From: Streptomyces umbrinus
GTDB taxonomy: Bacteria > Actinomycetota > Actinomycetes > Streptomycetales > Streptomycetaceae
Direction: 5' to 3'
DNA: 64,000 nucleotides
NCBI RefSeq assembly: GCF_030817415.1
Contig: NZ_JAUSZI010000002.1
Span: 6,510,001-6,574,000 of the forward strand
Every line of letters begins with the position of its first letter. Positions within the stretch are counted from its first letter, which is position 1. The notes under the pieces are model-generated. The model saw nothing but the letters and a program-made list of their open reading frames with translations. It had not been told where the DNA came from and did not search any database. The position numbers and the translations under genes were made by a program. Below, piece by piece: positions 1 to 64,000 of this stretch.

Positions 1-183
1 GCCGGGCCCGAGTGCGCCCCGGCCGGGAACACCGCGTCGCGGACCGCTCCGCCCGGGTCCTCCGGGACCGCCGGACCCGCCGGGCCCGAACCCGCCCGGC
101 CTCGGACCACCGGCCCGCGCACCATCACCCCGACCGTCCCCGTCCTGGGCCGACCCCTCGGGCTGCATGTCCGGCTGGCTCAC
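1..183 (-). CDS. N-terminus of an unidentified Gly/Pro-rich protein (partial)
   Basis: A minus-strand frame opens with GTG at 183 and stays open to the window edge, giving 61 residues beginning MSQPDMQPEGSAQDGDG and becoming a disordered Gly/Pro/Arg-rich stretch. A good ribosome-binding site, AGGGAG, lies about six bases before the GTG, which is why this start is preferred over the internal ATG. Codons end mostly in G or C. No domain is visible, so the function is unknown; low-complexity N-termini like this often precede a kinase or membrane domain in Streptomyces, but that is only a guess. It is divergent from ybaB. Confidence 0.55.
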   Translation of the reverse strand, partial: MSQPDMQPEGSAQDGDGRGDGARAGGPRPGGFGPGGSGGPGGPGRSGPRRGVPGRGALGPG

Positions 184-508
184 CCGACGCTCCCTAATCG
201 TGACGTTGCGTGACGGTAGCGTGGCGCAAGGTTCACGAGATGCTGCTGCGCCGCACCCTTACTACCTCCCAATGGGTGGCGATGGACCCGGTTTCGGGGG
301 TTTTCCGCTCGGACGTGGGCGTTGATCAGGTATAGGCCAATCCGCCGTCTCACTCGAAAGAGTGCTGGGGCGACGGCTCGGCAGACCACGTAGGCTCGTG
401 CCAAGGCGGGAAACCCCCGCCGGACAGCCGTACACAAGCGGTACGGACGGTCGTACTCGCGGCTGTCCGGGAAGCCGTACCCAAGCCGTACGAAACCAGG
501 AGCTGATC

Positions 509-850
509 GTGATTCCCGGTGGTGGCCAGCCCAATATGCAGCAGCTGCTCCAGCAGGCCCAGAAGATGCAGCAGGACCTCGCGACCGCGCAGGAGGAGCT
601 GGCGCGGACAGAGGTCGAAGGACAGGCGGGCGGCGGCCTGGTGAAGGCGACGGTGACGGGTTCCGGCGAGCTGCGTGGCCTGGTCATCGACCCCAAGGCC
701 GTGGACCCCGAGGACACCGAGACCCTCGCGGACCTGATCGTCGCGGCGGTCCAGGCGGCGAACGAGAACGCCCAGACCCTCCAGCAGCAGAAGCTCGGCC
801 CGCTGGCCCAGGGCCTGGGCGGCGGCGGCATCCCCGGCCTGCCGTTCTAA
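509..850 (+). CDS. YbaB/EbfC family nucleoid-associated protein
   Basis: A 113-residue protein of the YbaB/EbfC family, small DNA-binding dimers often encoded between dnaX and recR. The start is the GTG at 509, preceded by AGGAG at 498-502; upstream codons in the same frame look non-coding. The sequence has the family layout: a Gln-rich amphipathic helix ([15 protein letters not shown]), a central beta sheet with the [11 protein letters not shown] and LVIDP motifs, a second helix, and a Gly-rich tail ending GIPGLPF. It lies 145 bases upstream of recR on the same strand, the arrangement usual for this pair. The link to recombination repair is family knowledge, not visible here. Confidence 0.93.
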
Positions 851-889
851 GTCAACCCGGCGGTCCCTTCTAAGACGGCCGACCGCCAA

Positions 890-933
890 CTACCGTACGT
901 ACCAAGAGGGCAAGCACGACTACGGTACGTACC
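890..933. repeat. Two near-identical GTACGTACC elements in the ybaB-recR gap
   Basis: CTACCGTACGTACC at 890-903 recurs as CTACGGTACGTACC at 920-933, exactly 30 bases later with one mismatch. Each copy contains the self-complementary core GGTACGTACC or a near match. They lie in the 145-base gap between ybaB and recR. They could be a duplicated operator or simple sequence drift; no regulator is implied by the sequence. Confidence 0.45.
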
Positions 934-995
934 GAGCGAGCAGCGGACGAGCGGTAGAACGAGCAGCGCAACGAGCAGGAACAGGAAGGCAATCC

Positions 996-1595
996 GTGTA
1001 CGAAGGCGTGGTCCAGGACCTCATCGACGAACTGGGGCGGCTCCCCGGCGTCGGTCCCAAGAGCGCGCAGCGGATCGCCTTCCACATCCTCCAGGCCGAG
1101 CCGACGGACGTACGCCGTCTCGCTCAGTGCCTGATGGAGGTCAAGGCGAAGGTCCGCTTCTGCGCCACCTGCGGGAACGTGGCGCAGGAAGAGCTGTGCA
1201 ACATCTGCCGCGACCCGCGCCGCGACCTCACGGTCATCTGTGTGGTAGAGGAGCCCAAGGACGTCGTCGCGATCGAGCGGACGCGTGAGTTCCGGGGCAA
1301 GTACCACGTCCTGGGCGGCGCGATCAGCCCGATCGAGGGCGTGGGCCCCGACGACCTGCGGATAAGGGAACTGCTCGCGCGCCTGGCGGACGGCACGGTC
1401 ACGGAGCTCATCCTGGCCACGGACCCGAACCTGGAGGGCGAGGCCACGGCCACGTATCTCGCCCGCATGATCAAGCCCATGGGCCTCAGGGTCACCCGCC
1501 TCGCCAGCGGGCTGCCGGTGGGCGGTGACCTCGAGTACGCGGACGAGGTCACTCTGGGACGCGCCTTCGAGGGAAGGCGGCTGCTGGATGTCTGA
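996..1595 (+). CDS. recR: Recombination mediator protein RecR
   Basis: A 199-residue RecR of normal family length. RecR works with RecF/RecO to load RecA on gapped DNA. Visible domains: helix-hairpin-helix around residues 12-30 ([15 protein letters not shown]), a four-Cys zinc finger at C56, C59, C68 and C71, a Toprim domain from about 78 to 175 containing the VVEEPKD and [10 protein letters not shown] motifs, and a C-terminal Walker-B-like tail. The GTG start at 996 has AGGAAGG just upstream. The stop codon overlaps an ATG in another frame (see the small frame at 1588). Confidence 0.97.
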
Positions 1596-1707
1596 ACGAG
1601 TAGTTGATGCACGAGACGCACGAGATGCACGAGACGCGCGAGACGAAGCTCTTCTCGACGCCTTCTCGACGTCCCTGTCGAAGTCCTTGAGGAAGGCCGG
1701 CTTCTAG
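1588..1707 (+). CDS. Possible 39-aa linker frame with DAR repeats between recR and the DUF5063 gene
   Basis: An ATG at 1588 inside the recR stop region (GATGTCTGA) opens a 39-codon frame whose TAG sits directly before the ATG of the DUF5063 gene at 1708. It reads [20 protein letters not shown] and then a short amphipathic segment; the DNA behind the repeats is a 9-base unit, ACGAGACGC-like. Perfect abutment at both ends would allow translational coupling. It may equally be an untranslated product of tandem duplication (see findings). No domain is visible. Confidence 0.25.
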
Positions 1708-2367
1708 ATGTCTGACGCCACGCTGCACGCGACGGGGCAGGACCCCGACAACTTCGCGGTCCAGATCGCGGACCAGGTGGAGAGCTTCCTCGTAGCGGTC
1801 ACAGAGGTCGCCAAGGGCGACGAGCCGGACTCGGCGGTCCCCTTCCTCCTCCTGGAGGTCTCCCAGCTCCTGCTGGCCGGCGGCCGCCTGGGCGCGCACG
1901 AGGACATCGTCCCGGACGAGCGCTACGAGCCCGACCTGGGCCCCGAGCCGGACGTCGACGAACTCCGCGAGCGCCTCGCGTTGATGCTCGACCCGGTCGA
2001 CGTCTACTCCGAGGTCTTCGACCCGTACGAGCCCCGCAAGCCCCCCGTCCCGGCCCGTATCTCGGACGACCTGGCCGACGTCATGGCGGACCTCCGTCAC
2101 GGCATGGCCCACTACAAGGCGGGCCGCACCACCGAGGCCATGTGGTGGTGGCAGTTCTCGTACTTCTCCAACTGGGGTTCCACCGCCTCGGCCACGCTGC
2201 GCGCCCTCCAGTCCCTGGTCGCCCACGTCCGCCTCAACCAGCCCCTGGAGGAACTGGACGGCCTCGACACCGACCAGGACCTCAGCGAGGACGCTCTCGC
2301 GGAGGCCGCCGGCAAGGTGATGGCGGAGGAGATCGCGGGCCCGCTGGGCCTGCGCGAGGTCAAGTAG
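1708..2367 (+). CDS. DUF5063 domain-containing protein
   Basis: A 219-residue soluble, acidic, helical protein that I recognise as the DUF5063 family normally placed right after recR in Streptomyces. Features include a conserved N-terminal segment (DNFAVQIADQVESFL), a central DPYEPRKPP segment, and an aromatic motif MWWWQFSYFSNWG near residue 145. No catalytic signature is evident and the function is unknown. It starts at ATG 1708 directly after the TAG of the preceding small frame and has no obvious ribosome-binding site of its own beyond GAGGAAGG at 1688-1695, so coupling to recR is likely. Confidence 0.85.
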   Translation: MSDATLHATGQDPDNFAVQIADQVESFLVAVTEVAKGDEPDSAVPFLLLEVSQLLLAGGRLGAHEDIVPDERYEPDLGPEPDVDELRERLALMLDPVDVYSEVFDPYEPRKPPVPARISDDLADVMADLRHGMAHYKAGRTTEAMWWWQFSYFSNWGSTASATLRALQSLVAHVRLNQPLEELDGLDTDQDLSEDALAEAAGKVMAEEIAGPLGLREVK

Positions 2368-2411
2368 CCCCGGCCGTACGGGCGAGTCGTCGCGGCCCTC
2401 GCACAGCGCAC

Positions 2412-2828
2412 TCACGCGCAGCGGAGGCCGAGCGTCGCGTGCAGCCGGTCCGGGTCCACGTACGGCGTGGTGGGCGTCGGCTCGCTGTACCACTGCAACG
2501 GCCACGTGTTGCCGTCCAGCGCCGGAATCCCGATGTACGTGACCGTGCGGCACCCGGCCCCTCCGAACCGCTGCACCCCCAACGGCCACGTGTGTGTCCT
2601 CGCGGCTCCGGGTGCGAGCAGGAAGTACATCCACCGGAACCCGACCGCCTCGCAGACGACGGGCCCCGCGTCGCCGTCCGTCGCCTCGACGAGGTCCGAG
2701 GCGATCTGCTCCCCGCGTACGCCCTGGACCCGGATCGTGTCGAAGTGGATGCCGGACAGGCGGAGTTGGTGACCGGCGAGGGGGACCCACTCGGGGCGGT
2801 AGTGGGGGATTGCGTTCGTCATGGTCAC
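2412..2828 (-). CDS. Hypothetical protein, Streptomyces orphan
   Basis: A 138-residue minus-strand frame with normal GC codon bias, starting at GTG 2828 or ATG 2822 (MTNAIPHYRPEWVPLAG). It has several Trp and Tyr residues and no membrane segment or signal peptide. I do not recognise a domain. It is divergent from the XRE regulator across 78 bases, so the two could share regulation. It lies at the edge of a patch of accessory genes inserted after the conserved recR-DUF5063 pair. Confidence 0.6.
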   Translation of the reverse strand: MTMTNAIPHYRPEWVPLAGHQLRLSGIHFDTIRVQGVRGEQIASDLVEATDGDAGPVVCEAVGFRWMYFLLAPGAARTHTWPLGVQRFGGAGCRTVTYIGIPALDGNTWPLQWYSEPTPTTPYVDPDRLHATLGLRCA

Positions 2829-2906
2829 ACGATGACGGTCGCACAGCTACGCTCGGTAGTGACCGAGGGGATACACGCCGGGGTGTATCGGTCGGAGGTG
2901 GCCGCA

Positions 2907-3720
2907 GTGTCAGTCCAGTACAACTCCTCCACGCCGTCGCCGCTCAACTGGCGCTACAGCGGCAACCAGTTGAAACGCTGGCGCACCAAGGCGAACGTGA
3001 CCCGAGAAGAGCTGGCCGCCGCCGCCAACTACTCCCCGGACACCATCAAGTCGATGGAACAGGGCGTACGCAATGCCGACGCCGCGCGTCCTGGACGCGG
3101 CGGACGAGTTGTGTCATGCGGAGGGGTTGCTGAGTGCCGCCAAGGACTATGTGAAGCGGGAGCCGTTTCCGGCACGGGCGCAGGACTTCATGCTGTACGA
3201 GCGGGAAGCGGTCAGCATCTGGTCGTACGAAACACTGCTGGTACCCGGCCTGTTGCAGACGAAGGCCTATGCGACGGGGCTGATCGGCAACTTCAGCCCG
3301 CCGCTGGACGAGGAGACGGTCGAGGAGCGAGTCGCGGCGAGGATGGAGCGCCAGGAACTTCTCACCCGCAAGCCGCCGGTGGCATGCAGTTATGTGCTGC
3401 ACGAGGCGGTGCTGCGTGGCTGTCAGGTGGACCGGGAACAACTGCTCCACCTCTTGGAGCTGGGGAAGCGCAACAACGTCACGATCCAGGTGCTCCCGTT
3501 CGGCCTGGCGATCCCTGCTGCGCTCGGCGGCCCCATGGTGATGCTGGAGACGCACGACCACGAGCGCTTCGCGTACTCGACAGGCCAGTCGGTGAGCCAG
3601 TTCACGTCCGACCCAGGGGTGGTCAGCGCGCACATCGAGCGGCTTAGCATGATCCGCACCGTGGCTCTCGGCCCTGCTGAGTCGGCCGGTTTCATCGAGC
3701 GGATGGTGGAGGCGCTATGA
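2907..3720 (+). pseudogene. XRE-family regulator (DUF5753 type), +1 frameshift near base 3073
   Basis: The first frame starts at GTG 2907 behind GGAGGT and encodes the helix-turn-helix (NQLKRWRTKANVTREELA, then NYSPDTIKSMEQGVR). The rest of the family protein, from MPTPRVLDAADELC through the ligand-like C-terminal domain with SIWSYETLLVPGLLQT, lies one frame over and ends at 3720. The sequence around 3070-3076 reads CGCAATGCCG where the continuous family sequence would need CGCATGCCG, so a single extra A explains the break. The full product would be about 270 residues. These regulators pair with a DUF397 protein, which follows here with an ATGA overlap. Either a recent loss of function or a base-call error. 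Confidence 0.85.
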
Positions 3721-3905
3721 GCGAGCAGCTGACGTGGTTCAAGTCCAGCCACAGCGACGCCGAGGGTGACAACTGCGTGTCAGTCGCCCTCACCCCCACC
3801 ACCACCCACATACGTGACACCAAACTGGCTGCCGACAGCCCCGAGTTGAACGTACGGGCCCCCGCCTGGTCCGCCTTCATCTCCGCAGTTCAGCCCGGAG
3901 CTTGA
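3717..3905 (+). CDS. DUF397 domain protein, partner of the XRE regulator
   Basis: A 62-residue protein covering the whole DUF397 domain: LTWFKSSHS at the start, the central GDNCVSVA with its conserved Cys, then HIRDTKL and a C-terminal WSAFI. It starts at ATG 3717 overlapping the TGA of the XRE gene by four bases, so the two are translationally coupled. XRE-DUF397 pairs are highly expanded in Streptomyces; in some characterised pairs the small protein counteracts the regulator. That role is family knowledge and cannot be shown here. Confidence 0.88.
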   Translation: MSEQLTWFKSSHSDAEGDNCVSVALTPTTTHIRDTKLAADSPELNVRAPAWSAFISAVQPGA

Positions 3906-4192
3906 GCCCCGGGACCCGAGCTCTTCCCATGGGTTCTGGGTTTGGTTTTTGATGGCGGGAACTACCCAACCAACCAAGTCTGAACGTGAGTTGAGCGCGC
4001 GTAACTCGTAAGGGTGACGATCCGTGATCGGCTTGCTTCAGAACGTGAAGTCACTCTAGGTTCGCGGCAAATAGATCGGCCCCGGTCGGTGCGCCAACAC
4101 CGGCTCCGAGGCCTAGACCTACGCATCGAATCGAGAGTTCGACCGTGGCTTACGCCCAGCCTAGCCCCGCCCTGCCGCGCCCCACCCACCCC

Positions 4193-5278
4193 ATGGCCAA
4201 AACGGGTTACGGAAAACGCGCTGTGGGTGACGAACCCCCGCACGCGGACACGGACTTCGCGCATCTGTGCCCCCGGGACGCCGAGTTCGCCGTCTTCATC
4301 GACCACCTCGACGACGGCCACGCCATGGGGCACAAGGTGATCGCGGCCGAGCACCCCCGATACGGCCAGCAGGCGAGCCGTACGTCCCTCAGGAGCCTCA
4401 CCGAGGCCGGCCACCTGCGCTGGATCAAGGAACACATCACCGTCGAGGACAACTCGATGCGGTGGGTGACGCGGACGTACTGGTCGCGTACGCCCAGGTC
4501 CGTGGAGTGGTGGACGGAGTTCGCGAGAGAGCGCCACGGCAGGGACGTAACGCAGAACCACCAGCCGGGCCTGGCCCGCACCGAGGCTTCCGCTCCGGCC
4601 CCGCAGCCGGTCTCGGAAGCCGAGAAGCCCGAGCGGGCAGAGCTGGCAGAGCAGGCCGAACAGCCCGACTCCGCTCCCGAGCCCAGCGCCGCTTACCGCG
4701 CACTCGCCGGGCTCCGCGCCGCAGACCCCCGTATGCCCCTCTCGGAAGCGGAGTGCCGGGCCCTTGAACCACTTGCCGCCGAGTGGCTGTCACGAGGCGC
4801 CACCCCGGCCGACATGATCCGCGCATTGACCGACGGGCTGCCGCCCGCCGTCGCGAACCCGGGCGGATTCGTCCGCACCCGATTGGAGAACAAGATGCCC
4901 CCGCAGAAGAACGACACCGCCGAGACCGGCCCCGGCCGTCCCCTCCGCGCGAAGGTGACCCGCGTGATCATGGCGTGCGCCACCTGTGACGCCGACGAGC
5001 GCACGGCGAAGATCGTCCGGGGTGTGTGCGAGGACTGCCTCGCGGAGGAGGCGGAGCTGGGGATGACACAGGAGGACGTCAAGAAGGGCTTCGAGGAGAT
5101 CGCCCACATGGGCACCGCGACCGCCCGTCTCCTGAAGCTGAAGCTGGAGCGGCGCACGGGCGGACCCGTACCCGACACGTTCCGCCCTGTGCCCATCGAG
5201 GACCGAGTCCACTACCACTACCGCGACAACCGGGACCGCATCGCGAACGGCCTCCCGCCGAGGCGCTGGAAGCCGTGA
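4193..5278 (+). CDS. Hypothetical protein with N-terminal winged-helix-like region
   Basis: A 361-residue frame with good codon bias. I prefer ATG 4193 (MAKTGYGKRAVGDE); an upstream GTG at 4145 is possible. Residues about 30-105 resemble the MarR-like winged-helix region of Streptomyces proteins that read out DGHAMGHKVIA, SLRSLTEAGHLRW and a beta-wing with MRWVTRTYW. A disordered Ala/Glu/Pro stretch follows (about 130-185), then a helical region around LSEAECRALEPLAAEWL. Near residue 260 there is a CATCDADE...CEDCL four-Cys cluster that could bind zinc. Function unknown; a DNA-binding role is inferred from the N-terminal region only. Confidence 0.7.
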   Translation: MAKTGYGKRAVGDEPPHADTDFAHLCPRDAEFAVFIDHLDDGHAMGHKVIAAEHPRYGQQASRTSLRSLTEAGHLRWIKEHITVEDNSMRWVTRTYWSRTPRSVEWWTEFARERHGRDVTQNHQPGLARTEASAPAPQPVSEAEKPERAELAEQAEQPDSAPEPSAAYRALAGLRAADPRMPLSEAECRALEPLAAEWLSRGATPADMIRALTDGLPPAVANPGGFVRTRLENKMPPQKNDTAETGPGRPLRAKVTRVIMACATCDADERTAKIVRGVCEDCLAEEAELGMTQEDVKKGFEEIAHMGTATARLLKLKLERRTGGPVPDTFRPVPIEDRVHYHYRDNRDRIANGLPPRRWKP

Positions 5279-5384
5279 TGCGCGCTCGTCCGTGCCAAGC
5301 GCGTTGGACCTTGATCTGGACCGTCCGCCGAACGGGATCGGGTGTATGAGACTGCGGGAAGTGTCGAGGAGGGGGAGGCCCCAG

Positions 5385-5933
5385 ATGTCTGTCGGCGACT
5401 TCGAGGAACTTGCTCGTCTGGCGCCCGAGACGGTGTGGCTGGAGTTCGTCGCAGGGAGGCTGGCGGTCAAGGGCGGCCCGGACGGCAGCCGCAGCGAGAT
5501 CCTCGCTTGGCTACAACGGGCCTTTGCAGAAGCTGACTCGGGCTTATGGCTCTACACATTTCGAGGCCTGCGCGTGGAGGCCGACGGAGTGGGCCGGTTC
5601 CGCACGGACGGTGCGCTCGCCCCGGACAGGCACTTCGCGGGACACGGCGAATGGTCGGACCCAGAGGGCGTGCTCATGGCCCTTGAGGTCACCGCTGACG
5701 ACGTGGACACCGACCAGTACAACCGGGTCGAGAAGCCCGACGGCTACGCGGCCGCAGACATCCCCGTATATCTCCTCATCGACCGCGACGACTGCTCGGT
5801 CACCGTCTTCACGGATCCGGAGGACGGCCGCTACCGCCGTCAGGTGAAGGAGCCCTTCGGGGCATCCGTCAAGATCCCGACACCTGTCGGCCTCACCCTG
5901 GAAACCGAGGAGCTCAAGGAGTTCGTGGACTGA
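5385..5933 (+). CDS. Uma2 family (DUF820) restriction-endonuclease-fold protein
   Basis: A 182-residue protein of the Uma2/DUF820 family, a PD-(D/E)XK nuclease-fold group widespread in Streptomyces and cyanobacteria. I start it at ATG 5385, behind a GGGGGAGG site, because the family begins MSVxDFEEL. The core residues are present: D75 in RTDGALAP, E101 in MALEV, and K117 in VEKPDGY, plus the IPVYLLIDRD strand that precedes the C-terminal half. Function in cells is not established; nuclease activity is predicted from the fold. It stands alone, with no toxin, methylase or transposase beside it. Confidence 0.88.
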   Translation: MSVGDFEELARLAPETVWLEFVAGRLAVKGGPDGSRSEILAWLQRAFAEADSGLWLYTFRGLRVEADGVGRFRTDGALAPDRHFAGHGEWSDPEGVLMALEVTADDVDTDQYNRVEKPDGYAAADIPVYLLIDRDDCSVTVFTDPEDGRYRRQVKEPFGASVKIPTPVGLTLETEELKEFVD

Positions 5934-5952
5934 GGCATCCGAACGCCACAGG

Positions 5953-6684
5953 TCACAACCCCCACAGCCCCTTCCCCAGAGTCGTGAGCCCGCCCACCAA
6001 CGCCAGCAGCAGCACCAGCAGGCGGGCCTGTTTCTCCGGCACTCGTCCCGCGAGCCACCTGCCGATGGACCCTCCGACGACCATCCCCGCCACGACCAAC
6101 CCCCACACAGGCGTGCTGAGTTGCGGCACCCCGTTCGCGGCGATGGAGAACGCGTTCACCACCACGCCGTAGAACAGCGCGTTGGGCACGAACTCCCGTA
6201 CGGTCCAGCCCGCGTTGAGGGCGTACAGGGATATCGGCGGGCCGCCGACGCCCGCGGCCGAGTTCATGAAGCCGCCGACCGCGCCCGCGGCCACCGCGCC
6301 GCCGCTTCCGCGCAGGGACGGTAGCCGGGCGCCCCGCATCACGAGGAGGACGGCGGTCGTCACCAGGGCGCCCATGCAGGCGAGCAGGACGGGTTCGGGG
6401 AGCCGGCGGGCCAGCCAGGTGCCCAGGGGGACCGTGCAGGCCGCCGCGGCGCACAGCGGCACCATCGCGCGCAGCCGGACCTCGCGCAGGCCGCCCGCGA
6501 GGCCGACCACGCAGATGACGCCGGCGACGCAGTTGGCGAGGACGACGCCCTGCGCCGGGCCGAGCAGCAGCACCAGCGCGGGCACGGCGACGAGCGCGAA
6601 GCCCATGCCGGTGAGCCACTGCACACAGGAACCGAGCAGCACGATGCCGCTCAGCAGCAAGCCGGCCTCCCAGCCACCTGCCAT
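5953..6684 (-). CDS. Sulfite exporter TauE/SafE family permease
   Basis: A 243-residue integral membrane protein with seven or eight hydrophobic segments and the family motif GFMNSAAGVGGPPISLYAL in the middle. Members export sulfite, sulfoacetate or related organic anions across the cytoplasmic membrane; the substrate here is unknown. The start at ATG 6684 is chosen for the GGGGAGGG site just upstream and the first hydrophobic helix soon after. It is convergent with the Uma2 gene and divergent from the secreted NTF2-like gene. No sulfur-metabolism genes are adjacent. Confidence 0.88.
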   Translation of the reverse strand: MAGGWEAGLLLSGIVLLGSCVQWLTGMGFALVAVPALVLLLGPAQGVVLANCVAGVICVVGLAGGLREVRLRAMVPLCAAAACTVPLGTWLARRLPEPVLLACMGALVTTAVLLVMRGARLPSLRGSGGAVAAGAVGGFMNSAAGVGGPPISLYALNAGWTVREFVPNALFYGVVVNAFSIAANGVPQLSTPVWGLVVAGMVVGGSIGRWLAGRVPEKQARLLVLLLALVGGLTTLGKGLWGL

Positions 6685-6836
6685 GGTCAGCCCTCCCCGT
6701 GACCTGGTGCTTTTGCTGTTTTGTACGAACGTTGGACGTGCGCTGCATCTGCGCTGCACGGGGCTTAACCGGTGTGAAGCGAAGGTTGGATCACTCCCCC
6801 AGGGGAGCAAGTCCACCCCACCACACAGGAGTTGTG

Positions 6837-7361
6837 ATGCAGCGTCACATACGGACCCGCGCAGCGATCGTCACCGTCGCCCTCGTGGCCGCCGGAGCCG
6901 TCACCGTCGGTGTCAGCCAGGCCGCGCCGGAGCAGCGGTCGAAGCCCTCCGCGACCAAGCACGCGAAGAAGGCTTCCAAGGCGGAGATCGCCGCGCTGTT
7001 CGACGGCTGGAACAAGGCCCTGCAGACCGGGGACTCGAAGAAGGTCGCCGCCCACTACGCCTCGGACGCCGTACTCCTGCCCACCGCCTCGCCCAAGATC
7101 CGTACGAACCACGCCGAGATCGTCGACTACTTCGACCACTTCCTGCTGAACAAGCCCAAGGGTACGAAGATCAAGTCCGTGATCAACGTCCTGGACAGCA
7201 ACTCGGCGATCGACGCGGGGCTGTACGTCTTCAACCTGACCGACCCCAAGACCGGCGAGAAGAAGAACGTCGAGGCCCGCTACACGTACGAGTACGAGAA
7301 GCGCGGCGGCAAGTGGCTGATCGTCAACCACCACTCCTCGGTGCTGCCCGCCGCAGGCTGA
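6837..7361 (+). CDS. Secreted SgcJ/EcaC-like (NTF2-fold, DUF4440-type) protein
   Basis: A 174-residue protein with a Sec-type signal peptide (RTRAAIVTVALVAAGAVTVGVSQAA) followed by a Lys-rich linker and an NTF2-like domain: AEIAALFDGWNKALQTGD, then VAAHYASDAVLLPTASP, and a final KWLIVNHHSSVLP strand. This fold occurs in CaMKII-association-like and polyketide-related proteins; the ligand or reaction is unknown. Start ATG 6837 has AGGAG upstream. Its 3' end overlaps the convergent histidine kinase gene by 38 bases, an unusual tail-to-tail overlap for this genome. Confidence 0.8.
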   Translation: MQRHIRTRAAIVTVALVAAGAVTVGVSQAAPEQRSKPSATKHAKKASKAEIAALFDGWNKALQTGDSKKVAAHYASDAVLLPTASPKIRTNHAEIVDYFDHFLLNKPKGTKIKSVINVLDSNSAIDAGLYVFNLTDPKTGEKKNVEARYTYEYEKRGGKWLIVNHHSSVLPAAG

Positions 7362-8709
7362 ACCGGACGCACAGCCCCCCACCAGGGGCGTCCCGCAGCG
7401 CCACCGCACCGCCGTCATCGGTGACCAGTTGCTTGACGATGGCCAGGCCGAGCCCCGAGCCGGCCCGGCCCGTCAGGCCCTGGCCGCGCCAGAAGCGGTC
7501 GAAGGCGCGGGACTTCTCCGCGTCGGACATGCCGGGCCCCTGGTCCAGCACCGACATCACGACCTCGTCGGGGTGGGACGACACCGACACCTCCACGGTG
7601 ATCGTCCCGCCGTCCGGTGAGACCTCCAGAGCATTCGACAGGACGTTGTCCAGTACCTGGTCCAGATGACCGGGACTGGCCAGCACAAGCGGCCGGCCGC
7701 CGGCAACTCCCCCCAGAGCGATGGTGACTCCGCGCTCGTCGGCGGCCGGTCTCCACACCGAGAAGCGCTCCTCGATCACGTCGACCAGCGACAGCGGTTC
7801 GGCCGCGGACACCTTCGCCTCCGCGCGCGCGAGCACCAGCAGACCGTTCACCAGGCGGCTCATCCGGACCACCTCGGAGGTGGCCTGCTCCACGTCCTCC
7901 CGTACGAACTCGTCGTCGGTGCCGTCCGCGATGTTGTCCAGGGAGAGGCGCAGTGCCGTCAGCGGCGTACGCAACTGGTGGGAGGCGTCGGCGACGAAGA
8001 TCCGCTGGGCGGCGACCAGGCTGTCGAGGCGTTCGCCGGCCGAGTTGAGCGTGCGGGCCAGCTGCTGGGTCTCGTGCGGGCCCTCCACCGGCGAGCGTGC
8101 CGTCAGGTCGCCGTCGCTGAAACGGGTCGCCATGTCGTTGAGCTGGCGGAGCGGGCGGGTGAGGCGGCGGGCCACGAACGCGCCGATGAAGGCGGCCACG
8201 GCCAGCACGCTGACCGCGAGTACGGCCCGGAAGCCCCAGATGCTCCACAGCCGGCTGCTCAGGTCGGAGGTCGCGTACTTGATGCGTACCGCGCCGACGA
8301 TCCGGTCCTTGTCCTCCGCCGACCCGGCGGGCACGGTCACCACCAGGTGCCGCCCCCAGACGAAGGAGGAACCCCAGTCGACCGTCGTCCTACGTTCCTT
8401 CAGCGCTTGCGTGATCGCCTGGTCGTCCGCGGGGAGGGGGAGCGAGGCCACCGCCGTGCCGCTGGAGTCGGTCACCTGGACGGTGCCGGGGGTGTCGTTG
8501 GAGTAGGCCTCGGCCATCCGCGCGAGTGCCTGCCGCGAGGACGCGTCCCCCTCGCCCAGCAGCAGCGCCATGGTGGTGGCCTCGCGTTCCACCGACTCCT
8601 CGGTGTCCCCCCGCAGCTGCGAGGTCAGCGTGAAGGCCACCGGCACGGTGAAGGCGGCCAGCGCGACCGCCACCAGGAGTACGTAACTGACGATCAGCTG
8701 CCGGATCAT
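7324..8709 (-). CDS. Sensor histidine kinase
   Basis: A 461-residue two-component sensor. Membrane segments lie at about 5-28 and 160-180 with an extracytoplasmic sensor domain between them, then HAMP (about 180-232), HisKA with phospho-accepting H244 in ASHQLRTPL, and an ATPase domain with N-box around SNALEVSPDGG, DQGPGMSD and GSGLGLAIVKQ. It shares an ATGA overlap with the response regulator upstream (stop and start at 8706-8709), so the two form one operon, regulator first. The signal sensed is not evident. Its 3' end runs 38 bases into the convergent secreted NTF2-like gene, a possible functional neighbour. Confidence 0.95.
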   Translation of the reverse strand: MIRQLIVSYVLLVAVALAAFTVPVAFTLTSQLRGDTEESVEREATTMALLLGEGDASSRQALARMAEAYSNDTPGTVQVTDSSGTAVASLPLPADDQAITQALKERRTTVDWGSSFVWGRHLVVTVPAGSAEDKDRIVGAVRIKYATSDLSSRLWSIWGFRAVLAVSVLAVAAFIGAFVARRLTRPLRQLNDMATRFSDGDLTARSPVEGPHETQQLARTLNSAGERLDSLVAAQRIFVADASHQLRTPLTALRLSLDNIADGTDDEFVREDVEQATSEVVRMSRLVNGLLVLARAEAKVSAAEPLSLVDVIEERFSVWRPAADERGVTIALGGVAGGRPLVLASPGHLDQVLDNVLSNALEVSPDGGTITVEVSVSSHPDEVVMSVLDQGPGMSDAEKSRAFDRFWRGQGLTGRAGSGLGLAIVKQLVTDDGGAVALRDAPGGGLCVRFSLRRAAPRSGG

Positions 8710-9440
8710 GACGCGGCGTCACCTTTGGCGCCGCTGCCCGAAGCGCTGCCGTCGCCCCGGTCGCCGTCCTTGGCGATCTCCAGGCGGAAGCCGACCCCGC
8801 GGACCGCCTCGATCGTGATCGCGCCCGCGAGCTTCCGCCGCAGCGCCGCCACGTGGACGTCCAGCGTCTTGGTCGGCCCGAACCAGTTCGCGTCCCAGAC
8901 CGCTTCCATGATCTGTTCGCGCGACATCAGCGCGCCCGGCTCCTCGGTGAGGAAGGCCAGCAGGTCGTACTCCTTCGGCGCGAGGGCGACCTCCTCGTCG
9001 TCCAGCCGGACGCGGGCCGCCTTGCGGTCGATGGTCAGGCGCGACCCGTACCGGTCGGGTCCCGCCGCCGCTTCGGCTGCCGTACGCGGCTGGGCGCGCC
9101 GCATCACCGCCCTTATCCGCGCGATGACCTCGCGCACCCCGAACGGTTTGGTGACGTAGTCGTCGGCGCCGAGCTCCAGGCCGACCACCCGGTCCGTCTC
9201 GTCGCTGCGTGCGCTGATGACGATGATCGGCACGTCACCGCGCTCGCGCAGCGCCTTGCAGACGTCCAGACCGTCGGTGTCGGGCAGCCCGAGATCGAGC
9301 AGCACGACGTCGTACGGGTCCTCGTGGGCCAGGGCGTCACCGCCCGTGGCGACCCAGGCCACCTCGAAGCCGTAACGCAGCAGCCCGCGCCGGAGCGACT
9401 GGGCTACCGGCTCGTCGTCTTCCACCAGGAGTACGCGCAC
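8706..9440 (-). CDS. OmpR-family response regulator
   Basis: A 244-residue regulator: receiver domain at 1-115 with acidic D8/D9, phospho-accepting D49 in VVLLDLGLPDTDG, and the conserved Lys in YVTKPFG; a winged-helix OmpR/PhoB DNA-binding domain at about 130-225 (LAPKEYDLLAFL, TLDVHVAALRRKL, VRGVGFRLE). The C-terminus is a disordered Gly/Ser/Asp tail. It starts at GTG 9440 and is translationally coupled to the kinase. Target promoters are unknown. Confidence 0.95.
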   Translation of the reverse strand: MRVLLVEDDEPVAQSLRRGLLRYGFEVAWVATGGDALAHEDPYDVVLLDLGLPDTDGLDVCKALRERGDVPIIVISARSDETDRVVGLELGADDYVTKPFGVREVIARIRAVMRRAQPRTAAEAAAGPDRYGSRLTIDRKAARVRLDDEEVALAPKEYDLLAFLTEEPGALMSREQIMEAVWDANWFGPTKTLDVHVAALRRKLAGAITIEAVRGVGFRLEIAKDGDRGDGSASGSGAKGDAAS

Positions 9441-9616
9441 AAGCGGAACCCTAATGCTTGAAATTTAACGCGACGGCTCGTGAGTGTGACGCGGCGCACT
9501 TTCCGAGTGAGGTGCGCCCGGGCAGGGCAGATGCGGTCCTGGAGCGGCCGGAGGGCCGGCCGACGGAAGCCGACCGATCGGACGACCGGGAGCCGGACGG
9601 ACCCGGGTGATCAACT

Positions 9617-9636
9617 CGTGAGCGGGACATCTCACG
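9617..9636. promoter_or_regulatory. Inverted repeat CGTGAG-N8-CTCACG upstream of ask
   Basis: A perfect 6-bp inverted repeat with an 8-base spacer lies 90 bases before the ask start, in the 286-base gap shared with the divergent response regulator gene. Its spacing and symmetry fit a dimeric transcription factor site. No protein can be assigned; the site could serve ask-asd, the two-component operon, or neither. Confidence 0.35.
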
Positions 9637-9726
9637 ATGCGATATCGCCGGGGTGGAATTCGGCCGCTCGTTAGACTGAGCCGACCGCAGTCGTGCGGTA
9701 CGAGACGGACTGAGCGAGGAGCGCAC

Positions 9727-11001
9727 GTGGGCCTTGTCGTGCAGAAGTACGGAGGCTCCTCCGTAGCCGATGCCGAGGGCATCAAGCGTGTCGCCAAGCG
9801 GATCGTCGACGCCAAGAAGAACGGCCATCAGGTCGTTGTCGTGGTGTCGGCGATGGGTGACACGACGGATGAGCTGATCGATCTCGCCGAGCAGGTATCC
9901 CCGATCCCTGCCGGGCGTGAGTTCGACATGCTGCTGACCGCAGGAGAGCGGATCTCCATGGCCCTGCTGGCCATGGCGATCAAAAACCTGGGCCACGAGG
10001 CCCAGAGCTTCACCGGCAGCCAGGCAGGCGTGATCACCGACTCCGTCCACAACAAAGCGCGCATCATCGATGTCACGCCCGGCCGCATCAGGACCGCGCT
10101 GGACGAGGGCAACATCGCCATCGTCGCCGGGTTCCAGGGCGTGAGCCAGGACAAGAAGGACATCACCACGCTGGGTCGAGGCGGGTCCGACACGACCGCC
10201 GTCGCGCTCGCCGCCGCCCTCGACGCCGAGGTCTGCGAGATCTACACGGACGTCGACGGTGTGTTCACCGCCGACCCGCGGGTGGTGAAGAAGGCCCGGA
10301 AGATCGACTGGATCTCCTCCGAGGACATGCTGGAGCTCGCCGCCTCCGGCTCGAAGGTGCTGCTGCACCGCTGCGTCGAGTACGCACGCCGTTACAACAT
10401 CCCGATCCACGTCCGCTCGTCCTTCTCCGGACTGCCGGGCACCTGGGTCAGCAACGAGAATCCGCAAGGGGACGCGCAGGTGGAGCACGCCATCATCTCC
10501 GGAGTCGCGCACGACATCTCCGAAGCCAAGATCACGGTCGTCGGCGTCCCGGACAAGCCGGGCGAGGCCGCGGTGATCTTCCGCGCCATCGCGGACGCCC
10601 AGATCAACATCGACATGATCGTGCAGAACGTGTCGGCGGCCTCCACGGGCCTCACCGACATCTCCTTCACCCTCCCCAAGACCGAGGGCCACAAGGCCAT
10701 CGAGGCCCTGGAGAAGGCGAAGGGCGCGATCGGCTTCGACTCGCTGCGCTACGACGACCAGATCGGCAAGATCTCCCTGGTCGGCGCCGGGATGAAGACC
10801 AACCCGGGCGTCACCGCCTCGTTCTTCCAGGCGCTGTCCGACGCGGGCGTCAACATCGAGCTGATCTCGACCTCCGAGATCCGCATCTCGGTGGTGACCC
10901 GCCAGGACGACGTCAACGAGGCCGTGCGCGCCGTGCACAGCGCCTTCGGGCTCGACTCCGACAGCGACGAGGCCGTCGTCTACGGAGGCACCGGCCGCTG
11001 A
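9727..11001 (+). CDS. lysC: Aspartate kinase (ask, lysC type)
   Basis: A 424-residue aspartokinase that phosphorylates L-aspartate, the first step toward lysine/diaminopimelate, methionine and threonine. The kinase domain begins with KYGGSSVAD and carries [24 protein letters not shown] and [12 protein letters not shown]; two ACT domains follow from about residue 265 ([17 protein letters not shown] and [16 protein letters not shown]), where lysine and threonine exert feedback in related actinobacteria. GTG 9727 is chosen because the family begins right before the VVQKYGG strand. It overlaps asd by one base in an ATGA-type junction, so ask and asd are one operon. Confidence 0.97.
10480..11001 (+). 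other. Likely internal start for the aspartate kinase beta subunit
   Basis: In-frame GTG at codon 252 of ask is preceded by AAGGGGA at 10466-10472 with a seven-base spacer. Starting here yields 173 residues ([12 protein letters not shown] onward) containing only the ACT domains, matching the separate beta subunit made from an internal start in Corynebacterium and other actinobacteria. The sequence shows the start and the site; its use is inferred from the family. Confidence 0.5.
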
Positions 11002-12095
11002 TGGCCAGGACTGTGGGACCCGGGACCGTGCGACCCGGGTCCGTAGGGCCGACGCTCGCGGTCGTGGGAGCGACCGGGGCCGTCGGCACCGTCATGCTCC
11101 AGATCCTGTCCCAGCACGCGGACATCTGGGGCGAGATCCGCCTCATCGCCTCGCCGCGCTCGGCCGGCCGCAAGCTGGCCGTCCGTGGCGAGGAGGTCGA
11201 GGTGGTGGCCCTGACGGAGGAGGCCTTCGACGGGGTCGACGTCGCCATGTTCGACGTACCCGACGAGGTCGCCGAGCGCTGGGCGCCGCTGGCCGCGTCC
11301 AAGGGCGCGATCGTCGTCGACAACTCCGGCGCCTTCCGGATGGACCCCGAGGTGCCGCTGGTGGTGCCCGAGGTCAATCCGCACGCCGCCCGGGTGCGGC
11401 CGCGCGGCATCATCGCGAACCCCAACTGCACGACCCTGTCCATGATCGTGGCCCTGGGCGCGCTGCACGCCGAGTTCGGCCTGCGCGAGCTGGTGGTCTC
11501 CTCGTACCAGGCGGTGAGCGGGGCCGGGCGCCGCGGTGTCGACACCCTGCGCCAGCAGCTGTCGCTCGTCGCCGGTACGGAGCTGGGGACGACCCCCGGC
11601 GACGTACGCAGGGCGGTGGGGGACAACACGGGCCCCTTCCCGGAGCCGGTGGCGCTCAACGTGGTGCCGTGGGCCGGGACCGTGCGCGAGGACGGCTGGT
11701 CCTCGGAGGAGATGAAGGTGCGGGACGAGTCCCGCAAGATCCTCGGACTGCCGAACCTGCCCGTCGCCGTCACGTGCGTACGCGTGCCGGTCGTCACCAC
11801 GCACTCGCTGACCGTCCACGCCCGCTTCCAGGGCGAGGTGACGGTGGACCGGGCGCGGGAGATCATCGCCACGGCACCCGGCGTCGTGCTCTTCGACAAT
11901 CCGGCGGCGGGGGAGTTCCCGACGCCGGCCGACGTGGTGGGTACGGATCCCACGTGGGTGGGGCGGGTGCGGCGGGCGCTCGACGATCCGACGGCGCTGG
12001 AGCTCTTCGTGTGCGGGGACAATCTGCGCAAGGGGGCCGCGCTGAACACGGCCCAGATCGCGGAGCTGGTGGCGGCCGAGCTGGCTGGAGCGTGA
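11001..12095 (+). CDS. asd: Aspartate-semialdehyde dehydrogenase
   Basis: A 364-residue enzyme that reduces aspartyl phosphate to aspartate semialdehyde with NADPH, the step after ask. The first ten residues are a short extra extension; then come the Rossmann motif [12 protein letters not shown], the catalytic Cys in NPNCTTLSM at about residue 143, the GAGRRGV substrate loop, and VPVVTTHS containing the active-site His region. Its ATG overlaps the TGA of ask, ensuring coupled synthesis. Confidence 0.97.
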
Positions 12096-12502
12096 GTCGG
12101 GCACGGCTGCCGCTGTCTGTGCCGTCGTGTGTGCCTCTGTGCCATGTCGCAGTGCTGTGGGCGGCTCCGGCCGGAAATTTTCTGGTCGAAAGTTGAATCT
12201 TTTGTAGAATCTGTGTGACTTTCGTGGTCGGAAATTGGTCCGGACCACTTGAATCGAGGCTTCCGACGACCGAGGCTTCTGGCGTTCGAAGATTTTCCTC
12301 CCCGTTCTCCGCAACCGCGCGGAGGGCGGGGAGCGTCTTTGCGGTCGCCCTTCAGGGGGCGTCCGGACGCCACGTTCACATGGGGCATAGGGGATGAGCT
12401 TTTACGTATGAGGGCATTTGACGCACTGTCTGGCGTGCAGCCTGACGCAAAAGTGATGCCTGTCGCGTACAACCCCAACGGGGGGACGCGTGTCCAACTG
12501 GC
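12096..12502. other. 407-base gap between asd and the sigma factor gene
   Basis: No convincing gene on either strand. It holds an A/T-rich island at about 12170-12235, unusual in this genome and a reasonable promoter region, and a strong hairpin at 12298-12333. The last 100 bases lead into the sigma-factor start at 12503; any small upstream frame there overlaps and shows no family features. Confidence 0.5.
12298..12333 (+). terminator. 15-bp hairpin downstream of asd
   Basis: CTCCCCGTTCTCCGC (12298-12312) can pair with GCGGAGGGCGGGGAG (12319-12333) over all 15 positions if two U-G wobbles are allowed, with a six-base loop. It lies about 200 bases after the asd stop. It may end the ask-asd transcript or sit in the leader of the sigma gene; no U-tract follows, as is common in Streptomyces. 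Confidence 0.5.
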
Positions 12503-13171
12503 GTGGCTGAGGTACTCGAATTCACTGTGGCGGCGCGGGGCACGACCCTGCGCCCGCCCCGCCGACCCCGCATGTCCGGCGCGTCCGGCGGCGGCATGCC
12601 GGTGATCGCCCCCATGCCCGCAGCGCGGCCGACCCGCATCCCGAACCAGCGCGAGGGCGCTGACGAAGCCCTGGCGGCCGGCACCACCGTCGACCATCTC
12701 ACCGAGACCTATCGCGCCCACTACAGATCGCTCCTCGGTCTCGCGGCGCTCCTCCTCGACGACACCGCCTCCTGCGAGGACGTCGTCCAGGAGGCCTTCA
12801 TCCGGGTGCACTCGGCGCGCAAGCGCGTGCGTGACCAGGAGAAGACGCTCGCCTATCTGCGGCAGACCGTCGTCAACCTCTCGCGCTCGGCCCTGCGCCG
12901 GCGCATCCTCGGTCTCAAGCTCCTCTCCAAGCCGATGCCCGACATGGCGAGCGCGGAGGAGGGCGCGTACGACCTGCTGGAGCGCGACGCCCTGATCAAG
13001 GCGATGAAGGGGCTCCAGAGGCGCCAGCGCGAGGTCCTCGTCCTTCGGTACTTCGCGGACATGACCGAGGCGCAGGTCGCCGAGACGCTCGGCATCTCGC
13101 TGGGTTCGGTGAAGGCCTACGGCTCGCGCGGCATCGCGGCGCTCCGTGTCGCCATGGAGGCGCCGGCATGA
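12503..13171 (+). CDS. SigE-family (ECF-like) RNA polymerase sigma factor
   Basis: A 222-residue sigma-70-family protein. After a basic, Pro-rich N-terminus of about 55 residues, region 2 runs from LTETYRAHYRSLLGLAALL through EDVVQEAFIRVH, and region 4 from MKGLQRRQREVLVLRYFADM through AETLGISLGSVKAYGSRGI. It directs RNA polymerase to an unknown promoter set. Start GTG 12503 (MAEVLEFTVAARG) follows a run of G residues at 12480-12487. The stop overlaps the ATG of the next gene, a membrane protein, the usual place for a partner, although no anti-sigma zinc motif is visible in it. Confidence 0.92.
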   Translation: MAEVLEFTVAARGTTLRPPRRPRMSGASGGGMPVIAPMPAARPTRIPNQREGADEALAAGTTVDHLTETYRAHYRSLLGLAALLLDDTASCEDVVQEAFIRVHSARKRVRDQEKTLAYLRQTVVNLSRSALRRRILGLKLLSKPMPDMASAEEGAYDLLERDALIKAMKGLQRRQREVLVLRYFADMTEAQVAETLGISLGSVKAYGSRGIAALRVAMEAPA

Positions 13172-14518
13172 GCGCGAAGGACGAGCGGGCACGCCATGAT
13201 GAATACGGTCGCGGTTACAGCGACGACAACGAGCACGACCAGCACGCTGGGAACGGAATTGTGAATCACGGCCCCTCGGGGAATTCGGGCCCGGAAGAAT
13301 CGGGTGTCTCGGACACGGACGGCCGCTCGGCGGACCGCCCGTCCGGTGCTTCGCCGCGCTCGTCGAGCCCTTCGGGCGCGGCGGGCCAGTCGGACCCTTC
13401 GGTCCACTCGACCCGTTCGGCCCAGTCGACCCCTTCGGTCCACTCGGACTCGGACTCGGACACGGATGCCGCGGGGCCCGGAGTCGAGGGACTCGGGCGG
13501 ATTCGGCGCCGACGGCCTCGCCCTGGGGGCGCTCGGCTCCGACGAACTGGCCCTGCGGCGGCTTCTGCACCAGTCCGTCGAGGAGATCGAGCCGACCGAC
13601 GGCACGCTGGACCATCTGCGGCGCGCGGTACCGGCCAGGCGGGCACGCAAGCGCCAGGCCGTCGTCGGCATGGCGGCCGCCGCACTCTTCATCGGAACGG
13701 CCGTCCCGGCCCTCATCCATGTCTCGAACGCCACCGGCTCCAACGCCGACCCGTCCATCGCTGCCAACGCCTCACAGACCCAGGGCGGCGCGAACGAGGG
13801 CAAGCAGGCCGGTACGGGGGGCGGCTCCGGCGGCTCCTCGGGCAAGGACAACGACAAGGGCAAGGGCGACAAGACGGACAAGCCCGACAAGGGCAAGGGG
13901 GGCAACGGCGGCACCGCCGGCACCCAGCCGTCGGCCTCCGCCGCGAACGTGCCCGCCTGTACGTCCCTGCAGCTCGGCAGCGCCGTCGGGAGCGCCGGCT
14001 CACCCGACGCCAGTGGCGCGGTCTACGGCTCCTTCCGGGTTACCAACGTCTCCGCCGCCAGCTGTACGGTCTCCGGCGACGGCTCGGTCGCCCTGGCCGC
14101 CCAGGGTGCGGCGAGCCAGTCCGCGATCGGCACGGCCCTGCACGCGACGGGTGACGCGGCGGCCGGACTGCCCGACCAGTCCACGTACGCCGCCGCGCTG
14201 GTGCTCCAGCCGGGCTCGGCCTACGAGGTCGAGTTCGCCTGGGTGCCGTCGAGCACCTGTCCGACCACCGGTGGCAGCACCGGCGGTGGGGAGCCCTCGC
14301 CCGACCCGACGCCGACCGGCACCACCGGCGACAGCGGCGGTACGACCTCCGAGGGCACCAGCGGCGTGAGCTCGCAGCTCATGAAGGAGGACGGAGCGGC
14401 CGACGGAAGCGTCCTCGTCTCCTACTCCGCGGAGGGCGGCGGCCCGACGGTGTCGACGACCGTGTCCAACGCGTGCGCCGGGACGGTCTATCGGACCGGG
14501 GTGCTGGCCGGGTCCTGA
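13168..14518 (+). pseudogene. Membrane-anchored secreted protein of the sigma operon, +1 frameshift near 13480
   Basis: The gene starts at ATG 13168, overlapping the sigma factor stop by four bases, and encodes a disordered Ser/Asp/His-rich N-terminus for about 105 codons. The conserved remainder is one frame over: SDELALRRLLHQSVEEIEP, then HLRRAVPARRARKR, a single membrane helix (VVGMAAAALFIGTAVPAL), a Gly/Lys low-complexity linker, and an extracellular domain with ACTSLQLGSAVGS resembling DUF4232. The frames join around 13475-13490, where a GGGGCCC run offers one base too many. With that base removed the product would be about 449 residues. The layout (cytosolic, one helix, outside) suits a sigma regulator, but no known anti-sigma motif is seen. 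Confidence 0.8.
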
Positions 14519-14558
14519 GGTCCGGCCGGGGGCCCTTGCGGTCCTGGGGTCGTTCGCT

Positions 14559-14618
14559 GGGTGCGGGTGCGGGTGCGGGTGCGGGTGCGGGTGCGGGTGC
14601 GGGTGCGGGTGCGGGTGC
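14559..14618. repeat. Hexanucleotide repeat (GGGTGC)10
   Basis: Ten consecutive copies of GGGTGC lie 40 bases after the stop of the frameshifted membrane-protein gene, in a 265-base convergent gap before SURF1. Copy number probably varies between strains by replication slippage. It has no coding role here. Confidence 0.9.
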
Positions 14619-14636
14619 GTTGTGGCTGGTCGCGCA

Positions 14637-14740
14637 GTTCCCCGCGCCCCTAAAAGATTGCGCCGTTCCCCGCGCCCCTAAAAGATTGCGCCGTTCCCCG
14701 CGCCCCTAAAGGACTGCGTCGTTCCCCGCGCCCCTGAGGA
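14637..14740. repeat. Tandem 28-bp GTTCCCCGCGCCCC repeats
   Basis: Three full copies of a 28-base unit (14637-14664, 14665-14692, 14693-14720) and a fourth partial copy (14721-14740). Each begins GTTCCCCGCGCCCCTAAA; the first two are identical and the third differs at three positions. The single-copy element, often preceded by CGCGCA, is familiar from intergenic spaces across Streptomyces genomes. Here it is tandemly amplified in a convergent gap. There are no spacers, so it is not a CRISPR array. Confidence 0.9.
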
Positions 14741-14783
14741 CTTCCTGAGGTCCGGTCGGTCGACGGGGCAGGTTGATTTCGGG

Positions 14784-15614
14784 TCAGGCCGTGGGAGAGG
14801 CCGACACCTTCGTGTTGTCGGCGGTGGCGGTGTTGGTTGCGGCGTCCTCGCCGTTGCCTTCGACGAGGCCCAGTTCCGCGTCCTGTGCGAACTCCACCTC
14901 GCGTCGCATCAGCCGGAACCACATGAAGACCACGAAGCCCGCGAAGACGAACCACTCGCCGGTGTAGCCCAGGTTCTGGAACGCCTTCAGGTCCAGGCCC
15001 GTGTCCGCCGGAGCCGCCGCGGGCACCGCCTTCATCCCCGAGTCGGCCTTGGCGAGCGTGACCCAGGCGTCGTACACGTCGTACGGCACGAGGTTCACCA
15101 GCGCCGCCGAGCTGATCGCGCCGGTCTGGCCGGCGGGGAGACCACCGGCCGCGGGCACGCCGTTCGAACCGGGTGTCTCCGAGGCCTGCAGCGCGCCGGC
15201 CACGGTGACCTCGCCGGTCGGAGCGGCCGGGGCCTTCGAGGGGTCCGCGTCCCCGGGGAGCCAGCCCCGGACCACCGGCAGGGCCTTGCCGTCGTCCGTA
15301 CGCAGCAACGTCAGAACGTAGAAGCCGCGCTTGTCGTCCAGCTCCCGGCCCGGCACGAGCAACTGCTTCCCGTACCGGCCCTTCGCCGTGGTCTGCTTGC
15401 CGGACGTCTCCTTGTCCACGGGCAGCAGCTCGGCGAGCGGCCTCGCCGGATCCGTCTTGGCCGCCGTGGCCTGCTCGCCCGCGTCACGGTGGTCCTGGAC
15501 CCGGTCTTCGAACCGGCTCAACTGCCATGACCCCATGAAGATGCAGAAGGGGATGGCCAACAGCACGAAGACGTTGATCCCCCACCAGCGGGGCGTCAGC
15601 AGGAACCGGTACAC
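14784..15614 (-). CDS. SURF1 family cytochrome oxidase biogenesis protein
   Basis: A 276-residue SURF1-like protein. It has an N-terminal membrane helix (GINVFVLLAIPFCIFMGSWQLSRFEDR), the periplasmic domain with VVRGWLPG and NLVPYDVYDAWVTLA, and a second helix near residue 225 (WFVFAGFVVFMWFRLMRRE), followed by an acidic tail. SURF1 helps insert heme into the aa3-type oxidase. GTG 15614 is the start because it leads directly into RFLLTPRWW, the conserved N-terminus. Confidence 0.92.
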   Translation of the reverse strand: MYRFLLTPRWWGINVFVLLAIPFCIFMGSWQLSRFEDRVQDHRDAGEQATAAKTDPARPLAELLPVDKETSGKQTTAKGRYGKQLLVPGRELDDKRGFYVLTLLRTDDGKALPVVRGWLPGDADPSKAPAAPTGEVTVAGALQASETPGSNGVPAAGGLPAGQTGAISSAALVNLVPYDVYDAWVTLAKADSGMKAVPAAAPADTGLDLKAFQNLGYTGEWFVFAGFVVFMWFRLMRREVEFAQDAELGLVEGNGEDAATNTATADNTKVSASPTA

Positions 15615-15698
15615 AACCTCAAAGGTACGGGGCCCTCGCGGGCGGGTCGGCCGAGGGGTGCCTCACGGCCGAGCCTCCCGCGAGGGGACCCGGTGGGC

Positions 15699-17558
15699 TC
15701 ACCTGCCCAGGTGTCGCTCCGCGAAGTCCAGCTCCAGACGGACCTGCTTGATCCGCTCGTCCACGACCAGCGAACCGTGCCCCGCGTCATAGCGGTACAC
15801 CTCGTGGACGGCGTCGCGCGCGGCGAGTCTGGTCACGTAGTTCTCGACCTGACGGATCGGGCAGCGCGGGTCGTTGACCCCGGCGGAGATGTAGACCGGG
15901 GCCTTCACCGCGTCGACGTACGTCAGCGGGGACGACGCCTCGAAGCGCTCCGGGACCTCCTCCGGTGTGCCGCCGAGCAGCGTGCGGTCCATCGCCTTCA
16001 AGGCCTCCATCTCGTCGTGGTACGCCGTGACGTAGTCCGCGACCGGCACCGCGGCGATGCCGAGCGCCCACGCCTCGGGCTGCATGCCGACGCCGAGCAG
16101 CGTGAGATAGCCGCCCCAGGAGCCGCCGGTGAGGATCAGCCGGTCCGGGTCGGCGAGACCGGACGAGACCGCCCACTCCCGTACCGCCGCGATGTCCTCC
16201 AGCTCGATCAGGCCGACCCGGTGCTTGAGCGCGTCCGTCCACTCGCGTCCGTAGCCCGTGGAACCGCGGTAGTTGACCCGGACCACCATGTACCCGTGGT
16301 CCACCCAGGCCGCCGGGCCCGCCGCGAACGAGTCGCTGTCGTGCCAGGTCGGGCCGCCGTGGATGTCGAAGACGGTCGGCAGCGGACCCGTCACCCCGGC
16401 CGGCCGCTGGACGAGGGCGTGGATACGGCCGCCGGGACCGGTCACCCACTCGTCCTGGACGGACACCGACGCCGGGGCCTTCATACCGGGCGGGTCGAGG
16501 ACGACCTCGCCGGACGTCGAGCGGACCACCGGCGGCTCGGCGGCCGACGACCACAGGAACTCCACGCTGCCGTCCGGGCGGGCCGTCGCCCCCGACACCG
16601 TGCCCCTCGGCGTCGGCACCTGCTCCAGGCCGCGGGTCGCCAGGTCGTACCGCCACAGCTGGCTGCGCGCCTCGAAGCTGTTCACCACGAGCAGCGCGGA
16701 ACCGTCCGGATACCACTCGGCGCTCAGGTCGCCGTCCAGGCGGGCGGCCAGCGCCAGGTCCGTCTCCTCGCCGGACGCCGCGTCCCACACCATCGGCTCC
16801 CAGCGGCCGCGCCGCTGATGTCCGACGAGCAGCCGGGTGTCCCCGTCGACCGGGGCGAAGCCGAGCACCTCCAGGCCGAGCTCGGCCGTGCCGCCCTTGG
16901 TGTCGTCGAGCTCCGCGACCGCCGAGCCGTCCATCCGCAGCACCCGCACCGCCGAGTGCATCGCGTCACCGTGCTCGGTGTGCTCGATCGCGATCAGCGA
17001 TCCGTCGTGCGAGAGATCGCCGACACTCGCCGACTCGCGGTGCCGGTAGACCTCGACGGGGTCCTCGCCGGTCCGGCTGACATAGATCGTCGAGCCGTCC
17101 TCGTCGGTCGACCGGCCGACGATCGCCGTCCGTCCGTCCCTGCCGAGCGCGAGCCCCGCGGGATAGGAGGGGTCGAGCCCGGGAGCCGCGGGCTCGTCGG
17201 AAACGGGCGCGCCGCCCTCGCCACCCTTGCCGCCCTTGTCGCCGGACCCGGCGAACGGCTGCCGTCGCCAGATCCCGAACTCGTCGCCGTCCTTGTCGTC
17301 GAACCACCAGATCCACTCGCCGTCCGGCGACATCACGCCGTCCGTGGTCCCGTTGGGCCGGTCCGTGACCTGGCGCTGGTCACCCGTCTCGCGGTCCCAC
17401 GCGTACAACTCGTACGTCCCTGTCGCGTTCGACACGAACAAGGACCGGTGCGGCGCGTCCTCCGCCCAGTCCGGCAAGGACACCCGCGGCGCCCGGAAGC
17501 GCTTTTCCCAGTCCGGCATGCTTCCCTCGTGCGGGACGGACCCGTTGCTCTCAGTCAT
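15699..17558 (-). CDS. S9 family peptidase (prolyl oligopeptidase type)
   Basis: A 619-residue cytosolic serine peptidase. Residues about 30-355 form a beta-propeller with repeated blades (VTDRPNGTTDGVMSPDGEWI and similar), and the C-terminal alpha/beta-hydrolase domain carries the nucleophile in GGSWGGYLTLLG near residue 476, an Asp in SAGVNDPRCP and the His in DAGHGSLV. The propeller usually filters short peptides into the active site. It has no signal peptide. A Lys/Gly insert (SGDKGGKGGEGG) sits in a loop of the propeller. Single gene, divergent from the SnoaL-like gene. Confidence 0.93.
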   Translation of the reverse strand: MTESNGSVPHEGSMPDWEKRFRAPRVSLPDWAEDAPHRSLFVSNATGTYELYAWDRETGDQRQVTDRPNGTTDGVMSPDGEWIWWFDDKDGDEFGIWRRQPFAGSGDKGGKGGEGGAPVSDEPAAPGLDPSYPAGLALGRDGRTAIVGRSTDEDGSTIYVSRTGEDPVEVYRHRESASVGDLSHDGSLIAIEHTEHGDAMHSAVRVLRMDGSAVAELDDTKGGTAELGLEVLGFAPVDGDTRLLVGHQRRGRWEPMVWDAASGEETDLALAARLDGDLSAEWYPDGSALLVVNSFEARSQLWRYDLATRGLEQVPTPRGTVSGATARPDGSVEFLWSSAAEPPVVRSTSGEVVLDPPGMKAPASVSVQDEWVTGPGGRIHALVQRPAGVTGPLPTVFDIHGGPTWHDSDSFAAGPAAWVDHGYMVVRVNYRGSTGYGREWTDALKHRVGLIELEDIAAVREWAVSSGLADPDRLILTGGSWGGYLTLLGVGMQPEAWALGIAAVPVADYVTAYHDEMEALKAMDRTLLGGTPEEVPERFEASSPLTYVDAVKAPVYISAGVNDPRCPIRQVENYVTRLAARDAVHEVYRYDAGHGSLVVDERIKQVRLELDFAERHLGR

Positions 17559-17708
17559 GGCCCCATACTGCCCGCACTGGACGACAATGCGCTCCCGGGG
17601 CCCTCAGCCTGTGGAAAACTCCGCGAACCGATCTCGCCGCGGCAGGGACAATGTCCGGGTCCGTGCAGGTCAGGGCCGATTGTCAGTGGCCGGGTGCACT
17701 ATGGCGCC

Positions 17709-18107
17709 ATGACCTCATCGACCGATCCGCGCACAACAAATCTGCGCGAAACAGTGGAGAGCTTCTGGGCCGCGGCCGAGGACAGGAACTGGACGGCTTT
17801 CGCGGACACCCTCGCGGAGGACGTCGTCTACACCCTTCCCCAGACGCGCGAGCGCGTCAGCGGGCGGGAAAGGTATGTCGAGTTCAACCGCGAGTATCCC
17901 GGCGACTGGCACCTGCGGATCGAGCGCATAGTCGCCGAGCCCGGCCAGGTCGTCACCTGGCTCCACTTCACGGTGGGCCTGGACGAGATGTACGGGATCT
18001 CGTTCTTCACGGGTGACGCGGAGGGCCGCGTGCTGACGATCACGGACTTCTGGCCCGAGCCGTACGAACCTCCGGTGGGGCGGGAGCACTTGGTGGAGCG
18101 TTACTGA
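17709..18107 (+). CDS. SnoaL-like (NTF2-fold) protein
   Basis: A 132-residue single-domain protein: N-terminal helix NLRETVESFWAAAEDRNWTAFADTL, then EDVVYTLPQTRERVSGRERYVEFN, and C-terminal strands ending ITDFWPEPYEPP. These features fit the SnoaL/nuclear-transport-factor-2 fold, which hosts small-ligand enzymes and binding proteins. The substrate cannot be told. ATG 17709 is chosen because the family starts shortly before the first helix. It is divergent from the S9 peptidase and convergent with the DUF6191 gene. Confidence 0.8.
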   Translation: MTSSTDPRTTNLRETVESFWAAAEDRNWTAFADTLAEDVVYTLPQTRERVSGRERYVEFNREYPGDWHLRIERIVAEPGQVVTWLHFTVGLDEMYGISFFTGDAEGRVLTITDFWPEPYEPPVGREHLVERY

Positions 18108-18116
18108 GGTGGAGGG

Positions 18117-18485
18117 TTACTGACCGGTGGAGCGCTCCTGAGGCGAGCCGTCTCCGTCGTTCCGGGCTGGGGCCGGCGTGCCTATGACCACCACCGCGAC
18201 CCCGCTGTCCAGGTCGACGCGTGTCCGGTGCGGGGGCGCGCCGTCCTCCTCGTCGTCCCGGAGCACGAGGGCGGACTCCCGCTCCTTGAGTTCGTTCTGC
18301 TTGCCCGGTGACAGCGCGCCGTGCAGCTGCTCGAAGCCGGTGGCCGACACCTGTCCGACCCGCGCCCCGTTGCGCCAGGGCAGCACCCCGGCCCGCCCGG
18401 CCCGCAACATCAACTGATCGACGAACGCGATGACCGTCAGCAGGATGACCAGCCCGGGGAGGGAGGCGAACACGGCGAATTCCAT
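18117..18485 (-). CDS. DUF6191-type small membrane protein
   Basis: A 122-residue protein with one N-terminal membrane helix (FASLPGLVILLTVIAFVDQLML), then a cytosolic segment with PWRNGARVGQVSATGFEQLHGALSPGK and a variable acidic tail. I recognise the arrangement from Streptomyces proteins called DUF6191; function unknown. ATG 18485 is preferred to farther upstream starts because the upstream frame is Arg/Pro-rich and resembles antisense coding. It follows the channel-like gene on the same strand across 68 bases. Confidence 0.75.
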   Translation of the reverse strand: MEFAVFASLPGLVILLTVIAFVDQLMLRAGRAGVLPWRNGARVGQVSATGFEQLHGALSPGKQNELKERESALVLRDDEEDGAPPHRTRVDLDSGVAVVVIGTPAPARNDGDGSPQERSTGQ

Positions 18486-18553
18486 CGGCCCATTGTGGGG
18501 CGGGCCGCACCGCGGGGACAGACCCGGGACCACGCGCCCGTACGGTCCCGGGA

Positions 18554-20737
18554 CTACGCGCCCGTACGGTCCCGGGGGCGTCGTCCCAGCAGTTCGGCGA
18601 GGCCTCGTCGGGTGGCCGCGATGACGACGCGGTCCTCGGAGCCGAGCACGTAGGTGGGAGGCAGGTCCCAGACCAGGCCCGACGGGCGCTCGGGCGAGCC
18701 CGGGGTGGGGGCGGTGGCCAGGTCGGGCCGGCGTTCCTCGGGGGAGGCGCTGTCCAGGGCGAGCACCCGCCACGCTCCCGCGCGGAACGCCTCGGCGACC
18801 GTACGGCCCTCAAGGTGCGGATGCCCGGCGACGTCCAGGGCGGCGAAGAGCAGGACCCGGCGTTCGACCGGGATCGCCCCCAGGATCTGGCGGCCCATCA
18901 TCGCTCCGGCGAAGGCGGGCGCGGCCAGATGGGAGACGCTGCGGCTGCGGGTGAGCGCGTGCGGGTGGGTGGCGCGCAGGGTGCGGTAGACGGCGGTGGC
19001 GAAGTCGTCGTCGTACAGCCGCAGCACGACGCGCAGATCGGGCCGCACCGACCTGGCGTACAGGGAGGCTTCCAGGTTGGTGGTGTCCGCGCTGGTCAGG
19101 GCGAGCAGGGCGTGCGCGCGATGGATCTTGGCGGCTTCCAGGACGCCTTCCTGGGTGACGTCGCCGAGGACGACGGGCACGCGCAGCCGGCGCGCCAGCG
19201 CGAGCCCGCGTGCCTCGGGATCGGCCTCGACGCAGACGACCGGGATGCGGAGTTCGTGAAGGCGCGCGAGCACACGCGTACCGATCTTGCCGAGTCCGAG
19301 AAGCACGACGTGATCGGAGAGCCCGCGGGGCGGCTTCCGCAGCGCGGTCCCGCCGCGGAACGTACCGAGCGCCTCCAGCACGGCGGCGAGGAGCACGGGG
19401 AGCAGCAGCAACCCGACGAGACCGGAGAGGAGTTGGAGGATCTGGCGGCCGAGGGGTCCTTCGAGCGCGGGGTCGTTGATGGCGAAGAGATCGAGGAGGG
19501 TCAGATAGGTGGCGCGCAGGGGGTGTTCGCCCGTCGTCACCATGGACGCGACGGCGAGCGCCACCACACAGGCCACCAGGCCCGCGAACGACCAGCGCAG
19601 CCGCCGGGAGAACAGCCTGCCGATGGGCAGGACACTGCGTCCGGCGGGGAGCGGCGGACCCGAGTACGACACCGTCTCCAGGACGACGGTGCCGCGGCCG
19701 GTCGCGGCGGCCACGGAGCGTTCGTCGGGCAGGAGCCGCGGCCCGTTCTCACCACTGCTCTCCGAACCGTCCGCGCCGGCCGGGTCGTTGGTGGTGGCCG
19801 AGAGCAGGGCCAGCGTGCACAGTCCCGGGTCGGCGACCTCCCCGGGGCCAGGGGGCTGCCGTTCCACGGCCCGGAGCATCAGCCCGTCGGTCTGTACGAC
19901 CTTGCTGGTCCCGGCGACCGCGGTCGCCGCCAGCGCGGGCGCGGCGGTGTCCGCGTCGGAGAGCACGGTCGTGGAGGCGTCGAGGTGTACGGGCCGGGAT
20001 GGACCGCCGTTCCCTCTGCCGTCTCCTCCGGTGTTCGCTCCGGCACCCTCTCCGCCGTCCGCCATGCCCGCCATGGCCAGGGCGGAGGCCTGGTCGAGGA
20101 GGGCCTCGATGTGCTGGCCGAGACGGCGGTTGTAGAGCCGGACGACCAGGCGCAGACGGGGGTTGAGGCGGCGTGCCATCAGCGCGGCACGGATGTTCGT
20201 CTCGTCGTCGTCATGCACGAGTGCCAGCGCGGCGGCATGCTCGACACCGGCTTCGGCGAGCACGGCCTCGGTCAGGACGGCGGCCTCCAACACCCGGGCT
20301 GGGCGCGGTTCCTCGGAGGTGGCGGACCGATTCGCCGAGGCGGTTCCGCGGGGAGACGTGGCTCCACGGGTCAGGGAGACGGCGGTCCGGCCGGCCGCGC
20401 CGCCCTCACCGCCGCCCACGTTCCCGCCGGTGCCACTGCTGTTGCCACTGCCACTGCCACTGCCACTACCACTGCCACTTCCGCCGCCGCCGATGCCGCC
20501 GTTGGCCGTCGCCCGGGTCACCGCCGCCGACACGCGGTCGAGCAGTGCCGAGGCACGGGCCCGCCCGACGACCGGCGGCCGTACGGTGCCCTCGGCGGAC
20601 GGCACGACCAGCGTCACCCGTTCGCCGTAGACACCACGCAACTCGGCCGCCAGCCGGTGCGCGAGGGCATCGTCCCCGCACACCACCATGTGCGCACCGC
20701 GATCGTCCGACCCGCTCTGATTAGGAAGGCTCGCCAC
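18554..20737 (-). CDS. CASTOR/POLLUX-like ion channel-type protein with RCK domains
   Basis: About 727 residues. An N-terminal Rossmann-like RCK domain (MVVCGDDALAHRLAAELRG) is broken by a Gly/Ser low-complexity loop, then come two hydrophobic segments (WSFAGLVACVVALAVASMV and LLSGLVGLLLLPVLLAAVLEAL) flanking a pore-like stretch YLTLLDLFAIND, and a second NAD-binding RCK domain (HVVLLGLGKIGTRVLARL, VVLGDVTQEGVLEAA). This matches the two-helix, double-RCK design of plant CASTOR/POLLUX-type channels and their bacterial relatives. The ion is unknown. Start GTG 20737 or ATG 20689 cannot be separated; neither has a strong ribosome site. Confidence 0.8.
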   Translation of the reverse strand: MASLPNQSGSDDRGAHMVVCGDDALAHRLAAELRGVYGERVTLVVPSAEGTVRPPVVGRARASALLDRVSAAVTRATANGGIGGGGSGSGSGSGSGSGNSSGTGGNVGGGEGGAAGRTAVSLTRGATSPRGTASANRSATSEEPRPARVLEAAVLTEAVLAEAGVEHAAALALVHDDDETNIRAALMARRLNPRLRLVVRLYNRRLGQHIEALLDQASALAMAGMADGGEGAGANTGGDGRGNGGPSRPVHLDASTTVLSDADTAAPALAATAVAGTSKVVQTDGLMLRAVERQPPGPGEVADPGLCTLALLSATTNDPAGADGSESSGENGPRLLPDERSVAAATGRGTVVLETVSYSGPPLPAGRSVLPIGRLFSRRLRWSFAGLVACVVALAVASMVTTGEHPLRATYLTLLDLFAINDPALEGPLGRQILQLLSGLVGLLLLPVLLAAVLEALGTFRGGTALRKPPRGLSDHVVLLGLGKIGTRVLARLHELRIPVVCVEADPEARGLALARRLRVPVVLGDVTQEGVLEAAKIHRAHALLALTSADTTNLEASLYARSVRPDLRVVLRLYDDDFATAVYRTLRATHPHALTRSRSVSHLAAPAFAGAMMGRQILGAIPVERRVLLFAALDVAGHPHLEGRTVAEAFRAGAWRVLALDSASPEERRPDLATAPTPGSPERPSGLVWDLPPTYVLGSEDRVVIAATRRGLAELLGRRPRDRTGA
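20438..20480. repeat. Hexamer repeat encoding a Ser-Gly run
   Basis: A GGCAGT-type hexamer (minus-strand sense) is repeated within the RCK gene and encodes the loop SGSGSGSGSGSG. It sits in an unstructured insert of the first RCK domain, where length change should be tolerated. Confidence 0.8.
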
Positions 20738-20869
20738 AACAGCACAGAGTGCCTCACCGACACGGACGGTTGCACAGGGGCCTGCCGCAAGGGAGTTGAG
20801 GCAGGGGTTCCGCGGGACACTGGCCGCCCGAACCGACCGCAGACCGTACTGCCAGAAGGATGGTGACGA

Positions 20870-21355
20870 GTGATGCCCCAAGACGAGCCCGTACAGCCGG
20901 AGGAGCCCGTGAAGCCCGCGCAGCCGGTGGAGGCCACGTCGGCGCAGCCGCCGGAGGGCGTCCCCGCGGATGTTCTTGCGGAGGTACCCAAGGGCAACCC
21001 GGCTGTCGTGCTGCTGGAGCGGCTGGCCGAGAAGCTGGGCGGGCGTGCCTCGGTGTCCGCCGTCTACGGCGAACCCGTGACCAGGGACGGCGTCACGGTC
21101 ATCCCCGTCGCCAAGGTCGGGTTCGGCTTCGGGGCCGGCGTGGGCCGCGAGGCCGGCGCCGCCAAGACCGGCGAGGGCGGTGGCGGAGGTGGCGGCGTGG
21201 GAGCGAAGCCCATCGGCTTCATCGAGATCCAGGAGGGCTTCGCCACGTACCGCCCGATCCGCGATCCCTGGGTCGATGTCTTCGTCCCGCTGGCGGTGGT
21301 CGCACTCGGCAGTGCGCTTCCCGGGATCACCAGGGCGCTGCGCCGCAGGAAGTGA
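20870..21355 (+). CDS. GerW/YtfJ family sporulation protein
   Basis: A 161-residue protein. After a Pro/Glu-rich N-terminus the GerW domain runs from LLERLAEKLGGRASVSAVYGEPVTRDGVTVIPVAKVGFGFGAG through a Gly-rich loop to GFIEIQEG, ending in a hydrophobic helix (DVFVPLAVVALGSALPGI) and a basic tail. The founding member, Bacillus YtfJ, is needed for spore germination; the role in Streptomyces is unknown. GTG 20870 or ATG 20873 is used, behind GAAGGA. Divergent from the RCK gene. Confidence 0.85.
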   Translation: MMPQDEPVQPEEPVKPAQPVEATSAQPPEGVPADVLAEVPKGNPAVVLLERLAEKLGGRASVSAVYGEPVTRDGVTVIPVAKVGFGFGAGVGREAGAAKTGEGGGGGGGVGAKPIGFIEIQEGFATYRPIRDPWVDVFVPLAVVALGSALPGITRALRRRK

Positions 21356-21514
21356 CGGCTCGGGCGCCCCTCGGCCGGAAGGCGGGCGTGCCCTGGCCGG
21401 AACACGGGCACACCCGGCCGGAACATCGGGATGAGAAGCTGTGCCGGAACGGGCGTACTGAAGGTGGAGGGCAACCCATCCAGGAAGCCCTTCCCTACCG
21501 GAGGTACCTCTCCC

Positions 21515-22525
21515 GTGACCACAACCGACACGGCACCGCCCAGGGTTGAGGACGCCGAGCCGAGCGAACCGCGGGGCTGGCAGTTCAACTCGCCCCTTGT
21601 CCTGATCATGCTGCTGCTCGTGGGGATCGTGCTCCAGGGCCCGATCCGCGGGGCGCTGTCCGCGCCGGTGATGCAGAGCTGGATGACCGTGTTCGTCGCG
21701 GTGATGGTGCAGGCGCTGCCCTTCCTCGTGCTCGGCGTGCTGCTGTCGGCGGTCATCGCGGTGTTCGTCCCGCCGTCGTTCTTCGCCCGCGCGTTGCCGG
21801 GGCGGCCCGCTCTCGCGGTGCCGGTCGCGGGGATGGCCGGGGCGGTGCTGCCGGGCTGCGAGTGCGCGTCCGTGCCGGTGGCGGGGGCGTTGGTGCGCCG
21901 GGGTGTCACGCCCGCGGCGGCGCTGGCGTTCCTGCTGTCCGCGCCGGCGATCAACCCGATCGTGCTGACCGCGACCGCCGTCGCGTTCCCCGGGAAACCT
22001 CAGATGGTCGTGGCCCGTTTCGTGGCGAGCCTGCTGGTGGCCTGCACGATGGGCTGGCTGTGGCAACGGCTGGGCCGCGCCGACTGGCTGCGCCCACCGA
22101 CCCGCCCGGCGTCCGACGGCCTCGGCAAGGGCGCGGCGTTCTGGGGATCCGTACGGCACGACGTGATGCACGCGGGCGGCTTCCTGGTCGTGGGCGCGAT
22201 GGCCGCGGCCACGCTCAAGGCCGTGGTCCCGGAGGAGTGGCTGAGCCTCGCGGCCGACAACCCGGTGGTGTCGGTCCTCGCCCTGGCGGTCCTGGCCGTC
22301 CTGCTCTCCATATGTTCCGAGGCGGACGCGTTCGTGGCGGCGTCCCTGACCCAGTTCTCGCTCACGGCCCGGCTGACGTTCCTCGTGGTCGGCCCGATGA
22401 TCGACCTCAAGCTCTTCGCGATGCAGACGGCCACGTTCGGCCGGGAGTTCGCCCTGCGCTTCGCGCCCGCCACCTTCGCCCTGGCCGTCCTGGTCTCGGC
22501 CCTGCTCGGGGCGGTGCTCCTGTGA
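21515..22525 (+). CDS. Permease (ArsP/UPF0718 type)
   Basis: A 336-residue membrane protein with about eight helices. The motif GAVLPGCECASVPVAGALVRRG contains the paired cysteines typical of the family, and a second half repeats the fold with LSICSEADAFVAASL. Members export organoarsenicals, metals or small thiols; the substrate here is unknown. GTG 21515 follows GGAGGT with good spacing. It overlaps the next gene by four bases (GTGA), giving the usual permease plus TIGR03943 pair. Confidence 0.88.
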   Translation: MTTTDTAPPRVEDAEPSEPRGWQFNSPLVLIMLLLVGIVLQGPIRGALSAPVMQSWMTVFVAVMVQALPFLVLGVLLSAVIAVFVPPSFFARALPGRPALAVPVAGMAGAVLPGCECASVPVAGALVRRGVTPAAALAFLLSAPAINPIVLTATAVAFPGKPQMVVARFVASLLVACTMGWLWQRLGRADWLRPPTRPASDGLGKGAAFWGSVRHDVMHAGGFLVVGAMAAATLKAVVPEEWLSLAADNPVVSVLALAVLAVLLSICSEADAFVAASLTQFSLTARLTFLVVGPMIDLKLFAMQTATFGREFALRFAPATFALAVLVSALLGAVLL

Positions 22526-23457
22526 ACCGCCAGGCCCAGGCAGCCGTCCTCTTCCTCACCGGCGGCGCGATCCTGCACGCCGCCCTCACCGACCTCTATC
22601 TGCGGTACGTCAAGGCCGGGTTGCAGCCGCTGCTGGTGGCGGCGGGGGTCGTACTGATCGCCACGGCGGTCGCGACGGTCTGGTACGAGCGACAGGCTGC
22701 GCGTATGTCTGCGGGGGAGGGGCGTCAGGTCGCGGGTACGTCCGCCGGGGACGGGCGTCAGGTCGCGTGGACGTCCGCCGGGGACGGGCCGGAGCCGGAG
22801 CCGGAGCAACATCACGAGGCGGCCGCAGGCACGGACACAGCTACAGGCAGGGCCGTAGACGTAGCCGCTGAAGCCCCGCCCCGCGTCGCGGACCTCGATG
22901 ACCACGCCCACGCCCGTACCGACGCCGACGCCGACGCCCATGCCCACCGCGAACCCCGTATCTCCTGGCTCCTGGTCCTCCCTCTCCTCGCTCTCATCCT
23001 CGTGGCCCCACCGGCCCTCGGCTCGTACAGCGCGATGCGCACCGGCACGGCCCTGCAGAAGCAGCCCTGGGGCTTCGCGGACCTCCCCGCAGGCGACACG
23101 ATCCGGCTCAACCTCGTCGACTACGCGGGCCGGGTGGCGTACGACAACGGCCGTTCCCTCGACCACCGCCACATCAAGATCGCCGGCCTGCTGGCCCTGG
23201 ACCGCGACGGCACCCCATACCTGGTCCGGATGGCGCTCAGTTGCTGCGCCGCCGACGCCCAGCCGGTGAAGATCGGCCTGACCGGCCGTATCCCTCCCGT
23301 CCTGCGACCGGACACCTGGCTGGAGGCCACCGGCACGTACACCACCAAGCAGACCAAGGACCCGGTGAACGACGGCATCATCCCGTTTCTCCACGTCACC
23401 GAGCTGAAGCCGGTCAAGGCACCGCGAGACCCGTACGACGAGAGCTGGAACGGCTGA
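22522..23457 (+). CDS. TIGR03943 family putative permease subunit
   Basis: A 311-residue protein with two or three N-terminal hydrophobic segments (AAVLFLTGGAILHAALTDLYL, LQPLLVAAGVVLIATAVATVW), a low-complexity cytosolic linker, another helix (ISWLLVLPLLALILVAPPALG) and a C-terminal domain with RMALSCCAADAQPVKIGL containing a Cys pair. The linker has three tandem copies of an 11-residue unit (TSAGDGRQVAW type) and a His/Asp-rich stretch (DDHAHARTDADADAHAHRE) that could bind metal. It is coupled to the permease by a GTGA overlap; together they probably form one transporter. Confidence 0.87.
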   Translation: MNRQAQAAVLFLTGGAILHAALTDLYLRYVKAGLQPLLVAAGVVLIATAVATVWYERQAARMSAGEGRQVAGTSAGDGRQVAWTSAGDGPEPEPEQHHEAAAGTDTATGRAVDVAAEAPPRVADLDDHAHARTDADADAHAHREPRISWLLVLPLLALILVAPPALGSYSAMRTGTALQKQPWGFADLPAGDTIRLNLVDYAGRVAYDNGRSLDHRHIKIAGLLALDRDGTPYLVRMALSCCAADAQPVKIGLTGRIPPVLRPDTWLEATGTYTTKQTKDPVNDGIIPFLHVTELKPVKAPRDPYDESWNG

Positions 23458-23613
23458 TCCGGGCGTAGGCCGCCGACGCCGCCGACCCCGGCTTCGCGGT
23501 GGAACCTGTCGATCCTCTGTCGATAGCCGACGTACGGGGGAGTGACGGCCAAGTGTGGGCCAGGATGGGCGAGTTGAAGGCTCTCACCCCACTCTTCCCG
23601 GAGGCCCGCAACC

Positions 23614-24621
23614 ATGACCCGCAGTCACTCGCATCCGCGTCCCCACCCCTCCCGACGCGCCCTCCTGGGCGGCGCCGCCCTCACCGCGTTCGCGGTGGCG
23701 ACGGGCGCAGGGACGGCGAACGCGGCCACCGGCACCAAGACCGCGACCACCACCGGCGGAGCCACCACCAGCGGAACCACCGCCGGCGGCACATGGCCGA
23801 CCGAGTTCCCGCTCCCCAACGGCTTCCTCCCCGAGGGCATAGCCATCGGCAGAAAGCCGTACGCGTACATGGGCTCGCGCGCCAACGGCGCCCTCTACCG
23901 CACCGACCTGCGCACCGGCGAAGGCAGGATCCTCTTCGCGGGCGGCACCGGCCTGATAGCCGTAGGCCTGAAGCTCGACCACGACGGCCTGCTGTACGTG
24001 GCCGGCAACACAGGTGTGGCCCGTACCCATGACTCGCGCACGGGCGAAGTGGTCGCAACACACCAGCTGACGGAACCGACCGGCCACTTCATCAACGACG
24101 TCACGCTCCTCGGCGACCGCGCCTGGTTCACCGACTCACGCGCCGCCGCGCTGTACGGAGTACCGCGAGGCCGAGCCGGAACCGTACGGACCCTGCCCCT
24201 CACCGGCGACTGGGTCCAGCTCCCCGACGTCAACAACGCGAACGGCATCGTCGGCACACCCGACGGCCACGCCCTGATCGTCGTCAAGAGCACGCCGGGC
24301 GAGCTGTACAACGTGAACCTCAAGACGGGCCACGCCACCAAGATCACCCTCGTCGGGGCGGCCAACGTAGTCAACGGCGACGGCCTCTACCGCATAGGCC
24401 GCACGCTGTACGTGGTCCAGAACCGCCTGAACCTCATCAGCGTGTTCCACCTCAACTCCAAGGCCACGACAGCCACCCTCACCGGCACGATCACGGACCC
24501 CCGCTTCGACGTCCCCACAACCGCAGCGCGCTTCGCCAACCGCCTCTACCTGGTCAACGCCCGCTTCACCAGCCCCCAGACACCGGAGACGACGTTCACG
24601 GGGGTGGCGGTCCCGATCTGA
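23614..24621 (+). CDS. Tat-exported SMP-30/gluconolactonase-like beta-propeller
   Basis: A 335-residue secreted protein. The N-terminus carries a twin-arginine signal (PSRRALLGGAALTAFAVATG) and a Thr/Gly linker, followed by a six-bladed-propeller-like sequence: LPEGIAIGRKPYAYMGSRANGALYR, FINDVTLLGDRAWFTDSRA, NANGIVGTPDGHALIVV, NVVNGDGLYRI. The fold is that of SMP-30/gluconolactonase proteins, but which metal site or substrate it has is unclear. Start ATG 23614 follows GGAGG. Single gene. Confidence 0.85.
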   Translation: MTRSHSHPRPHPSRRALLGGAALTAFAVATGAGTANAATGTKTATTTGGATTSGTTAGGTWPTEFPLPNGFLPEGIAIGRKPYAYMGSRANGALYRTDLRTGEGRILFAGGTGLIAVGLKLDHDGLLYVAGNTGVARTHDSRTGEVVATHQLTEPTGHFINDVTLLGDRAWFTDSRAAALYGVPRGRAGTVRTLPLTGDWVQLPDVNNANGIVGTPDGHALIVVKSTPGELYNVNLKTGHATKITLVGAANVVNGDGLYRIGRTLYVVQNRLNLISVFHLNSKATTATLTGTITDPRFDVPTTAARFANRLYLVNARFTSPQTPETTFTGVAVPI

Positions 24622-24632
24622 CGCGGAGGGCA

Positions 24633-24698
24633 GGACGAGTACGCGTACGGGGACGAGTACGCGTACGGATGGGGCAGGGGCAGGGGCAGGGGCAGGGG
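24633..24698. repeat. 18-bp tandem duplication followed by GGGGCA repeats
   Basis: Two exact adjacent copies of GGACGAGTACGCGTACGG (24633-24650 and 24651-24668) are followed by about four GGGGCA units to 24698, in the convergent gap between the propeller gene and the first SDR gene. A 10-base palindrome, GTACGCGTAC, lies inside each 18-bp copy. Confidence 0.8.
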
Positions 24699-24730
24699 CC
24701 GAGCCCGGATCCGGCAGGTGAGAGAGGAGG

Positions 24731-25582
24731 TCAGGCGGTGGCAGTGGTGTCGTCGTAGGCCAGGTCGCCGCCCAGTTCGCGGGACGCCTGGGCCTGGGCG
24801 AGGAGTTCCCTGGCCTTGGCCTCGACACCTTCGATGGCGTCGGCGCCGGCGACGAAGCGCAGCGGCGGCTCCTGCTGGTCGGCGATCGTCAGCAGGGCGC
24901 GGGCGAGCTTGACGGGGTCGCCGGTCTGCTGGCCGTTCATGCTCTTCCAGGCGGCGATGGTGGCGGTGGTGCGTTCGGCGTAGTCGTCGATGGTCGGCTC
25001 GGGCCAGGTGGTGGAGGCGTCCACGAGCAACTCGGTGCGGAAGAAGCCGGGTTCGACGACGGTGGTGCGAATCCCGTAGGGCTCGACGTCGTAGCGCAGC
25101 GACTCCATCCAGCCCTCCACACCGAACTTGGAGGCGGAGTACGCGACGCAGAACTCCTGTCCGATCAGACCGGCGGACGAGGAGAGCGTGATGATGTGGC
25201 CGGCGCGCTGCTTGCGCAGGACGGGCAGGACGGCGCGGGTGACGTTCATCGGGCCGAAGAGGTTGGTCTCGATCTGCCGGCGCATCTGGTCGGGCGTGAT
25301 CTCCTCGAAGTAGCCGGCGAAGAAGTTCCCGGCGTTGTTGACCAGGACGTCGATGCGCCCGAAGCGGTCGACGGCGGCCTGCGCGGCGGCCTCGGCGTCG
25401 TCCGGGCTGGTGACGTCCAGCTTGGTGACCAGCAGATTGTCCTGCGGCCCGCCGAGGGTCTTCTCGACCTCTTCGGGGCGGCGGCCGGTGGCGACGACCT
25501 GGTGGCCTGCGGCGAGGGCTTCGCGTGCGATGTCGGTGCCGAGACCGCGTCCGGCGCCGGTGACGAGAATGACCTTGCTCAT
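24731..25582 (-). CDS. SDR family oxidoreductase (first of two)
   Basis: A 283-residue classical short-chain dehydrogenase: cofactor motif TGAGRGLG at residues 8-15, NNAGNFF near 88, catalytic Ser in TLSSSAGL and YSASK near 155. The long C-terminal part includes FRTELLVDAST and a helical tail. Substrate unknown; the ATGRRPEE stretch after the second strand suggests NADP. It is followed downstream by another SDR on the same strand (25735-26502, which is upstream in transcription), so the two may be co-transcribed. Confidence 0.93.
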   Translation of the reverse strand: MSKVILVTGAGRGLGTDIAREALAAGHQVVATGRRPEEVEKTLGGPQDNLLVTKLDVTSPDDAEAAAQAAVDRFGRIDVLVNNAGNFFAGYFEEITPDQMRRQIETNLFGPMNVTRAVLPVLRKQRAGHIITLSSSAGLIGQEFCVAYSASKFGVEGWMESLRYDVEPYGIRTTVVEPGFFRTELLVDASTTWPEPTIDDYAERTTATIAAWKSMNGQQTGDPVKLARALLTIADQQEPPLRFVAGADAIEGVEAKARELLAQAQASRELGGDLAYDDTTATA

Positions 25583-25651
25583 GGCTGGTTCCTTTCAAAT
25601 GGTGCGGTGATGAATCGGTGCGGTGATGAGGGGTGGGGCTGAGGAGGCGAT

Positions 25652-25745
25652 CAGTCCAGCCCAGCCCAGCCCAGTCCAGCCCAGTCCAGCCCAGGCCGGC
25701 CAGTCCAGGCCGGGCCAGTCCAGGCCAGGTCAGGTCAGGCCTGGT
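25652..25745. repeat. Degenerate YCCAG pentamer repeat
   Basis: About eight regular pentamers (TCCAG/CCCAG) from 25655 to 25695 degrade into CCAGGCC-type units up to 25745. The array fills the gap between the two SDR genes and runs about ten bases into the 3' end of the second SDR gene (stop at 25735), so it also encodes or abuts that protein's last residues. Confidence 0.8.
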
Positions 25746-26502
25746 CGGTGGGCATGATCCACAGCTCGCCGACGGAGGCGTGGCGGGGCCGGGTGACCAT
25801 GTACGCGACGCCGTCGGCGATGTCGTCGGGGGCAAGGACCTCGGTCTGCTCGTAGAAGGTGCCGATCGCCTCGCGGATCTCGGGCTTGTGGTCGTTGTGC
25901 GAGCCCAGCTCGGTGTCCACGCCGCCCGGCTCCAGGACGCCGACGCGTACGTGTCGCTGGGTGACCTCCTGGCGCAGTGACTCGGTGAAGCCGTTCATGC
26001 CGAACTTGGTCAGGTTGTAGACGCCGTATCCGTTCCAGGCGACGCGGCCCGCGATCGAGCTGATGTTGACGATGTCGGCGACCTGGCGCGGCCCGTCTTC
26101 TGCCGCCTTGAGCAGGTGCGGGAGGGCGGGGCGGGTGGTGTAGAGCAGACCCTGGACATTGACGGCGATCATCCGCTCCCACTCCTCGACGTCCGCATCG
26201 ACGACGGGGCCCAGAAGCATCAGGCCCGCGTTGTTGACCAGGATGTCCAGGCGCCCAAAGTGCTCGACGGTCTCCTGTACGGCGGCCTCGGCCCGGGCAC
26301 GGTCGGCGATGTCCGCCTCCACGACCAGCGCGGTGCCGCCCGCCTTCTCGATCTCGGCGGCGAGCTCTGTCAGACGGTCCTTGCGCCGCGCCACGAGGAC
26401 GACGCAGGCACCGTCCTCAGCGAGCCGACGGGCGGTGGCGGCCCCGATACCGCTGCTCGCACCGGTGACGAGAGCGATGGTGTCGGTCAGTTTCGTTGCC
26501 AT
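25735..26502 (-). CDS. SDR family oxidoreductase (second)
   Basis: A 255-residue classical short-chain dehydrogenase: TGASSGIGAATARRL at the N-terminus, ARRKDR after the second strand (NADP preference), NNAGLMLLG near 90, catalytic NISSIAG and YNLTK near 155, and PGGVDTEL. ATG 26502 follows CAGGAC. It is divergent from the XRE regulator at 26696 across 193 bases, the typical layout of a repressor controlling a neighbouring SDR operon. Confidence 0.93.
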   Translation of the reverse strand: MATKLTDTIALVTGASSGIGAATARRLAEDGACVVLVARRKDRLTELAAEIEKAGGTALVVEADIADRARAEAAVQETVEHFGRLDILVNNAGLMLLGPVVDADVEEWERMIAVNVQGLLYTTRPALPHLLKAAEDGPRQVADIVNISSIAGRVAWNGYGVYNLTKFGMNGFTESLRQEVTQRHVRVGVLEPGGVDTELGSHNDHKPEIREAIGTFYEQTEVLAPDDIADGVAYMVTRPRHASVGELWIMPTDQA

Positions 26503-26695
26503 GGGGAGTCCTGATTCTGATTCCGAAGATCGCAGTGTCGGCGACACCGCGGAGGAGCCTGGAGACCAGCGGCGAAAGCACCACCGTGGGGGCACCATCA
26601 ACAGAACCGGTTGTCACGGGAGGGTGGGAGTCCCTGATGAGGGGGTCACTGAGAGGGACCCCCAGCAGGCGGGAAGCGCTCGTAGAGTGGAGCAC

Positions 26696-27685
26696 ATGGC
26701 AGGGAAAAACGACCCTTACGGAGTCAATCGCGACATGCGTGGCGATTTCCGCGCGGAGATCCGGGAATTCCTGGGCACGCGACGGGCCAGGGTCACCCCT
26801 GAGCAGGCCGGACTACCGGCTTACGGCGGAGACCGTCGACGGGTCACCGGTCTGCGCCGGGAGGAGGTGGCCCTGCTCGCGGGCATCTCCAGCGAGTACT
26901 ACACCCGGCTGGAGCGCGGCAACGCCACCGGCGTCTCCGAGAGCGTCATCGACGGCATCGCACAGGCGCTGCAGCTGGACGAGGCCGAGCGAATCCACCT
27001 GCTCGACCTGCTGCGCGGCGCCGGCCCGACCCGCCCACCGCGCCGCCGACCGGCCCAGCAGCGCGTCAGGCCCGCGGTACAACGCGTACTCGACTCAATG
27101 ACCGGCACACCCGCGTTCGTGCTGAGCGGACGCCTGGACGTCCTGGCGGCCAACGCCCTGGGGAGGGCGCTGTTCTCCCCGCTCTACGCAGCCCTCGCTG
27201 CCCCCGTCGACTCCGCCGCCCCCGCCGACCCGGCACGGCCACCGAACAACGCCCGGTTCGTCTTCCTCGACCCGCACGCGACCGAGTTCTTCCGCGACTG
27301 GGACGAGGTCGCGAACGACACGGTCGCCATGCTGCGCGCCGAGGCAGGCCGCGACGCCTACGACCGGCGGCTGACGGACCTGATCGGGGAACTGTCCACC
27401 CGCAGCGAGGAGTTCCGCCGCCGCTGGGCCGCACACAACGTCCGCATCCACACCACAGGCGCAAAGCGCCTCCACCACCCGATCGTCGGCGACCTGGACC
27501 TCCCCTTCGAGACCTTCCCCCTCGGCGCAGACCCCACCCAGTTCCTCCTCACCTACACCGCCGAGCCCGCCTCCCGCTCCCAGGAGGCCCTCAACTTGCT
27601 GGCGAGCTGGTCCGCGACGACGAACGACGACATCGCCGGACCGGAGGCGACCGACGCCCCCGAGTCGGCCGAGCCACGCGACTGA
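26696..27685 (+). CDS. XRE-family (MmyB-like) transcriptional regulator
   Basis: A 329-residue regulator. The helix-turn-helix spans about 18-75 (FRAEIREFLGTRR, VTGLRREEVALLAGISSEYYTRLERGNATG), followed by the MmyB-like ligand-binding domain with VQRVLDSMTGTPAFVLSGRLDVLAANALGRALF and LDLPFETFPLG. MmyB-type proteins are related to methylenomycin regulation and bind small lipophilic ligands. ATG 26696 is used; the region before it has weak GGAG. It likely controls the divergent SDR genes. Confidence 0.9.
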   Translation: MAGKNDPYGVNRDMRGDFRAEIREFLGTRRARVTPEQAGLPAYGGDRRRVTGLRREEVALLAGISSEYYTRLERGNATGVSESVIDGIAQALQLDEAERIHLLDLLRGAGPTRPPRRRPAQQRVRPAVQRVLDSMTGTPAFVLSGRLDVLAANALGRALFSPLYAALAAPVDSAAPADPARPPNNARFVFLDPHATEFFRDWDEVANDTVAMLRAEAGRDAYDRRLTDLIGELSTRSEEFRRRWAAHNVRIHTTGAKRLHHPIVGDLDLPFETFPLGADPTQFLLTYTAEPASRSQEALNLLASWSATTNDDIAGPEATDAPESAEPRD

Positions 27686-27770
27686 TGCCCCACGCGCTAC
27701 GCCTCGCACTCTGGGCCTGCCACCAAAAGTGACACCCAACTGGCCCCAAGACGGGGCCGCACAACACATC

Positions 27771-27802
27771 AGGCCCGGCGCTGATTTCTCAGCACCGGGC
27801 CT
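27771..27802. terminator. Bidirectional hairpin between XRE gene and tRNA-Pro
   Basis: AGGCCCGGCGCTGA and TCAGCACCGGGCCT form a 14-bp stem with one mismatch and a TTTC loop. It sits 19 bases downstream of the tRNA on the minus strand and 86 bases after the XRE stop on the plus strand, so it can end both transcripts. A smaller hairpin, GGCCCC-AAGA-CGGGGCC type, lies at 27742-27757. Confidence 0.75.
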
Positions 27803-27820
27803 GACCTGGTGTTAAAGCTG

Positions 27821-27894
27821 TCGGGGTGGCGGGATTTGAACCCACGACCTCTTCGTCCCGAACGAAGCGCGCTGCCAAGCTGCGCTACACCCCG
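27821..27894 (-). tRNA. tRNA-Pro, anticodon CGG
   Basis: Read on the minus strand, CGGGGTG (27894 on) pairs with the CACCCCG 3' side of the acceptor; the D arm contains AGCGCAGCTTGGCAGCG, the anticodon loop TTCGGGA gives CGG for proline, and the T arm is GGGTTCAAATCC. Position 27821 supplies the discriminator A. The 3' CCA is not encoded. The gene is 74 bases. No integrated element flanks it. Confidence 0.97.
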
Positions 27895-27945
27895 ATGTCG
27901 CTTTGGGGAGGCCACTTGCGTGGGCCGTGTCCGTGGCGACGTCGT

Positions 27946-28749
27946 TTACTTTAGCCCACCGGTGGCCGGAGACGAAATCCGGTTTTCGGGGGGTCGGTGG
28001 CGGCGTGGAACGGGGCGGATGTGGTCGAGGGCGACGAGGAGGAGGGCCAGTGCGTAGCAGGCGAGGCCCAGGACGGTGGCGTTGCCGAGGACCTCGACGT
28101 AGCCGTGTTGGGAGACGTCCAGGAAGGAGTACGGGTAGCGGGCCTGGGTGTTGGCAGGCAGCAGCGCGCCCCGGGCGAGGGTGAAGGCCAGGTACGCGGC
28201 GGGCAGCACCAGCCAGGTGGCCGCGGTGTGGAGACGCAGTGGGCCCGGGCGGGTCAGCAGGAACCAGTCCAGTACGGCCATGAGCGGGACCGCCGTGTGC
28301 AGGAGCTGGTTCGTGAGCGCATGCCAGCCCGTGGACGTTTCGATGCCGCCCGTCATTGAGAAACCGCTCGGACCGTTCGCCAGGATCACGTGTTGGACCA
28401 GGCCCGCACCCACCGCGTACAGCATCGTGCCGACGGTGACTGACGGCGGCAGTGGGCGGCGGGCCGTCCATGCCCGCCAGGCCGAGACGGTGAACACCGC
28501 GGCCACCAGGATGCTGCTCAGGATCGTGAAGTGGCTCATGACCCGGGACGGGGTGCCCAGGACCAGCGCGAGGGCTACACCCGCGGTCGCCGTCAGCGCG
28601 ACGAGGAGGCGGAAGGCGGCGACCAGGGGGCGGCGGACGCGGGGGATCACCGCGTCCGCCGGGACGACGGGGACGATGGCGGCGGCGTTGGCAGCCACGC
28701 CCGGGAGGACGGGTATGTCCGGGATGTCTGCCGGCAGGGGGGCGGTCAT
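27946..28749 (-). CDS. Pr6Pr family membrane protein
   Basis: A 267-residue protein with six or seven membrane helices. Motifs VMSHFTILSSILVAAVFTVSAWRAW, LVQHVILA and YPYSFLDVSQHGYVEVLGN are those of the Pr6Pr (FAR-17a/AIG1-like) family found in actinobacteria. Function unknown. The start at ATG 28749 precedes a Val/Pro/Ala-rich cytosolic N-terminus; a later start is possible. Confidence 0.85.
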   Translation of the reverse strand: MTAPLPADIPDIPVLPGVAANAAAIVPVVPADAVIPRVRRPLVAAFRLLVALTATAGVALALVLGTPSRVMSHFTILSSILVAAVFTVSAWRAWTARRPLPPSVTVGTMLYAVGAGLVQHVILANGPSGFSMTGGIETSTGWHALTNQLLHTAVPLMAVLDWFLLTRPGPLRLHTAATWLVLPAAYLAFTLARGALLPANTQARYPYSFLDVSQHGYVEVLGNATVLGLACYALALLLVALDHIRPVPRRHRPPENRISSPATGGLK

Positions 28750-28913
28750 CCCCTCACGTTAAGCGGGTTGGACAAAAGGGGCGAGGTGGGTTGAACCGGT
28801 CGGGCGGTGCCGCTTCGCGCACCCACGCGCCTCACTCACCCCCACGCACTCCACGCGTCAGAGCTTGCCCCGTGACTCCAACGGCCCCGAACCCCCCTCA
28901 GTCCCGCAGCCCC

Positions 28914-29846
28914 TCAACCCCGCCCCACCAACGTGAGCAACGTAGCCTCCGGTGGGCACGCGAACCGGACCGGTGTGTACCTGCTCGTGCCGCAGCCCGC
29001 CGACACGTGCATGTATGCCGTCCGCCCGGACTCCGTCTCCGTATGCGTGGAGAGGCCCTTCACCCGTTCCGTGTCCAGGTCGCAGTTGGTGACGAGGGCG
29101 CCGTAGAAGGGGATGCACAGCTGGCCGCCGTGGGTGTGGCCGGCCAGGATCAGGGGATAGCCGTCCGCCGTGAAGGCGTCCAGCGTGCGCAGGTACGGGG
29201 CGTGCACGATGCCCATCGAGAGGTCGGCCGCGTCGGACGGGCCGCCCGCCACGCGCGCGTAGCGGTCGCGCTTGATGTGCGGGTCGTCGAGCCCGGTCAG
29301 CTCGACCTCGAAGCCGTCGATCTTCAGCGAACCCCGGGCGTTCGTCAGGTTCAGCCAGCCCGCCGCGTCGAAGCCGTCGCGCAGCGCTTCCCATGGGTTG
29401 TGGACCACGCCGACCACGGGCGCGTTGCCGTTCAGCCCGTGCCTGCCCTGGGCTTTCTCGAACAAGTAGCGGGCGGGGTTGCGGAGTGTGGGCCCGTAGT
29501 AGTCGTTCGAGCCGAAGACGTACGCCCCCGGGAACTCCATCAGCGGACCGAGGGCGTCCATCACCTCGGGCACGCCCTCCGGGTCGGACAGGTTGTCCCC
29601 GGTGTTGATGACGAAGTCGGGACGCAGCCCGGCCAGCGACCGCAGCCAGCGCTGCTTCTTGCGCTGGCCGCCCACCATGTGGATGTCGGAGACCTGGAGT
29701 ACGCGCAGCGGTCGCATCCCGGGCGGCAGCACCGGGACCGTCACCCGCCGCAGACGGAAGGAGCGGGCTTCGAAACCCGCCGAGTAGAGCAGACCGGCGG
29801 CGCCAGCCGCCGCGATTCCCAGAGGTACTCCGTATCGCGCGCGCAT
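28914..29846 (-). CDS. Membrane-anchored metallophosphoesterase
   Basis: A 310-residue calcineurin-like phosphoesterase with an N-terminal anchor (YGVPLGIAAAGAAGLLYSAG). Metal ligands are visible in order: SDIHMVGG, NTGDNL, FGSNDYY in place of the usual GNHD, and LAGHTHGGQL. Related proteins cleave phosphodiesters or lipid-linked phosphates at the membrane; the substrate is unknown. It is divergent from yqeY and sits next to the ponA2-wblA block, where it is usually found. Confidence 0.9.
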   Translation of the reverse strand: MRARYGVPLGIAAAGAAGLLYSAGFEARSFRLRRVTVPVLPPGMRPLRVLQVSDIHMVGGQRKKQRWLRSLAGLRPDFVINTGDNLSDPEGVPEVMDALGPLMEFPGAYVFGSNDYYGPTLRNPARYLFEKAQGRHGLNGNAPVVGVVHNPWEALRDGFDAAGWLNLTNARGSLKIDGFEVELTGLDDPHIKRDRYARVAGGPSDAADLSMGIVHAPYLRTLDAFTADGYPLILAGHTHGGQLCIPFYGALVTNCDLDTERVKGLSTHTETESGRTAYMHVSAGCGTSRYTPVRFACPPEATLLTLVGRG

Positions 29847-29977
29847 AAGCCCATCGTGTCAGACCCCACACACTCTTAAGACCATCGGAGGACCATCGAA
29901 GGGGCGTCGGAGGGTCGTCGGAGGGGGCGCCCGAAATCCATGGGCACCCGCCGCACCACACCTGCGACAATCACCCC

Positions 29978-30442
29978 ATGACCACGCTCAAGTCGAAGCT
30001 GCAGGCAGACCTCAACGCCGCCATCAAGGAGCGCGACGAGCTCCGCTCCTCGACGCTCCGGCTGACCCTCGCCGCCATCCAGAAGGAAGAGGTCGCGGGT
30101 ACGTCGAAGCGCGAGCTCTCCGACGACGAGGTGCAGAAGGTGATCGCCAAGGAGGCGAAGAAGCGCCGCGAGGCGGCCGAGGCCTTCGCGCAGGGCGGCC
30201 GCGCCGAGTCCGCCGAGCGCGAGAAGGCGGAGGGCGTGGTCCTCGCCGAGTACCTGCCCAAGCAGCTCTCGGACGACGAGCTCCAGCAGATCGTCGCGCA
30301 GGCGGTCGAGGAGGCGAAGGCCGCCGGTGCCGAGGGCCCGCGCGCCATGGGCCAGGTCATGAAGATCGTGAACCCGAAGGTGGCCGGTCTGGCCGAGGGC
30401 GGCCGCGTCGCCGGGGTCGTCAAGAAGCTGCTCGCGGGCTGA
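29978..30442 (+). CDS. GatB/YqeY domain-containing protein
   Basis: A 154-residue helical protein homologous to the C-terminal YqeY domain of the GatB amidotransferase subunit: LKSKLQADLNAAIKERDELRSSTLRLTLAAIQ, EVQKVIAKEAKKRREAAEAF, and GRVAGVVKKLLAG at the end. Possible tRNA-related role by homology; the cellular function is unproven. ATG 29978. It is convergent with the PBP gene across a satellite repeat and a large hairpin. Confidence 0.92.
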   Translation: MTTLKSKLQADLNAAIKERDELRSSTLRLTLAAIQKEEVAGTSKRELSDDEVQKVIAKEAKKRREAAEAFAQGGRAESAEREKAEGVVLAEYLPKQLSDDELQQIVAQAVEEAKAAGAEGPRAMGQVMKIVNPKVAGLAEGGRVAGVVKKLLAG

Positions 30443-30489
30443 GCAACTGCTCACGGGCTGAGTCCGGGCCGCCGAGACGGCCGATCATC

Positions 30490-30608
30490 GCCGCACGCCG
30501 CACGCCGCACGCCGCACGCCGCACGCCGCACGCCGCACGCCGCACGCCGCACGCCGCACGCCGCACGCCGCACGGCATACGGCATACGGCATACGGCATA
30601 CGGCATAC
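30490..30608. repeat. 17-copy 7-bp satellite: (GCCGCAC)12 then (GGCATAC)5
   Basis: Twelve perfect copies of GCCGCAC (30490-30573) are followed without a break by five perfect copies of GGCATAC (30574-30608). The two units differ at three positions, suggesting two rounds of slippage expansion. The array lies between the convergent yqeY and PBP genes and runs into the left arm of the inverted repeat at 30606. Confidence 0.95.
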
Positions 30609-30654
30609 GCCGATGGGGGCGCCCCTTGTCACAAGGGGCGCCCCCATCGGCGTA
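30606..30654. terminator. Perfect 24-bp inverted repeat with a one-base loop
   Basis: Bases 30606-30629 (TACGCCGATGGGGGCGCCCC then TTGT) are exactly complementary to 30631-30654, leaving only C30630 unpaired. It lies between the stops of yqeY (plus) and the PBP gene (minus) and is the obvious bidirectional terminator. In DNA it could extrude as a cruciform. The left arm's last bases are shared with the satellite. Confidence 0.9.
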
Positions 30655-30707
30655 CAACCACTGACTACGGAACCCCGGGCCCATCGAACCCCGGGCCCGC
30701 CCCGGTC

Positions 30708-32981
30708 CTACGGGAAGTTCCCGCCATTTCCGTTCCCGCCGCCGTTGTCGTTCCCGTTGATCGTCCACTCCTCGGGGATCGAGATGGTCGGATTGGGGAA
30801 CTGCGGGTTGCCGTTGCCGCCGTTGTTGCCGTCACCGTTCCCCCCGTTGTCCCCGTTGTTGCCGTCCTCGTCACCGTTGTCGTCCTCGTCGCCGCGGCCG
30901 TCTTCCTTGCCGGTGTCGCCGCGCGGGATGTTGACGAGGTTGAACTGGGGCGCTTCCTTGCCCTCCAGGGCGCCGGCCATCATGTCGCGCCAGATCGGTC
31001 CGGGGACCTTGCCACCGAAGACCTTCTCGTACGGGACACCGCCGATGGTGATGTTGGTCATCCGACGCTTGTGGGCCGGGTCGCCGACCCAGACCGCGCC
31101 GGCCATGTTCGGCGTGTAGCCCACGAACCAGGCCGCGTAGCGCTCGTCCGTCGTACCGGTCTTGCCCGCGCTCGCCCGGCTGTCGAGGCCCGCCTCCGAA
31201 CCCGTACCGTCCTCGACCACGCCCTTGAGGAGCGTGTTGATCGTGTCGGCGGTGTTCTCGGACATCGCGCGTGAGCACGTCGACTTCGGCACCGGCAGGG
31301 ACTTCTTCTGGCCGCCGACGGTCTGGCGGATCGACTCGATGGCGATCGGCGAGCAGTACGTGCCCCGCGTGGCGAAGGTCGCGTACGCGCTCGCCATCGT
31401 CAGCGGGGACATCTCCTGCGTGCCCAGGGCGATCGACGGGGCCTGGTTCATCTTCTTGCCGTCGGCGCGCTCGACGCCCATCTTGCCCGCCATGTCGGTC
31501 ACCGGGCAGATGCCGATGTCGCTGATCAGCTGAACGTAGTACGTGTTGACCGACTTCGCGGTCGCGTCCTGCATGTCGTACGGGCCGACCTCGGTCTCGT
31601 TCTCGTTGGCGACCGGGATGCCCTTTTCGTTCCAGCTCTTGCCGTCACAGGCCGAGACCGGGCTCGGGTAGTCCATCTCGTACGGCGACGAGTACACCTG
31701 GTTCGCCGGCTTGCCGCCCTCGATGGCCGCCGCGGCCACGATCGGCTTGAACGTCGAACCGGGCTGGTAGCCGGCTCCGCCGCCCATGTTGCTGTTCACG
31801 GACAGGTTCATCTGCGTCTGGTTCTTGCCGAAGCCGTACGGACGCGACTGGCCCATCGCGAGGATCTTGCCGGTGCCGGGCTCGACGATGGTGGCGGCGG
31901 TCGCCACGTCGTCGCTCTTGTAGACGTGGTCCTTGATCGAGGCCTGCGCCGACTCCTGCGACTGCGGGTCGAGCGTCGTCCTGATCGTTAGGCCGCCCTG
32001 GTTCCAGATCTTGGCCCGGGCCTTCTGCGTCTTGCCGAAGACCGGGTCGTTCAGGAAGACCTCGCGGACGTAGTCACAGAAGAAGCCGGCGCCCTTGACC
32101 GCCGTGATGCAGCCGTTCTTGGGCCTGCTGACCTTCAGGCCGAGCGGCTTCTTCTTGGCCTTGTCGGCCTCCGCCTGGGAGACGTCGTGGACGTCGGCCA
32201 TCCGCTGCAGCACGGTGTTGCGCCGCTTGACGGCCTCCTCCTCGTCGTTGACCGGGTCGTACCGGCTCGGCGACTGGACGATGCCGGCGAGCAGCGCGGC
32301 CTCCTCCAGCTTCAGGTCCTTGGCGGACTTGGAGAAGTAGCGCTGGGCCGCGGCCTCGACGCCGTACGCCTGCTGACCGAAGAACGTGATGTTCAGGTAG
32401 TTCTCGAGGATCTTCTTCTTGCCGAGCTCCTCCTCGACCTGGATCGCGAACTTCAGCTCGCGGACCTTCCGGCCGAGGGTCTGCTGGGTGGCCTGGGCGA
32501 CCAGATCCGCGTCGTTGCCGGCCTCCTCCACGAAGACGTTCTTCACGTACTGCTGCGTGAGCGTGGAGGCGCCCTCCGAGACGCCGCCGCTCTGCGCGTT
32601 CTTGTTGAGGGCCCGCAGGACGCCCTTGAGGTCGACCGCGCCGTGCCCGTAGAACCGCGCGTCCTCGATCGCGACGATCGCCTTCTGCATGTACGGCGAG
32701 ATGTCCTTGAGGTCGACCACCGTGCGGTCACGGGAGTAGACCGTGGCGATCTGGCCGCCCTTGCTGTCCAGGATCGTCGTGCGCTGGCTCAGCGGTGGCC
32801 GCTTCAGGTTGGTGGGGATCTCGTCGAACCCCTCGACCGAACCCTTGGCCGCGAGACCGAGCGCGCCGAACGCCGGCACGGCGATTCCGGCCATGACGGC
32901 TCCCGCGAGCACACTGACACCGAGGAACTTGGCGGCCTGTTGCGTTGGCGACAGACCACCGCCCGAGCGCTTCTTTGGCAT
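30708..32981 (-). CDS. Class A penicillin-binding protein (PonA2 type)
   Basis: A 757-residue bifunctional murein synthase. N-terminal membrane anchor at about 18-42; glycosyltransferase domain with catalytic E106 in EDARFYGHGAVD and TLTQQYVKNVF; transpeptidase domain with S409-TFK, S477-V-N and K607-TGT. The C-terminal 70 residues are an Asp/Asn/Gly-rich low-complexity tail outside the membrane. It polymerises and cross-links peptidoglycan. Head-to-head with wblA as in mycobacterial ponA2-whiB4. No PASTA domain is visible, unlike mycobacterial PonA2. Confidence 0.95.
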   Translation of the reverse strand: MPKKRSGGGLSPTQQAAKFLGVSVLAGAVMAGIAVPAFGALGLAAKGSVEGFDEIPTNLKRPPLSQRTTILDSKGGQIATVYSRDRTVVDLKDISPYMQKAIVAIEDARFYGHGAVDLKGVLRALNKNAQSGGVSEGASTLTQQYVKNVFVEEAGNDADLVAQATQQTLGRKVRELKFAIQVEEELGKKKILENYLNITFFGQQAYGVEAAAQRYFSKSAKDLKLEEAALLAGIVQSPSRYDPVNDEEEAVKRRNTVLQRMADVHDVSQAEADKAKKKPLGLKVSRPKNGCITAVKGAGFFCDYVREVFLNDPVFGKTQKARAKIWNQGGLTIRTTLDPQSQESAQASIKDHVYKSDDVATAATIVEPGTGKILAMGQSRPYGFGKNQTQMNLSVNSNMGGGAGYQPGSTFKPIVAAAAIEGGKPANQVYSSPYEMDYPSPVSACDGKSWNEKGIPVANENETEVGPYDMQDATAKSVNTYYVQLISDIGICPVTDMAGKMGVERADGKKMNQAPSIALGTQEMSPLTMASAYATFATRGTYCSPIAIESIRQTVGGQKKSLPVPKSTCSRAMSENTADTINTLLKGVVEDGTGSEAGLDSRASAGKTGTTDERYAAWFVGYTPNMAGAVWVGDPAHKRRMTNITIGGVPYEKVFGGKVPGPIWRDMMAGALEGKEAPQFNLVNIPRGDTGKEDGRGDEDDNGDEDGNNGDNGGNGDGNNGGNGNPQFPNPTISIPEEWTINGNDNGGGNGNGGNFP

Positions 32982-33389
32982 GAGGGCAGCCTACGTTCTC
33001 ATTCGCCGGACACACGTATAGGCCTTGGCCTAAGCTGCTCTCAACTGTCACAGCAGTAGGGCTACGTATCAATACGTCCGGCGACCCCGAATCGTTTCGG
33101 TCGGCACTCAACTTTTTTGTTGAGCACGTGCCCGAATCCGCCTCATGTGTCAGTTGGTGTCCGATGTGACGCAACTCAACTGCCCCGGTTTGCCGGGAAA
33201 GTCACGCATGTCGCCGGGTCACTCCGTTGGGTGATCTGTCGCGTACCCATAGTCCATTCGGGCCATTCAAGATTGGGCCCGAAGGGGCTGGTTGACTGTG
33301 CCCACCTTCCGTAACGTCCTCAACTGGCGGCGGTGAATATGCCGCTGCCGCCGTGGGGGAGCCTCGATTCGGGAGAGGACGGCGCCGGT
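32982..33389. promoter_or_regulatory. Long divergent ponA2-wblA regulatory region with repeated CTCAACT
   Basis: 408 bases separate the PBP start from the wblA start. CTCAACT occurs four times in the plus orientation, at 33040-33046, 33107-33113, 33175-33181 and 33319-33325; the first three are spaced 67 and 68 bases. The second is half of a palindrome, CTCAAC-T6-GTTGAG (33107-33124). No gene is supported here. wblA is a developmental switch, so a long, multi-operator leader is plausible. The repeats are seen; their role is inferred. Confidence 0.55.
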
Positions 33390-33728
33390 ATGGGCTGGGT
33401 AACCGACTGGAGTGCGCAGGCGGCCTGCCGCACTACCGATCCGGATGAACTGTTCGTTCAAGGAGCAGCGCAGAACAGGGCCAAGGCAGTGTGCACCGGG
33501 TGTCCGGTGCGCACGGAGTGCCTGGCCGACGCGCTGGACAACCGCGTCGAGTTCGGCGTGTGGGGAGGAATGACGGAGCGGGAGCGCCGCGCACTGCTGC
33601 GCAGGCGGCCCACCGTCACCTCTTGGCGCAGGCTGCTCGAAACCGCGCGTACCGAGTACGAGCGAGGGGCGGGCATTCTGCCTCTCGACGAGGAAGAGGT
33701 GTACGAGAACTACGCGGCGGTGGGCTGA
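33390..33728 (+). CDS. wblA: WblA, WhiB-like iron-sulfur developmental regulator
   Basis: A 112-residue WhiB-like protein when started at ATG 33390 behind GGGAGAGGA; a GTG at 33333 would add 19 residues. The four cluster-binding cysteines are C13, C35, C38 and C44 (AACRTT, CTGCPVRTEC), followed by the WhiB motif GVWGG at 56-60 and a basic stretch RERRALLRRRP. WblA binds a 4Fe-4S cluster and in Streptomyces represses antibiotic genes and is needed for aerial development. The sequence shows the family; the developmental role is known from S. coelicolor. Confidence 0.96.
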   Translation: MGWVTDWSAQAACRTTDPDELFVQGAAQNRAKAVCTGCPVRTECLADALDNRVEFGVWGGMTERERRALLRRRPTVTSWRRLLETARTEYERGAGILPLDEEEVYENYAAVG

Positions 33729-33747
33729 CCGCCTCTCCGCACGCAAC

Positions 33748-33766
33748 CGGGGTCCCATCGGCCCCG
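33748..33766. terminator. Small hairpin downstream of wblA
   Basis: CGGGG-TCCCATCGG-CCCCG, 20 bases after the wblA stop. It is preceded by ACGCAACCGGGG, which recurs before the next hairpin at 33836, so the element is duplicated. Confidence 0.45.
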
Positions 33767-33835
33767 TATGCGTCAGGGGGCCACGTGACGTACACGCGAC
33801 CCCGCACGGCGTCGTATACGGCGTCCGCACGCAAC

Positions 33836-33854
33836 CGGGGCCACTGTGGCCCCG
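33836..33854. terminator. Hairpin between wblA and the ArsA gene
   Basis: CGGGGCCA-CTG-TGGCCCCG forms an 8-bp stem with a three-base loop. It is six bases beyond the ArsA-like stop on the minus strand and can end both convergent transcripts. Confidence 0.6.
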
Positions 33855-33859
33855 AGAGG

Positions 33860-35338
33860 CTACGCAGCTCCGGCCGGCGAGGTACCGGCCGCGAGCCGCT
33901 CCCCGATGTTCCGCAGCCCTGCGAGGTCGTGCACATCGCCGGGCAGCGCGGCCACTTCGGCCACCGCCACTTCGGGGTGGCGTGCGGCGAAGCGGTCACG
34001 TGTGCGCTGCTCGCGGGAGAGCAGCTGCATGCGCTCGGCGTGCAGCCTCAACAGGCCTGCCGTGAGTTGTTCGACGGTGCGGTCGTCCGTGGGGTCGTCC
34101 GTCCCGGCTCCTTCGGCGGTGGTCCGGTCCGCGGCGGGGGAGCCTGCGTCGGGCGCGGGAGCCTCGGGAACGGTGGTCTGGGTAGCGGGTGATTCTGAAC
34201 TGCCGTACGTGTCGGGAGAGTTACGAAGTCCAGCTTTCCCGCCCGACTGATCCACAATGCGGGCCTCGTCAAGATTTTCCGCGGCGGCCGGATCGGCACC
34301 GGGTTCGGCCGGACCGGCGGCGAGGTGTTCGACAGGGCCGGCGGCGAGGTCGAGGGTCTCCGCGGCGGCCAGCGCCCGCTCCGCCGACAACTGGGCCGCG
34401 CCGCTGCCGTGGACGCGGTTCAGCACGAGCCCCGCGAGCGGCATGTCCTCTGCGGCCAGCCGCTCCACGAAGTACGCCGCCTCGCGCAGCGCGTCCCGCT
34501 CCGGGGCCGCGACGACCAGGAACGCCGTCCCGGGCGCCTGGAGCAGCTTGTACGTGGCGTCCGCGCGGGTGCGGAAACCGCCGAAGGTGGTGTCCATGGC
34601 GGCCACGAACGTCTGGACGTCCTTGAGCAGCTGGCCGCCCAGCAGCTTGCCGAGGGTGCCGGTCATCATCGACATCCCGACGTTCAGGAACTTCATCCCG
34701 GCGCGGCCGCCCAGCTTGGCCGGAGCCGTCAGCAGCCGGATCAACTTGCCGTCCAGGAACGACCCGAGCCGCTTCGGCGCGTCCAGGAAGTCGAGCGCCG
34801 AGCGCGAGGGCGGGGTGTCGACGATGATGAGGTCCCACTCCTCGCGGGCCCGCAACTGGCCCAGCTTCTCCATCGCCATGTACTCCTGCGTGCCCGCGAA
34901 GCCCGCCGAAAGCGACTGGTAGAAGGGGTTGTTGAGGATCGCGGTCGCCCGCTCGGGGTCCGCGTGCGCCTCGACGATCTCGTCGAAGGTGCGCTTCATG
35001 TCGAGCATCATCGCGTGCAGTTCGCCGTCCGCGGAGTCGTCGACGCCCTTCACCCGGCGCGGGGTGTTGTCCAGCGCGTCGATGCCCATCGACTGGGCGA
35101 GCCTGCGTGCCGGGTCGATGGTGAGGACGACCACCTTGCGGCCGCGCTCGGCGGCGCGCAGCCCGAGGGCCGCCGCCGTGGTGGTCTTGCCGACGCCGCC
35201 CGAGCCGCAGCAGACCACGATGCGGGTCTTCGGGTCGTCGATCAGCGGATCGACGTCCAGGACGGCGGCTGCGTCTATGCCGCGGGCGGGGTCGTGCGAG
35301 TGGGTCGTGTCGTGTGCGCGGGCCGGGTCCTGGCTCAT
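33860..35338 (-). CDS. ArsA/GET3-like ATPase (second of pair)
   Basis: A 492-residue ATPase of the anion-transporting/GET3 superfamily. The P-loop reads GSGGVGKTT near residue 46: the signature Lys of the deviant Walker A motif (GKGG) is replaced by Ser. Switch regions TIDPARRLAQSMG and IIVDTPPSRSALDFL follow, then a hydrophobic Met/Leu/Gly-rich segment (FLNVGMSMMTGTLGKLLGG) and a long disordered Pro/Ala/Glu insert (about 340-430) before a C-terminal helix. It overlaps the partner ATPase by four bases, so the two likely form a heterodimer, as reported for the mycobacterial BagA/BagB pair. Confidence 0.9.
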   Translation of the reverse strand: MSQDPARAHDTTHSHDPARGIDAAAVLDVDPLIDDPKTRIVVCCGSGGVGKTTTAAALGLRAAERGRKVVVLTIDPARRLAQSMGIDALDNTPRRVKGVDDSADGELHAMMLDMKRTFDEIVEAHADPERATAILNNPFYQSLSAGFAGTQEYMAMEKLGQLRAREEWDLIIVDTPPSRSALDFLDAPKRLGSFLDGKLIRLLTAPAKLGGRAGMKFLNVGMSMMTGTLGKLLGGQLLKDVQTFVAAMDTTFGGFRTRADATYKLLQAPGTAFLVVAAPERDALREAAYFVERLAAEDMPLAGLVLNRVHGSGAAQLSAERALAAAETLDLAAGPVEHLAAGPAEPGADPAAAENLDEARIVDQSGGKAGLRNSPDTYGSSESPATQTTVPEAPAPDAGSPAADRTTAEGAGTDDPTDDRTVEQLTAGLLRLHAERMQLLSREQRTRDRFAARHPEVAVAEVAALPGDVHDLAGLRNIGERLAAGTSPAGAA

Positions 35339-36312
35339 GAGATCCCTTGCTGACGCAGTTCCTTGGCGAGTTCGTACAGGCCCCCGAGGTCCATTCCCTC
35401 GGCGAGCAGCGGGAGTTCGTGCAGGGGGAGGTCCAGGTCCTGGAGCACGGCCCGCTGGTCGCGCTCCAGCGCGTGCCGCTCGGCGTACTCGTCGGCCTGG
35501 GTCAGCAGCGGCTCCACCAGCCGCTCGGCGACCCCGCCGCGGCGCGCGCCACCGAGGCCGGCGGCGGACAGCGACTTGGCGATGGACGTGCGCGGTGCCT
35601 CGCGGGTGAGCGCCAGATCGGTCTCGTCGAGGATCGCGGGCCGGACCATGTTCACGATGATCCGCCCCACCGGCAGCCGCGCGGCGCGCAGTTCGGCGAT
35701 GCCGTCCGCGGTCTCCTGGACGGGCATCTCCTCCAGCAGCGTCACCATGTGCACGGCGGTCTCGGGCGACTTGAGCACCCGCATGACGGCCTGCGCCTGA
35801 TTGTGTATCGGGCCGATCTTGGCGAGCCCCGCCACCTCGTCGTTCACGTTCAGGAAGCGGGTGATCCGGCCGGTGGGCGGCGCGTCCATCACCACGTAGT
35901 CGTACGCGAAGCGGCCGCGCTTGTCCTTGCGGCGCACGGCCTCGCAGGCCTTGCCCGTCAGGAGGACGTCCCTGAGGCCCGGCGCGACGGTGGTCGCGAA
36001 GTCGATGGCGCCGAGTTTCTTCAGCGCGCGTCCGGCGCTGCCGAGTTTGTAGAACATCTGGAGGTAGTCCAGAAGGGCCAGTTCGGGGTCTATGGCGAGG
36101 GCGAACACCTCCCCGCCCCCTGGAGCGACGGCGATCTTCCGCTCCTCGTAGGGCAGTGCCTGCGCTTCGAATAGCTGCGCGATGCCCTGCCTGCCCTCGA
36201 CCTCGACCAGAAGGGCACGCTTGCCCTCGGTCGCTAGGGCGAGCGCGAGTGCTGCGGCGACCGTGGTCTTGCCGGTACCGCCCTTGCCGCTGACGACCTG
36301 GAGCCTGCTCAC
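35335..36312 (-). CDS. ArsA/GET3-like ATPase (first of pair)
   Basis: A 325-residue ATPase starting at GTG 36312. It has an intact deviant Walker A, SGKGGTGKTT, at residues 7-16, then LLVEVEGRQGIAQLF (switch I region), a VVMDAPPTGRITRFL switch II region, and a C-terminal domain ending LAKELRQQGIS. It lacks the His/Cys metal sites of arsenite pumps, so arsenic resistance is not indicated. Synteny with ponA2-wblA matches mycobacteria, where the pair has been tied to tail-anchored-like membrane insertion or stress resistance. Divergent from DUF4177-RidA. Confidence 0.92.
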   Translation of the reverse strand: MSRLQVVSGKGGTGKTTVAAALALALATEGKRALLVEVEGRQGIAQLFEAQALPYEERKIAVAPGGGEVFALAIDPELALLDYLQMFYKLGSAGRALKKLGAIDFATTVAPGLRDVLLTGKACEAVRRKDKRGRFAYDYVVMDAPPTGRITRFLNVNDEVAGLAKIGPIHNQAQAVMRVLKSPETAVHMVTLLEEMPVQETADGIAELRAARLPVGRIIVNMVRPAILDETDLALTREAPRTSIAKSLSAAGLGGARRGGVAERLVEPLLTQADEYAERHALERDQRAVLQDLDLPLHELPLLAEGMDLGGLYELAKELRQQGIS

Positions 36313-36355
36313 GTCTTCGAGCCTAACCAGTCGGCCGCGGAAGTACGCAGGAGGC

Positions 36356-36364
36356 TGTGGACAA
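36356..36364 (-). promoter_or_regulatory. Perfect DnaA-box match TTGTCCACA
   Basis: TGTGGACAA on the plus strand is the complement of TTGTCCACA, the preferred Streptomyces DnaA box. It lies in the 130-base divergent gap between the ArsA-like and DUF4177 genes. A single box can titrate or respond to DnaA; no origin-like cluster is present. Confidence 0.4.
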
Positions 36365-36442
36365 GCTGTGCGCGAGGTGCCGGGCGAGGCCCCCGACGAG
36401 GCCCGCGGAAGGGTGTGTGCGGCAGCGGATACAGTCGCCCTC

Positions 36443-36604
36443 ATGACCAAGTGGGAATACTCAACCGTGCCGCTGCTCGTCCACGCCACGAAGCAGATTC
36501 TGGACACCTGGGGCGAGGACGGCTGGGAGCTCGTCCAGGTCGTGCCCGGGCCGAACAACCCCGAGCAGCTCGTCGCCTATCTGAAGCGCGAGAAGGCCGC
36601 ATGA
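36443..36604 (+). CDS. DUF4177 domain-containing small protein
   Basis: A 53-residue protein, too short for routine ORF calling but well supported: TKWEYSTVPLLVHATKQILDTWGEDGWELVQVVPG is the DUF4177 pattern (WEY ... LN..G..GWELV). It ends by overlapping the RidA start by four bases (ATGA). Function unknown; conserved with RidA at this locus in Streptomyces. Confidence 0.9.
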   Translation: MTKWEYSTVPLLVHATKQILDTWGEDGWELVQVVPGPNNPEQLVAYLKREKAA

Positions 36605-37068
36605 GCGCCGTCGAGGCGAAGCTGGCCGAGCTCGGACTGACCCTGCCGGACGTCGTACCGCCGCTGGCCGCGTACCAGCCCGCGGTGCAGTCGGGTGTGT
36701 ACGTGTACACGGCCGGCCAGCTCCCGATGGTGGACGGCAAGCTTCCGGTCACCGGCAAGGTGGGCGCGGAGGTCACGCCGGAGGAGGCCAAGGACCTGGC
36801 CCGCACCTGTGCGCTGAACGCCCTCGCGGCGGTCAAGTCGGTCGTGGGTGACCTCGACCGCATCGCGCGCGTGGTGAAGGTCGTCGGCTTCGTCGCCTCG
36901 GCCTCCGACTTCACGGGCCAGCCCGCCGTGTTGAACGGCGCGAGCGAGCTGCTCGGCGAGGTCCTCGGCGAGAAGGGCGTGCACGCGCGCAGCGCGGTCG
37001 GCGTGGCGGTGCTGCCGCTGGACGCGCCCGTCGAGGTCGAGGTCCTGGTGGAGCTGACGCACGCGTAG
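36601..37068 (+). CDS. RidA family protein
   Basis: A 155-residue YjgF/YER057c/UK114 family protein. Visible family motifs: VQSGVYVYTAGQLPM, GKVGAEVTPEEAKDLARTCALNALAAVKSVVGDLDRI, and VHARSAVGVAVLPLDAPVEVEVLVEL. The substrate-binding Arg is in HARSAVGV. RidA hydrolyses reactive enamine/imine intermediates from amino acid metabolism; whether this paralogue does so is untested. Coupled to DUF4177. Confidence 0.93.
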   Translation: MSAVEAKLAELGLTLPDVVPPLAAYQPAVQSGVYVYTAGQLPMVDGKLPVTGKVGAEVTPEEAKDLARTCALNALAAVKSVVGDLDRIARVVKVVGFVASASDFTGQPAVLNGASELLGEVLGEKGVHARSAVGVAVLPLDAPVEVEVLVELTHA

Positions 37069-37362
37069 ACGGATTCGCCGGGGCGTGTGCCCTTCGGCTG
37101 CCGCCGGCCGCGGTGCGAGCCGGTTCGTCGTTGTGTGCCGGTCCGTCGTGGCTCCGGGCGCCCGCCCGTTGCGTCTGTTCCGCCGCCGGGTCGGGCACTT
37201 CGCCGTGTGTCGGGCGTTCCGCCGGGTCCGCACGCCGTCCCGCCGTGGCACAGGCGGTGCTCCTGGGCCGTGCCCGGGCCTGGCGGTATGGCGTGGGCAG
37301 GCCTCCCGGGGAGACGATCGTTGCCTCTCGAACATCAGCCCACTCCGGGATAGCCTCCGCCC

Positions 37363-38232
37363 ATGGCGAATGGGCAGTGGTATCCCCCCGAGTGGCCCGA
37401 GAGAATCCGCGCGCTCGCGGAGGGCACGCTCACACCGGTCGCCCCCAGGCGGGCGGCCACCGTCATGCTGCTCAAGGACACCGACTCCACCCCCGTCGTA
37501 CACATGCTGCGCAGACGCGCCTCCATGGCCTTCGCCGGAGGCGCGTACGCGTATCCGGGCGGCGGAGTCGACCCCAGGGACGACGACCGGCAGATCCGCT
37601 GGGCGGGCCCCACGCGCGCGTGGTGGGCGTCCCGGCTCGGCGTCGACGAGACAGCCGCCCAGGCGATCGTCTGCGCTGCGGTGCGCGAGACGTACGAGGA
37701 GGCGGGCGTCCTGCTCGCCGGACCCACCGCGGACACCGTGGTGGGCGACACCACGGGCGAGGAGTGGGAGGCGGACCGTGCGGCCCTGGTCGCACGTGAC
37801 CTCTCCTTCGCGGAGTTCCTGGAGCGCCGGGGGCTCGTCCTGCGCTCCGACCTCCTCGGCGCCTGGACCCGCTGGATCACCCCGGAGTTCGAGCCCCGCC
37901 GCTACGACACCTGGTTCTTCGTGGCCGCGCTCCCGGAGGGTCAGCGCACCCGCAACGCCTCCACGGAGGCCGACCGCACCGTCTGGATCCGCCCCGCGGA
38001 CGCGAGGGACGGCTACGACAAGGGCGACCTTCTGATGATGCCGCCCACCATCGCGACCCTGCGCCAGCTCGGCGCGTACGCCACCGCCGCCGAGGCCCTC
38101 GCCGCGGCACCGGGGCGCGACATGACGCCCGTCCTGGCCCAGGCCCGCCTGGAGGGCGGCGAGCTGGTCCTCAGCTGGCCCGGCCACGACGAGTTCACCA
38201 AGCACATCCCGACCGGTGGAGCCTCCGCATGA
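37363..38232 (+). CDS. NUDIX hydrolase (NUDT19-like)
   Basis: A 289-residue protein with a split NUDIX box: YAYPGGGVDPRDDD, then a roughly 40-residue insert, then CAAVRETYEEAGVLL (REx-EE core near residue 105-112). The insert between the Gly and RExxEE parts is typical of NUDT19-type CoA diphosphatases. Substrate by homology may be CoA esters, not proven. It follows RidA across 294 bases and overlaps the MBL gene by four bases. Confidence 0.88.
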   Translation: MANGQWYPPEWPERIRALAEGTLTPVAPRRAATVMLLKDTDSTPVVHMLRRRASMAFAGGAYAYPGGGVDPRDDDRQIRWAGPTRAWWASRLGVDETAAQAIVCAAVRETYEEAGVLLAGPTADTVVGDTTGEEWEADRAALVARDLSFAEFLERRGLVLRSDLLGAWTRWITPEFEPRRYDTWFFVAALPEGQRTRNASTEADRTVWIRPADARDGYDKGDLLMMPPTIATLRQLGAYATAAEALAAAPGRDMTPVLAQARLEGGELVLSWPGHDEFTKHIPTGGASA

Positions 38233-39068
38233 CCGACGCCGCCGCCCTTCCCGGCCAGCCACGGGGCGGGGTGCTCTCGGGCCCCGCCACCGCGCGTGCC
38301 GTCAACGTCCTCGCGCCCAACGCCTCCGCGATGACCCTGGACGGCACGAACACCTGGATCGTGGCCGAGCCGGACTCCGAGCTGGCGGTGGTGATCGATC
38401 CGGGGCCCCTGGACGACGTACACCTGCGGAACGTCGTCGACATCGCCGAGAAGGCCGGAAAGCGGGTCGCGCTGACCCTGCTGACGCACGGGCACCCGGA
38501 CCACGCGGAGGGCGCCGGACGGTTCGCGGAACTGACCGGGACGAAGGTGCGGGCGCTCGACCCGGCGCTGCGGCTCGGTGACGAGGGCCTGGCGGCCGGG
38601 AACGTCGTCACCACGGGCGGCCTGGAGCTGCGCGTCGTGTCCACCCCCGGCCACACCGCCGACTCGCTCTGCTTCCACCTGCCCGCCGACCGGGCCGTCC
38701 TGACCGGCGACACGATCCTGGGCCGGGGCACCACGGTCGTCGCGCACCCCGACGGGCGCCTGGGCGACTACCTGGACTCCCTGCGGCGCCTCAGGTCCCT
38801 GACGGTCGACGACGGTGTGCACATGGTCCTGCCGGGCCACGGGCCCGTCCTGGAGGACGCCCAGGGCGCCGTCGAGTTCTACCTCGCCCACCGCGCCCAC
38901 CGCCTCGCCCAGGTCGAGACGGCGGTCGAGAACGGCTACACGACCCCGTCCCAGGTCGTCGCCCACGTGTACGCCGACGTCGACCGCTCCCTGTGGCCGG
39001 CGGCGGAGCTGTCGGTGCTGGCTCAGCTGGACTATCTCCGGGAGCACGGGCTCATCGGGGAGACCTGA
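38229..39068 (+). CDS. MBL fold metallo-hydrolase (LACTB2-like)
   Basis: A 279-residue metallo-beta-lactamase-fold hydrolase: THGHPDHAEGA gives the HxHxDH zinc motif, with STPGHTADSLCF, LTGDTILG and VLPGHGPVLE supplying the other ligands, and a helical C-terminal domain (AHRAHRLAQVETAVENG, LSVLAQLDYLREHGLI). It resembles LACTB2-type enzymes, some of which are endoribonucleases. ATG 38229 overlaps the NUDIX stop, so the two are co-translated. Confidence 0.9.
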   Translation: MTDAAALPGQPRGGVLSGPATARAVNVLAPNASAMTLDGTNTWIVAEPDSELAVVIDPGPLDDVHLRNVVDIAEKAGKRVALTLLTHGHPDHAEGAGRFAELTGTKVRALDPALRLGDEGLAAGNVVTTGGLELRVVSTPGHTADSLCFHLPADRAVLTGDTILGRGTTVVAHPDGRLGDYLDSLRRLRSLTVDDGVHMVLPGHGPVLEDAQGAVEFYLAHRAHRLAQVETAVENGYTTPSQVVAHVYADVDRSLWPAAELSVLAQLDYLREHGLIGET

Positions 39069-39127
39069 GGACCCGGAAACAGCCCTCCTCGGGGGCACGG
39101 TTCGGGGCACGGTCGAAAACGCCCTCC

Positions 39128-42106
39128 CTAGGGTCGTGGTTTCTTGATGCCGTGCACGCGCGCGTACTCCTCGGCGAGCCAGGGCCCGAGATCGTCGACG
39201 TACGACCGCAGGACGACGGCATCGCCCTTCGGCTCGTACCCGAGGACGGCCGCCTCCCGCAGTTGCGCGGCCCGCTCCGGGTAGTACGTGCCGAACACCT
39301 CGGCCATCTCCGTCAGATCGCTCGTGTGAGGTCGGACCGGGGCGCCCTGCCGACGTTGCCGTCGGTGGGTTTCCCCGGCCCGCCTCCCGAACCGGACGTG
39401 CCCGATCTCCAGGCATCCGGCTCTCCACAAGCCCTCTCAGGCGGCCGCTGTCATCGTGGTCCCGCTGGGCCAGGGCGAGGGGATCTTGTTCCCGCGATAC
39501 AGGTAACGGTTTGTGCGCACTTTCGCGCACCTGAACAAGACGACCTCGTCGTCGGCTGGCCACCATTGGCCTGCACAGTAACGATGGCGCAGGTTCTTCC
39601 AGTTGGACCGGCGGTGTTTGCGCCGCAGCCATCCGAAGACCTGGCGCCAGGTGAAGGCCGACAGGTACTGGAAGGTCGCGGACGACACCCCGTGCCGGAA
39701 GTACGCCGTCCAGCCCCGCAGCACCGGGTTGAGCTGGTGCAGCACGACTGCCAGCGGCAGGTTCGTGTCCTGTCGGCACAGCGTCTTGACCTTCTCCTTG
39801 ACGGCCTGGAGGGCCTTCTTGGAGGGGTAGAGGTAGACGTAGTGCTTCTGGGTCCCGCGTTTGCGGTGACGCTGGAGGCGCCACCCGAGGAAGTCCAGCC
39901 CCTCGTCGATATGGGTGATGGCCGTCTTCTCCACCGACAGACGCAGTCCCATCGGGACGAGTGCTTCCGCCGCCTGGGTGCGTATGTCCTCAGCCTGCTC
40001 ACGGGTCCCGGTCACGGCGATCAGAAAATCGTCTGCATACCGGAAGAGCCGGTAGTTGGCGAGGTTCTGGCGACGTCGCCGGGCCCGCTGGCCCTGCGTG
40101 AAGTTCGGCCCGCCCGGACAGGCCGCGATGAACTCATCGAGGACCGACAGGGCGATGTTGGCCAGCAGCGGCGAGAGGATCCCGCCTTGCGGAGTGCCGG
40201 TATCGGTGTCCTTGGACTGGCCGCCCTCGCTGAGGATGCCCGCCTTCAGGAATGCCTTCACCAGGTCAAGAACGCGTCGGTCCCCGACTCGGCGGCGCAC
40301 CCGGCTCATCAGAGCCGTGTGGTCGATCGAGTCGAAACACGCCTCAATATCCCCCTCCACCATCCACTCATAAGAGCTCTTGGCGAAGTGGTGTGCCTCG
40401 GCGAGCGCGTCATGAGCCCGGCGTTTGGGGCGGAACCCGTAGGAACACGGGAGGAAATCCGCCTCAAAGATCGGCTCCAACACCAGCTTCAGGGACGCCT
40501 GGACCACCCGGTCCCGCACGGTGGGGATCCCCAGCCGACGGCGCTTGGCCGTCCCCGGCTTGGGAATCATCCGTTCCCGCACGGGAAGCGGGCGGAAACT
40601 ACGGTCTTTCAGGTCGGACCGCACCTCGTCGAGGAATGCCTCGACGCCTTGCCCGTCCTCTACGGAGCGAGCGGTCTGCCCGTCCACTCCGGCCGAGCGG
40701 GCGCCCCTGTTTCTCCTCACCCGATCCCACGCGATCAGTAGAAACGCGGGATCGGCAACGAGATTGAACAGGTCATCGAACCGGCGATCACGATCGTCGG
40801 TCGCCCAACAGTGCAGCTTGGTCTGCATCTCCAGTACCCGGCGCTCGGCCTTGAGCAGCGCGAACTCCAGCGCGTCGGTATTCACCAGCGGCCTCCCGGC
40901 ATTGCAGCATCCTCCCTGCCGACTTGCTGGCCCCCTTCGCCATGCACGGAGCTTTCCTCCGCTCGGACTACTACGGGGCCTCCGCCCCACCTGCGGCCCT
41001 CAGCCGGCAACGGGCCTGCCCTCCGCCGCCGGACCGGCAGTCCGGAGGAACAGGGCGACCGCAGGCGGTTCCCACGTTCACCATGTGCCGATCGGCCAGG
41101 TCGGCGTCCCGCTACTACCCCGGCAGCATCACCACGCCTACGCCGCAGACCTTCAGCGTGGCCTCCCCACCGGCAGTTGGAGACCGGCTTCGGAGTTGAC
41201 CACCCCTGTCGAAGCGAGCGATCACGCACTGCACCCCGGGCCCATATCCGCCAGATTTGAGCCCGGTGCAAGACTTACGGGGCTTTACACGGGTTCCTCT
41301 TCGTACGCCTTCTGGCCTTGCTTGCCGAACCCGACACGTCTGGCAGTACCGCGCCGTCCCGGCGTTGTCAGGGCTGCTTTCCATCTTCACCGGCGTTCCC
41401 CGGCTCGGACTGCCCTCAGCTTCTACCCGGCCGCTGCGACGGCCCGGCGGTAGAGGTCTTGCACCTCCACTCGGTCACATGGCGCCTCGTGGCGCACCCA
41501 GCAGTTCCAGCGGGGCATGACGAGGGTGAAGCCGGTGCGGACGAGATGACGTGACATGAAGCGCACGAGGGGCCTCAGGGCCTCCTCCGCGCCGTCCGCC
41601 TCGGCGATCCGCTCACGCCACCGCGGGAGGAACAACGCGAGGTCGCCGTTCGTCTCCCGGGCGAGGAGCGCGTCGGGCCGGTAGCGCGGCAGATACTCGG
41701 CGAGGTCCTCGCCCAGCAGCGGCGTACAGAGGCAGGCCACGAACCAGCCGAGGTCGTGCCTCTCCAGGTCGCTCAGCACCTGCTCCCGGCCGACCAGCAG
41801 CGTCCCCGCCCCGTCGATCTGCGGGAACTCCTTGTCGAGCGCCTCGTCGAGCGAGCGGGCGTCCGTACGGTCCGCCTCCGTGGGCTCCTCGCGCAGGGCG
41901 AGCAGCAGGTCGAGGTCGGAACGGCCCACGCGCGCGGTGCCGCGCGGGATCGACCCGTACAGGTACGCGCTGTGCAGCCGTGCCCCGAAGACGTCCAGCA
42001 CCCGGTCGCGGGCCGTGGCCACGACGGGCCGGAACGCGCTCGGGATCAGGCCCGGAGATCCCTCGCGTTCGATGTATCCCCGGGCGTCGAGCCCCTTGTT
42101 CGGCAT
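39128..42106 (-). CDS. Nucleotidyltransferase-domain protein, split by a group II intron
   Basis: Exon 1 runs from ATG 42106 (or GTG 42121) to 41498; exon 2 from 39325 to the TAG at 39128. Joining them gives 268 residues in one frame: MPNKGLDARG to PRWNCW from exon 1, TSDLTEMAEVFGTYYPER to the end from exon 2. The minimal nucleotidyltransferase motif is GS at 51-52 with D64 and D66 (GSIPRGTARVGRSDLDLL). A helical C-terminal domain follows. Substrate unknown. With the intron spliced the gene should work; if not, the protein ends early at residue 228 with an intron-derived tail (stop at 41423). Confidence 0.85.
39389..39423 (-). ncRNA. Group II intron domain V catalytic hairpin
   Basis: On the minus strand the 35 bases read GAGCCGGATGCCTGGAGATC then GGGCACGTCCGGTTC: the AGC catalytic triad region at the 5' side, a GAGA tetraloop, a CACG bulge, and closing TCCGGTTC. 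This is the diagnostic element of group II introns. It starts 14 bases after the maturase stop. Confidence 0.93.
39437..40885 (-). CDS. ltrA: Group II intron reverse transcriptase/maturase
   Basis: A 482-residue protein when started at GTG 40885 behind GGGAGG. RT blocks are present: RPLPVRERMIPKPGTAKRRRLG, the FLPCSYGFRPKRRAHDAL block, DIEACFDSIDH, GTPQGGILSPLLANI, FRYADDFLIAV (YADD active site), and a domain X maturase region (LNPVLRGWTAYFRHG). There is no HNH endonuclease domain, so mobility would rely on retrohoming via replication forks. The product promotes splicing and reverse transcription of its own intron. Confidence 0.95.
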   Translation of the reverse strand: MNTDALEFALLKAERRVLEMQTKLHCWATDDRDRRFDDLFNLVADPAFLLIAWDRVRRNRGARSAGVDGQTARSVEDGQGVEAFLDEVRSDLKDRSFRPLPVRERMIPKPGTAKRRRLGIPTVRDRVVQASLKLVLEPIFEADFLPCSYGFRPKRRAHDALAEAHHFAKSSYEWMVEGDIEACFDSIDHTALMSRVRRRVGDRRVLDLVKAFLKAGILSEGGQSKDTDTGTPQGGILSPLLANIALSVLDEFIAACPGGPNFTQGQRARRRRQNLANYRLFRYADDFLIAVTGTREQAEDIRTQAAEALVPMGLRLSVEKTAITHIDEGLDFLGWRLQRHRKRGTQKHYVYLYPSKKALQAVKEKVKTLCRQDTNLPLAVVLHQLNPVLRGWTAYFRHGVSSATFQYLSAFTWRQVFGWLRRKHRRSNWKNLRHRYCAGQWWPADDEVVLFRCAKVRTNRYLYRGNKIPSPWPSGTTMTAAA

Positions 42107-42142
42107 GGGAACACTCTGCACGGGCCGGGCCGCGGGTTCATG

Positions 42143-43239
42143 TCATTTCCAACGGAACACGCGCAGACGGTGGACGGGGCGCTCCGCCGTGCAGACCACG
42201 GCGAGGCAGTCCCCGGCCGCGGCGAGGCGGGCCCGGTGGCTGTGGCCGGGCAGGGCACGTTCGGCCACGACCCGGCCGTCCGCGGGATCGAGGACGGTCG
42301 CACGGTCGCTGTAGCCGTTCAGCACCACGAGGTGACTCCGGTGGGCCAGCGGGGAGAGGGTGGCACCGTACGTGCTGCTCCAGGTCCAGCGGAGGGCGCC
42401 CGAGGTGACGGAGAACGCGTTGAGCGTGCTTCCGGTGGCCTCCTCGCCGTCGGGGTCGGCGGGCCGACGCACTCGACGGCGAGCAGGTCGCCGACCATGG
42501 CCACGTCATCTCCGAACTCCTTGGCCCAGCGAGGCAGTTCGATCTCCTGCTCCGCTTCCTCGCCCACCACGACGAGCCGCCGGGGAGCGCCCTCGCCGGG
42601 TCCCACGGTGGACACGACGACAGGGTGGGCGCGCACGACGGAGACATTCCCCCACCGCTCGGGGACCGGTCGCTCCCACAAGAGGGCGCCGGTGTGCGCG
42701 TCGAACGTCCGGAGCACCGGCGGCGCGTCCCCGTGACGGGGACGGACGGTCGCGACGCGGCCGCCGCCGAGTGCCACCTCGCGCGCGTGCCCGCCGACGC
42801 CGCCGACGGATCCGAGCACGTCGGCGCGCTGCTCGCGCGACCAGAGGACCCTGCCCGAGCCGACGTCGAGCCCTGTGAGGCGGACGTGCTCCGCGCCGCC
42901 GTCCCCGTCGGCGTGATGCAGTACGACGCCCACGCCGTCCGGTGCGTCCGCGGAAGCGTGGGCCAGTACCTCGTCGTCGGGCGGCTGCCACGTCCACAGG
43001 GGGTCACCGGTCGTCAGGCCGTACGCCTCCACCCGGTCGGAGCGGGCCATGGCGAGGGTAACGGCGACCGCCCAGGTGCTCAGAGGTGCGCCGGGGCTTC
43101 CCTTCTCCCGCGGGTACTTCCACAGCCTCGGCGCCGACGCGGGCCCCCGGCGCCACCAAGGGCCCTTCGGCGGCCCCTTCGCGCCGCCCCAGACCGACTC
43201 CGGTGCTCTGTCCTCGTACGTCCCCGCGTTTTCGTGCAT
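42143..43239 (-). pseudogene. PQQ-like beta-propeller protein, -1 frameshift near 42465
   Basis: From ATG 43239 (behind GGGGTGGGG) the frame encodes WD/PQQ-like blades: VTLAMARSDRVEAYGLTTGDPLWTWQPP, LDVGSGRVLWSREQ, FDAHTGALLWERPVP, to VGDLLAVECVG. The remaining blade, DGEEATGSTLNAFSVTSGALRWTW to the stop at 42143, is in another frame. A one-base deletion near 42455-42475 (GTGCGTCGGCCCGCC) explains it. The repaired protein would be about 365 residues, a cytosolic propeller with no signal peptide. Function unknown. It lies between crp and the intron-split gene. Confidence 0.8.
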
Positions 43240-43302
43240 CCCCACCCCTCGGGCCGGCGTCCGGCGACAGCAGGACAAGATCAAGACAAGAAGCAAGACA
43301 AC

Positions 43303-43336
43303 AAGAAGGGCCCCACCTTGCGGCAGGGCCCTTCTT
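43303..43336. terminator. Hairpin downstream of crp
   Basis: AAGAAGGGCCC (43303-43313) pairs perfectly with GGGCCCTTCTT (43326-43336). It lies 21 bases after the crp stop on the minus strand and is the clear crp terminator. Confidence 0.85.
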
Positions 43337-43357
43337 AAAGAAGACGTGACGTAACGG

Positions 43358-44032
43358 CTAGCGCGAGCGCTTCGCGAGGCGCTCCACGTCCAGCAGGATC
43401 ACCGCGCGGGCCTCCAGGCGGAGCCAGCCGCGGCCCGCGAAATCGGCGAGCGCCTTGTTGACCGTCTCCCGGGAGGCGCCGACGAGCTGGGCCAGCTCCT
43501 CCTGGGTCAGGTCGTGCACGACGTGGATGCCCTCCTCGGACTGCACGCCGAAGCGGCGCGAGAGGTCCAGGAGCGCGCGGGCCACCCGGCCCGGCACGTC
43601 GGAGAAGACCAGGTCGGACATCTGGTCGTTGGTCTTGCGCAGACGCCGGGCGACGGCGCGCAGCAGGGCGGCGGCCACCTCGGGCCGTGCGTTCAGCCAG
43701 GGCTGGAGGTCGCCGTGGCCGAGGCCGAGCAGCTTGACCTCGGTCAGCGCGCTGGCGGTCGCCGTGCGCGGGCCCGGGTCGAACAGCGACAGCTCACCGA
43801 TGAGCTCGCCGGGGCCGAGGACCGCCAGCATGTTCTCGCGGCCGTCGGGTGATGTGCGGTGGAGCTTCACCTTGCCCTCGGTGACCACGTACAGGCGGTC
43901 TCCGGGGTCGCCCTCGTGAAAGAGCGCGTCTCCGCGCGCGAGGGTCACCTCACTCATGGAGGCGCGGAGCTCCGCGGCCTGCTCGTCATCGAGCGCCGCG
44001 AAGAGCGGGGCGCGCCGCAGAACGTCGTCCAC
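43358..44032 (-). CDS. crp: Crp, cyclic-nucleotide-binding transcription regulator
   Basis: A 224-residue CRP/FNR-family regulator, the same length as S. coelicolor Crp. The cyclic-nucleotide domain includes GDALFHEGDPGDRLYVVTEGKVKLHR and LGPGELIGELSLFDPGPRTATASA (the phosphate-binding cassette), followed by the dimer helix and a winged helix-turn-helix with LTQEELAQLVGASRETVNKALADF. GTG 44032 follows AAGGAG. Known roles in Streptomyces include germination and antibiotic control. A CRP-like palindrome lies 89 bases upstream. Confidence 0.96.
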   Translation of the reverse strand: MDDVLRRAPLFAALDDEQAAELRASMSEVTLARGDALFHEGDPGDRLYVVTEGKVKLHRTSPDGRENMLAVLGPGELIGELSLFDPGPRTATASALTEVKLLGLGHGDLQPWLNARPEVAAALLRAVARRLRKTNDQMSDLVFSDVPGRVARALLDLSRRFGVQSEEGIHVVHDLTQEELAQLVGASRETVNKALADFAGRGWLRLEARAVILLDVERLAKRSR

Positions 44033-44121
44033 GAGTTCTCTCCTTGTCGACCTGCTCAGGGGATCTTGCTCCCCCGTGTGCCGGGGACCGTGTTCCCCAT
44101 TTTGCCGGACGGTCCAAACAG

Positions 44122-44135
44122 TGTGATCAGTCACA
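44122..44135. promoter_or_regulatory. CRP-like palindrome TGTGA-TCAG-TCACA
   Basis: TGTGATCAGTCACA matches the half-sites of the CRP box but with a four-base centre rather than six. It sits in the crp-nth divergent gap, 89 bases before crp and 102 before nth. Autoregulation of crp, or joint control, is plausible; the short spacer leaves doubt. Confidence 0.45.
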
Positions 44136-44237
44136 AGTCTGCCGTACAGGTGTGTCCCGCAGTGCGGCAGGGGGCCAATTGGGGGCCGATCTCCGAGGGC
44201 CGGGGCGGATGTCACTGGTGGGCTTTAGGCTGGCCGG

Positions 44238-45944
44238 GTGTCCAAATCGCCGGTGAGAGCACAGGCCAAGGGGGCTGGACGGGTGGTTGTACGTCGCGAT
44301 TCCGCTGTGGGCGAACAGGACCCCGACGGAGCGAACAAAACGACAAATGCGGCAGGGTCCGGACGGGCCAGGAGGTCGGCCGGGGCCGCGGGGAAGGCCG
44401 CGGGGGCCGCCGCCTCGGAGATGGCCGCGACCGCGAAGAAGGCCGCCGCCGTCAAGAGAGCCGCGTCCGCGAGGAAGGCTGCCGCCCCGGGCAGGAAGGT
44501 GGCTGCCGCGAGCAGGAAGGTGGCCGTCTCGAAGAAGGTTGCCGCGAGCAAGACGGCTGCTGCCGCGACCAAGAAGGCTGCTGCCGCGACCAAGAAGGCC
44601 GCTGCCGCGACCAAGAAGGTGGCGGCCCCGAGTGGGGAGGCCGCCGCCATTGGCAAGAAGGCTGCCGCTCCGAGCGGGAGGGCCGCCGCCCCGAGCAGGA
44701 AGGTGGCTGCCGCGAGCAAGAAGGTGGTCGCTCCGAAGAAGGCTGCCGCTCCGAAGAGGGCCGCCAAGAAGAGCGCACCGGCGGAGGCCGTCGCCGGGAA
44801 GGCGGCCTCGGCGTCGAGCGCGCCGGCGAAGTCGACCGCCAAGAAGACCTCGGCATCGAGCGCGCCTGCGAAGGCGACCGCCAGGAAGCCCAGGCCCACG
44901 CCTGCCAAAAAGTCCGCCCCCGTGAAGAAGGCCGCACCCGCCGCAGTGACCCCCGCCAAAGCCACTCCCGCCAAAGCCGCCCCTGTCAAAGCGGCGCCGG
45001 CCAAGGCCACCTCCGCCAAAACCACCCCCACCAAAGTCGCCCCCGCCAAGCCTCCCCGGAACGAGTCGCACACGGCCCTCGTCCGGCGGGCGCGCCGTAT
45101 CAACCGTGAGCTCGGCGAGGTGTACCCGTACGCACACCCGGAGCTGGACTTCGAGAACCCCTTCCAGCTCGTGGTCGCCACGGTCCTGTCGGCGCAGACG
45201 ACGGACCTGAGGGTGAACCAGACGACGCCGGCCCTCTTCGGGAAGTACCCCACGCCCGAGGACCTGGCCGCGGCGAACCCGGAGGAGGTCGAGGAGATCC
45301 TCCGGCCGACCGGGTTCTTCCGGGCCAAGACCAAGTCGGTGATGGGGCTCTCCAAGGCCCTGCGGGACGACTTCGGGGGCGAGGTCCCCGGCCGCCTCGA
45401 AGACCTCGTCAAACTGCCCGGTGTGGGCCGCAAGACCGCCTTCGTCGTCCTGGGCAACGCCTTCGGCCGCCCCGGCATCACCGTGGACACCCACTTCCAG
45501 CGACTCGTACGACGCTGGCAGTGGACCGACGCGACGGAGCCCGACAAGATCGAGGCGATCATCGGCGGGCTCTTCCCGAAGAGCGAGTGGACGATGCTCT
45601 CGCACCACGTGATCTTCCACGGCCGCCGTATCTGCCACGCCCGCAAGCCCGCCTGCGGTGCCTGCCCGATCGCCCCGCTCTGCCCGGCGTACGGAGAGGG
45701 CGAGACGGACCCGGAGAAGGCCCAGAAGCTCCTGAAGTACGAGAAGGGCGGCTTCCCGGGCCAGCGCCTCAACCCTCCGCAGTCCTACCTCGACGCGGGC
45801 GGCATTCCGGCACCCCCGCTGGGAGCGACCATCCCCGGCGCCTCCGCGCCCGGCGCCTCCGCGCCCGGCGCCTCCGCCCCCGGCGCGCCCGCACCCGCCT
45901 CCGCCGCCCCCGCGCCCGGTTCACCCGCGCGGGAGGCCGGATGA
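44238..45944 (+). CDS. nth: Endonuclease III with long histone-H1-like N-terminal extension
   Basis: A 568-residue protein, far longer than the usual 210-260. Residues 1-55 are basic; about 55-270 are Ala/Lys-rich repeats (AAATKKAAAATKK, AAPSRKVAAASKK, ATPAKAAPVKAAPAK) like the tails of histone H1 and actinobacterial HupS; the glycosylase core is about 275-500 with LPGVGRKTA (catalytic Lys), VDTHFQRL (catalytic Asp) and the iron-sulfur Cys cluster C-x6-C-x2-C-x5-C near 466-482; a Pro/Ala tail with GASAPGASAPG repeats ends it. It excises oxidised pyrimidines from DNA. GTG 44238 is the upstream-most start and has only a weak site; shorter starts would still keep most of the tail. Confidence 0.92.
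   Translation: MSKSPVRAQAKGAGRVVVRRDSAVGEQDPDGANKTTNAAGSGRARRSAGAAGKAAGAAASEMAATAKKAAAVKRAASARKAAAPGRKVAAASRKVAVSKKVAASKTAAAATKKAAAATKKAAAATKKVAAPSGEAAAIGKKAAAPSGRAAAPSRKVAAASKKVVAPKKAAAPKRAAKKSAPAEAVAGKAASASSAPAKSTAKKTSASSAPAKATARKPRPTPAKKSAPVKKAAPAAVTPAKATPAKAAPVKAAPAKATSAKTTPTKVAPAKPPRNESHTALVRRARRINRELGEVYPYAHPELDFENPFQLVVATVLSAQTTDLRVNQTTPALFGKYPTPEDLAAANPEEVEEILRPTGFFRAKTKSVMGLSKALRDDFGGEVPGRLEDLVKLPGVGRKTAFVVLGNAFGRPGITVDTHFQRLVRRWQWTDATEPDKIEAIIGGLFPKSEWTMLSHHVIFHGRRICHARKPACGACPIAPLCPAYGEGETDPEKAQKLLKYEKGGFPGQRLNPPQSYLDAGGIPAPPLGATIPGASAPGASAPGASAPGAPAPASAAPAPGSPAREAG
44556..44618. repeat. Three 21-bp units inside the nth tail
   Basis: GCTGCTGCCGCGACCAAGAA(G) is repeated at 44556-44576, 44577-44597 and 44598-44618 (last copy with one T-to-C change), each encoding AAAATKK. 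It shows that the tail grows by in-frame tandem duplication. Confidence 0.9.
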
Positions 45945-46000
45945 CGGAACGATCTGTGGACCCGCGGGCGTTGAGAGCAGCAGAACGGGGGTGGCGATGA
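45941..46000 (+). CDS. Possible 19-aa coupling frame between nth and the NUDIX gene
   Basis: ATG 45941 overlaps the nth stop (ATGA), and its TGA at 45998-46000 overlaps the NUDIX ATG at 45997 (ATGA). The frame reads MTERSVDPRALRAAERGWR. Interlocked starts at both ends suggest ribosomes could pass through; the peptide may have no function of its own. Confidence 0.3.
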   Translation: MTERSVDPRALRAAERGWR

Positions 46001-46701
46001 CGCGCGCGAGTCGCACGCACGACATTCAGGACGGCGATCTGGTCCTGACCAAGGACGGCCTGCCGGGCTGGCTGGACCCGGTGGTGCATGCCGTGGAGAC
46101 GGTGGAGCCGCTCCAGCTGAGCCGCTTCCTGCCCCCGGAGGACGGCGGCGGGCGCCAGTCGGCCGTACTGATCCTGTTCGGCGAGGGAGAGCTGGGCCCC
46201 GAGCTGCTGCTCATGGAGCGGGCGAGTTCGCTCAGGTCGCATGCGGGGCAGCCGTCGTTCCCCGGTGGCGCCCTCGACCCCGAGGACGGCGACCCGAAGG
46301 CCGACGGGCCGTTGCGGGCCGCCCTCCGCGAGGCCGAGGAGGAGACCGGGCTCGACCCCCGCGGCGTTCAGCTCTTCGGCGTGCTCCCGAAGCTCTACAT
46401 CCCGGTGAGCGGCTTCGTGGTCACCCCGGTGCTGGGCTGGTGGCGCGAGCCGACACCGGTCGGCGTGGTCGATCCGGCTGAGACGGCCCGCGTCTTCACG
46501 GTCCCCGTGGCGGATCTCACGGACCCCGGCAACCGCGCGACGGCCGTGCACCCGCGCGGCCACGCAGGTCCGGCATTCCTGGTCGAATCCGCCCTGGTCT
46601 GGGGCTTCACGGCCGGAATCATCGACCGCCTCCTGCACTACGCGGGCTGGGAACGACCTTGGGACCGCGACAAGCAGGTCCCGCTCGACTGGCGCGCATG
46701 A
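45997..46701 (+). CDS. NUDIX hydrolase (CoA pyrophosphatase-like)
   Basis: A 234-residue NUDIX protein with HAGQPSFPGGALDPEDGD followed by LRAALREAEEETGLDP; the SxxGQxxFPGG element before the box resembles the UPF0035 motif of CoA diphosphatases. It would cleave CoA or a related nucleotide diphosphate. ATG 45997 is preceded by GGGGGTGG; a GTG at 45991 is an alternative. Usually found between nth and the MarP-like gene in actinobacteria, as here. Confidence 0.9.
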   Translation: MTRASRTHDIQDGDLVLTKDGLPGWLDPVVHAVETVEPLQLSRFLPPEDGGGRQSAVLILFGEGELGPELLLMERASSLRSHAGQPSFPGGALDPEDGDPKADGPLRAALREAEEETGLDPRGVQLFGVLPKLYIPVSGFVVTPVLGWWREPTPVGVVDPAETARVFTVPVADLTDPGNRATAVHPRGHAGPAFLVESALVWGFTAGIIDRLLHYAGWERPWDRDKQVPLDWRA

Positions 46702-46820
46702 CAGGGTGGCACCCGTGCTGTGTCTCTCCGGGGGCCGCGACATGAGCGGCTGCGCCGGGTGTCCCCGGACCCCCGGCCGAGGCACGGCCACCGCAAAGTG
46801 ATGAGGCGAGGCTTGAAGCA

Positions 46821-48020
46821 GTGAACGTGCTGGACATCCTGTTGCTGGTCGCCGCCGTGTGGTTCGCGATCGTGGGCTATCGCCAGGGGTTCGTCGTAGG
46901 CATCCTGTCGGTGATCGGATTCCTGGGCGGCGGTCTCGTCGCGGTCTACCTCCTGCCGGTCATCTGGGGCGCGGTGACGGACGACGCGGAGGTCGGCACG
47001 ACCGCAGCCGTCGTCGCCGTGGTCGTCGTGATCGTCTGCGCCTCGGTCGGCCAGGCCCTCACCACCCATCTCGGCAACAAACTCCGCCGGTACATCACCT
47101 GGTCCCCGGCCCGCGCCCTGGACGCCACGGGCGGCGCCCTCGTCAACGTCGTGGCGATGCTCCTCGTCGCCTGGCTGATCGGCTCGGCCCTGGCCGGTAC
47201 GACACTGCCGACGCTCGGCAAGGAGGTCCGCAACTCCAAGGTGATGCTCGGCGTGGACCGTGCGCTGCCCAACCAGGCCGACACCTGGTTCGCCGACTTC
47301 TCCTCGGTCCTCGCGCAGAACGGCTTCCCGCAGGTCTTCAGCCCGTTCTCGAACGAGCCGATCAACGAGGTGGATCCGCCCGACCCGGCCCTCGCGAGCA
47401 GCCCGGTCGCCGCCCGCGCCCAGCGCTCCATCGTCAAGGTCACCGGCACCGCCCAGAGCTGCGGCAAGGTCCTCGAAGGCACCGGCTTCGTCTTCGGCCC
47501 GCGCCGCGTGATGACCAACGCCCATGTGGTGGGCGGCGTGAACGAGCCGTACGTCCAGATAGGCGGCGAGGGCAAGCGGTACGCCGCGAAGGTCGTGCTC
47601 TACGACTGGGAGCGCGACATCGCCGTACTCGACGTACCCGATCTGAACGCGCCCGCCCTGAAGTTCAGCACCAAGGAAGCGACCAGGGGGGACGACGCGA
47701 TCGTCGCGGGCTTCCCGGAGAACGGCTCGTACACGGTCAACCCGGCACGCGTGCGCGGACCCATCACGGCCAACGGCCCGGACATCTACCACCGCGGCAC
47801 CGTGCAGCGGAAGGTCTACTCCGTGTTCGCGACCGTGCGCCAGGGCAACTCCGGCGGCCCGCTGCTCACCGCGACCGGCGAGGTGTACGGCGTGGTGTTC
47901 GCGAAGTCCCTCGACAACGCCGACACGGGATACGCGCTGACCGTGGAAGAGGTCCAGGAGGACATCACCAAGGGTCGTACCGCCAACCAACAGGTGGGCA
48001 GCGACAGCTGCGCGCTGTAG
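46821..48020 (+). CDS. MarP-like membrane serine protease (CvpA plus trypsin fold)
   Basis: A 399-residue protein: four N-terminal membrane helices of the CvpA/colicin V type (VLDILLLVAAVWFAIVGYRQGFVVGILSVIGFLGGG and others, about 1-150), a linker, then an extracytoplasmic chymotrypsin-fold protease with His in MTNAHVVGG (about 234), Asp in ERDIAVLDV (about 265) and Ser in RQGNSGGPLL (about 344). Cys residues at SCGKV and SDSCAL may form a disulfide. The mycobacterial counterpart is an acid-resistance protease. GTG 46821. Confidence 0.93.
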   Translation: MNVLDILLLVAAVWFAIVGYRQGFVVGILSVIGFLGGGLVAVYLLPVIWGAVTDDAEVGTTAAVVAVVVVIVCASVGQALTTHLGNKLRRYITWSPARALDATGGALVNVVAMLLVAWLIGSALAGTTLPTLGKEVRNSKVMLGVDRALPNQADTWFADFSSVLAQNGFPQVFSPFSNEPINEVDPPDPALASSPVAARAQRSIVKVTGTAQSCGKVLEGTGFVFGPRRVMTNAHVVGGVNEPYVQIGGEGKRYAAKVVLYDWERDIAVLDVPDLNAPALKFSTKEATRGDDAIVAGFPENGSYTVNPARVRGPITANGPDIYHRGTVQRKVYSVFATVRQGNSGGPLLTATGEVYGVVFAKSLDNADTGYALTVEEVQEDITKGRTANQQVGSDSCAL

Positions 48021-48094
48021 TCCGGGGGCGCGGAGGGGCTCGGCCGACGGGAGTCACACGGGCGAAGGTCCGAGGCTTCCGGCCGCGCGCGTCC

Positions 48095-48274
48095 TCAGTC
48101 GCGCGGGTGACGCAGGCGCGCCGAGACCCAGCGGGCACGGCGCTTCAGAATGTGCGGGATTCCCAGCCGAGGATCCGTGCCCTGCAGCTGCGGGGCTCCC
48201 CTCTGGTGGGAGCTCAGGCCACTGGCCGAGCGGCGGTTTCGTGCTGCGTCACTGTAGTCGTGCGTCCAGCCCAT
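48095..48274 (-). CDS. Small basic hypothetical protein, 59 aa
   Basis: An ATG at 48274 opens a 59-codon frame ending in TGA at 48095. It begins MGWTHDYSDAARNRRSASG and ends with the basic KRRARWVSARLRHPRD. The codons use G/C third positions and the sequence looks like a real small protein rather than an antisense artefact. It fills the 418-base gap between the MarP-like gene and the hydrolase gene; otherwise that gap holds nothing I can recognise. Function unknown. Confidence 0.55.
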   Translation of the reverse strand: MGWTHDYSDAARNRRSASGLSSHQRGAPQLQGTDPRLGIPHILKRRARWVSARLRHPRD

Positions 48275-48438
48275 ACCCCGACGTCTGCCCCTGCCCCAAG
48301 GTCGATAACCGCCCCCACGCCCCCCAATCGGCCTATGCGTCGGGCAATTGGCCGTTCGTAGAACAGGCGTTCCCGGGACGGGTGTGGCGGATGGTGCCAG
48401 TGCCTCGCCGAACGGCCCCCGACCTGCGGCGCGATGCC

Positions 48439-49389
48439 TCAGCGGTCCGGCTCGGGGTCCTTCAGCCAGTTCACCAATTCGGTCGAGAAAGCCACCGGAT
48501 CCTCCTCGTGGGGAAAGTGTCCGAGCCCGTCGAACAGCCGCCAGCGGTACGGCGCTTCGACGTACTCCCCGGACCCCGCGGCACTCCGCGTGCGCATCAC
48601 CGGATCGAGCGAGCCGTGCAGATGCAGCGTCGGCACCCGCACCGGCCGCTTCATACGACGGTTGAACTGAATACCGTCAGGACGGGCCATCGAGCGGACC
48701 ATCCACCGGTACGGCTCCAGCGAGCAGTGCGCCGTCGACGGGATCAGCATCGCCCGTCGGTACGCGTACACGGCCTCGTCGTCCGGCAGCCGCGGCCCGG
48801 ACCAGTCCCGGACGAGCTCGCCGACCAGGGCCCCCTCGTCGGCGAGCAGTTGGCGCTCGGGGATCCAGGGCCGCTGGAAGCCCCAGATGTACGAGCCGGC
48901 CGCGGTCTGCTTCATGTCCGAGAGCATCGCGGAGCGCCAGCGCCGGGGATGCGGCATCGAGGAGACCACGAGCCGGCGGACCAGCTTGGGGCGCATCACG
49001 GCCGCGGTCCACGCCAGATAGCCGCCGAGGTCGTGCCCGACCAGCGCGGCGTCGGGCTCGCCGAGGGACCGTACGACGCCGGTGATGTCGAGGGCGAGGT
49101 TCGCGGGGTCGTAGCCGCGCGGGGTGCGGTCGCTGCCGCCGATGCCCCGCAGGTCCATCGCGACCGCGCGGAAGCCCGCGTCGGAGAGCGCCACCAGCTG
49201 ATGCCGCCAGGTCCACCAGAACTGCGGGAAGCCGTGCAGCAGCAGGACGAGCGGTCCGTCGCCCATCTCGGCGATGTGGAAGCGCGCGCCGTTGGCGGCG
49301 ACGTCCCGGTGGGTCACCTGTTTTCCGCCGGGCACGTCGAGCCGTACGACCGAGGTGGGTTGTGCCGAGGATGAGGCGGGGTCCGTCAT
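48439..49389 (-). CDS. Alpha/beta hydrolase, epoxide-hydrolase-like
   Basis: A 316-residue alpha/beta hydrolase: oxyanion motif HGFPQFWWTW, nucleophile Asp in VGHDLGGYLAW near residue 116, cap-domain Tyr residues, acid Asp in HGSLDPVMRT, and His in GLGHFPHEEDP. An Asp nucleophile with HGFPxxW is typical of epoxide hydrolases and dehalogenases. ATG 49389 overlaps the stop of the holin-like gene. The mycobacterial block has an epoxide hydrolase gene at the same place. Confidence 0.9.
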   Translation of the reverse strand: MTDPASSSAQPTSVVRLDVPGGKQVTHRDVAANGARFHIAEMGDGPLVLLLHGFPQFWWTWRHQLVALSDAGFRAVAMDLRGIGGSDRTPRGYDPANLALDITGVVRSLGEPDAALVGHDLGGYLAWTAAVMRPKLVRRLVVSSMPHPRRWRSAMLSDMKQTAAGSYIWGFQRPWIPERQLLADEGALVGELVRDWSGPRLPDDEAVYAYRRAMLIPSTAHCSLEPYRWMVRSMARPDGIQFNRRMKRPVRVPTLHLHGSLDPVMRTRSAAGSGEYVEAPYRWRLFDGLGHFPHEEDPVAFSTELVNWLKDPEPDR

Positions 49390-49874
49390 GAGGACGAGCG
49401 TGCCACAGCCTTGACGGTGTCACCGACCGGGTCGGCCGCGGTCACCTCACGGGGGTGCGGCTTCACGTTCTGCAGTACGGCCGCCGATTCCTTGACCGAG
49501 GCGGCCGTCTTCTGCGGGCCCTGGCCCTTCTTGGCCTTCTTCGCGAAGATCACGCCGATCAGCGCGAGGACGCCCGCGACCACCACGTTCGCGGCGAACG
49601 ACAGCAGGAAGCAGACGGCCAGGTTCCAGTCGCTCCAGGTGCGGATGCCGTACGCCAGGGCGAAGCTCAGCATGGGCAGGGAGAAGATCAGTACCGCACC
49701 GGCCGCCGCGAACGCGCCGCCACCGACCGCTCCGCGCTTGACGTCCCGCTTGAGCTGCGCCTTCGCCAGTGCGATCTCGTCGTGCACCAGCGCGGACATC
49801 TCGGTCGTCGCCGAGGCGAACAGTTGGCCGATGCTGCGTTCGGCGCCGACCGGGCTGCCGTCGGGTGCGCTCAT
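49386..49874 (-). CDS. Phage holin family (DUF1469-like) membrane protein
   Basis: A 162-residue protein with the N-terminal helix SIGQLFASATTEMSALVHDEIALAKAQLKRDVKRG, two membrane helices (GAFAAAGAVLIFSLPMLSFALAYGI and AVCFLLSFAANVVVAGVLALIGVIF), and a basic tail. This is the actinobacterial DUF1469/Actin-membrane-like family; the holin label is by fold only and does not imply a phage. ATG 49874 follows GGGAGAA. Coupled to the hydrolase by an ATGA overlap. Confidence 0.88.
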   Translation of the reverse strand: MSAPDGSPVGAERSIGQLFASATTEMSALVHDEIALAKAQLKRDVKRGAVGGGAFAAAGAVLIFSLPMLSFALAYGIRTWSDWNLAVCFLLSFAANVVVAGVLALIGVIFAKKAKKGQGPQKTAASVKESAAVLQNVKPHPREVTAADPVGDTVKAVARSSS

Positions 49875-50011
49875 CGCGTTCTCCCTGTTGTCTTGTCGCC
49901 GTTGTCTTGCGTCGTCTGTCGTCGTGGAGCTGTGCACGTTTTGGGTACGTGTGGACCGTACGTGCCGGTCCGGGCGTATCGGAACGTGCGTAACGGACCG
50001 TGCGTGTCAGA

Positions 50012-51454
50012 TCATGCCGGACCGTCGTTCTCCTCGCTTGCCCCGCCCGTCACTTCGGCAAGCCTTCGGTGCTCGGCGGCCTTGCGCTCGTGGATCTCGG
50101 CCATCCGCAGGTGGTAGGCCGGGTCGTCCTGCTCGTAGACGTCGGGGATGCCGGAGAGGTCCTCGTCGCGCTCCTCGTCCTCCCACAGCCTGCGGTACTT
50201 GGCGTTGCGTATCTTCAGCAGGACACCCGACAGGACGGCCGCGATCAGGGAGCCCAGCAGGACGGCGGCCTTGACCTCGTCGGTGAGCGCCTTGTCGCCC
50301 GCGAAGGCGAGTTCCCCGATGAGCAGCGAGACGGTGAAGCCGATACCGGCGAGCGAGGACACCGCGAAGACGTCGGGCCAGGCCAGGTCGTCGGAGAGCG
50401 AGGCCCTGGTGAACCGGGCCGTCAGCCAGGTGCCGCCGAAGATGCCGACCGTCTTGCCGACGACCAGACCGAGCACGACACCGAGGGTCTCCGGCCGGGT
50501 GAACACATCGCCGAGCGCGCCGCCGGACACCGCGACCCCGGCGCTGAACAGCGCGAACAGCGGCACGGCGAGCCCCGCCGACAGGGGGCGTACGAGATGC
50601 TCGATGCGCTCGCCGGGTGAACGTTGCTCGCCTTCGTCCTTGCGGGTGGTGCAGCGCAGCATCAGCCCCATCGCGACACCGGCGACCGTGGCGTGGACGC
50701 CGCTGTTGTACATCAGCCCCCAGATCACCAGGGCGAGCGGCACGTACACGTACCAGCCGTGTACGCCCCTGCGCAGCAGCAGCCAGAAGACGGCGAGGCC
50801 GACGGCGGCGCCGCCGAGCGCCGCGAAGTTCAGGTTCTCGGTGAAGAACACCGCGATGATCAGGATCGCGAAGAGGTCGTCGACGACGGCGAGCGTGAGC
50901 AGGAAGGCGCGCAGGGCGCCCGGCAGCGACGTACCGATGACGGCGAGGACGGCGAGCGCGAAGGCGATGTCGGTCGCGGTCGGTACGGCCCAGCCGGCGA
51001 GCGAGCCGCCGCCGGTGACGCCGACCAGTGTGTAGACGAGCGCGGGCACGGCCATGCCGCACAGCGCGGCGACGACCGGGAGCGCGGCGGCCCGCGGGTC
51101 CTTGAGGTCACCGGCGACCAGCTCGCGCTTGAGCTCGATGCCGGCGACGAAGAAGAAGACGGCGAGGAGGCCGTCGGCGGCCCAGTGCTCGATGGAGAGG
51201 TCCAGGCCGAGCGAGGCGGGTCCCACGTGGAAGTCCCTGACCGACTCGTAGCTCTCCCGGATCGGGGTGTTCGCCCAGATCAGCGCGGCGATCGCGGCGG
51301 CGAGCAGGAGGACACCGCCGACCGTCTCGGTGCGCAGCGCGTCCGCGACGAAGGTCCGCTCGGGCAGGGAGAGCCGTCCGAGGACCTTGTGGTTCTTGGG
51401 GGGAGCGGGCGCGGGCACGAGAACGACCTCCGGTCGGTAGGCATCACTGAGCAC
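50012..51454 (-). CDS. nhaA: Na+/H+ antiporter NhaA
   Basis: A 480-residue antiporter with about twelve membrane helices. Key motifs are GLLAVFFFVAGIELKRELV, the unwound-helix region VPTATDIAFALAVLAVIG, and the paired aspartates in LAVVDDLFAILIIAVFF. A long charged C-terminal tail (from RRLWEDEERDEDLSG) extends beyond the usual 390 residues of E. coli NhaA. It exchanges protons for sodium at the cytoplasmic membrane, contributing to pH and salt tolerance. GTG 51454 start. Confidence 0.95.
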   Translation of the reverse strand: MLSDAYRPEVVLVPAPAPPKNHKVLGRLSLPERTFVADALRTETVGGVLLLAAAIAALIWANTPIRESYESVRDFHVGPASLGLDLSIEHWAADGLLAVFFFVAGIELKRELVAGDLKDPRAAALPVVAALCGMAVPALVYTLVGVTGGGSLAGWAVPTATDIAFALAVLAVIGTSLPGALRAFLLTLAVVDDLFAILIIAVFFTENLNFAALGGAAVGLAVFWLLLRRGVHGWYVYVPLALVIWGLMYNSGVHATVAGVAMGLMLRCTTRKDEGEQRSPGERIEHLVRPLSAGLAVPLFALFSAGVAVSGGALGDVFTRPETLGVVLGLVVGKTVGIFGGTWLTARFTRASLSDDLAWPDVFAVSSLAGIGFTVSLLIGELAFAGDKALTDEVKAAVLLGSLIAAVLSGVLLKIRNAKYRRLWEDEERDEDLSGIPDVYEQDDPAYHLRMAEIHERKAAEHRRLAEVTGGASEENDGPA

Positions 51455-51604
51455 TTGCCGACCAGACTTCCCGGCGCACCTTTTGAGATCTCTGGGATCT
51501 CGGGGTTCTCTTTGTCGCGTTTCTCTTGTCGCGTTGTTTACGTGTTTCTCAGCCTACCCAAGATGCGGCCGGCCCCATCCGGTGATCTTCAGGCTAGACG
51601 CGAG

Positions 51605-51639
51605 AGGGGCACCCGGCGCGTCCGGCGCCGGGTGCCCCT
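51605..51639. terminator. 15-bp hairpin downstream of acs
   Basis: AGGGGCACCCGGCGC (51605-51619) and GCGCCGGGTGCCCCT (51625-51639) pair perfectly around a five-base loop, 31 bases beyond the acs stop. It ends the acs transcript and separates it from nhaA downstream. Confidence 0.88.
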
Positions 51640-51669
51640 TCACGAGTCGTACGTCTTACGGGTCGTACG

Positions 51670-53625
<1,956 letters not shown>

Positions 53626-53907
53626 GACATCTCCCTTTCCCAGGGTGTCCGTTGTGTCCCAGACCACAGCTCATCAGACGGGGACCCCTGGTGACAAGGG
53701 CCGTCCGGGAATTGGTTTAGACCTGTGGGCAGGATCATGTGTGCGTGCGGCCTCCCGCGGACACGGGGGGCCACACGTTCTCACGGACGGGGGAGGGGCG
53801 CGGTTCAGGCTCGCGGGCGGGGCGGGCCCCTGGCAGGGCGCCGGGCGAGCCCCTGGGAGAGGGCTCGCGGGGCTCCTGGAACGGGTGGTTCAGACGAGTG
53901 TGGCGGT

Positions 53908-56277
53908 TCAGGCCGGTGTGTCGTGCAGTGCCGTCGCCGCGACCCGGTCGAAGACCTCGCCGTCCGGCTCCTCGTGGTGAGCGCGCTCGTTGAGGAGGTA
54001 GGCCTGGGCCTCGCCCACGTGGAAGTACATCCCGTGCAGTTCGAGCGCGCCCTCCTGCAGTGCCCGGGCCACGGAGTCGTGCGCCCGCAGATGCTCCAAC
54101 TGCTGCACCACGTTGGTCAGACAGAGCTGCTCGACGGCGTCGGCGGGTGCCCGGCCGGCGATGCGCGTCCAGGGCCGGTCCTTGGCGGCCATCCGCTCCA
54201 GACTGGGCAGCCCGTGCCGCAGCCACCGCTTCAACGGCGTCTGCGCGCCGCCCGGTTCGGTGTTCATCAGCGCCTGCATCGCCCCGCATCCGGAGTGCCC
54301 GCACACGGTGATGGACCGCACCTGCAGCACCTCCACCGCGTACTCGATCGCGGCCGCGACCGAGTCGTCGGCACTCTCCTCGCCGGGCGGCGGTACGAGA
54401 TTGCCGACGTTCCGTACGACGAAGAGGTCGCCCGGGCCGCTGGAAGTGATCATCGACGTGACCAGCCGGGAGTCTGCGCAGGTCAGGAAGAGCTGCGAGG
54501 GCCGCTGCCCCTCCCGCGCGAGCCGGGCCAGCTCACCGCGCACCAGGGGCGCGGTGTTGCGCTGGAACGAGCTGATGCCGCTGGCCAGTTGATGCCCGCT
54601 GCGACGCCCGTCCTGCGGGGCGCTCTCGGGGCGCTCGCAATGGTGGTTGCGCCAGGGCGTCCAGGGCCGGCAGTGGCAGTGCGAGGTCTCTCCGGTGCCC
54701 CCCTGGACGTGGGGCGCGGCCAGCCGGGCCCCCGTCCGTCCGGTCAGCTCGACGGAGCCGCCCTGCGCGAGGTGCGTGCTCTGCCAGTCGTGCAGCGACT
54801 CGTACGCCGCGTGGTCCATGAAGGAGCCGTCCAGCTCGACCACGGCATCGGCCCCCTGGGGCACGAGATGCAGGGTCCGGCTGAGGCGCGGCACGGCGAG
54901 GAACGTCAACTGCCCGCGTACGCGTACGTGGTGGACGCCCGCCGAGTCCACGTCGTGGGTGATCCGGGTGCGGGTGAGCCGGTGCATGGCGACTCCGACG
55001 GCCACGGCGACCCCCAGCAGGACGCCTTCCAGGACGCCGAGGACGACGACGCCGAGGGTCGTGACCGCGTACACCAGCACCTCTCGGTGGCGGGTGACCG
55101 TGCGGATGTGGTGCAGGGACACCATCTGGATTCCGACGGCCATCACCAGGGCGGCGAGCGCGGCGAGGGGGATCAGCTCCAGGACCGGGACCATCAGCAG
55201 CGCGGCGACCACCACCCAGACGCCGTGCAGCATCGTGGAGTTCCGGCTGACCGCTCCCGCCTGCACGTTCGCCGAGCTGCGCACGGCCACGCCCGCGACG
55301 GGGAGCCCGCCGAGCGATCCGGAGACGATGTTGGCGGCGCCCTGTCCGAGCAGCTCGCGGTCGAGGTCGGAGCGCTTCTGCTGGGTCGGCCGCCCGGCCG
55401 TGAGCTTGTCCACGGCGACGGCGCCGAGAAGCGACTGGACGCTGCACACCAGCGTGACGGTGAGCACGGCGGCGGTGATCCCGAGCGCCGGGCCCTCGGG
55501 CAGTCCGGCCAGCGCGTGGCTCCGCCAGGACGGCAGGTCGACCTTGGGCAGGGTGAGCCCGGCGAGCGCCGCCGTGGTGGTGGCCGCGGTGACGGCGACG
55601 AGCGCGGCGGGCACCTTGCGAAGGGCCCGTCCCACGCGTCCGGGGATCCGGGTCCAGGCCAGCAGCAGGACCAGCGTCAGGGCGCTCATGGACAGCGCGG
55701 CCACCTGGGGGTGGGCCAACTGTCCCGGCAGCTCCCGGATGTTGGCGACGACCGAGCTGCGCGGGGAGCCGCCTAGCACGATGTGCAGCTGGGCCACGGC
55801 GATGGTGATGCCGATGCCGGCCAGCATGCCGTGCACGATCGCGGGGCTGACGGCGAGGGCGGAGCGGGCCACGCGCAGGAAGCCCAGGCCGAGTTGGGCG
55901 AGACCGGCGAGGACGGTGATGGCGCAGGTCGTGCGCCAGCCGAACTTCTGGATGAGATCGGCGGTGACCACCGTGAGCCCGGCGGCGGGGCCGCTCACCT
56001 GGAGCGGGGCGCCGCCGAGGCGGCCGGCCACCAGCCCGCCCGCGGCGGCGGCGACGAGCCCCGCCTGCAGCGGGGCCCCGGTGGCGAGGGCGATGCCCAG
56101 GGACAGCGGAAGGGCGATCAGGAAGACGGCGATCGAGGCGGACAGATCGGCGCCGGCGATGCGGGGGACACGGGGGAGCCGGGGGGTTCGGCGGCGGCGC
56201 TCGGGCGGGCTGTGCGGCCGCCCCTCGTCCGGCATGTGCGATGAGTCGTCGGTGCGGGTGGGGACGCAGGCAGGCAT
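53908..56277 (-). CDS. SulP anion transporter fused to beta-carbonic anhydrase
   Basis: A 789-residue fusion. Residues about 40-440 are a SulP transporter (DLSASIAVFLIALPLSLGIALATGAPLQAG, PAAGLTVVTADLI, SLGGLPVAGVAVRSSANV); about 445-545 resemble a STAS domain (VRGQLTFLAVPRLSRTLHLVP, VELDGSFMDHAAYESL); about 575-775 are a beta-carbonic anhydrase with zinc ligands in FLTCADSRLV (about 599) and CGHSGCGAMQAL (about 659). The fusion suggests bicarbonate uptake coupled to CO2 interconversion. It is cytoplasmic on the enzyme side. Single gene, divergent from the lipoprotein. Confidence 0.93.
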   Translation of the reverse strand: MPACVPTRTDDSSHMPDEGRPHSPPERRRRTPRLPRVPRIAGADLSASIAVFLIALPLSLGIALATGAPLQAGLVAAAAGGLVAGRLGGAPLQVSGPAAGLTVVTADLIQKFGWRTTCAITVLAGLAQLGLGFLRVARSALAVSPAIVHGMLAGIGITIAVAQLHIVLGGSPRSSVVANIRELPGQLAHPQVAALSMSALTLVLLLAWTRIPGRVGRALRKVPAALVAVTAATTTAALAGLTLPKVDLPSWRSHALAGLPEGPALGITAAVLTVTLVCSVQSLLGAVAVDKLTAGRPTQQKRSDLDRELLGQGAANIVSGSLGGLPVAGVAVRSSANVQAGAVSRNSTMLHGVWVVVAALLMVPVLELIPLAALAALVMAVGIQMVSLHHIRTVTRHREVLVYAVTTLGVVVLGVLEGVLLGVAVAVGVAMHRLTRTRITHDVDSAGVHHVRVRGQLTFLAVPRLSRTLHLVPQGADAVVELDGSFMDHAAYESLHDWQSTHLAQGGSVELTGRTGARLAAPHVQGGTGETSHCHCRPWTPWRNHHCERPESAPQDGRRSGHQLASGISSFQRNTAPLVRGELARLAREGQRPSQLFLTCADSRLVTSMITSSGPGDLFVVRNVGNLVPPPGEESADDSVAAAIEYAVEVLQVRSITVCGHSGCGAMQALMNTEPGGAQTPLKRWLRHGLPSLERMAAKDRPWTRIAGRAPADAVEQLCLTNVVQQLEHLRAHDSVARALQEGALELHGMYFHVGEAQAYLLNERAHHEEPDGEVFDRVAATALHDTPA

Positions 56278-56602
56278 GGTTCCCGTCTTCCTCCGGGGCT
56301 ACGCGGTCGCTTGGGGCGCGGCCGTGGGTCACGGCGTACAGCGGCGGGATTTCTCAACGCTCGGTAAATGAATCGTAATGGAGAGTAAAGGACGTGTGCG
56401 AAAAAGTAGCGCAAATGGGTCAGTAATTCACTCCAGGGAGTGATTAATCATTTTGATCGGCTTGTCGTGCTAATTCATTCCGGGATCCCTGCGATCTTGG
56501 GGGAGCTGTCGGTTTCTGTCCGTTTTCTCGGGGTTATCCGGGATTTCACCGCACGGAATCCCTTCCGCTTCGGCCCGAATGAAGGAAGAAGGTGGGCGGT
56601 AC
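56278..56602. promoter_or_regulatory. 325-base divergent promoter region, A/T-rich, with TCACTCC-AG-GGAGTGA
   Basis: The gap between the SulP-CA gene and the lipoprotein gene is distinctly A/T-rich from 56350 to 56475. It contains the 7-bp inverted repeat TCACTCC-AG-GGAGTGA at 56428-56443, a plausible operator serving either or both genes. No gene is seen. Confidence 0.45.
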
Positions 56603-57943
56603 ATGGCCACCACTCAGAGGATCGCCGCGGGTGTCACGGCCGCCGCGGCCTGCGCCGCGGCGCTCGCCGGCTGCGGTATCGGTGACACCGGCGTGGAGAA
56701 GGGCGCGCACGGTGACGGCGCTCGCGACGCGACGAAGGCCGCGGGCGCCCCGGCACCCAAGAACGCGGTCCGTCTGATCGGCGACGGCTCCACCGCCTTC
56801 ACCGGCGCGCAGCCGCACCTGCCGCGGCCCGAGCGCCTGAAGCCCGGTCAGAAACCGCCCCAGTTCGTGGTCTTCTCCTGGGACGGGGCCGGCGAGGACA
56901 GCCAGCGGCTGTTCTCGCACTTCCGCAAGGTGGCCAAGGTCAACAACGCGACGATGACGTACTTCCTGAGCGGTGTGTACATGCTTCCGGAGGCGAAGCG
57001 TGAGCTGTACCGGCCGCCGCGGCACTCACCGGGCCGCTCCGACATCGGCTTCAATGACGAGCAGGGCATCCAGGACACCGTGCGGCAACTGCGCGGCGCC
57101 TGGCTCGAGGGCAACGAGATCGGCACGCACTTCAACGGCCACTTCTGCGGCGGCGGGGGCGGCGTGGGCCAGTGGTCGGTCGAGGAGTGGAAGGACGAGA
57201 TCGCCCAGGCCAAGTTCTTCGTCAAGTCCTGGAAGAGCACCACGGGTACGGCGAAGGGCTCCCCGCTGCCCTTCGACTACGACAAGGAACTCATCGGCGC
57301 CCGCACCCCCTGTCTGGAGGGGCGGAAGAACTTCATGCGCGCCGCCCGGGAGCTGGGCTTCCGCTACGACACCAGTGGCGTCAACAACCAGGTCTGGCCC
57401 AAGAAGGAGAAGGGCCTGTGGGACCTGTCGATGCAGCTCGTCCCCGTCCCGGGGCGCGCTTTCGAGACGTTGACCATGGACTACAACTTCCTGGTCAACC
57501 AGTCGGGCGCCACCACCCGGGGCAACCCGGCCAAGCACGCCTACTGGGGCGATCAGATGCGGGACGGCCTGCTCAAGGGCTTCTCTCGCGCCTACAAGGG
57601 CAACCGTGCGCCCCTGATCATCGGCAACCACTTCGAGTCCTGGAACGGCGGCACGTACATGCGCGCCGTCCAGGAGACCATCGAGCGCGTCTGCACCAGG
57701 TCCGAGGTGCGCTGCGTCTCGTTCCGCCAACTCGCCGACTGGCTCGACGTCCAGGACCCGAAGACCCTGGACAGACTCCGTACCCTCAAGGTGGGCGAGG
57801 ACCCGAAGGGCGGCTGGACGTCGTTCCTCACCGAGGAACCTGCCCCGGCCCCCGTCTCCGAGCAGCCGCCCTCGGCCCCCCTCGCCGAGCAGCCCGCCCC
57901 GGCCCCGAAGGGCGTCCCGGGAGCACCGGCGGTCAAGCGGTAG
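56603..57943 (+). CDS. Lipoprotein, polysaccharide-deacetylase-like
   Basis: A 446-residue exported lipoprotein: signal peptide with lipobox LAGC at residues 21-24, an Ala/Gly linker, then a domain with FVVFSWDGAGEDSQRLFSHF, a TYFLSGVYML strand, GNEIGTHFNGHF (deacetylase-like HxxxH region) and TPCLEGRKNFMRAARELGFRYDTSG. The C-terminus is a Pro/Ala repeat (EQPPSAPLAEQPAPAPKG). The NodB-like pattern suggests a cell-wall or exopolysaccharide hydrolase of CE4 fold, but not all metal ligands can be placed. ATG 56603 follows GAAGGAAGAAGG. Confidence 0.8.
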   Translation: MATTQRIAAGVTAAAACAAALAGCGIGDTGVEKGAHGDGARDATKAAGAPAPKNAVRLIGDGSTAFTGAQPHLPRPERLKPGQKPPQFVVFSWDGAGEDSQRLFSHFRKVAKVNNATMTYFLSGVYMLPEAKRELYRPPRHSPGRSDIGFNDEQGIQDTVRQLRGAWLEGNEIGTHFNGHFCGGGGGVGQWSVEEWKDEIAQAKFFVKSWKSTTGTAKGSPLPFDYDKELIGARTPCLEGRKNFMRAARELGFRYDTSGVNNQVWPKKEKGLWDLSMQLVPVPGRAFETLTMDYNFLVNQSGATTRGNPAKHAYWGDQMRDGLLKGFSRAYKGNRAPLIIGNHFESWNGGTYMRAVQETIERVCTRSEVRCVSFRQLADWLDVQDPKTLDRLRTLKVGEDPKGGWTSFLTEEPAPAPVSEQPPSAPLAEQPAPAPKGVPGAPAVKR

Positions 57944-57976
57944 CCCCTGGGGGCGGGCGACCGTACGGCGTGAGGC

Positions 57977-58957
57977 TCAGGCCCTGGCGGCCTCGGCCTC
58001 GCGCAGGACGAACTCGGGGTCGACCTGGGCCGCCAGGTCGGCGCCTGTTCGTTCGTTGCCCCAGGACTGGGCGTTCTTCAGGTGGAAGTGGACCATCTGG
58101 CGCGTGTAGCGCTCCCAGTCGCGCTGCCCGTACGTGGCGTCGGCCGCGGCCTGAAGGGCGCGCAGCGCACGGCGGTTGCCGTCCTCCAACTGCTCGAACC
58201 TGGGCGGGCGGCCCTTCTCCATGGCGCGCACCCAGTCCGAGTGACCGACCGTCAGCAGCAGGTCGTCGCCGACCTCGCCCCTCAGGAAGTCGATGTCGTC
58301 CTGCCCCTGCACCTTGTTGCCGACGACCTTCAGGGTGACGCCGAAGTCGCGCGCGTACTCCTTGTACTGGCGGTAGACGGAGACTCCCTTCCGGGTCGGC
58401 TCGGCGACGAGGAACGTGATGTCGAAGCGGGTGAACATGCCGGACGCGAAGGAGTCCGAGCCCGCCGTCATGTCGACGACGATGTACTCGCTCTGGCCGT
58501 CGACGAGATGGTTCAGGCAGAGCTCCACTGCACCGGTCTTGGAGTGGTAGCAGGACACTCCCAGGTCGGCCTCGGTGAACGGGCCGGTAACCATCAAACG
58601 GACGGTGCCGCCGTCGAGTTCCACGGGCCGCGCACAAGCCTCGTACACCGGGTTGTCCTCGCACACCCGCAGCAGACGGGAGCCCTCGCCGGGCGGGGTC
58701 GTCTTGATCATCGTCTCGGTGGACGTGATGCGCGGGTTGGAACCGCGCAGGTAGTCCTTGATGAGCGCGAGCCGATCGCCCATGGCGGGCAGTCGCTCGG
58801 CCTCCTCGTCGGCGAGGCCGAGCGCGGGCCCGAGGTGCTGGTTGATGTCGGCGTCCACCGCGACGACGGGCGATCCGGTGGACGCGAGGTGGCGCACGAA
58901 GAGCGAGGACAGGGTGGTCTTGCCGCTGCCGCCCTTCCCAACGAAAGCAATTTTCAT
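57977..58957 (-). CDS. MinD/CooC-like deviant-Walker ATPase
   Basis: About 326 residues. P-loop GKGGSGKTT at 7-15 with the deviant Walker Lys, VVAVDADINQHLGPALG (switch I), VMVTGPFTEADLGVSCYHSKTGAVELCLNHLVDG, and IVVDMTAGSDSFASGMFTRFD (switch II). The fold resembles CooC/MinD nickel- or cell-division ATPases. A helical C-terminus follows. Start ATG 58957 (MKIAFVG) or 58963 (MNMKIAF). Divergent from the Fic-like gene, with which it may act. Confidence 0.88.
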   Translation of the reverse strand: MKIAFVGKGGSGKTTLSSLFVRHLASTGSPVVAVDADINQHLGPALGLADEEAERLPAMGDRLALIKDYLRGSNPRITSTETMIKTTPPGEGSRLLRVCEDNPVYEACARPVELDGGTVRLMVTGPFTEADLGVSCYHSKTGAVELCLNHLVDGQSEYIVVDMTAGSDSFASGMFTRFDITFLVAEPTRKGVSVYRQYKEYARDFGVTLKVVGNKVQGQDDIDFLRGEVGDDLLLTVGHSDWVRAMEKGRPPRFEQLEDGNRRALRALQAAADATYGQRDWERYTRQMVHFHLKNAQSWGNERTGADLAAQVDPEFVLREAEAARA

Positions 58958-59057
58958 GTTCATTAAGGTAGCGGTGCGACGGCGTCCGGGGGCCGCCACA
59001 CGTGAAGAAGACCACTCATTAGTGGGGTGCGGGCCTGGTGTGCGTAGGGTCGTACTC

Positions 59058-59909
59058 ATGAGTACGACAGGTGGGAACGCCGACCCGCTCGCGGCGCTGG
59101 GGTCGCTGCCCGGCGTGGCCGAATCCGTGGAGTCCGTGCGCAAGGCCGTGGACCGGGTCTACGGGCACCGCATCATGCGGCGCCGCAGCAACGCGATCAC
59201 CTCGGAGGCGGCGCTGCGCGGCGCGCGCGGTTCCGCGGCGCTGTCCGGTGCCGACTGGGCCCTCGAAGAGGTGCGCCGGCGGGCCGACTTCAGCGGCGAC
59301 GACGAGGCCCGCGTGGTGGGCTCCGCGCTCAGGCTGACCGCCGAGGCGGGCCAACTCCTGTCCATCTGGCGGCAGTCGCCCCTTCGGGTACTGGCGCGGC
59401 TGCACCTGGTGGCCGCCGCCGACAAGGGGGACGCGGTCGGGCGTCCACGACTGGACGGCGAATCCGTCACCGAGACAGCCGCGGCCGCCGCCGCGGGACC
59501 GCCGTTGATCGGACTTCCGCTGCCGGACGCGGCCGAGGTCGAGGGCCGTCTCGACGGTCTGGCGCGGCTGGTCGTCGCGGGGGGTTCCGCACCCGCCCTG
59601 GTGACCGCCGCGATCGTGCACGGCGAACTCCTCGCGCTGCGCCCCTTCGGTTCCCACAACGGCCTGGTCGCGCGCGCGGCCGAACGCATCGTCCTGGTCG
59701 GCAGCGGCCTCGACCCCAAGTCCGTCTGCCCGGCGGAGGTCGGTCACGGGGAACTGGGCCGCGCGGCCTACGCCTCGGCCTTCGAAGGCTATGTCTCCGG
59801 CACTCCGGAGGGCATGGCCACCTGGATCGCCCACTGCGGCAAGGCGATCGAACTCGGCGCAAGGGAGTCGACTGCGGTGTGCGAGGCGCTTCAGCGAGGG
59901 GCTGCGTAG
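59058..59909 (+). CDS. Degenerate Fic-like protein
   Basis: A 283-residue protein. The segment HGELLALRPFGSHNGLVARAAERIVLVGSGLDPKSV near residue 187 resembles the Fic motif HxFx(D/A)GNGRxxR in layout (HxxxxxLRPFGSHNGLVARA), but the catalytic His-Phe and Gly-Asn-Gly core are altered. An N-terminal helical region (SEAALRGARGSAALSGADWALEEVRRRADF) is typical of the Streptomyces orthologues, often labelled oxidoreductase without basis. Possible loss of AMP-transfer activity. Divergent from the ATPase. Confidence 0.65.
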   Translation: MSTTGGNADPLAALGSLPGVAESVESVRKAVDRVYGHRIMRRRSNAITSEAALRGARGSAALSGADWALEEVRRRADFSGDDEARVVGSALRLTAEAGQLLSIWRQSPLRVLARLHLVAAADKGDAVGRPRLDGESVTETAAAAAAGPPLIGLPLPDAAEVEGRLDGLARLVVAGGSAPALVTAAIVHGELLALRPFGSHNGLVARAAERIVLVGSGLDPKSVCPAEVGHGELGRAAYASAFEGYVSGTPEGMATWIAHCGKAIELGARESTAVCEALQRGAA

Positions 59910-59925
59910 GGCTTGTGGGCTCCTG

Positions 59926-59942
59926 AAGGGCCCCTGGCCCTT
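59926..59942 (+). terminator. AAGGGCC-CCT-GGCCCTT hairpin
   Basis: A 7-bp stem 16 bases after the Fic-like stop. Probable terminator; reinforced by a stronger hairpin at 59980. Confidence 0.6.
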
Positions 59943-59979
59943 GAAGCACTGGACCTTGAAAATGCCCCTGAACAGGGTT

Positions 59980-60006
59980 GCGGCGGTACGGGGTCCGTAC
60001 CGCCGC
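59980..60006 (+). terminator. GCGGCGGTACGG-GGT-CCGTACCGCCGC hairpin
   Basis: A perfect 12-bp stem with a three-base loop, 70 bases after the Fic-like stop. Together with 59926 it forms a tandem terminator. Confidence 0.75.
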
Positions 60007-60305
60007 TGGCATGTCCACCCGGTTACCAAGCGTCCTCGAGATATTGCCCATCAGGTCGGGAACTGTTGCCCGTCGCCTGGTGCGGCTGGCCCGTAATCGA
60101 CGGGTCGACGTCGCGTGGGTGCCCGGTGTTCATGCGCGGTCCGTGGGGCCTCGGTTGCGTTTGAAGGTAATCCTCTCGGATGTCCTTGGTCTCGCGGGCC
60201 GTTAACCCCTTTGTACTCCAGGTCCGGAGGAAGCGGAACCCCTCGCTGTACTTCTTTACTTTTGGGGGCAAAGGTGGTGAATCGGGCGCATCCGCGGCTC
60301 GTGGA

Positions 60306-61130
60306 TCACGCGGCTGCCGCGCGCCGACGGCTCGCGTACCAGACCAGACCCGCCGTGGCGGCCGCCGCTCCTATGGCCGCGGCGGCGACGAGGGCCGGCC
60401 GGGGCGGCACCGACAGCCGCTGCTTCAGCCGGACCGGGTGGTGGAAGTCGAGGATGGGCCACCCGCGCGCGGTGGCCTCGCGGCGCAGTGCGCGATCGGG
60501 GTTCACGGCGTGCGGATGGCCGACCGCCTCGAGCATCGGGATGTCGGTCGCCGAGTCGCTGTAGGCGTAGCAGCGTGAGAGGTCGTACCCCTCGGACGCG
60601 GCCAGCTCCTTGACGGCCTCGGCCTTCGTCGGGCCGTACGCGTAGTACTCCACCTCGCCCGTGAAGCAGCCGTCGTCGCCCACGATCATCCGGGTCGCCA
60701 CCACCCGGTCCGCGCCGAGCAGTTCGCCGATGGGTTCGACGACCTCGGCCCCCGACGTGGAGACGATCACGACGTCCCGCCCGGCGATGTGGTGCTCCTC
60801 GATGAGGGACGCGGCCTCGTCGTAGATGATCGGATCGATCAGGTCGTGAAGGGTCTCGGCGACGATTTCCTTCACTTGTTGGACGTTCCAGCCACGGCAC
60901 AGCGCCGACAGGTACTCACGCATCCGCTCCATCTGGTCGTGGTCGGCGCCGCCCGCGAGGAAGACGAACTGGGCGTATGCGGTGCGTAGCACCGCCCGGC
61001 GGTTGATCAGACCGCCTTGGTAGAACGACTTGCTGAAGGTGAGCGTGCTCGACTTCGCAATGACCGTCTTGTCCAGGTCAAAGAAGGCCGCTGTGCGGGG
61101 CAAGGAGTGGTTTTCCACGGGGTCGAGCAT
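60306..61130 (-). CDS. HAD-IB family phosphatase with C-terminal membrane helix
   Basis: A 274-residue HAD hydrolase. Motif I FFDLDKTVI with D18 and D20, motif II in VIVSTSGAEVVEPIG, Lys in YGPTKAEAVKELA, motif III YSDSATDIPMLEAVG. The C-terminus ends in a single hydrophobic helix (ALVAAAAIGAAAATAGLVWYASRRR). It belongs to the SerB/CicA-like group; substrate unknown. In S. coelicolor the gene at this place has been called a morphological-differentiation protein. It is divergent from the 6C RNA. Confidence 0.9.
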   Translation of the reverse strand: MLDPVENHSLPRTAAFFDLDKTVIAKSSTLTFSKSFYQGGLINRRAVLRTAYAQFVFLAGGADHDQMERMREYLSALCRGWNVQQVKEIVAETLHDLIDPIIYDEAASLIEEHHIAGRDVVIVSTSGAEVVEPIGELLGADRVVATRMIVGDDGCFTGEVEYYAYGPTKAEAVKELAASEGYDLSRCYAYSDSATDIPMLEAVGHPHAVNPDRALRREATARGWPILDFHHPVRLKQRLSVPPRPALVAAAAIGAAAATAGLVWYASRRRAAAA

Positions 61131-61224
61131 ATGCGCCCGCCATTCGGGCTAGTGTGGGGCGCGTGGGTTTGCCTGAGAGGGCTCTCGGGTACACCATGGA
61201 AGTCACGGATCGTTCGCGACCGTG

Positions 61225-61305
61225 CTAACCCGGTCCGGCTCCTCCCCCCCCGAGTCAGACCGTGGGGACGACCCCCGCTCTCCCCCCCGGCGGGGGTCGT
61301 CGCAT
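61225..61305 (+). ncRNA. 6C RNA
   Basis: Two hairpins with C-rich loops, the definition of 6C RNA. Hairpin 1 (61232-61261) has stem GGTCCGGCTC/GAGTCAGACC and a loop of CTCCCCCCCC; hairpin 2 (61267-61301) has stem GACGACCCCCGC/GCGGGGGTCGTC and a loop containing CCCCCCC. The C runs are on the plus strand, fixing the orientation. In S. coelicolor 6C lies at this same position, next to the HAD phosphatase gene (from memory), and is linked to development. The second hairpin probably doubles as its terminator. Confidence 0.9.
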
Positions 61306-61488
61306 GTCCGGGTGGGTTTTCAACCTTATTTTTTCGAACGCCGGGCCCTGTTGTGCGGGCTGCGGCGTTCCTCTGCGTCTGCACAGGATTCGTAACTGTG
61401 GGTAGTCGTCGGCCTGCTCTAAGAGAGTCGTACAGCAGTCACTCATCGGTCACCGGTTTGGGTGAAGGCGATATTCACAACCGTCGAG

Positions 61489-61497
61489 TTGTCCACA
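61489..61497 (+). promoter_or_regulatory. Perfect DnaA-box match TTGTCCACA
   Basis: Exact match to the Streptomyces DnaA box, with a weaker AGATCCACA at 61509-61517 in the same gap between the 6C RNA and ssd. It may tie ssd expression to replication; there is no origin cluster. Confidence 0.4.
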
Positions 61498-61713
61498 GTT
61501 ATCGACCAAGATCCACACGATTTCCTGGATCGCTGCACCGTGATTCCAACGCGCACCGCTCGCGGAAGTTCATGGCCGGTTCCGATTGTCCGGCGGCTAT
61601 GGCCGGTTCGTATCGGCGGTTCATATGGAGGGCCGGTTGCCGGTTCTTCGCGCGGGCGGGAATCGCGGGGCCGCAGGGGCGCCGTGAGGAAGCAGCGAAG
61701 GGGGCTGGAGATC

Positions 61714-62817
61714 GTGGCGGGAGCAATCACACACGACCGGCTGTCGGCCGCCGAGGGGCGGCAGGGCGGACCGTTGATCGTCACGGAGGACGCGGATCTG
61801 CTGGACGACCTGCTGCGGCTGTGCGCCGCGGCCGGCGCCCGGCCCGAGGTCCACCACGGGGTGCCGGAGCGCGGCGGCGGCTGGGAGACGGCACCTCTGG
61901 TGCTCGTCGGCGACGATGCCGCGCGACGGGTGCGGGGAGCCGCGCGCAGACGCGGCGTGGTGTTGGTGGGGCGGGATCAGGACGATTCCGGGGTCTGGCG
62001 GAGGGCCGTGGAGATCGGCGCCGACCATGTTCTGCTGCTGCCGGATGGCGAACAATGGTTGGTCGACCGGATCGCCGACGTGGCCGAGGGAGTCGGTCCG
62101 CCGGCCCTCACCGTCGGCGTGATCGGCGGTCGCGGCGGCGCCGGATCCTCCACGCTCGCCTGCGCGCTCGCGGTCATCTCGGCGCGCCAGGGAAGGCGCA
62201 CACTCCTTGTCGACGCGGATCCGCTGGGCGGCGGACTCGATGTACTCCTCGGCGGAGAGGCCGCCGAGGGCCTGCGCTGGCCGGACTTCGCCGCGTCGCA
62301 CGGCCGGGTCGGCGGCGGCGCCCTGGAGGAGTCGCTGCCCTCGTTGCACGCCCTCCGGATCCTCAGCTGGGACCGCGGCGACTGCGTCAACATCGCACCC
62401 GAGGCCGTCCGGGCCGTGCTGGCCGCCGCCCGGCGGCGAGGCGGGGCAGTGGTCGTGGACCTGCCGCGCCGGATCGACGAAGGGGTCGCCGAGGCCCTCG
62501 CCCAGGTGGACCTGGGCCTGCTCGTGGTCCCCGCCGAGCTGCGCGCCGTCGCGGCGGCCGGGCGGGTGGCGTCCGCGGTCGGCATGGTCCTGAAGGACCT
62601 GCGCGTCGTGGTGCGCGGACCGTACGCGCCCGGTCTGGACGACCGGGAGGTCGCCCGACTGCTCGGCCTCCCGCTGGCCGGCGAAGTCCCGGTGGAGACG
62701 GGTCTGTTGGCGGCCCAGGAGCGAGGGGCACCGCCCGGCGCGGAAGGCCGAGGGCCACTGGCCCGCTTCTGCTCGACGTTCTGGGAGCGGACGGCTGTGG
62801 CGGGAGGGGGCGTATGA
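61714..62817 (+). CDS. ssd: Septum site-determining protein Ssd (CpaE/MinD-like)
   Basis: A 367-residue MinD-superfamily protein. N-terminal region with GPLIVTEDADLLDDLLRLCAAAGARPEV, then a P-loop-like GGRGGAGSSTLACALAV near 138, LLVDADPLGGGLDVLLGGE and LVVDLPRRID-type switch II (seen as VVVDLPRRIDE), and a C-terminal PVETGLLAAQERG. It is named septum site-determining (Ssd) in actinobacteria and is paired with a TadA-like ATPase, suggesting pilus-type or septum-related assembly. GTG 61714 is chosen for GGAG at 61707-61710; an upstream frame to 61462 lacks family similarity. Confidence 0.88.
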   Translation: MAGAITHDRLSAAEGRQGGPLIVTEDADLLDDLLRLCAAAGARPEVHHGVPERGGGWETAPLVLVGDDAARRVRGAARRRGVVLVGRDQDDSGVWRRAVEIGADHVLLLPDGEQWLVDRIADVAEGVGPPALTVGVIGGRGGAGSSTLACALAVISARQGRRTLLVDADPLGGGLDVLLGGEAAEGLRWPDFAASHGRVGGGALEESLPSLHALRILSWDRGDCVNIAPEAVRAVLAAARRRGGAVVVDLPRRIDEGVAEALAQVDLGLLVVPAELRAVAAAGRVASAVGMVLKDLRVVVRGPYAPGLDDREVARLLGLPLAGEVPVETGLLAAQERGAPPGAEGRGPLARFCSTFWERTAVAGGGV

Positions 62818-64000
62818 GCGGGAGTCCGCCTGCGGATGTGGGGCTGATGGGTCGGCGCGCGGGCGGGAGTCTGTCTTCGGACACGGGGCTGCTGGACGGG
62901 GTTCGGCAGTGGCTTGCCGAGAGTGGGGCCGAGCCGACTCCTGCGCGCGTGGCGCAGGCACTGCGGGAACAGGGGCGGGTGCTCGGGGACGCCGAAGTCC
63001 TCGGGGCGGCTGAGCGGTTGAGGTCGGAACTGGTCGGCAGCGGGCCGCTGGAACCCCTGCTCGGTGATCCCTCGGTCACCGACGTGCTGGTCTCGGCGCC
63101 TGACCGGGTGTGGGTGGACCGGGGCGGCGGCCTGGAGCTGACGGCCGTCTCCTTTCCGGACGCGGCGGCCGTACGACGCCTCGCGCAGCGCCTGGCGGCC
63201 GTGGCCGGGCGACGGCTCGACGACGCGCACCCCTGGGTGGACGCCCGGCTCCCGGACGGCACCCGGCTGCACGCGGTACTGCCACCGGTCGCCGTCGGCT
63301 CGACGTGCCTGTCGCTACGGGTCGTACGGCCACGGGCCTTCACGCTCCCCGAGTTGGTGGCGGCGGGGACGGTACCGCCGGGCGGGGACCTGCTGCTGCG
63401 GGCACTGCTCGACGCGAGGCTTTCCTTCCTGATCAGCGGCGGCACGGGGAGTGGCAAGACGACGCTGCTGAGCGCCTTGCTGGGCCTCGTCGGGCCGGGC
63501 GAGCGGATCGTGCTCGCCGAGGACTCGGCGGAGCTGCGCCCCGACCATCCCCACGTCGTACGGCTGGAATCCAGACCCGCCAACCAGGAGGGCGCCGGCC
63601 TCGTCACGCTCCAGGACCTGGTGCGCCAGGCCCTGCGGATGCGGCCGGACCGGTTGGTCGTCGGCGAGGTGCGTGGGCCCGAAGTGGTCGCCCTGCTGGC
63701 GGCTTTGAACACCGGCCACGAAGGCGGCTGCGGGACTGTCCACGCCAACGCTGCCTCGGGAGTGCCGGCCCGCCTGGAAGCGCTGGGCACGGCCGCGGGG
63801 CTCGACCGGGCCGCTCTGCACAGCCAGGTGGCGGCCGCGCTATCGGTGGTGCTCCACCTCGTACGCGACCGGGCCGGGCGGCGGCGGATCGCCGAGGTGC
63901 ACGTGCTGGAGCGGGATCCGGCGGGGCTGGTGGTGACGGTACCGGCGCTGCGGTGGGGCGCGGAGGCCTTCACCTGCGAGCGGGGGTGGGAGCGGCTGAG
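62814..64000 (+). CDS. TadA/CpaF family secretion ATPase (partial)
   Basis: Open from ATG 62814 to the window edge (395 codons). N-terminal helical domain (LLDGVRQWLAESGAEPTPARVAQALREQGRV), then the CpaF core: LEPLLGDPSVTDVLVSAPDRVWVDRGGG, Walker A GGTGSGKTT near 207, an Asp box-like LAEDSAELRPDHPHVVRLE, and the His box RMRPDRLVVGEVRGPEVVALLAALNTGHEGGCGTVHAN. It powers type II/IV-like pilus or secretion machinery (Flp/Tad type). It overlaps ssd by four bases; further Tad genes are expected beyond the window. Confidence 0.95.
   Translation, partial: MSGSPPADVGLMGRRAGGSLSSDTGLLDGVRQWLAESGAEPTPARVAQALREQGRVLGDAEVLGAAERLRSELVGSGPLEPLLGDPSVTDVLVSAPDRVWVDRGGGLELTAVSFPDAAAVRRLAQRLAAVAGRRLDDAHPWVDARLPDGTRLHAVLPPVAVGSTCLSLRVVRPRAFTLPELVAAGTVPPGGDLLLRALLDARLSFLISGGTGSGKTTLLSALLGLVGPGERIVLAEDSAELRPDHPHVVRLESRPANQEGAGLVTLQDLVRQALRMRPDRLVVGEVRGPEVVALLAALNTGHEGGCGTVHANAASGVPARLEALGTAAGLDRAALHSQVAAALSVVLHLVRDRAGRRRIAEVHVLERDPAGLVVTVPALRWGAEAFTCERGWERL

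Follow-up and report, generated by a model that had tools for sequence, protein, structure and literature searches.

A group II intron in a nucleotidyltransferase-like gene of Streptomyces umbrinus, probably derived from a home site in IS701-type transposases

The interrupted gene and its intron

The window analysed here, a stretch of 64,000 nucleotides from Streptomyces umbrinus, carries a nucleotidyltransferase-like gene that is divided into two exons by an intact group II intron (Table 1). Frameshifts and stops are absent from both exons, and splicing would join their 203 and 65 codons into a protein of 268 residues. The first-pass annotation had predicted a product of about this length, and full-length protein would indeed need splicing. 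Exon 1 scores 22.1 bits against PF01909 (cut-off 21). The predicted fold of an ortholog (mean pLDDT 79.6, pTM 0.55) retrieves AadA-type adenylyltransferases in a Foldseek search (best E 5.9e-07, TM 0.37), and a PDB search by sequence returns nothing under E 0.04. From these models, the product appears to be a nucleotidyltransferase-domain protein that weakly resembles AadA-type enzymes.

Homologs were taken from the best 120 of 1976 and the best 120 of 2060 protein matches, together 217 distinct proteins, a kind of list that would under-report interrupted genes. The closest among the matches listed are proteins of Streptomyces phaeochromogenes, with 95% identity over exon 1. In each of the 217, exon 2 (T...) follows exon 1 (...W) directly, at a gap of 0. 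At the DNA level, a W-x-x-W motif scan of fetched loci recovered 33 distinct uninterrupted orthologous sites, a count that leaves out sites without the motif and one missed locus (L123). No interruption at the intron position was found in the 217 listed homologs or the 33 orthologous DNA sites. The claim that the exons form one gene is thus borne out by contiguous homologs and by empty sites in relatives; the uninterrupted homologous locus that had been proposed as a check exists in at least 9 of 60 genomes and at the 33 DNA sites.

Table 1. Features of the interrupted gene and its intron (positions in the window)
Feature	Position	Strand	Basis
Exon 1 of the nucleotidyltransferase-like gene, 203 codons from ATG 42106-42104	41498..42106	-	PF01909 and homologs
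Exon 2, 65 codons and stop	39128..39325	-	Open frame and homolog alignment
Group II intron, 2172 nt, intact	39326..41497	-	Ends, RF00029, empty sites in relatives, identical second copy
Intron-encoded protein with RT and maturase domains, 482 aa if the start is GTG 40885	39437..40885	-	RVT_1, GIIM, TIGR04416
Domain V hairpin	39389..39423	-	RF00029 match and fold
Domain VI; bulged A at 39332 as presumed branch point	39328..39386	-	Fold
EBS1 (intron 318-323), pairs with IBS1	41175..41180	-	Covariation scan
EBS2 (intron 225-230), pairs with IBS2	41268..41273	-	Covariation scan
EBS3 (intron 384), pairs with exon +1	41114..41114	-	Scan
IBS1 (-6 to -1, TGCTGG)	41498..41503	-	
IBS2 (-14 to -9, GCTGGA)	41506..41511	-	
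IBS3 (+1, A)	39325..39325	-	
Cys codon, against Gly in the 217 listed homologs; base 41503 (-6) is that of the donor	41501..41503	-	

The intron begins with GTGCGCC at 41497 and ends with CTCAC at 39326 on the minus strand (RNA 5' GUGCGCC ... CUCAC 3'). These ends had been read directly from the letters, and they are now fixed independently by relatives: the flank matches adjoin exactly at the outer bases in at least 9 of 60 relatives' genomes searched, and in at least two further relatives of the 60 (G024 and G006) the flank matches are collinear. Rfam RF00029 (Intron_gpII) matches positions 39326-39425 with 46.7 bits (E 5e-06, above the gathering score), and this match and the fold support the domain V initially proposed. 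The bulged A of domain VI lies 7 nt from the 3' end (-7) and the termini are GU...AC; group II introns typically carry this A 7-8 nt from the 3' end. The element therefore has a domain V, a domain VI with a bulged A, GU/AY ends and an RT/maturase ORF upstream of domain V, in domain IV, as anticipated.

The encoded protein matches Pfam RVT_1 and GIIM and reaches 370 bits (cut-off 300) against the NCBI model of group II RT/maturases, TIGR04416. GGGAGG stands just upstream of the GTG start, and a YADD motif is found at residue 283. RVT_1 and GIIM are its sole Pfam matches, and no HNH endonuclease domain is matched. Elsewhere in the window, positions 61229-61305 match the 6C RNA family (52.2 bits), and Rfam places a tRNA gene on the minus strand at 27821-27894.

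A second copy and a home in transposase genes

A second copy in the same genome (G000:C2:4981956-4984127) is 100% identical over 2172 nt. It sits in a transposase ORF between codons RKNCW and TIAEW, and the downstream piece of its host matches DDE_5 with 141.7 bits. The name IS701 comes from the annotation of the 3'-side ORF at a plasmid copy with the same junction (Streptomyces sp. NBC_01216, IS701 family transposase). The in-frame match to this donor site (AAC TGC TGG) gives the window copy phase 0. The position of the intron exactly between two codons, stressed by the first-pass annotation, is therefore correct but carries no evidential weight, because removal of an intron in any phase re-creates the frame.

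Copies with a readable flank were counted as close when identity was 88% or more across a length of 100 nt or more; there are 17, several of them partial with one flank only. Sixteen of the 17 lie at the same transposase junction, between W and (Q/T)-(L/I)-(A/S)-E; the sole exception is the window copy. The set comprises the window copy and transposase copy of the present genome, three copies in S. blattellae (at contig ends, with one full flank each), plasmid copies in Streptomyces sp. NBC_01216 and Streptomyces sp. NBC_01454, copies in Streptomyces sp. NBRC 110611, S. pacificus, S. tibetensis, S. lacrimifluminis, Kitasatospora sp. MAA19 and S. stelliscabiei, and copies in genomes G411, G386, G153 and G165. 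Two remnants under 100 nt were excluded (L117, 79 nt at the same transposase junction; L118, 84 nt at another site), as were two pieces with unreadable flanks (71 nt in G214, and a plasmid piece of S. leeuwenhoekii of 998 nt and 94% identity without an intron end). Judged by these insertion sites, the home of the intron is the conserved RKNxW codon stretch, directly before (Q/T)-(L/I)-(A/S)-E, of IS701-family transposases.

A vacant related transposase gene, 51% identical, adjoins the gene that holds the second copy (G000:C2:4985133-4986086). On the NBC_01216 plasmid (L163:4993-6183), the annotated IS701 transposase begins inside the 3' end of the intron, so that exon 2 is taken as a separate gene starting in domain V-VI. 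The same annotation error would split the window gene likewise.

A wider family of related introns was surveyed by laying out 42 insertions and scanning one flank piece from each of 20 with Pfam, the frames being chosen by hand. Fifteen of these 20 flanks are transposases or integrase-core transposases (DDE_5, IS4/5-type, IS110, rve-type, ISL3, DDE_3 and ISAzo13), two are S-adenosyl methyltransferases (PF04672), both in genome G071, and three match nothing in Pfam. Ordinary genes as hosts are therefore not unique to the window, yet they are a minority in this sample. The pattern suggests that conserved codons in many families of transposases serve related introns as homes in Streptomyces and its kin. 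In IS4/5-type transposases, antisense insertions occur at TRYDK or TRYEK codons (L055, L056, L058 and L079 by Pfam, L060 and L074 by motif only). Because these introns are antisense to the transposase gene, splicing cannot help their hosts. The two methyltransferase genes (L068 and L084) carry a related intron between codons WNYWL and GGKDN, and the 5' flank of L052 has a similar motif.

Some insertions lie within other introns. For instance, in Kitasatospora sp. MAA19 the maturase ORF of the transposase-site copy is interrupted between RRFDDLF and NLVADP (L042:2996-4166 and L040:1-1332). The interrupting element looks like a group II intron, with its 5' part 75% and its 3' part 84% identical and its halves on two contigs, and the nested arrangement is likely a twintron. 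A remnant of the same transposase-site intron in Streptomyces stelliscabiei (L044:2916-5901) harbours another intron within its 5' part. At L059, L062, L063, L064, L081 and L083, the ~17-18 nt directly before the intron resemble the 5' end of another intron and the EBS fit that flank, as if these introns formed a lineage specialised in invading other introns.

Exon recognition and the choice of the window gene

The exon-binding sequences were located by a covariation scan in which the 5' parts of 50 intron loci were aligned and pairing with each intron's own exon was compared with pairing to the exons of other introns, at three lengths and ten offsets along the entire 5' part. Six poorly pairing loci, with misjudged ends or alignment, were kept among the 50 (L012, L037, L038, L041, L047 and L066). 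Across 32 distinct introns/EBS pairs, EBS1 is paired at 76% and EBS2 at 82%, against 42% and 47% in shuffles, and for each of them none of 20000 shuffles reaches the observed pairing, although the shuffles are uncorrected for the choice of positions, which the scan had made on these very loci. The gap in the scan, 0.38-0.40 for the EBS stretches against 0.14 for the next unrelated stretch, is a better guide than the shuffles. EBS3 pairs in 21 of 24 loci, related copies included, where 9.2 are expected; the next best position gives 18 against 10.5. By complementarity alone, the sole perfect partner for exon positions -6 to -1 is intron 568-573, near the start of the ORF; the covariation positions were used instead.

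At the transposase site (GCAAGA), EBS2 (UCUUGC) forms 6/6 pairs; at the window site (GCUGGA) it forms 5/6, one of them a G-U. The intron therefore fits the transposase rather than the window gene, which indicates the likely direction of movement. EBS1 is paired with the exon at 5/7 at both sites, a shortfall that counts against the retrotransposition proposed below.

Group IIC introns are not known to have an EBS2 pairing. An EBS3-IBS3 pairing marks groups IIB and IIC, according to one account (PMC4424553), and because it occurs here together with an EBS2-IBS2 pairing, the intron is of group IIB type as judged by its three exon pairings. The group IIC introns that sit behind terminators likewise encode an RT/maturase without an endonuclease; membership of that group was rejected, since EBS2 covaries and the insertion lies in coding sequence. 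The part of the initial remark that places bacterial group II introns behind terminators describes group IIC and does not apply to the present intron. The same account gives homing sites as the usual target of all lineages except class C (PMC4424553).

The window target and the transposase site are alike today at 17/20 upstream bases, and they share the +1 A. Out of the 33 orthologous sites, 32 or 33 conserve the bases of TGCC (-20 to -17), 28 to 32 those of CGC (-15 to -13), all 33 the G (-10), and 27 to 33 those of GCTGG (-5 to -1). By this comparison, the likeness of the target to the donor site is older than the insertion, and it arises because the protein motif MPRWNGW happens to be spelled by DNA close to that of LPRKNCW. 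The insertion would thus have occurred in the window gene because the gene happens to carry a stretch very similar to the transposase site.

A 14-base core, GCNNGAACNGCTGG, occurs at 72 places in the genome against 101 for the reversed control, and is thus not selective, leaving many weak candidate sites. The 22-base pattern TGCCNCGCNNGAACNGCTGGAC is found with at most two mismatches at 12 places in the 12.4 Mb genome, and all 16 specified upstream bases match at the two occupied sites only, a uniqueness that is partly circular because the pattern itself derives from this pair. With three mismatches allowed it occurs at 120 places against 124 for the reversed control, which counts against the reading that follows.

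Taken together, these results are best read as follows, with a probability of about 0.88: a mobile, endonuclease-less intron of IIB type, at home in IS701 transposases, has retrotransposed, probably recently, into a nucleotidyltransferase-like gene that carries a similar stretch. The intron RNA would have reverse-spliced into the DNA at the window site. As two copies in one genome are 100% identical, the event appears recent, and the window gene is probably a young secondary site.

Two further observations count against this retrotransposition. At least four transposase sites in the genome are vacant (L152-L155), and homing might be expected to fill such sites first. All four have C at +1, unpaired with the U of EBS3, and the window gene has A; this difference as the reason for the choice of site is suggestive only, as the same +1 mismatch occurs in the occupied copies L036 and L061. 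The second concerns replication. DnaA has its best match at 6.03 Mb; the window copy is at 6.55 Mb and the transposase copy at 4.98 Mb, both on the minus strand. If the origin is at 6.03 Mb, the transposase copy would be on the lagging-strand template, which RmInt1 predominantly uses (PMC8914252), and the window copy would occupy the leading-strand template; as a single case, this is not decisive.

Splicing, a changed residue and the meaning of the insertion

Splicing of the intron from the host mRNA is plausible. The maturase would remove it to leave the message for the 268-residue protein; without splicing, the exon 1 frame runs 24 codons into the intron, to a stop at 41423-41425. As the insertion looks recent, exon conservation is uninformative as a test of function. 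Excision had been expected to restore the normal continuation of the protein. The exons do abut with no gap, but the spliced product would read RWN-C-W instead of the usual RWN-G-W. At 107 near-invariant columns (at least 98.5% one residue among the listed homologs), the window differs at one, Gly202 to Cys. Residue 202 is Gly in 217/217 listed homologs, and the change lies six bases before the intron. Exon position -6 is G at 33/33 orthologous DNA sites and T both in the window and at the donor site of the same genome. If this T is real, the spliced protein would be altered at a residue invariant in the set and would not be fully normal.

The shared T makes the last ten exon bases identical to those of the donor. 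It is not required for insertion, because it weakens the EBS1 pairing (G-U to U-U). One tentative explanation, which we rate a little short of even odds and which is compatible with the other readings, invokes co-conversion over a tract of 6 to 10 nt, in which 5' exon bases of the donor were copied in with the intron. It would account for a T seen in the window and donor alone, at the sole changed residue among the 107, in a position that is the nearest to the intron of three ortholog-donor differences between -15 and -1 and that was unnecessary for entry. The evidence is nevertheless a single base, noticed after the fact; the next differences (-11 and -12) and the 3' exon are unconverted; and chance mutation, error-prone repair of the junction or an erroneous base from polishing, with an exact repeat of 2.2 kb alongside, fits equally. 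Such a tract could arise, for example, if reverse transcription continued beyond the intron into donor RNA that had not been spliced and joining then took place at the GAAC microhomology. The general claim, that ectopic retrotransposition of an endonuclease-less intron carried 6 to 10 donor 5' exon bases and that mobile introns can thus edit the coding sequence they enter, is rather doubtful.

Two other readings concern the fate of the gene. The insertion may be an effective knock-out, with splicing too weak to matter; for RmInt1, very poor in vivo splicing is reported from the natural host (PMC5894124), and such weakness is described for it in its IS element. This has about an even chance. 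The early end of the read-through protein and the invariant residue already changed are as such a knock-out would have them, but neither exon has a frameshift or stop, and the change at 1/107 near-invariant residues is not accompanied by more. It is unlikely, in contrast, that the intron is stable and adopted by its host, with the gene normally expressed through efficient splicing. The open exons, the intact intron and maturase, and the folded domains V and VI with the bulged A would suit adoption, yet 0/217 listed homologs and 0/33 orthologous DNA sites are interrupted there, the identity of the two copies suggests that the event is recent, and the spliced product would be changed at an invariant residue.

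The retrotransposition favoured here has a known counterpart in RmInt1 of Sinorhizobium meliloti, a IIB intron whose intron-encoded protein is of class D. Both introns are without an endonuclease domain, and an RmInt1-like life style is seen in the home in an IS transposase gene and in an ectopic copy at a secondary site, in an ordinary gene with a similar IBS. The home of RmInt1 is ISRm2011-2, and it invaded oxi1, a gene with an IBS similar to that of ISRm2011-2, as described in one report (PMC5894124); ectopic copies in ordinary genes, with IBS resembling that of the home, appear in two (PMC5894124, PMC8914252). The home families differ, IS701 here and IS630 for RmInt1, as do the host phyla, and the present intron is known from sequence alone. 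Another group II intron in a conventional protein gene reportedly lies in the housekeeping gene recA of Geobacillus kaustophilus. Unlike that intron, the present one looks like a secondary arrival out of an IS element, and none of the 217 listed homologs has it. Bacterial group II introns seldom interrupt housekeeping genes, as stated in a further source (PMC6003770). Among the papers listed by a literature search, with most subscription journals outside its reach, none describes the present intron in its title or start of abstract.

By analogy, the window case is best regarded as the same kind of event as RmInt1 in oxi1, now in Streptomyces, and thus as a clean new example of a known behaviour. 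It adds an actinobacterial pair of identical copies, of which one occupies its IS transposase home and the other an ordinary gene, and for which the exon pairings have been determined. Two questions thereby become directly testable: how efficiently such an intron splices outside mobile DNA, and whether exon bases of the donor travel with it.
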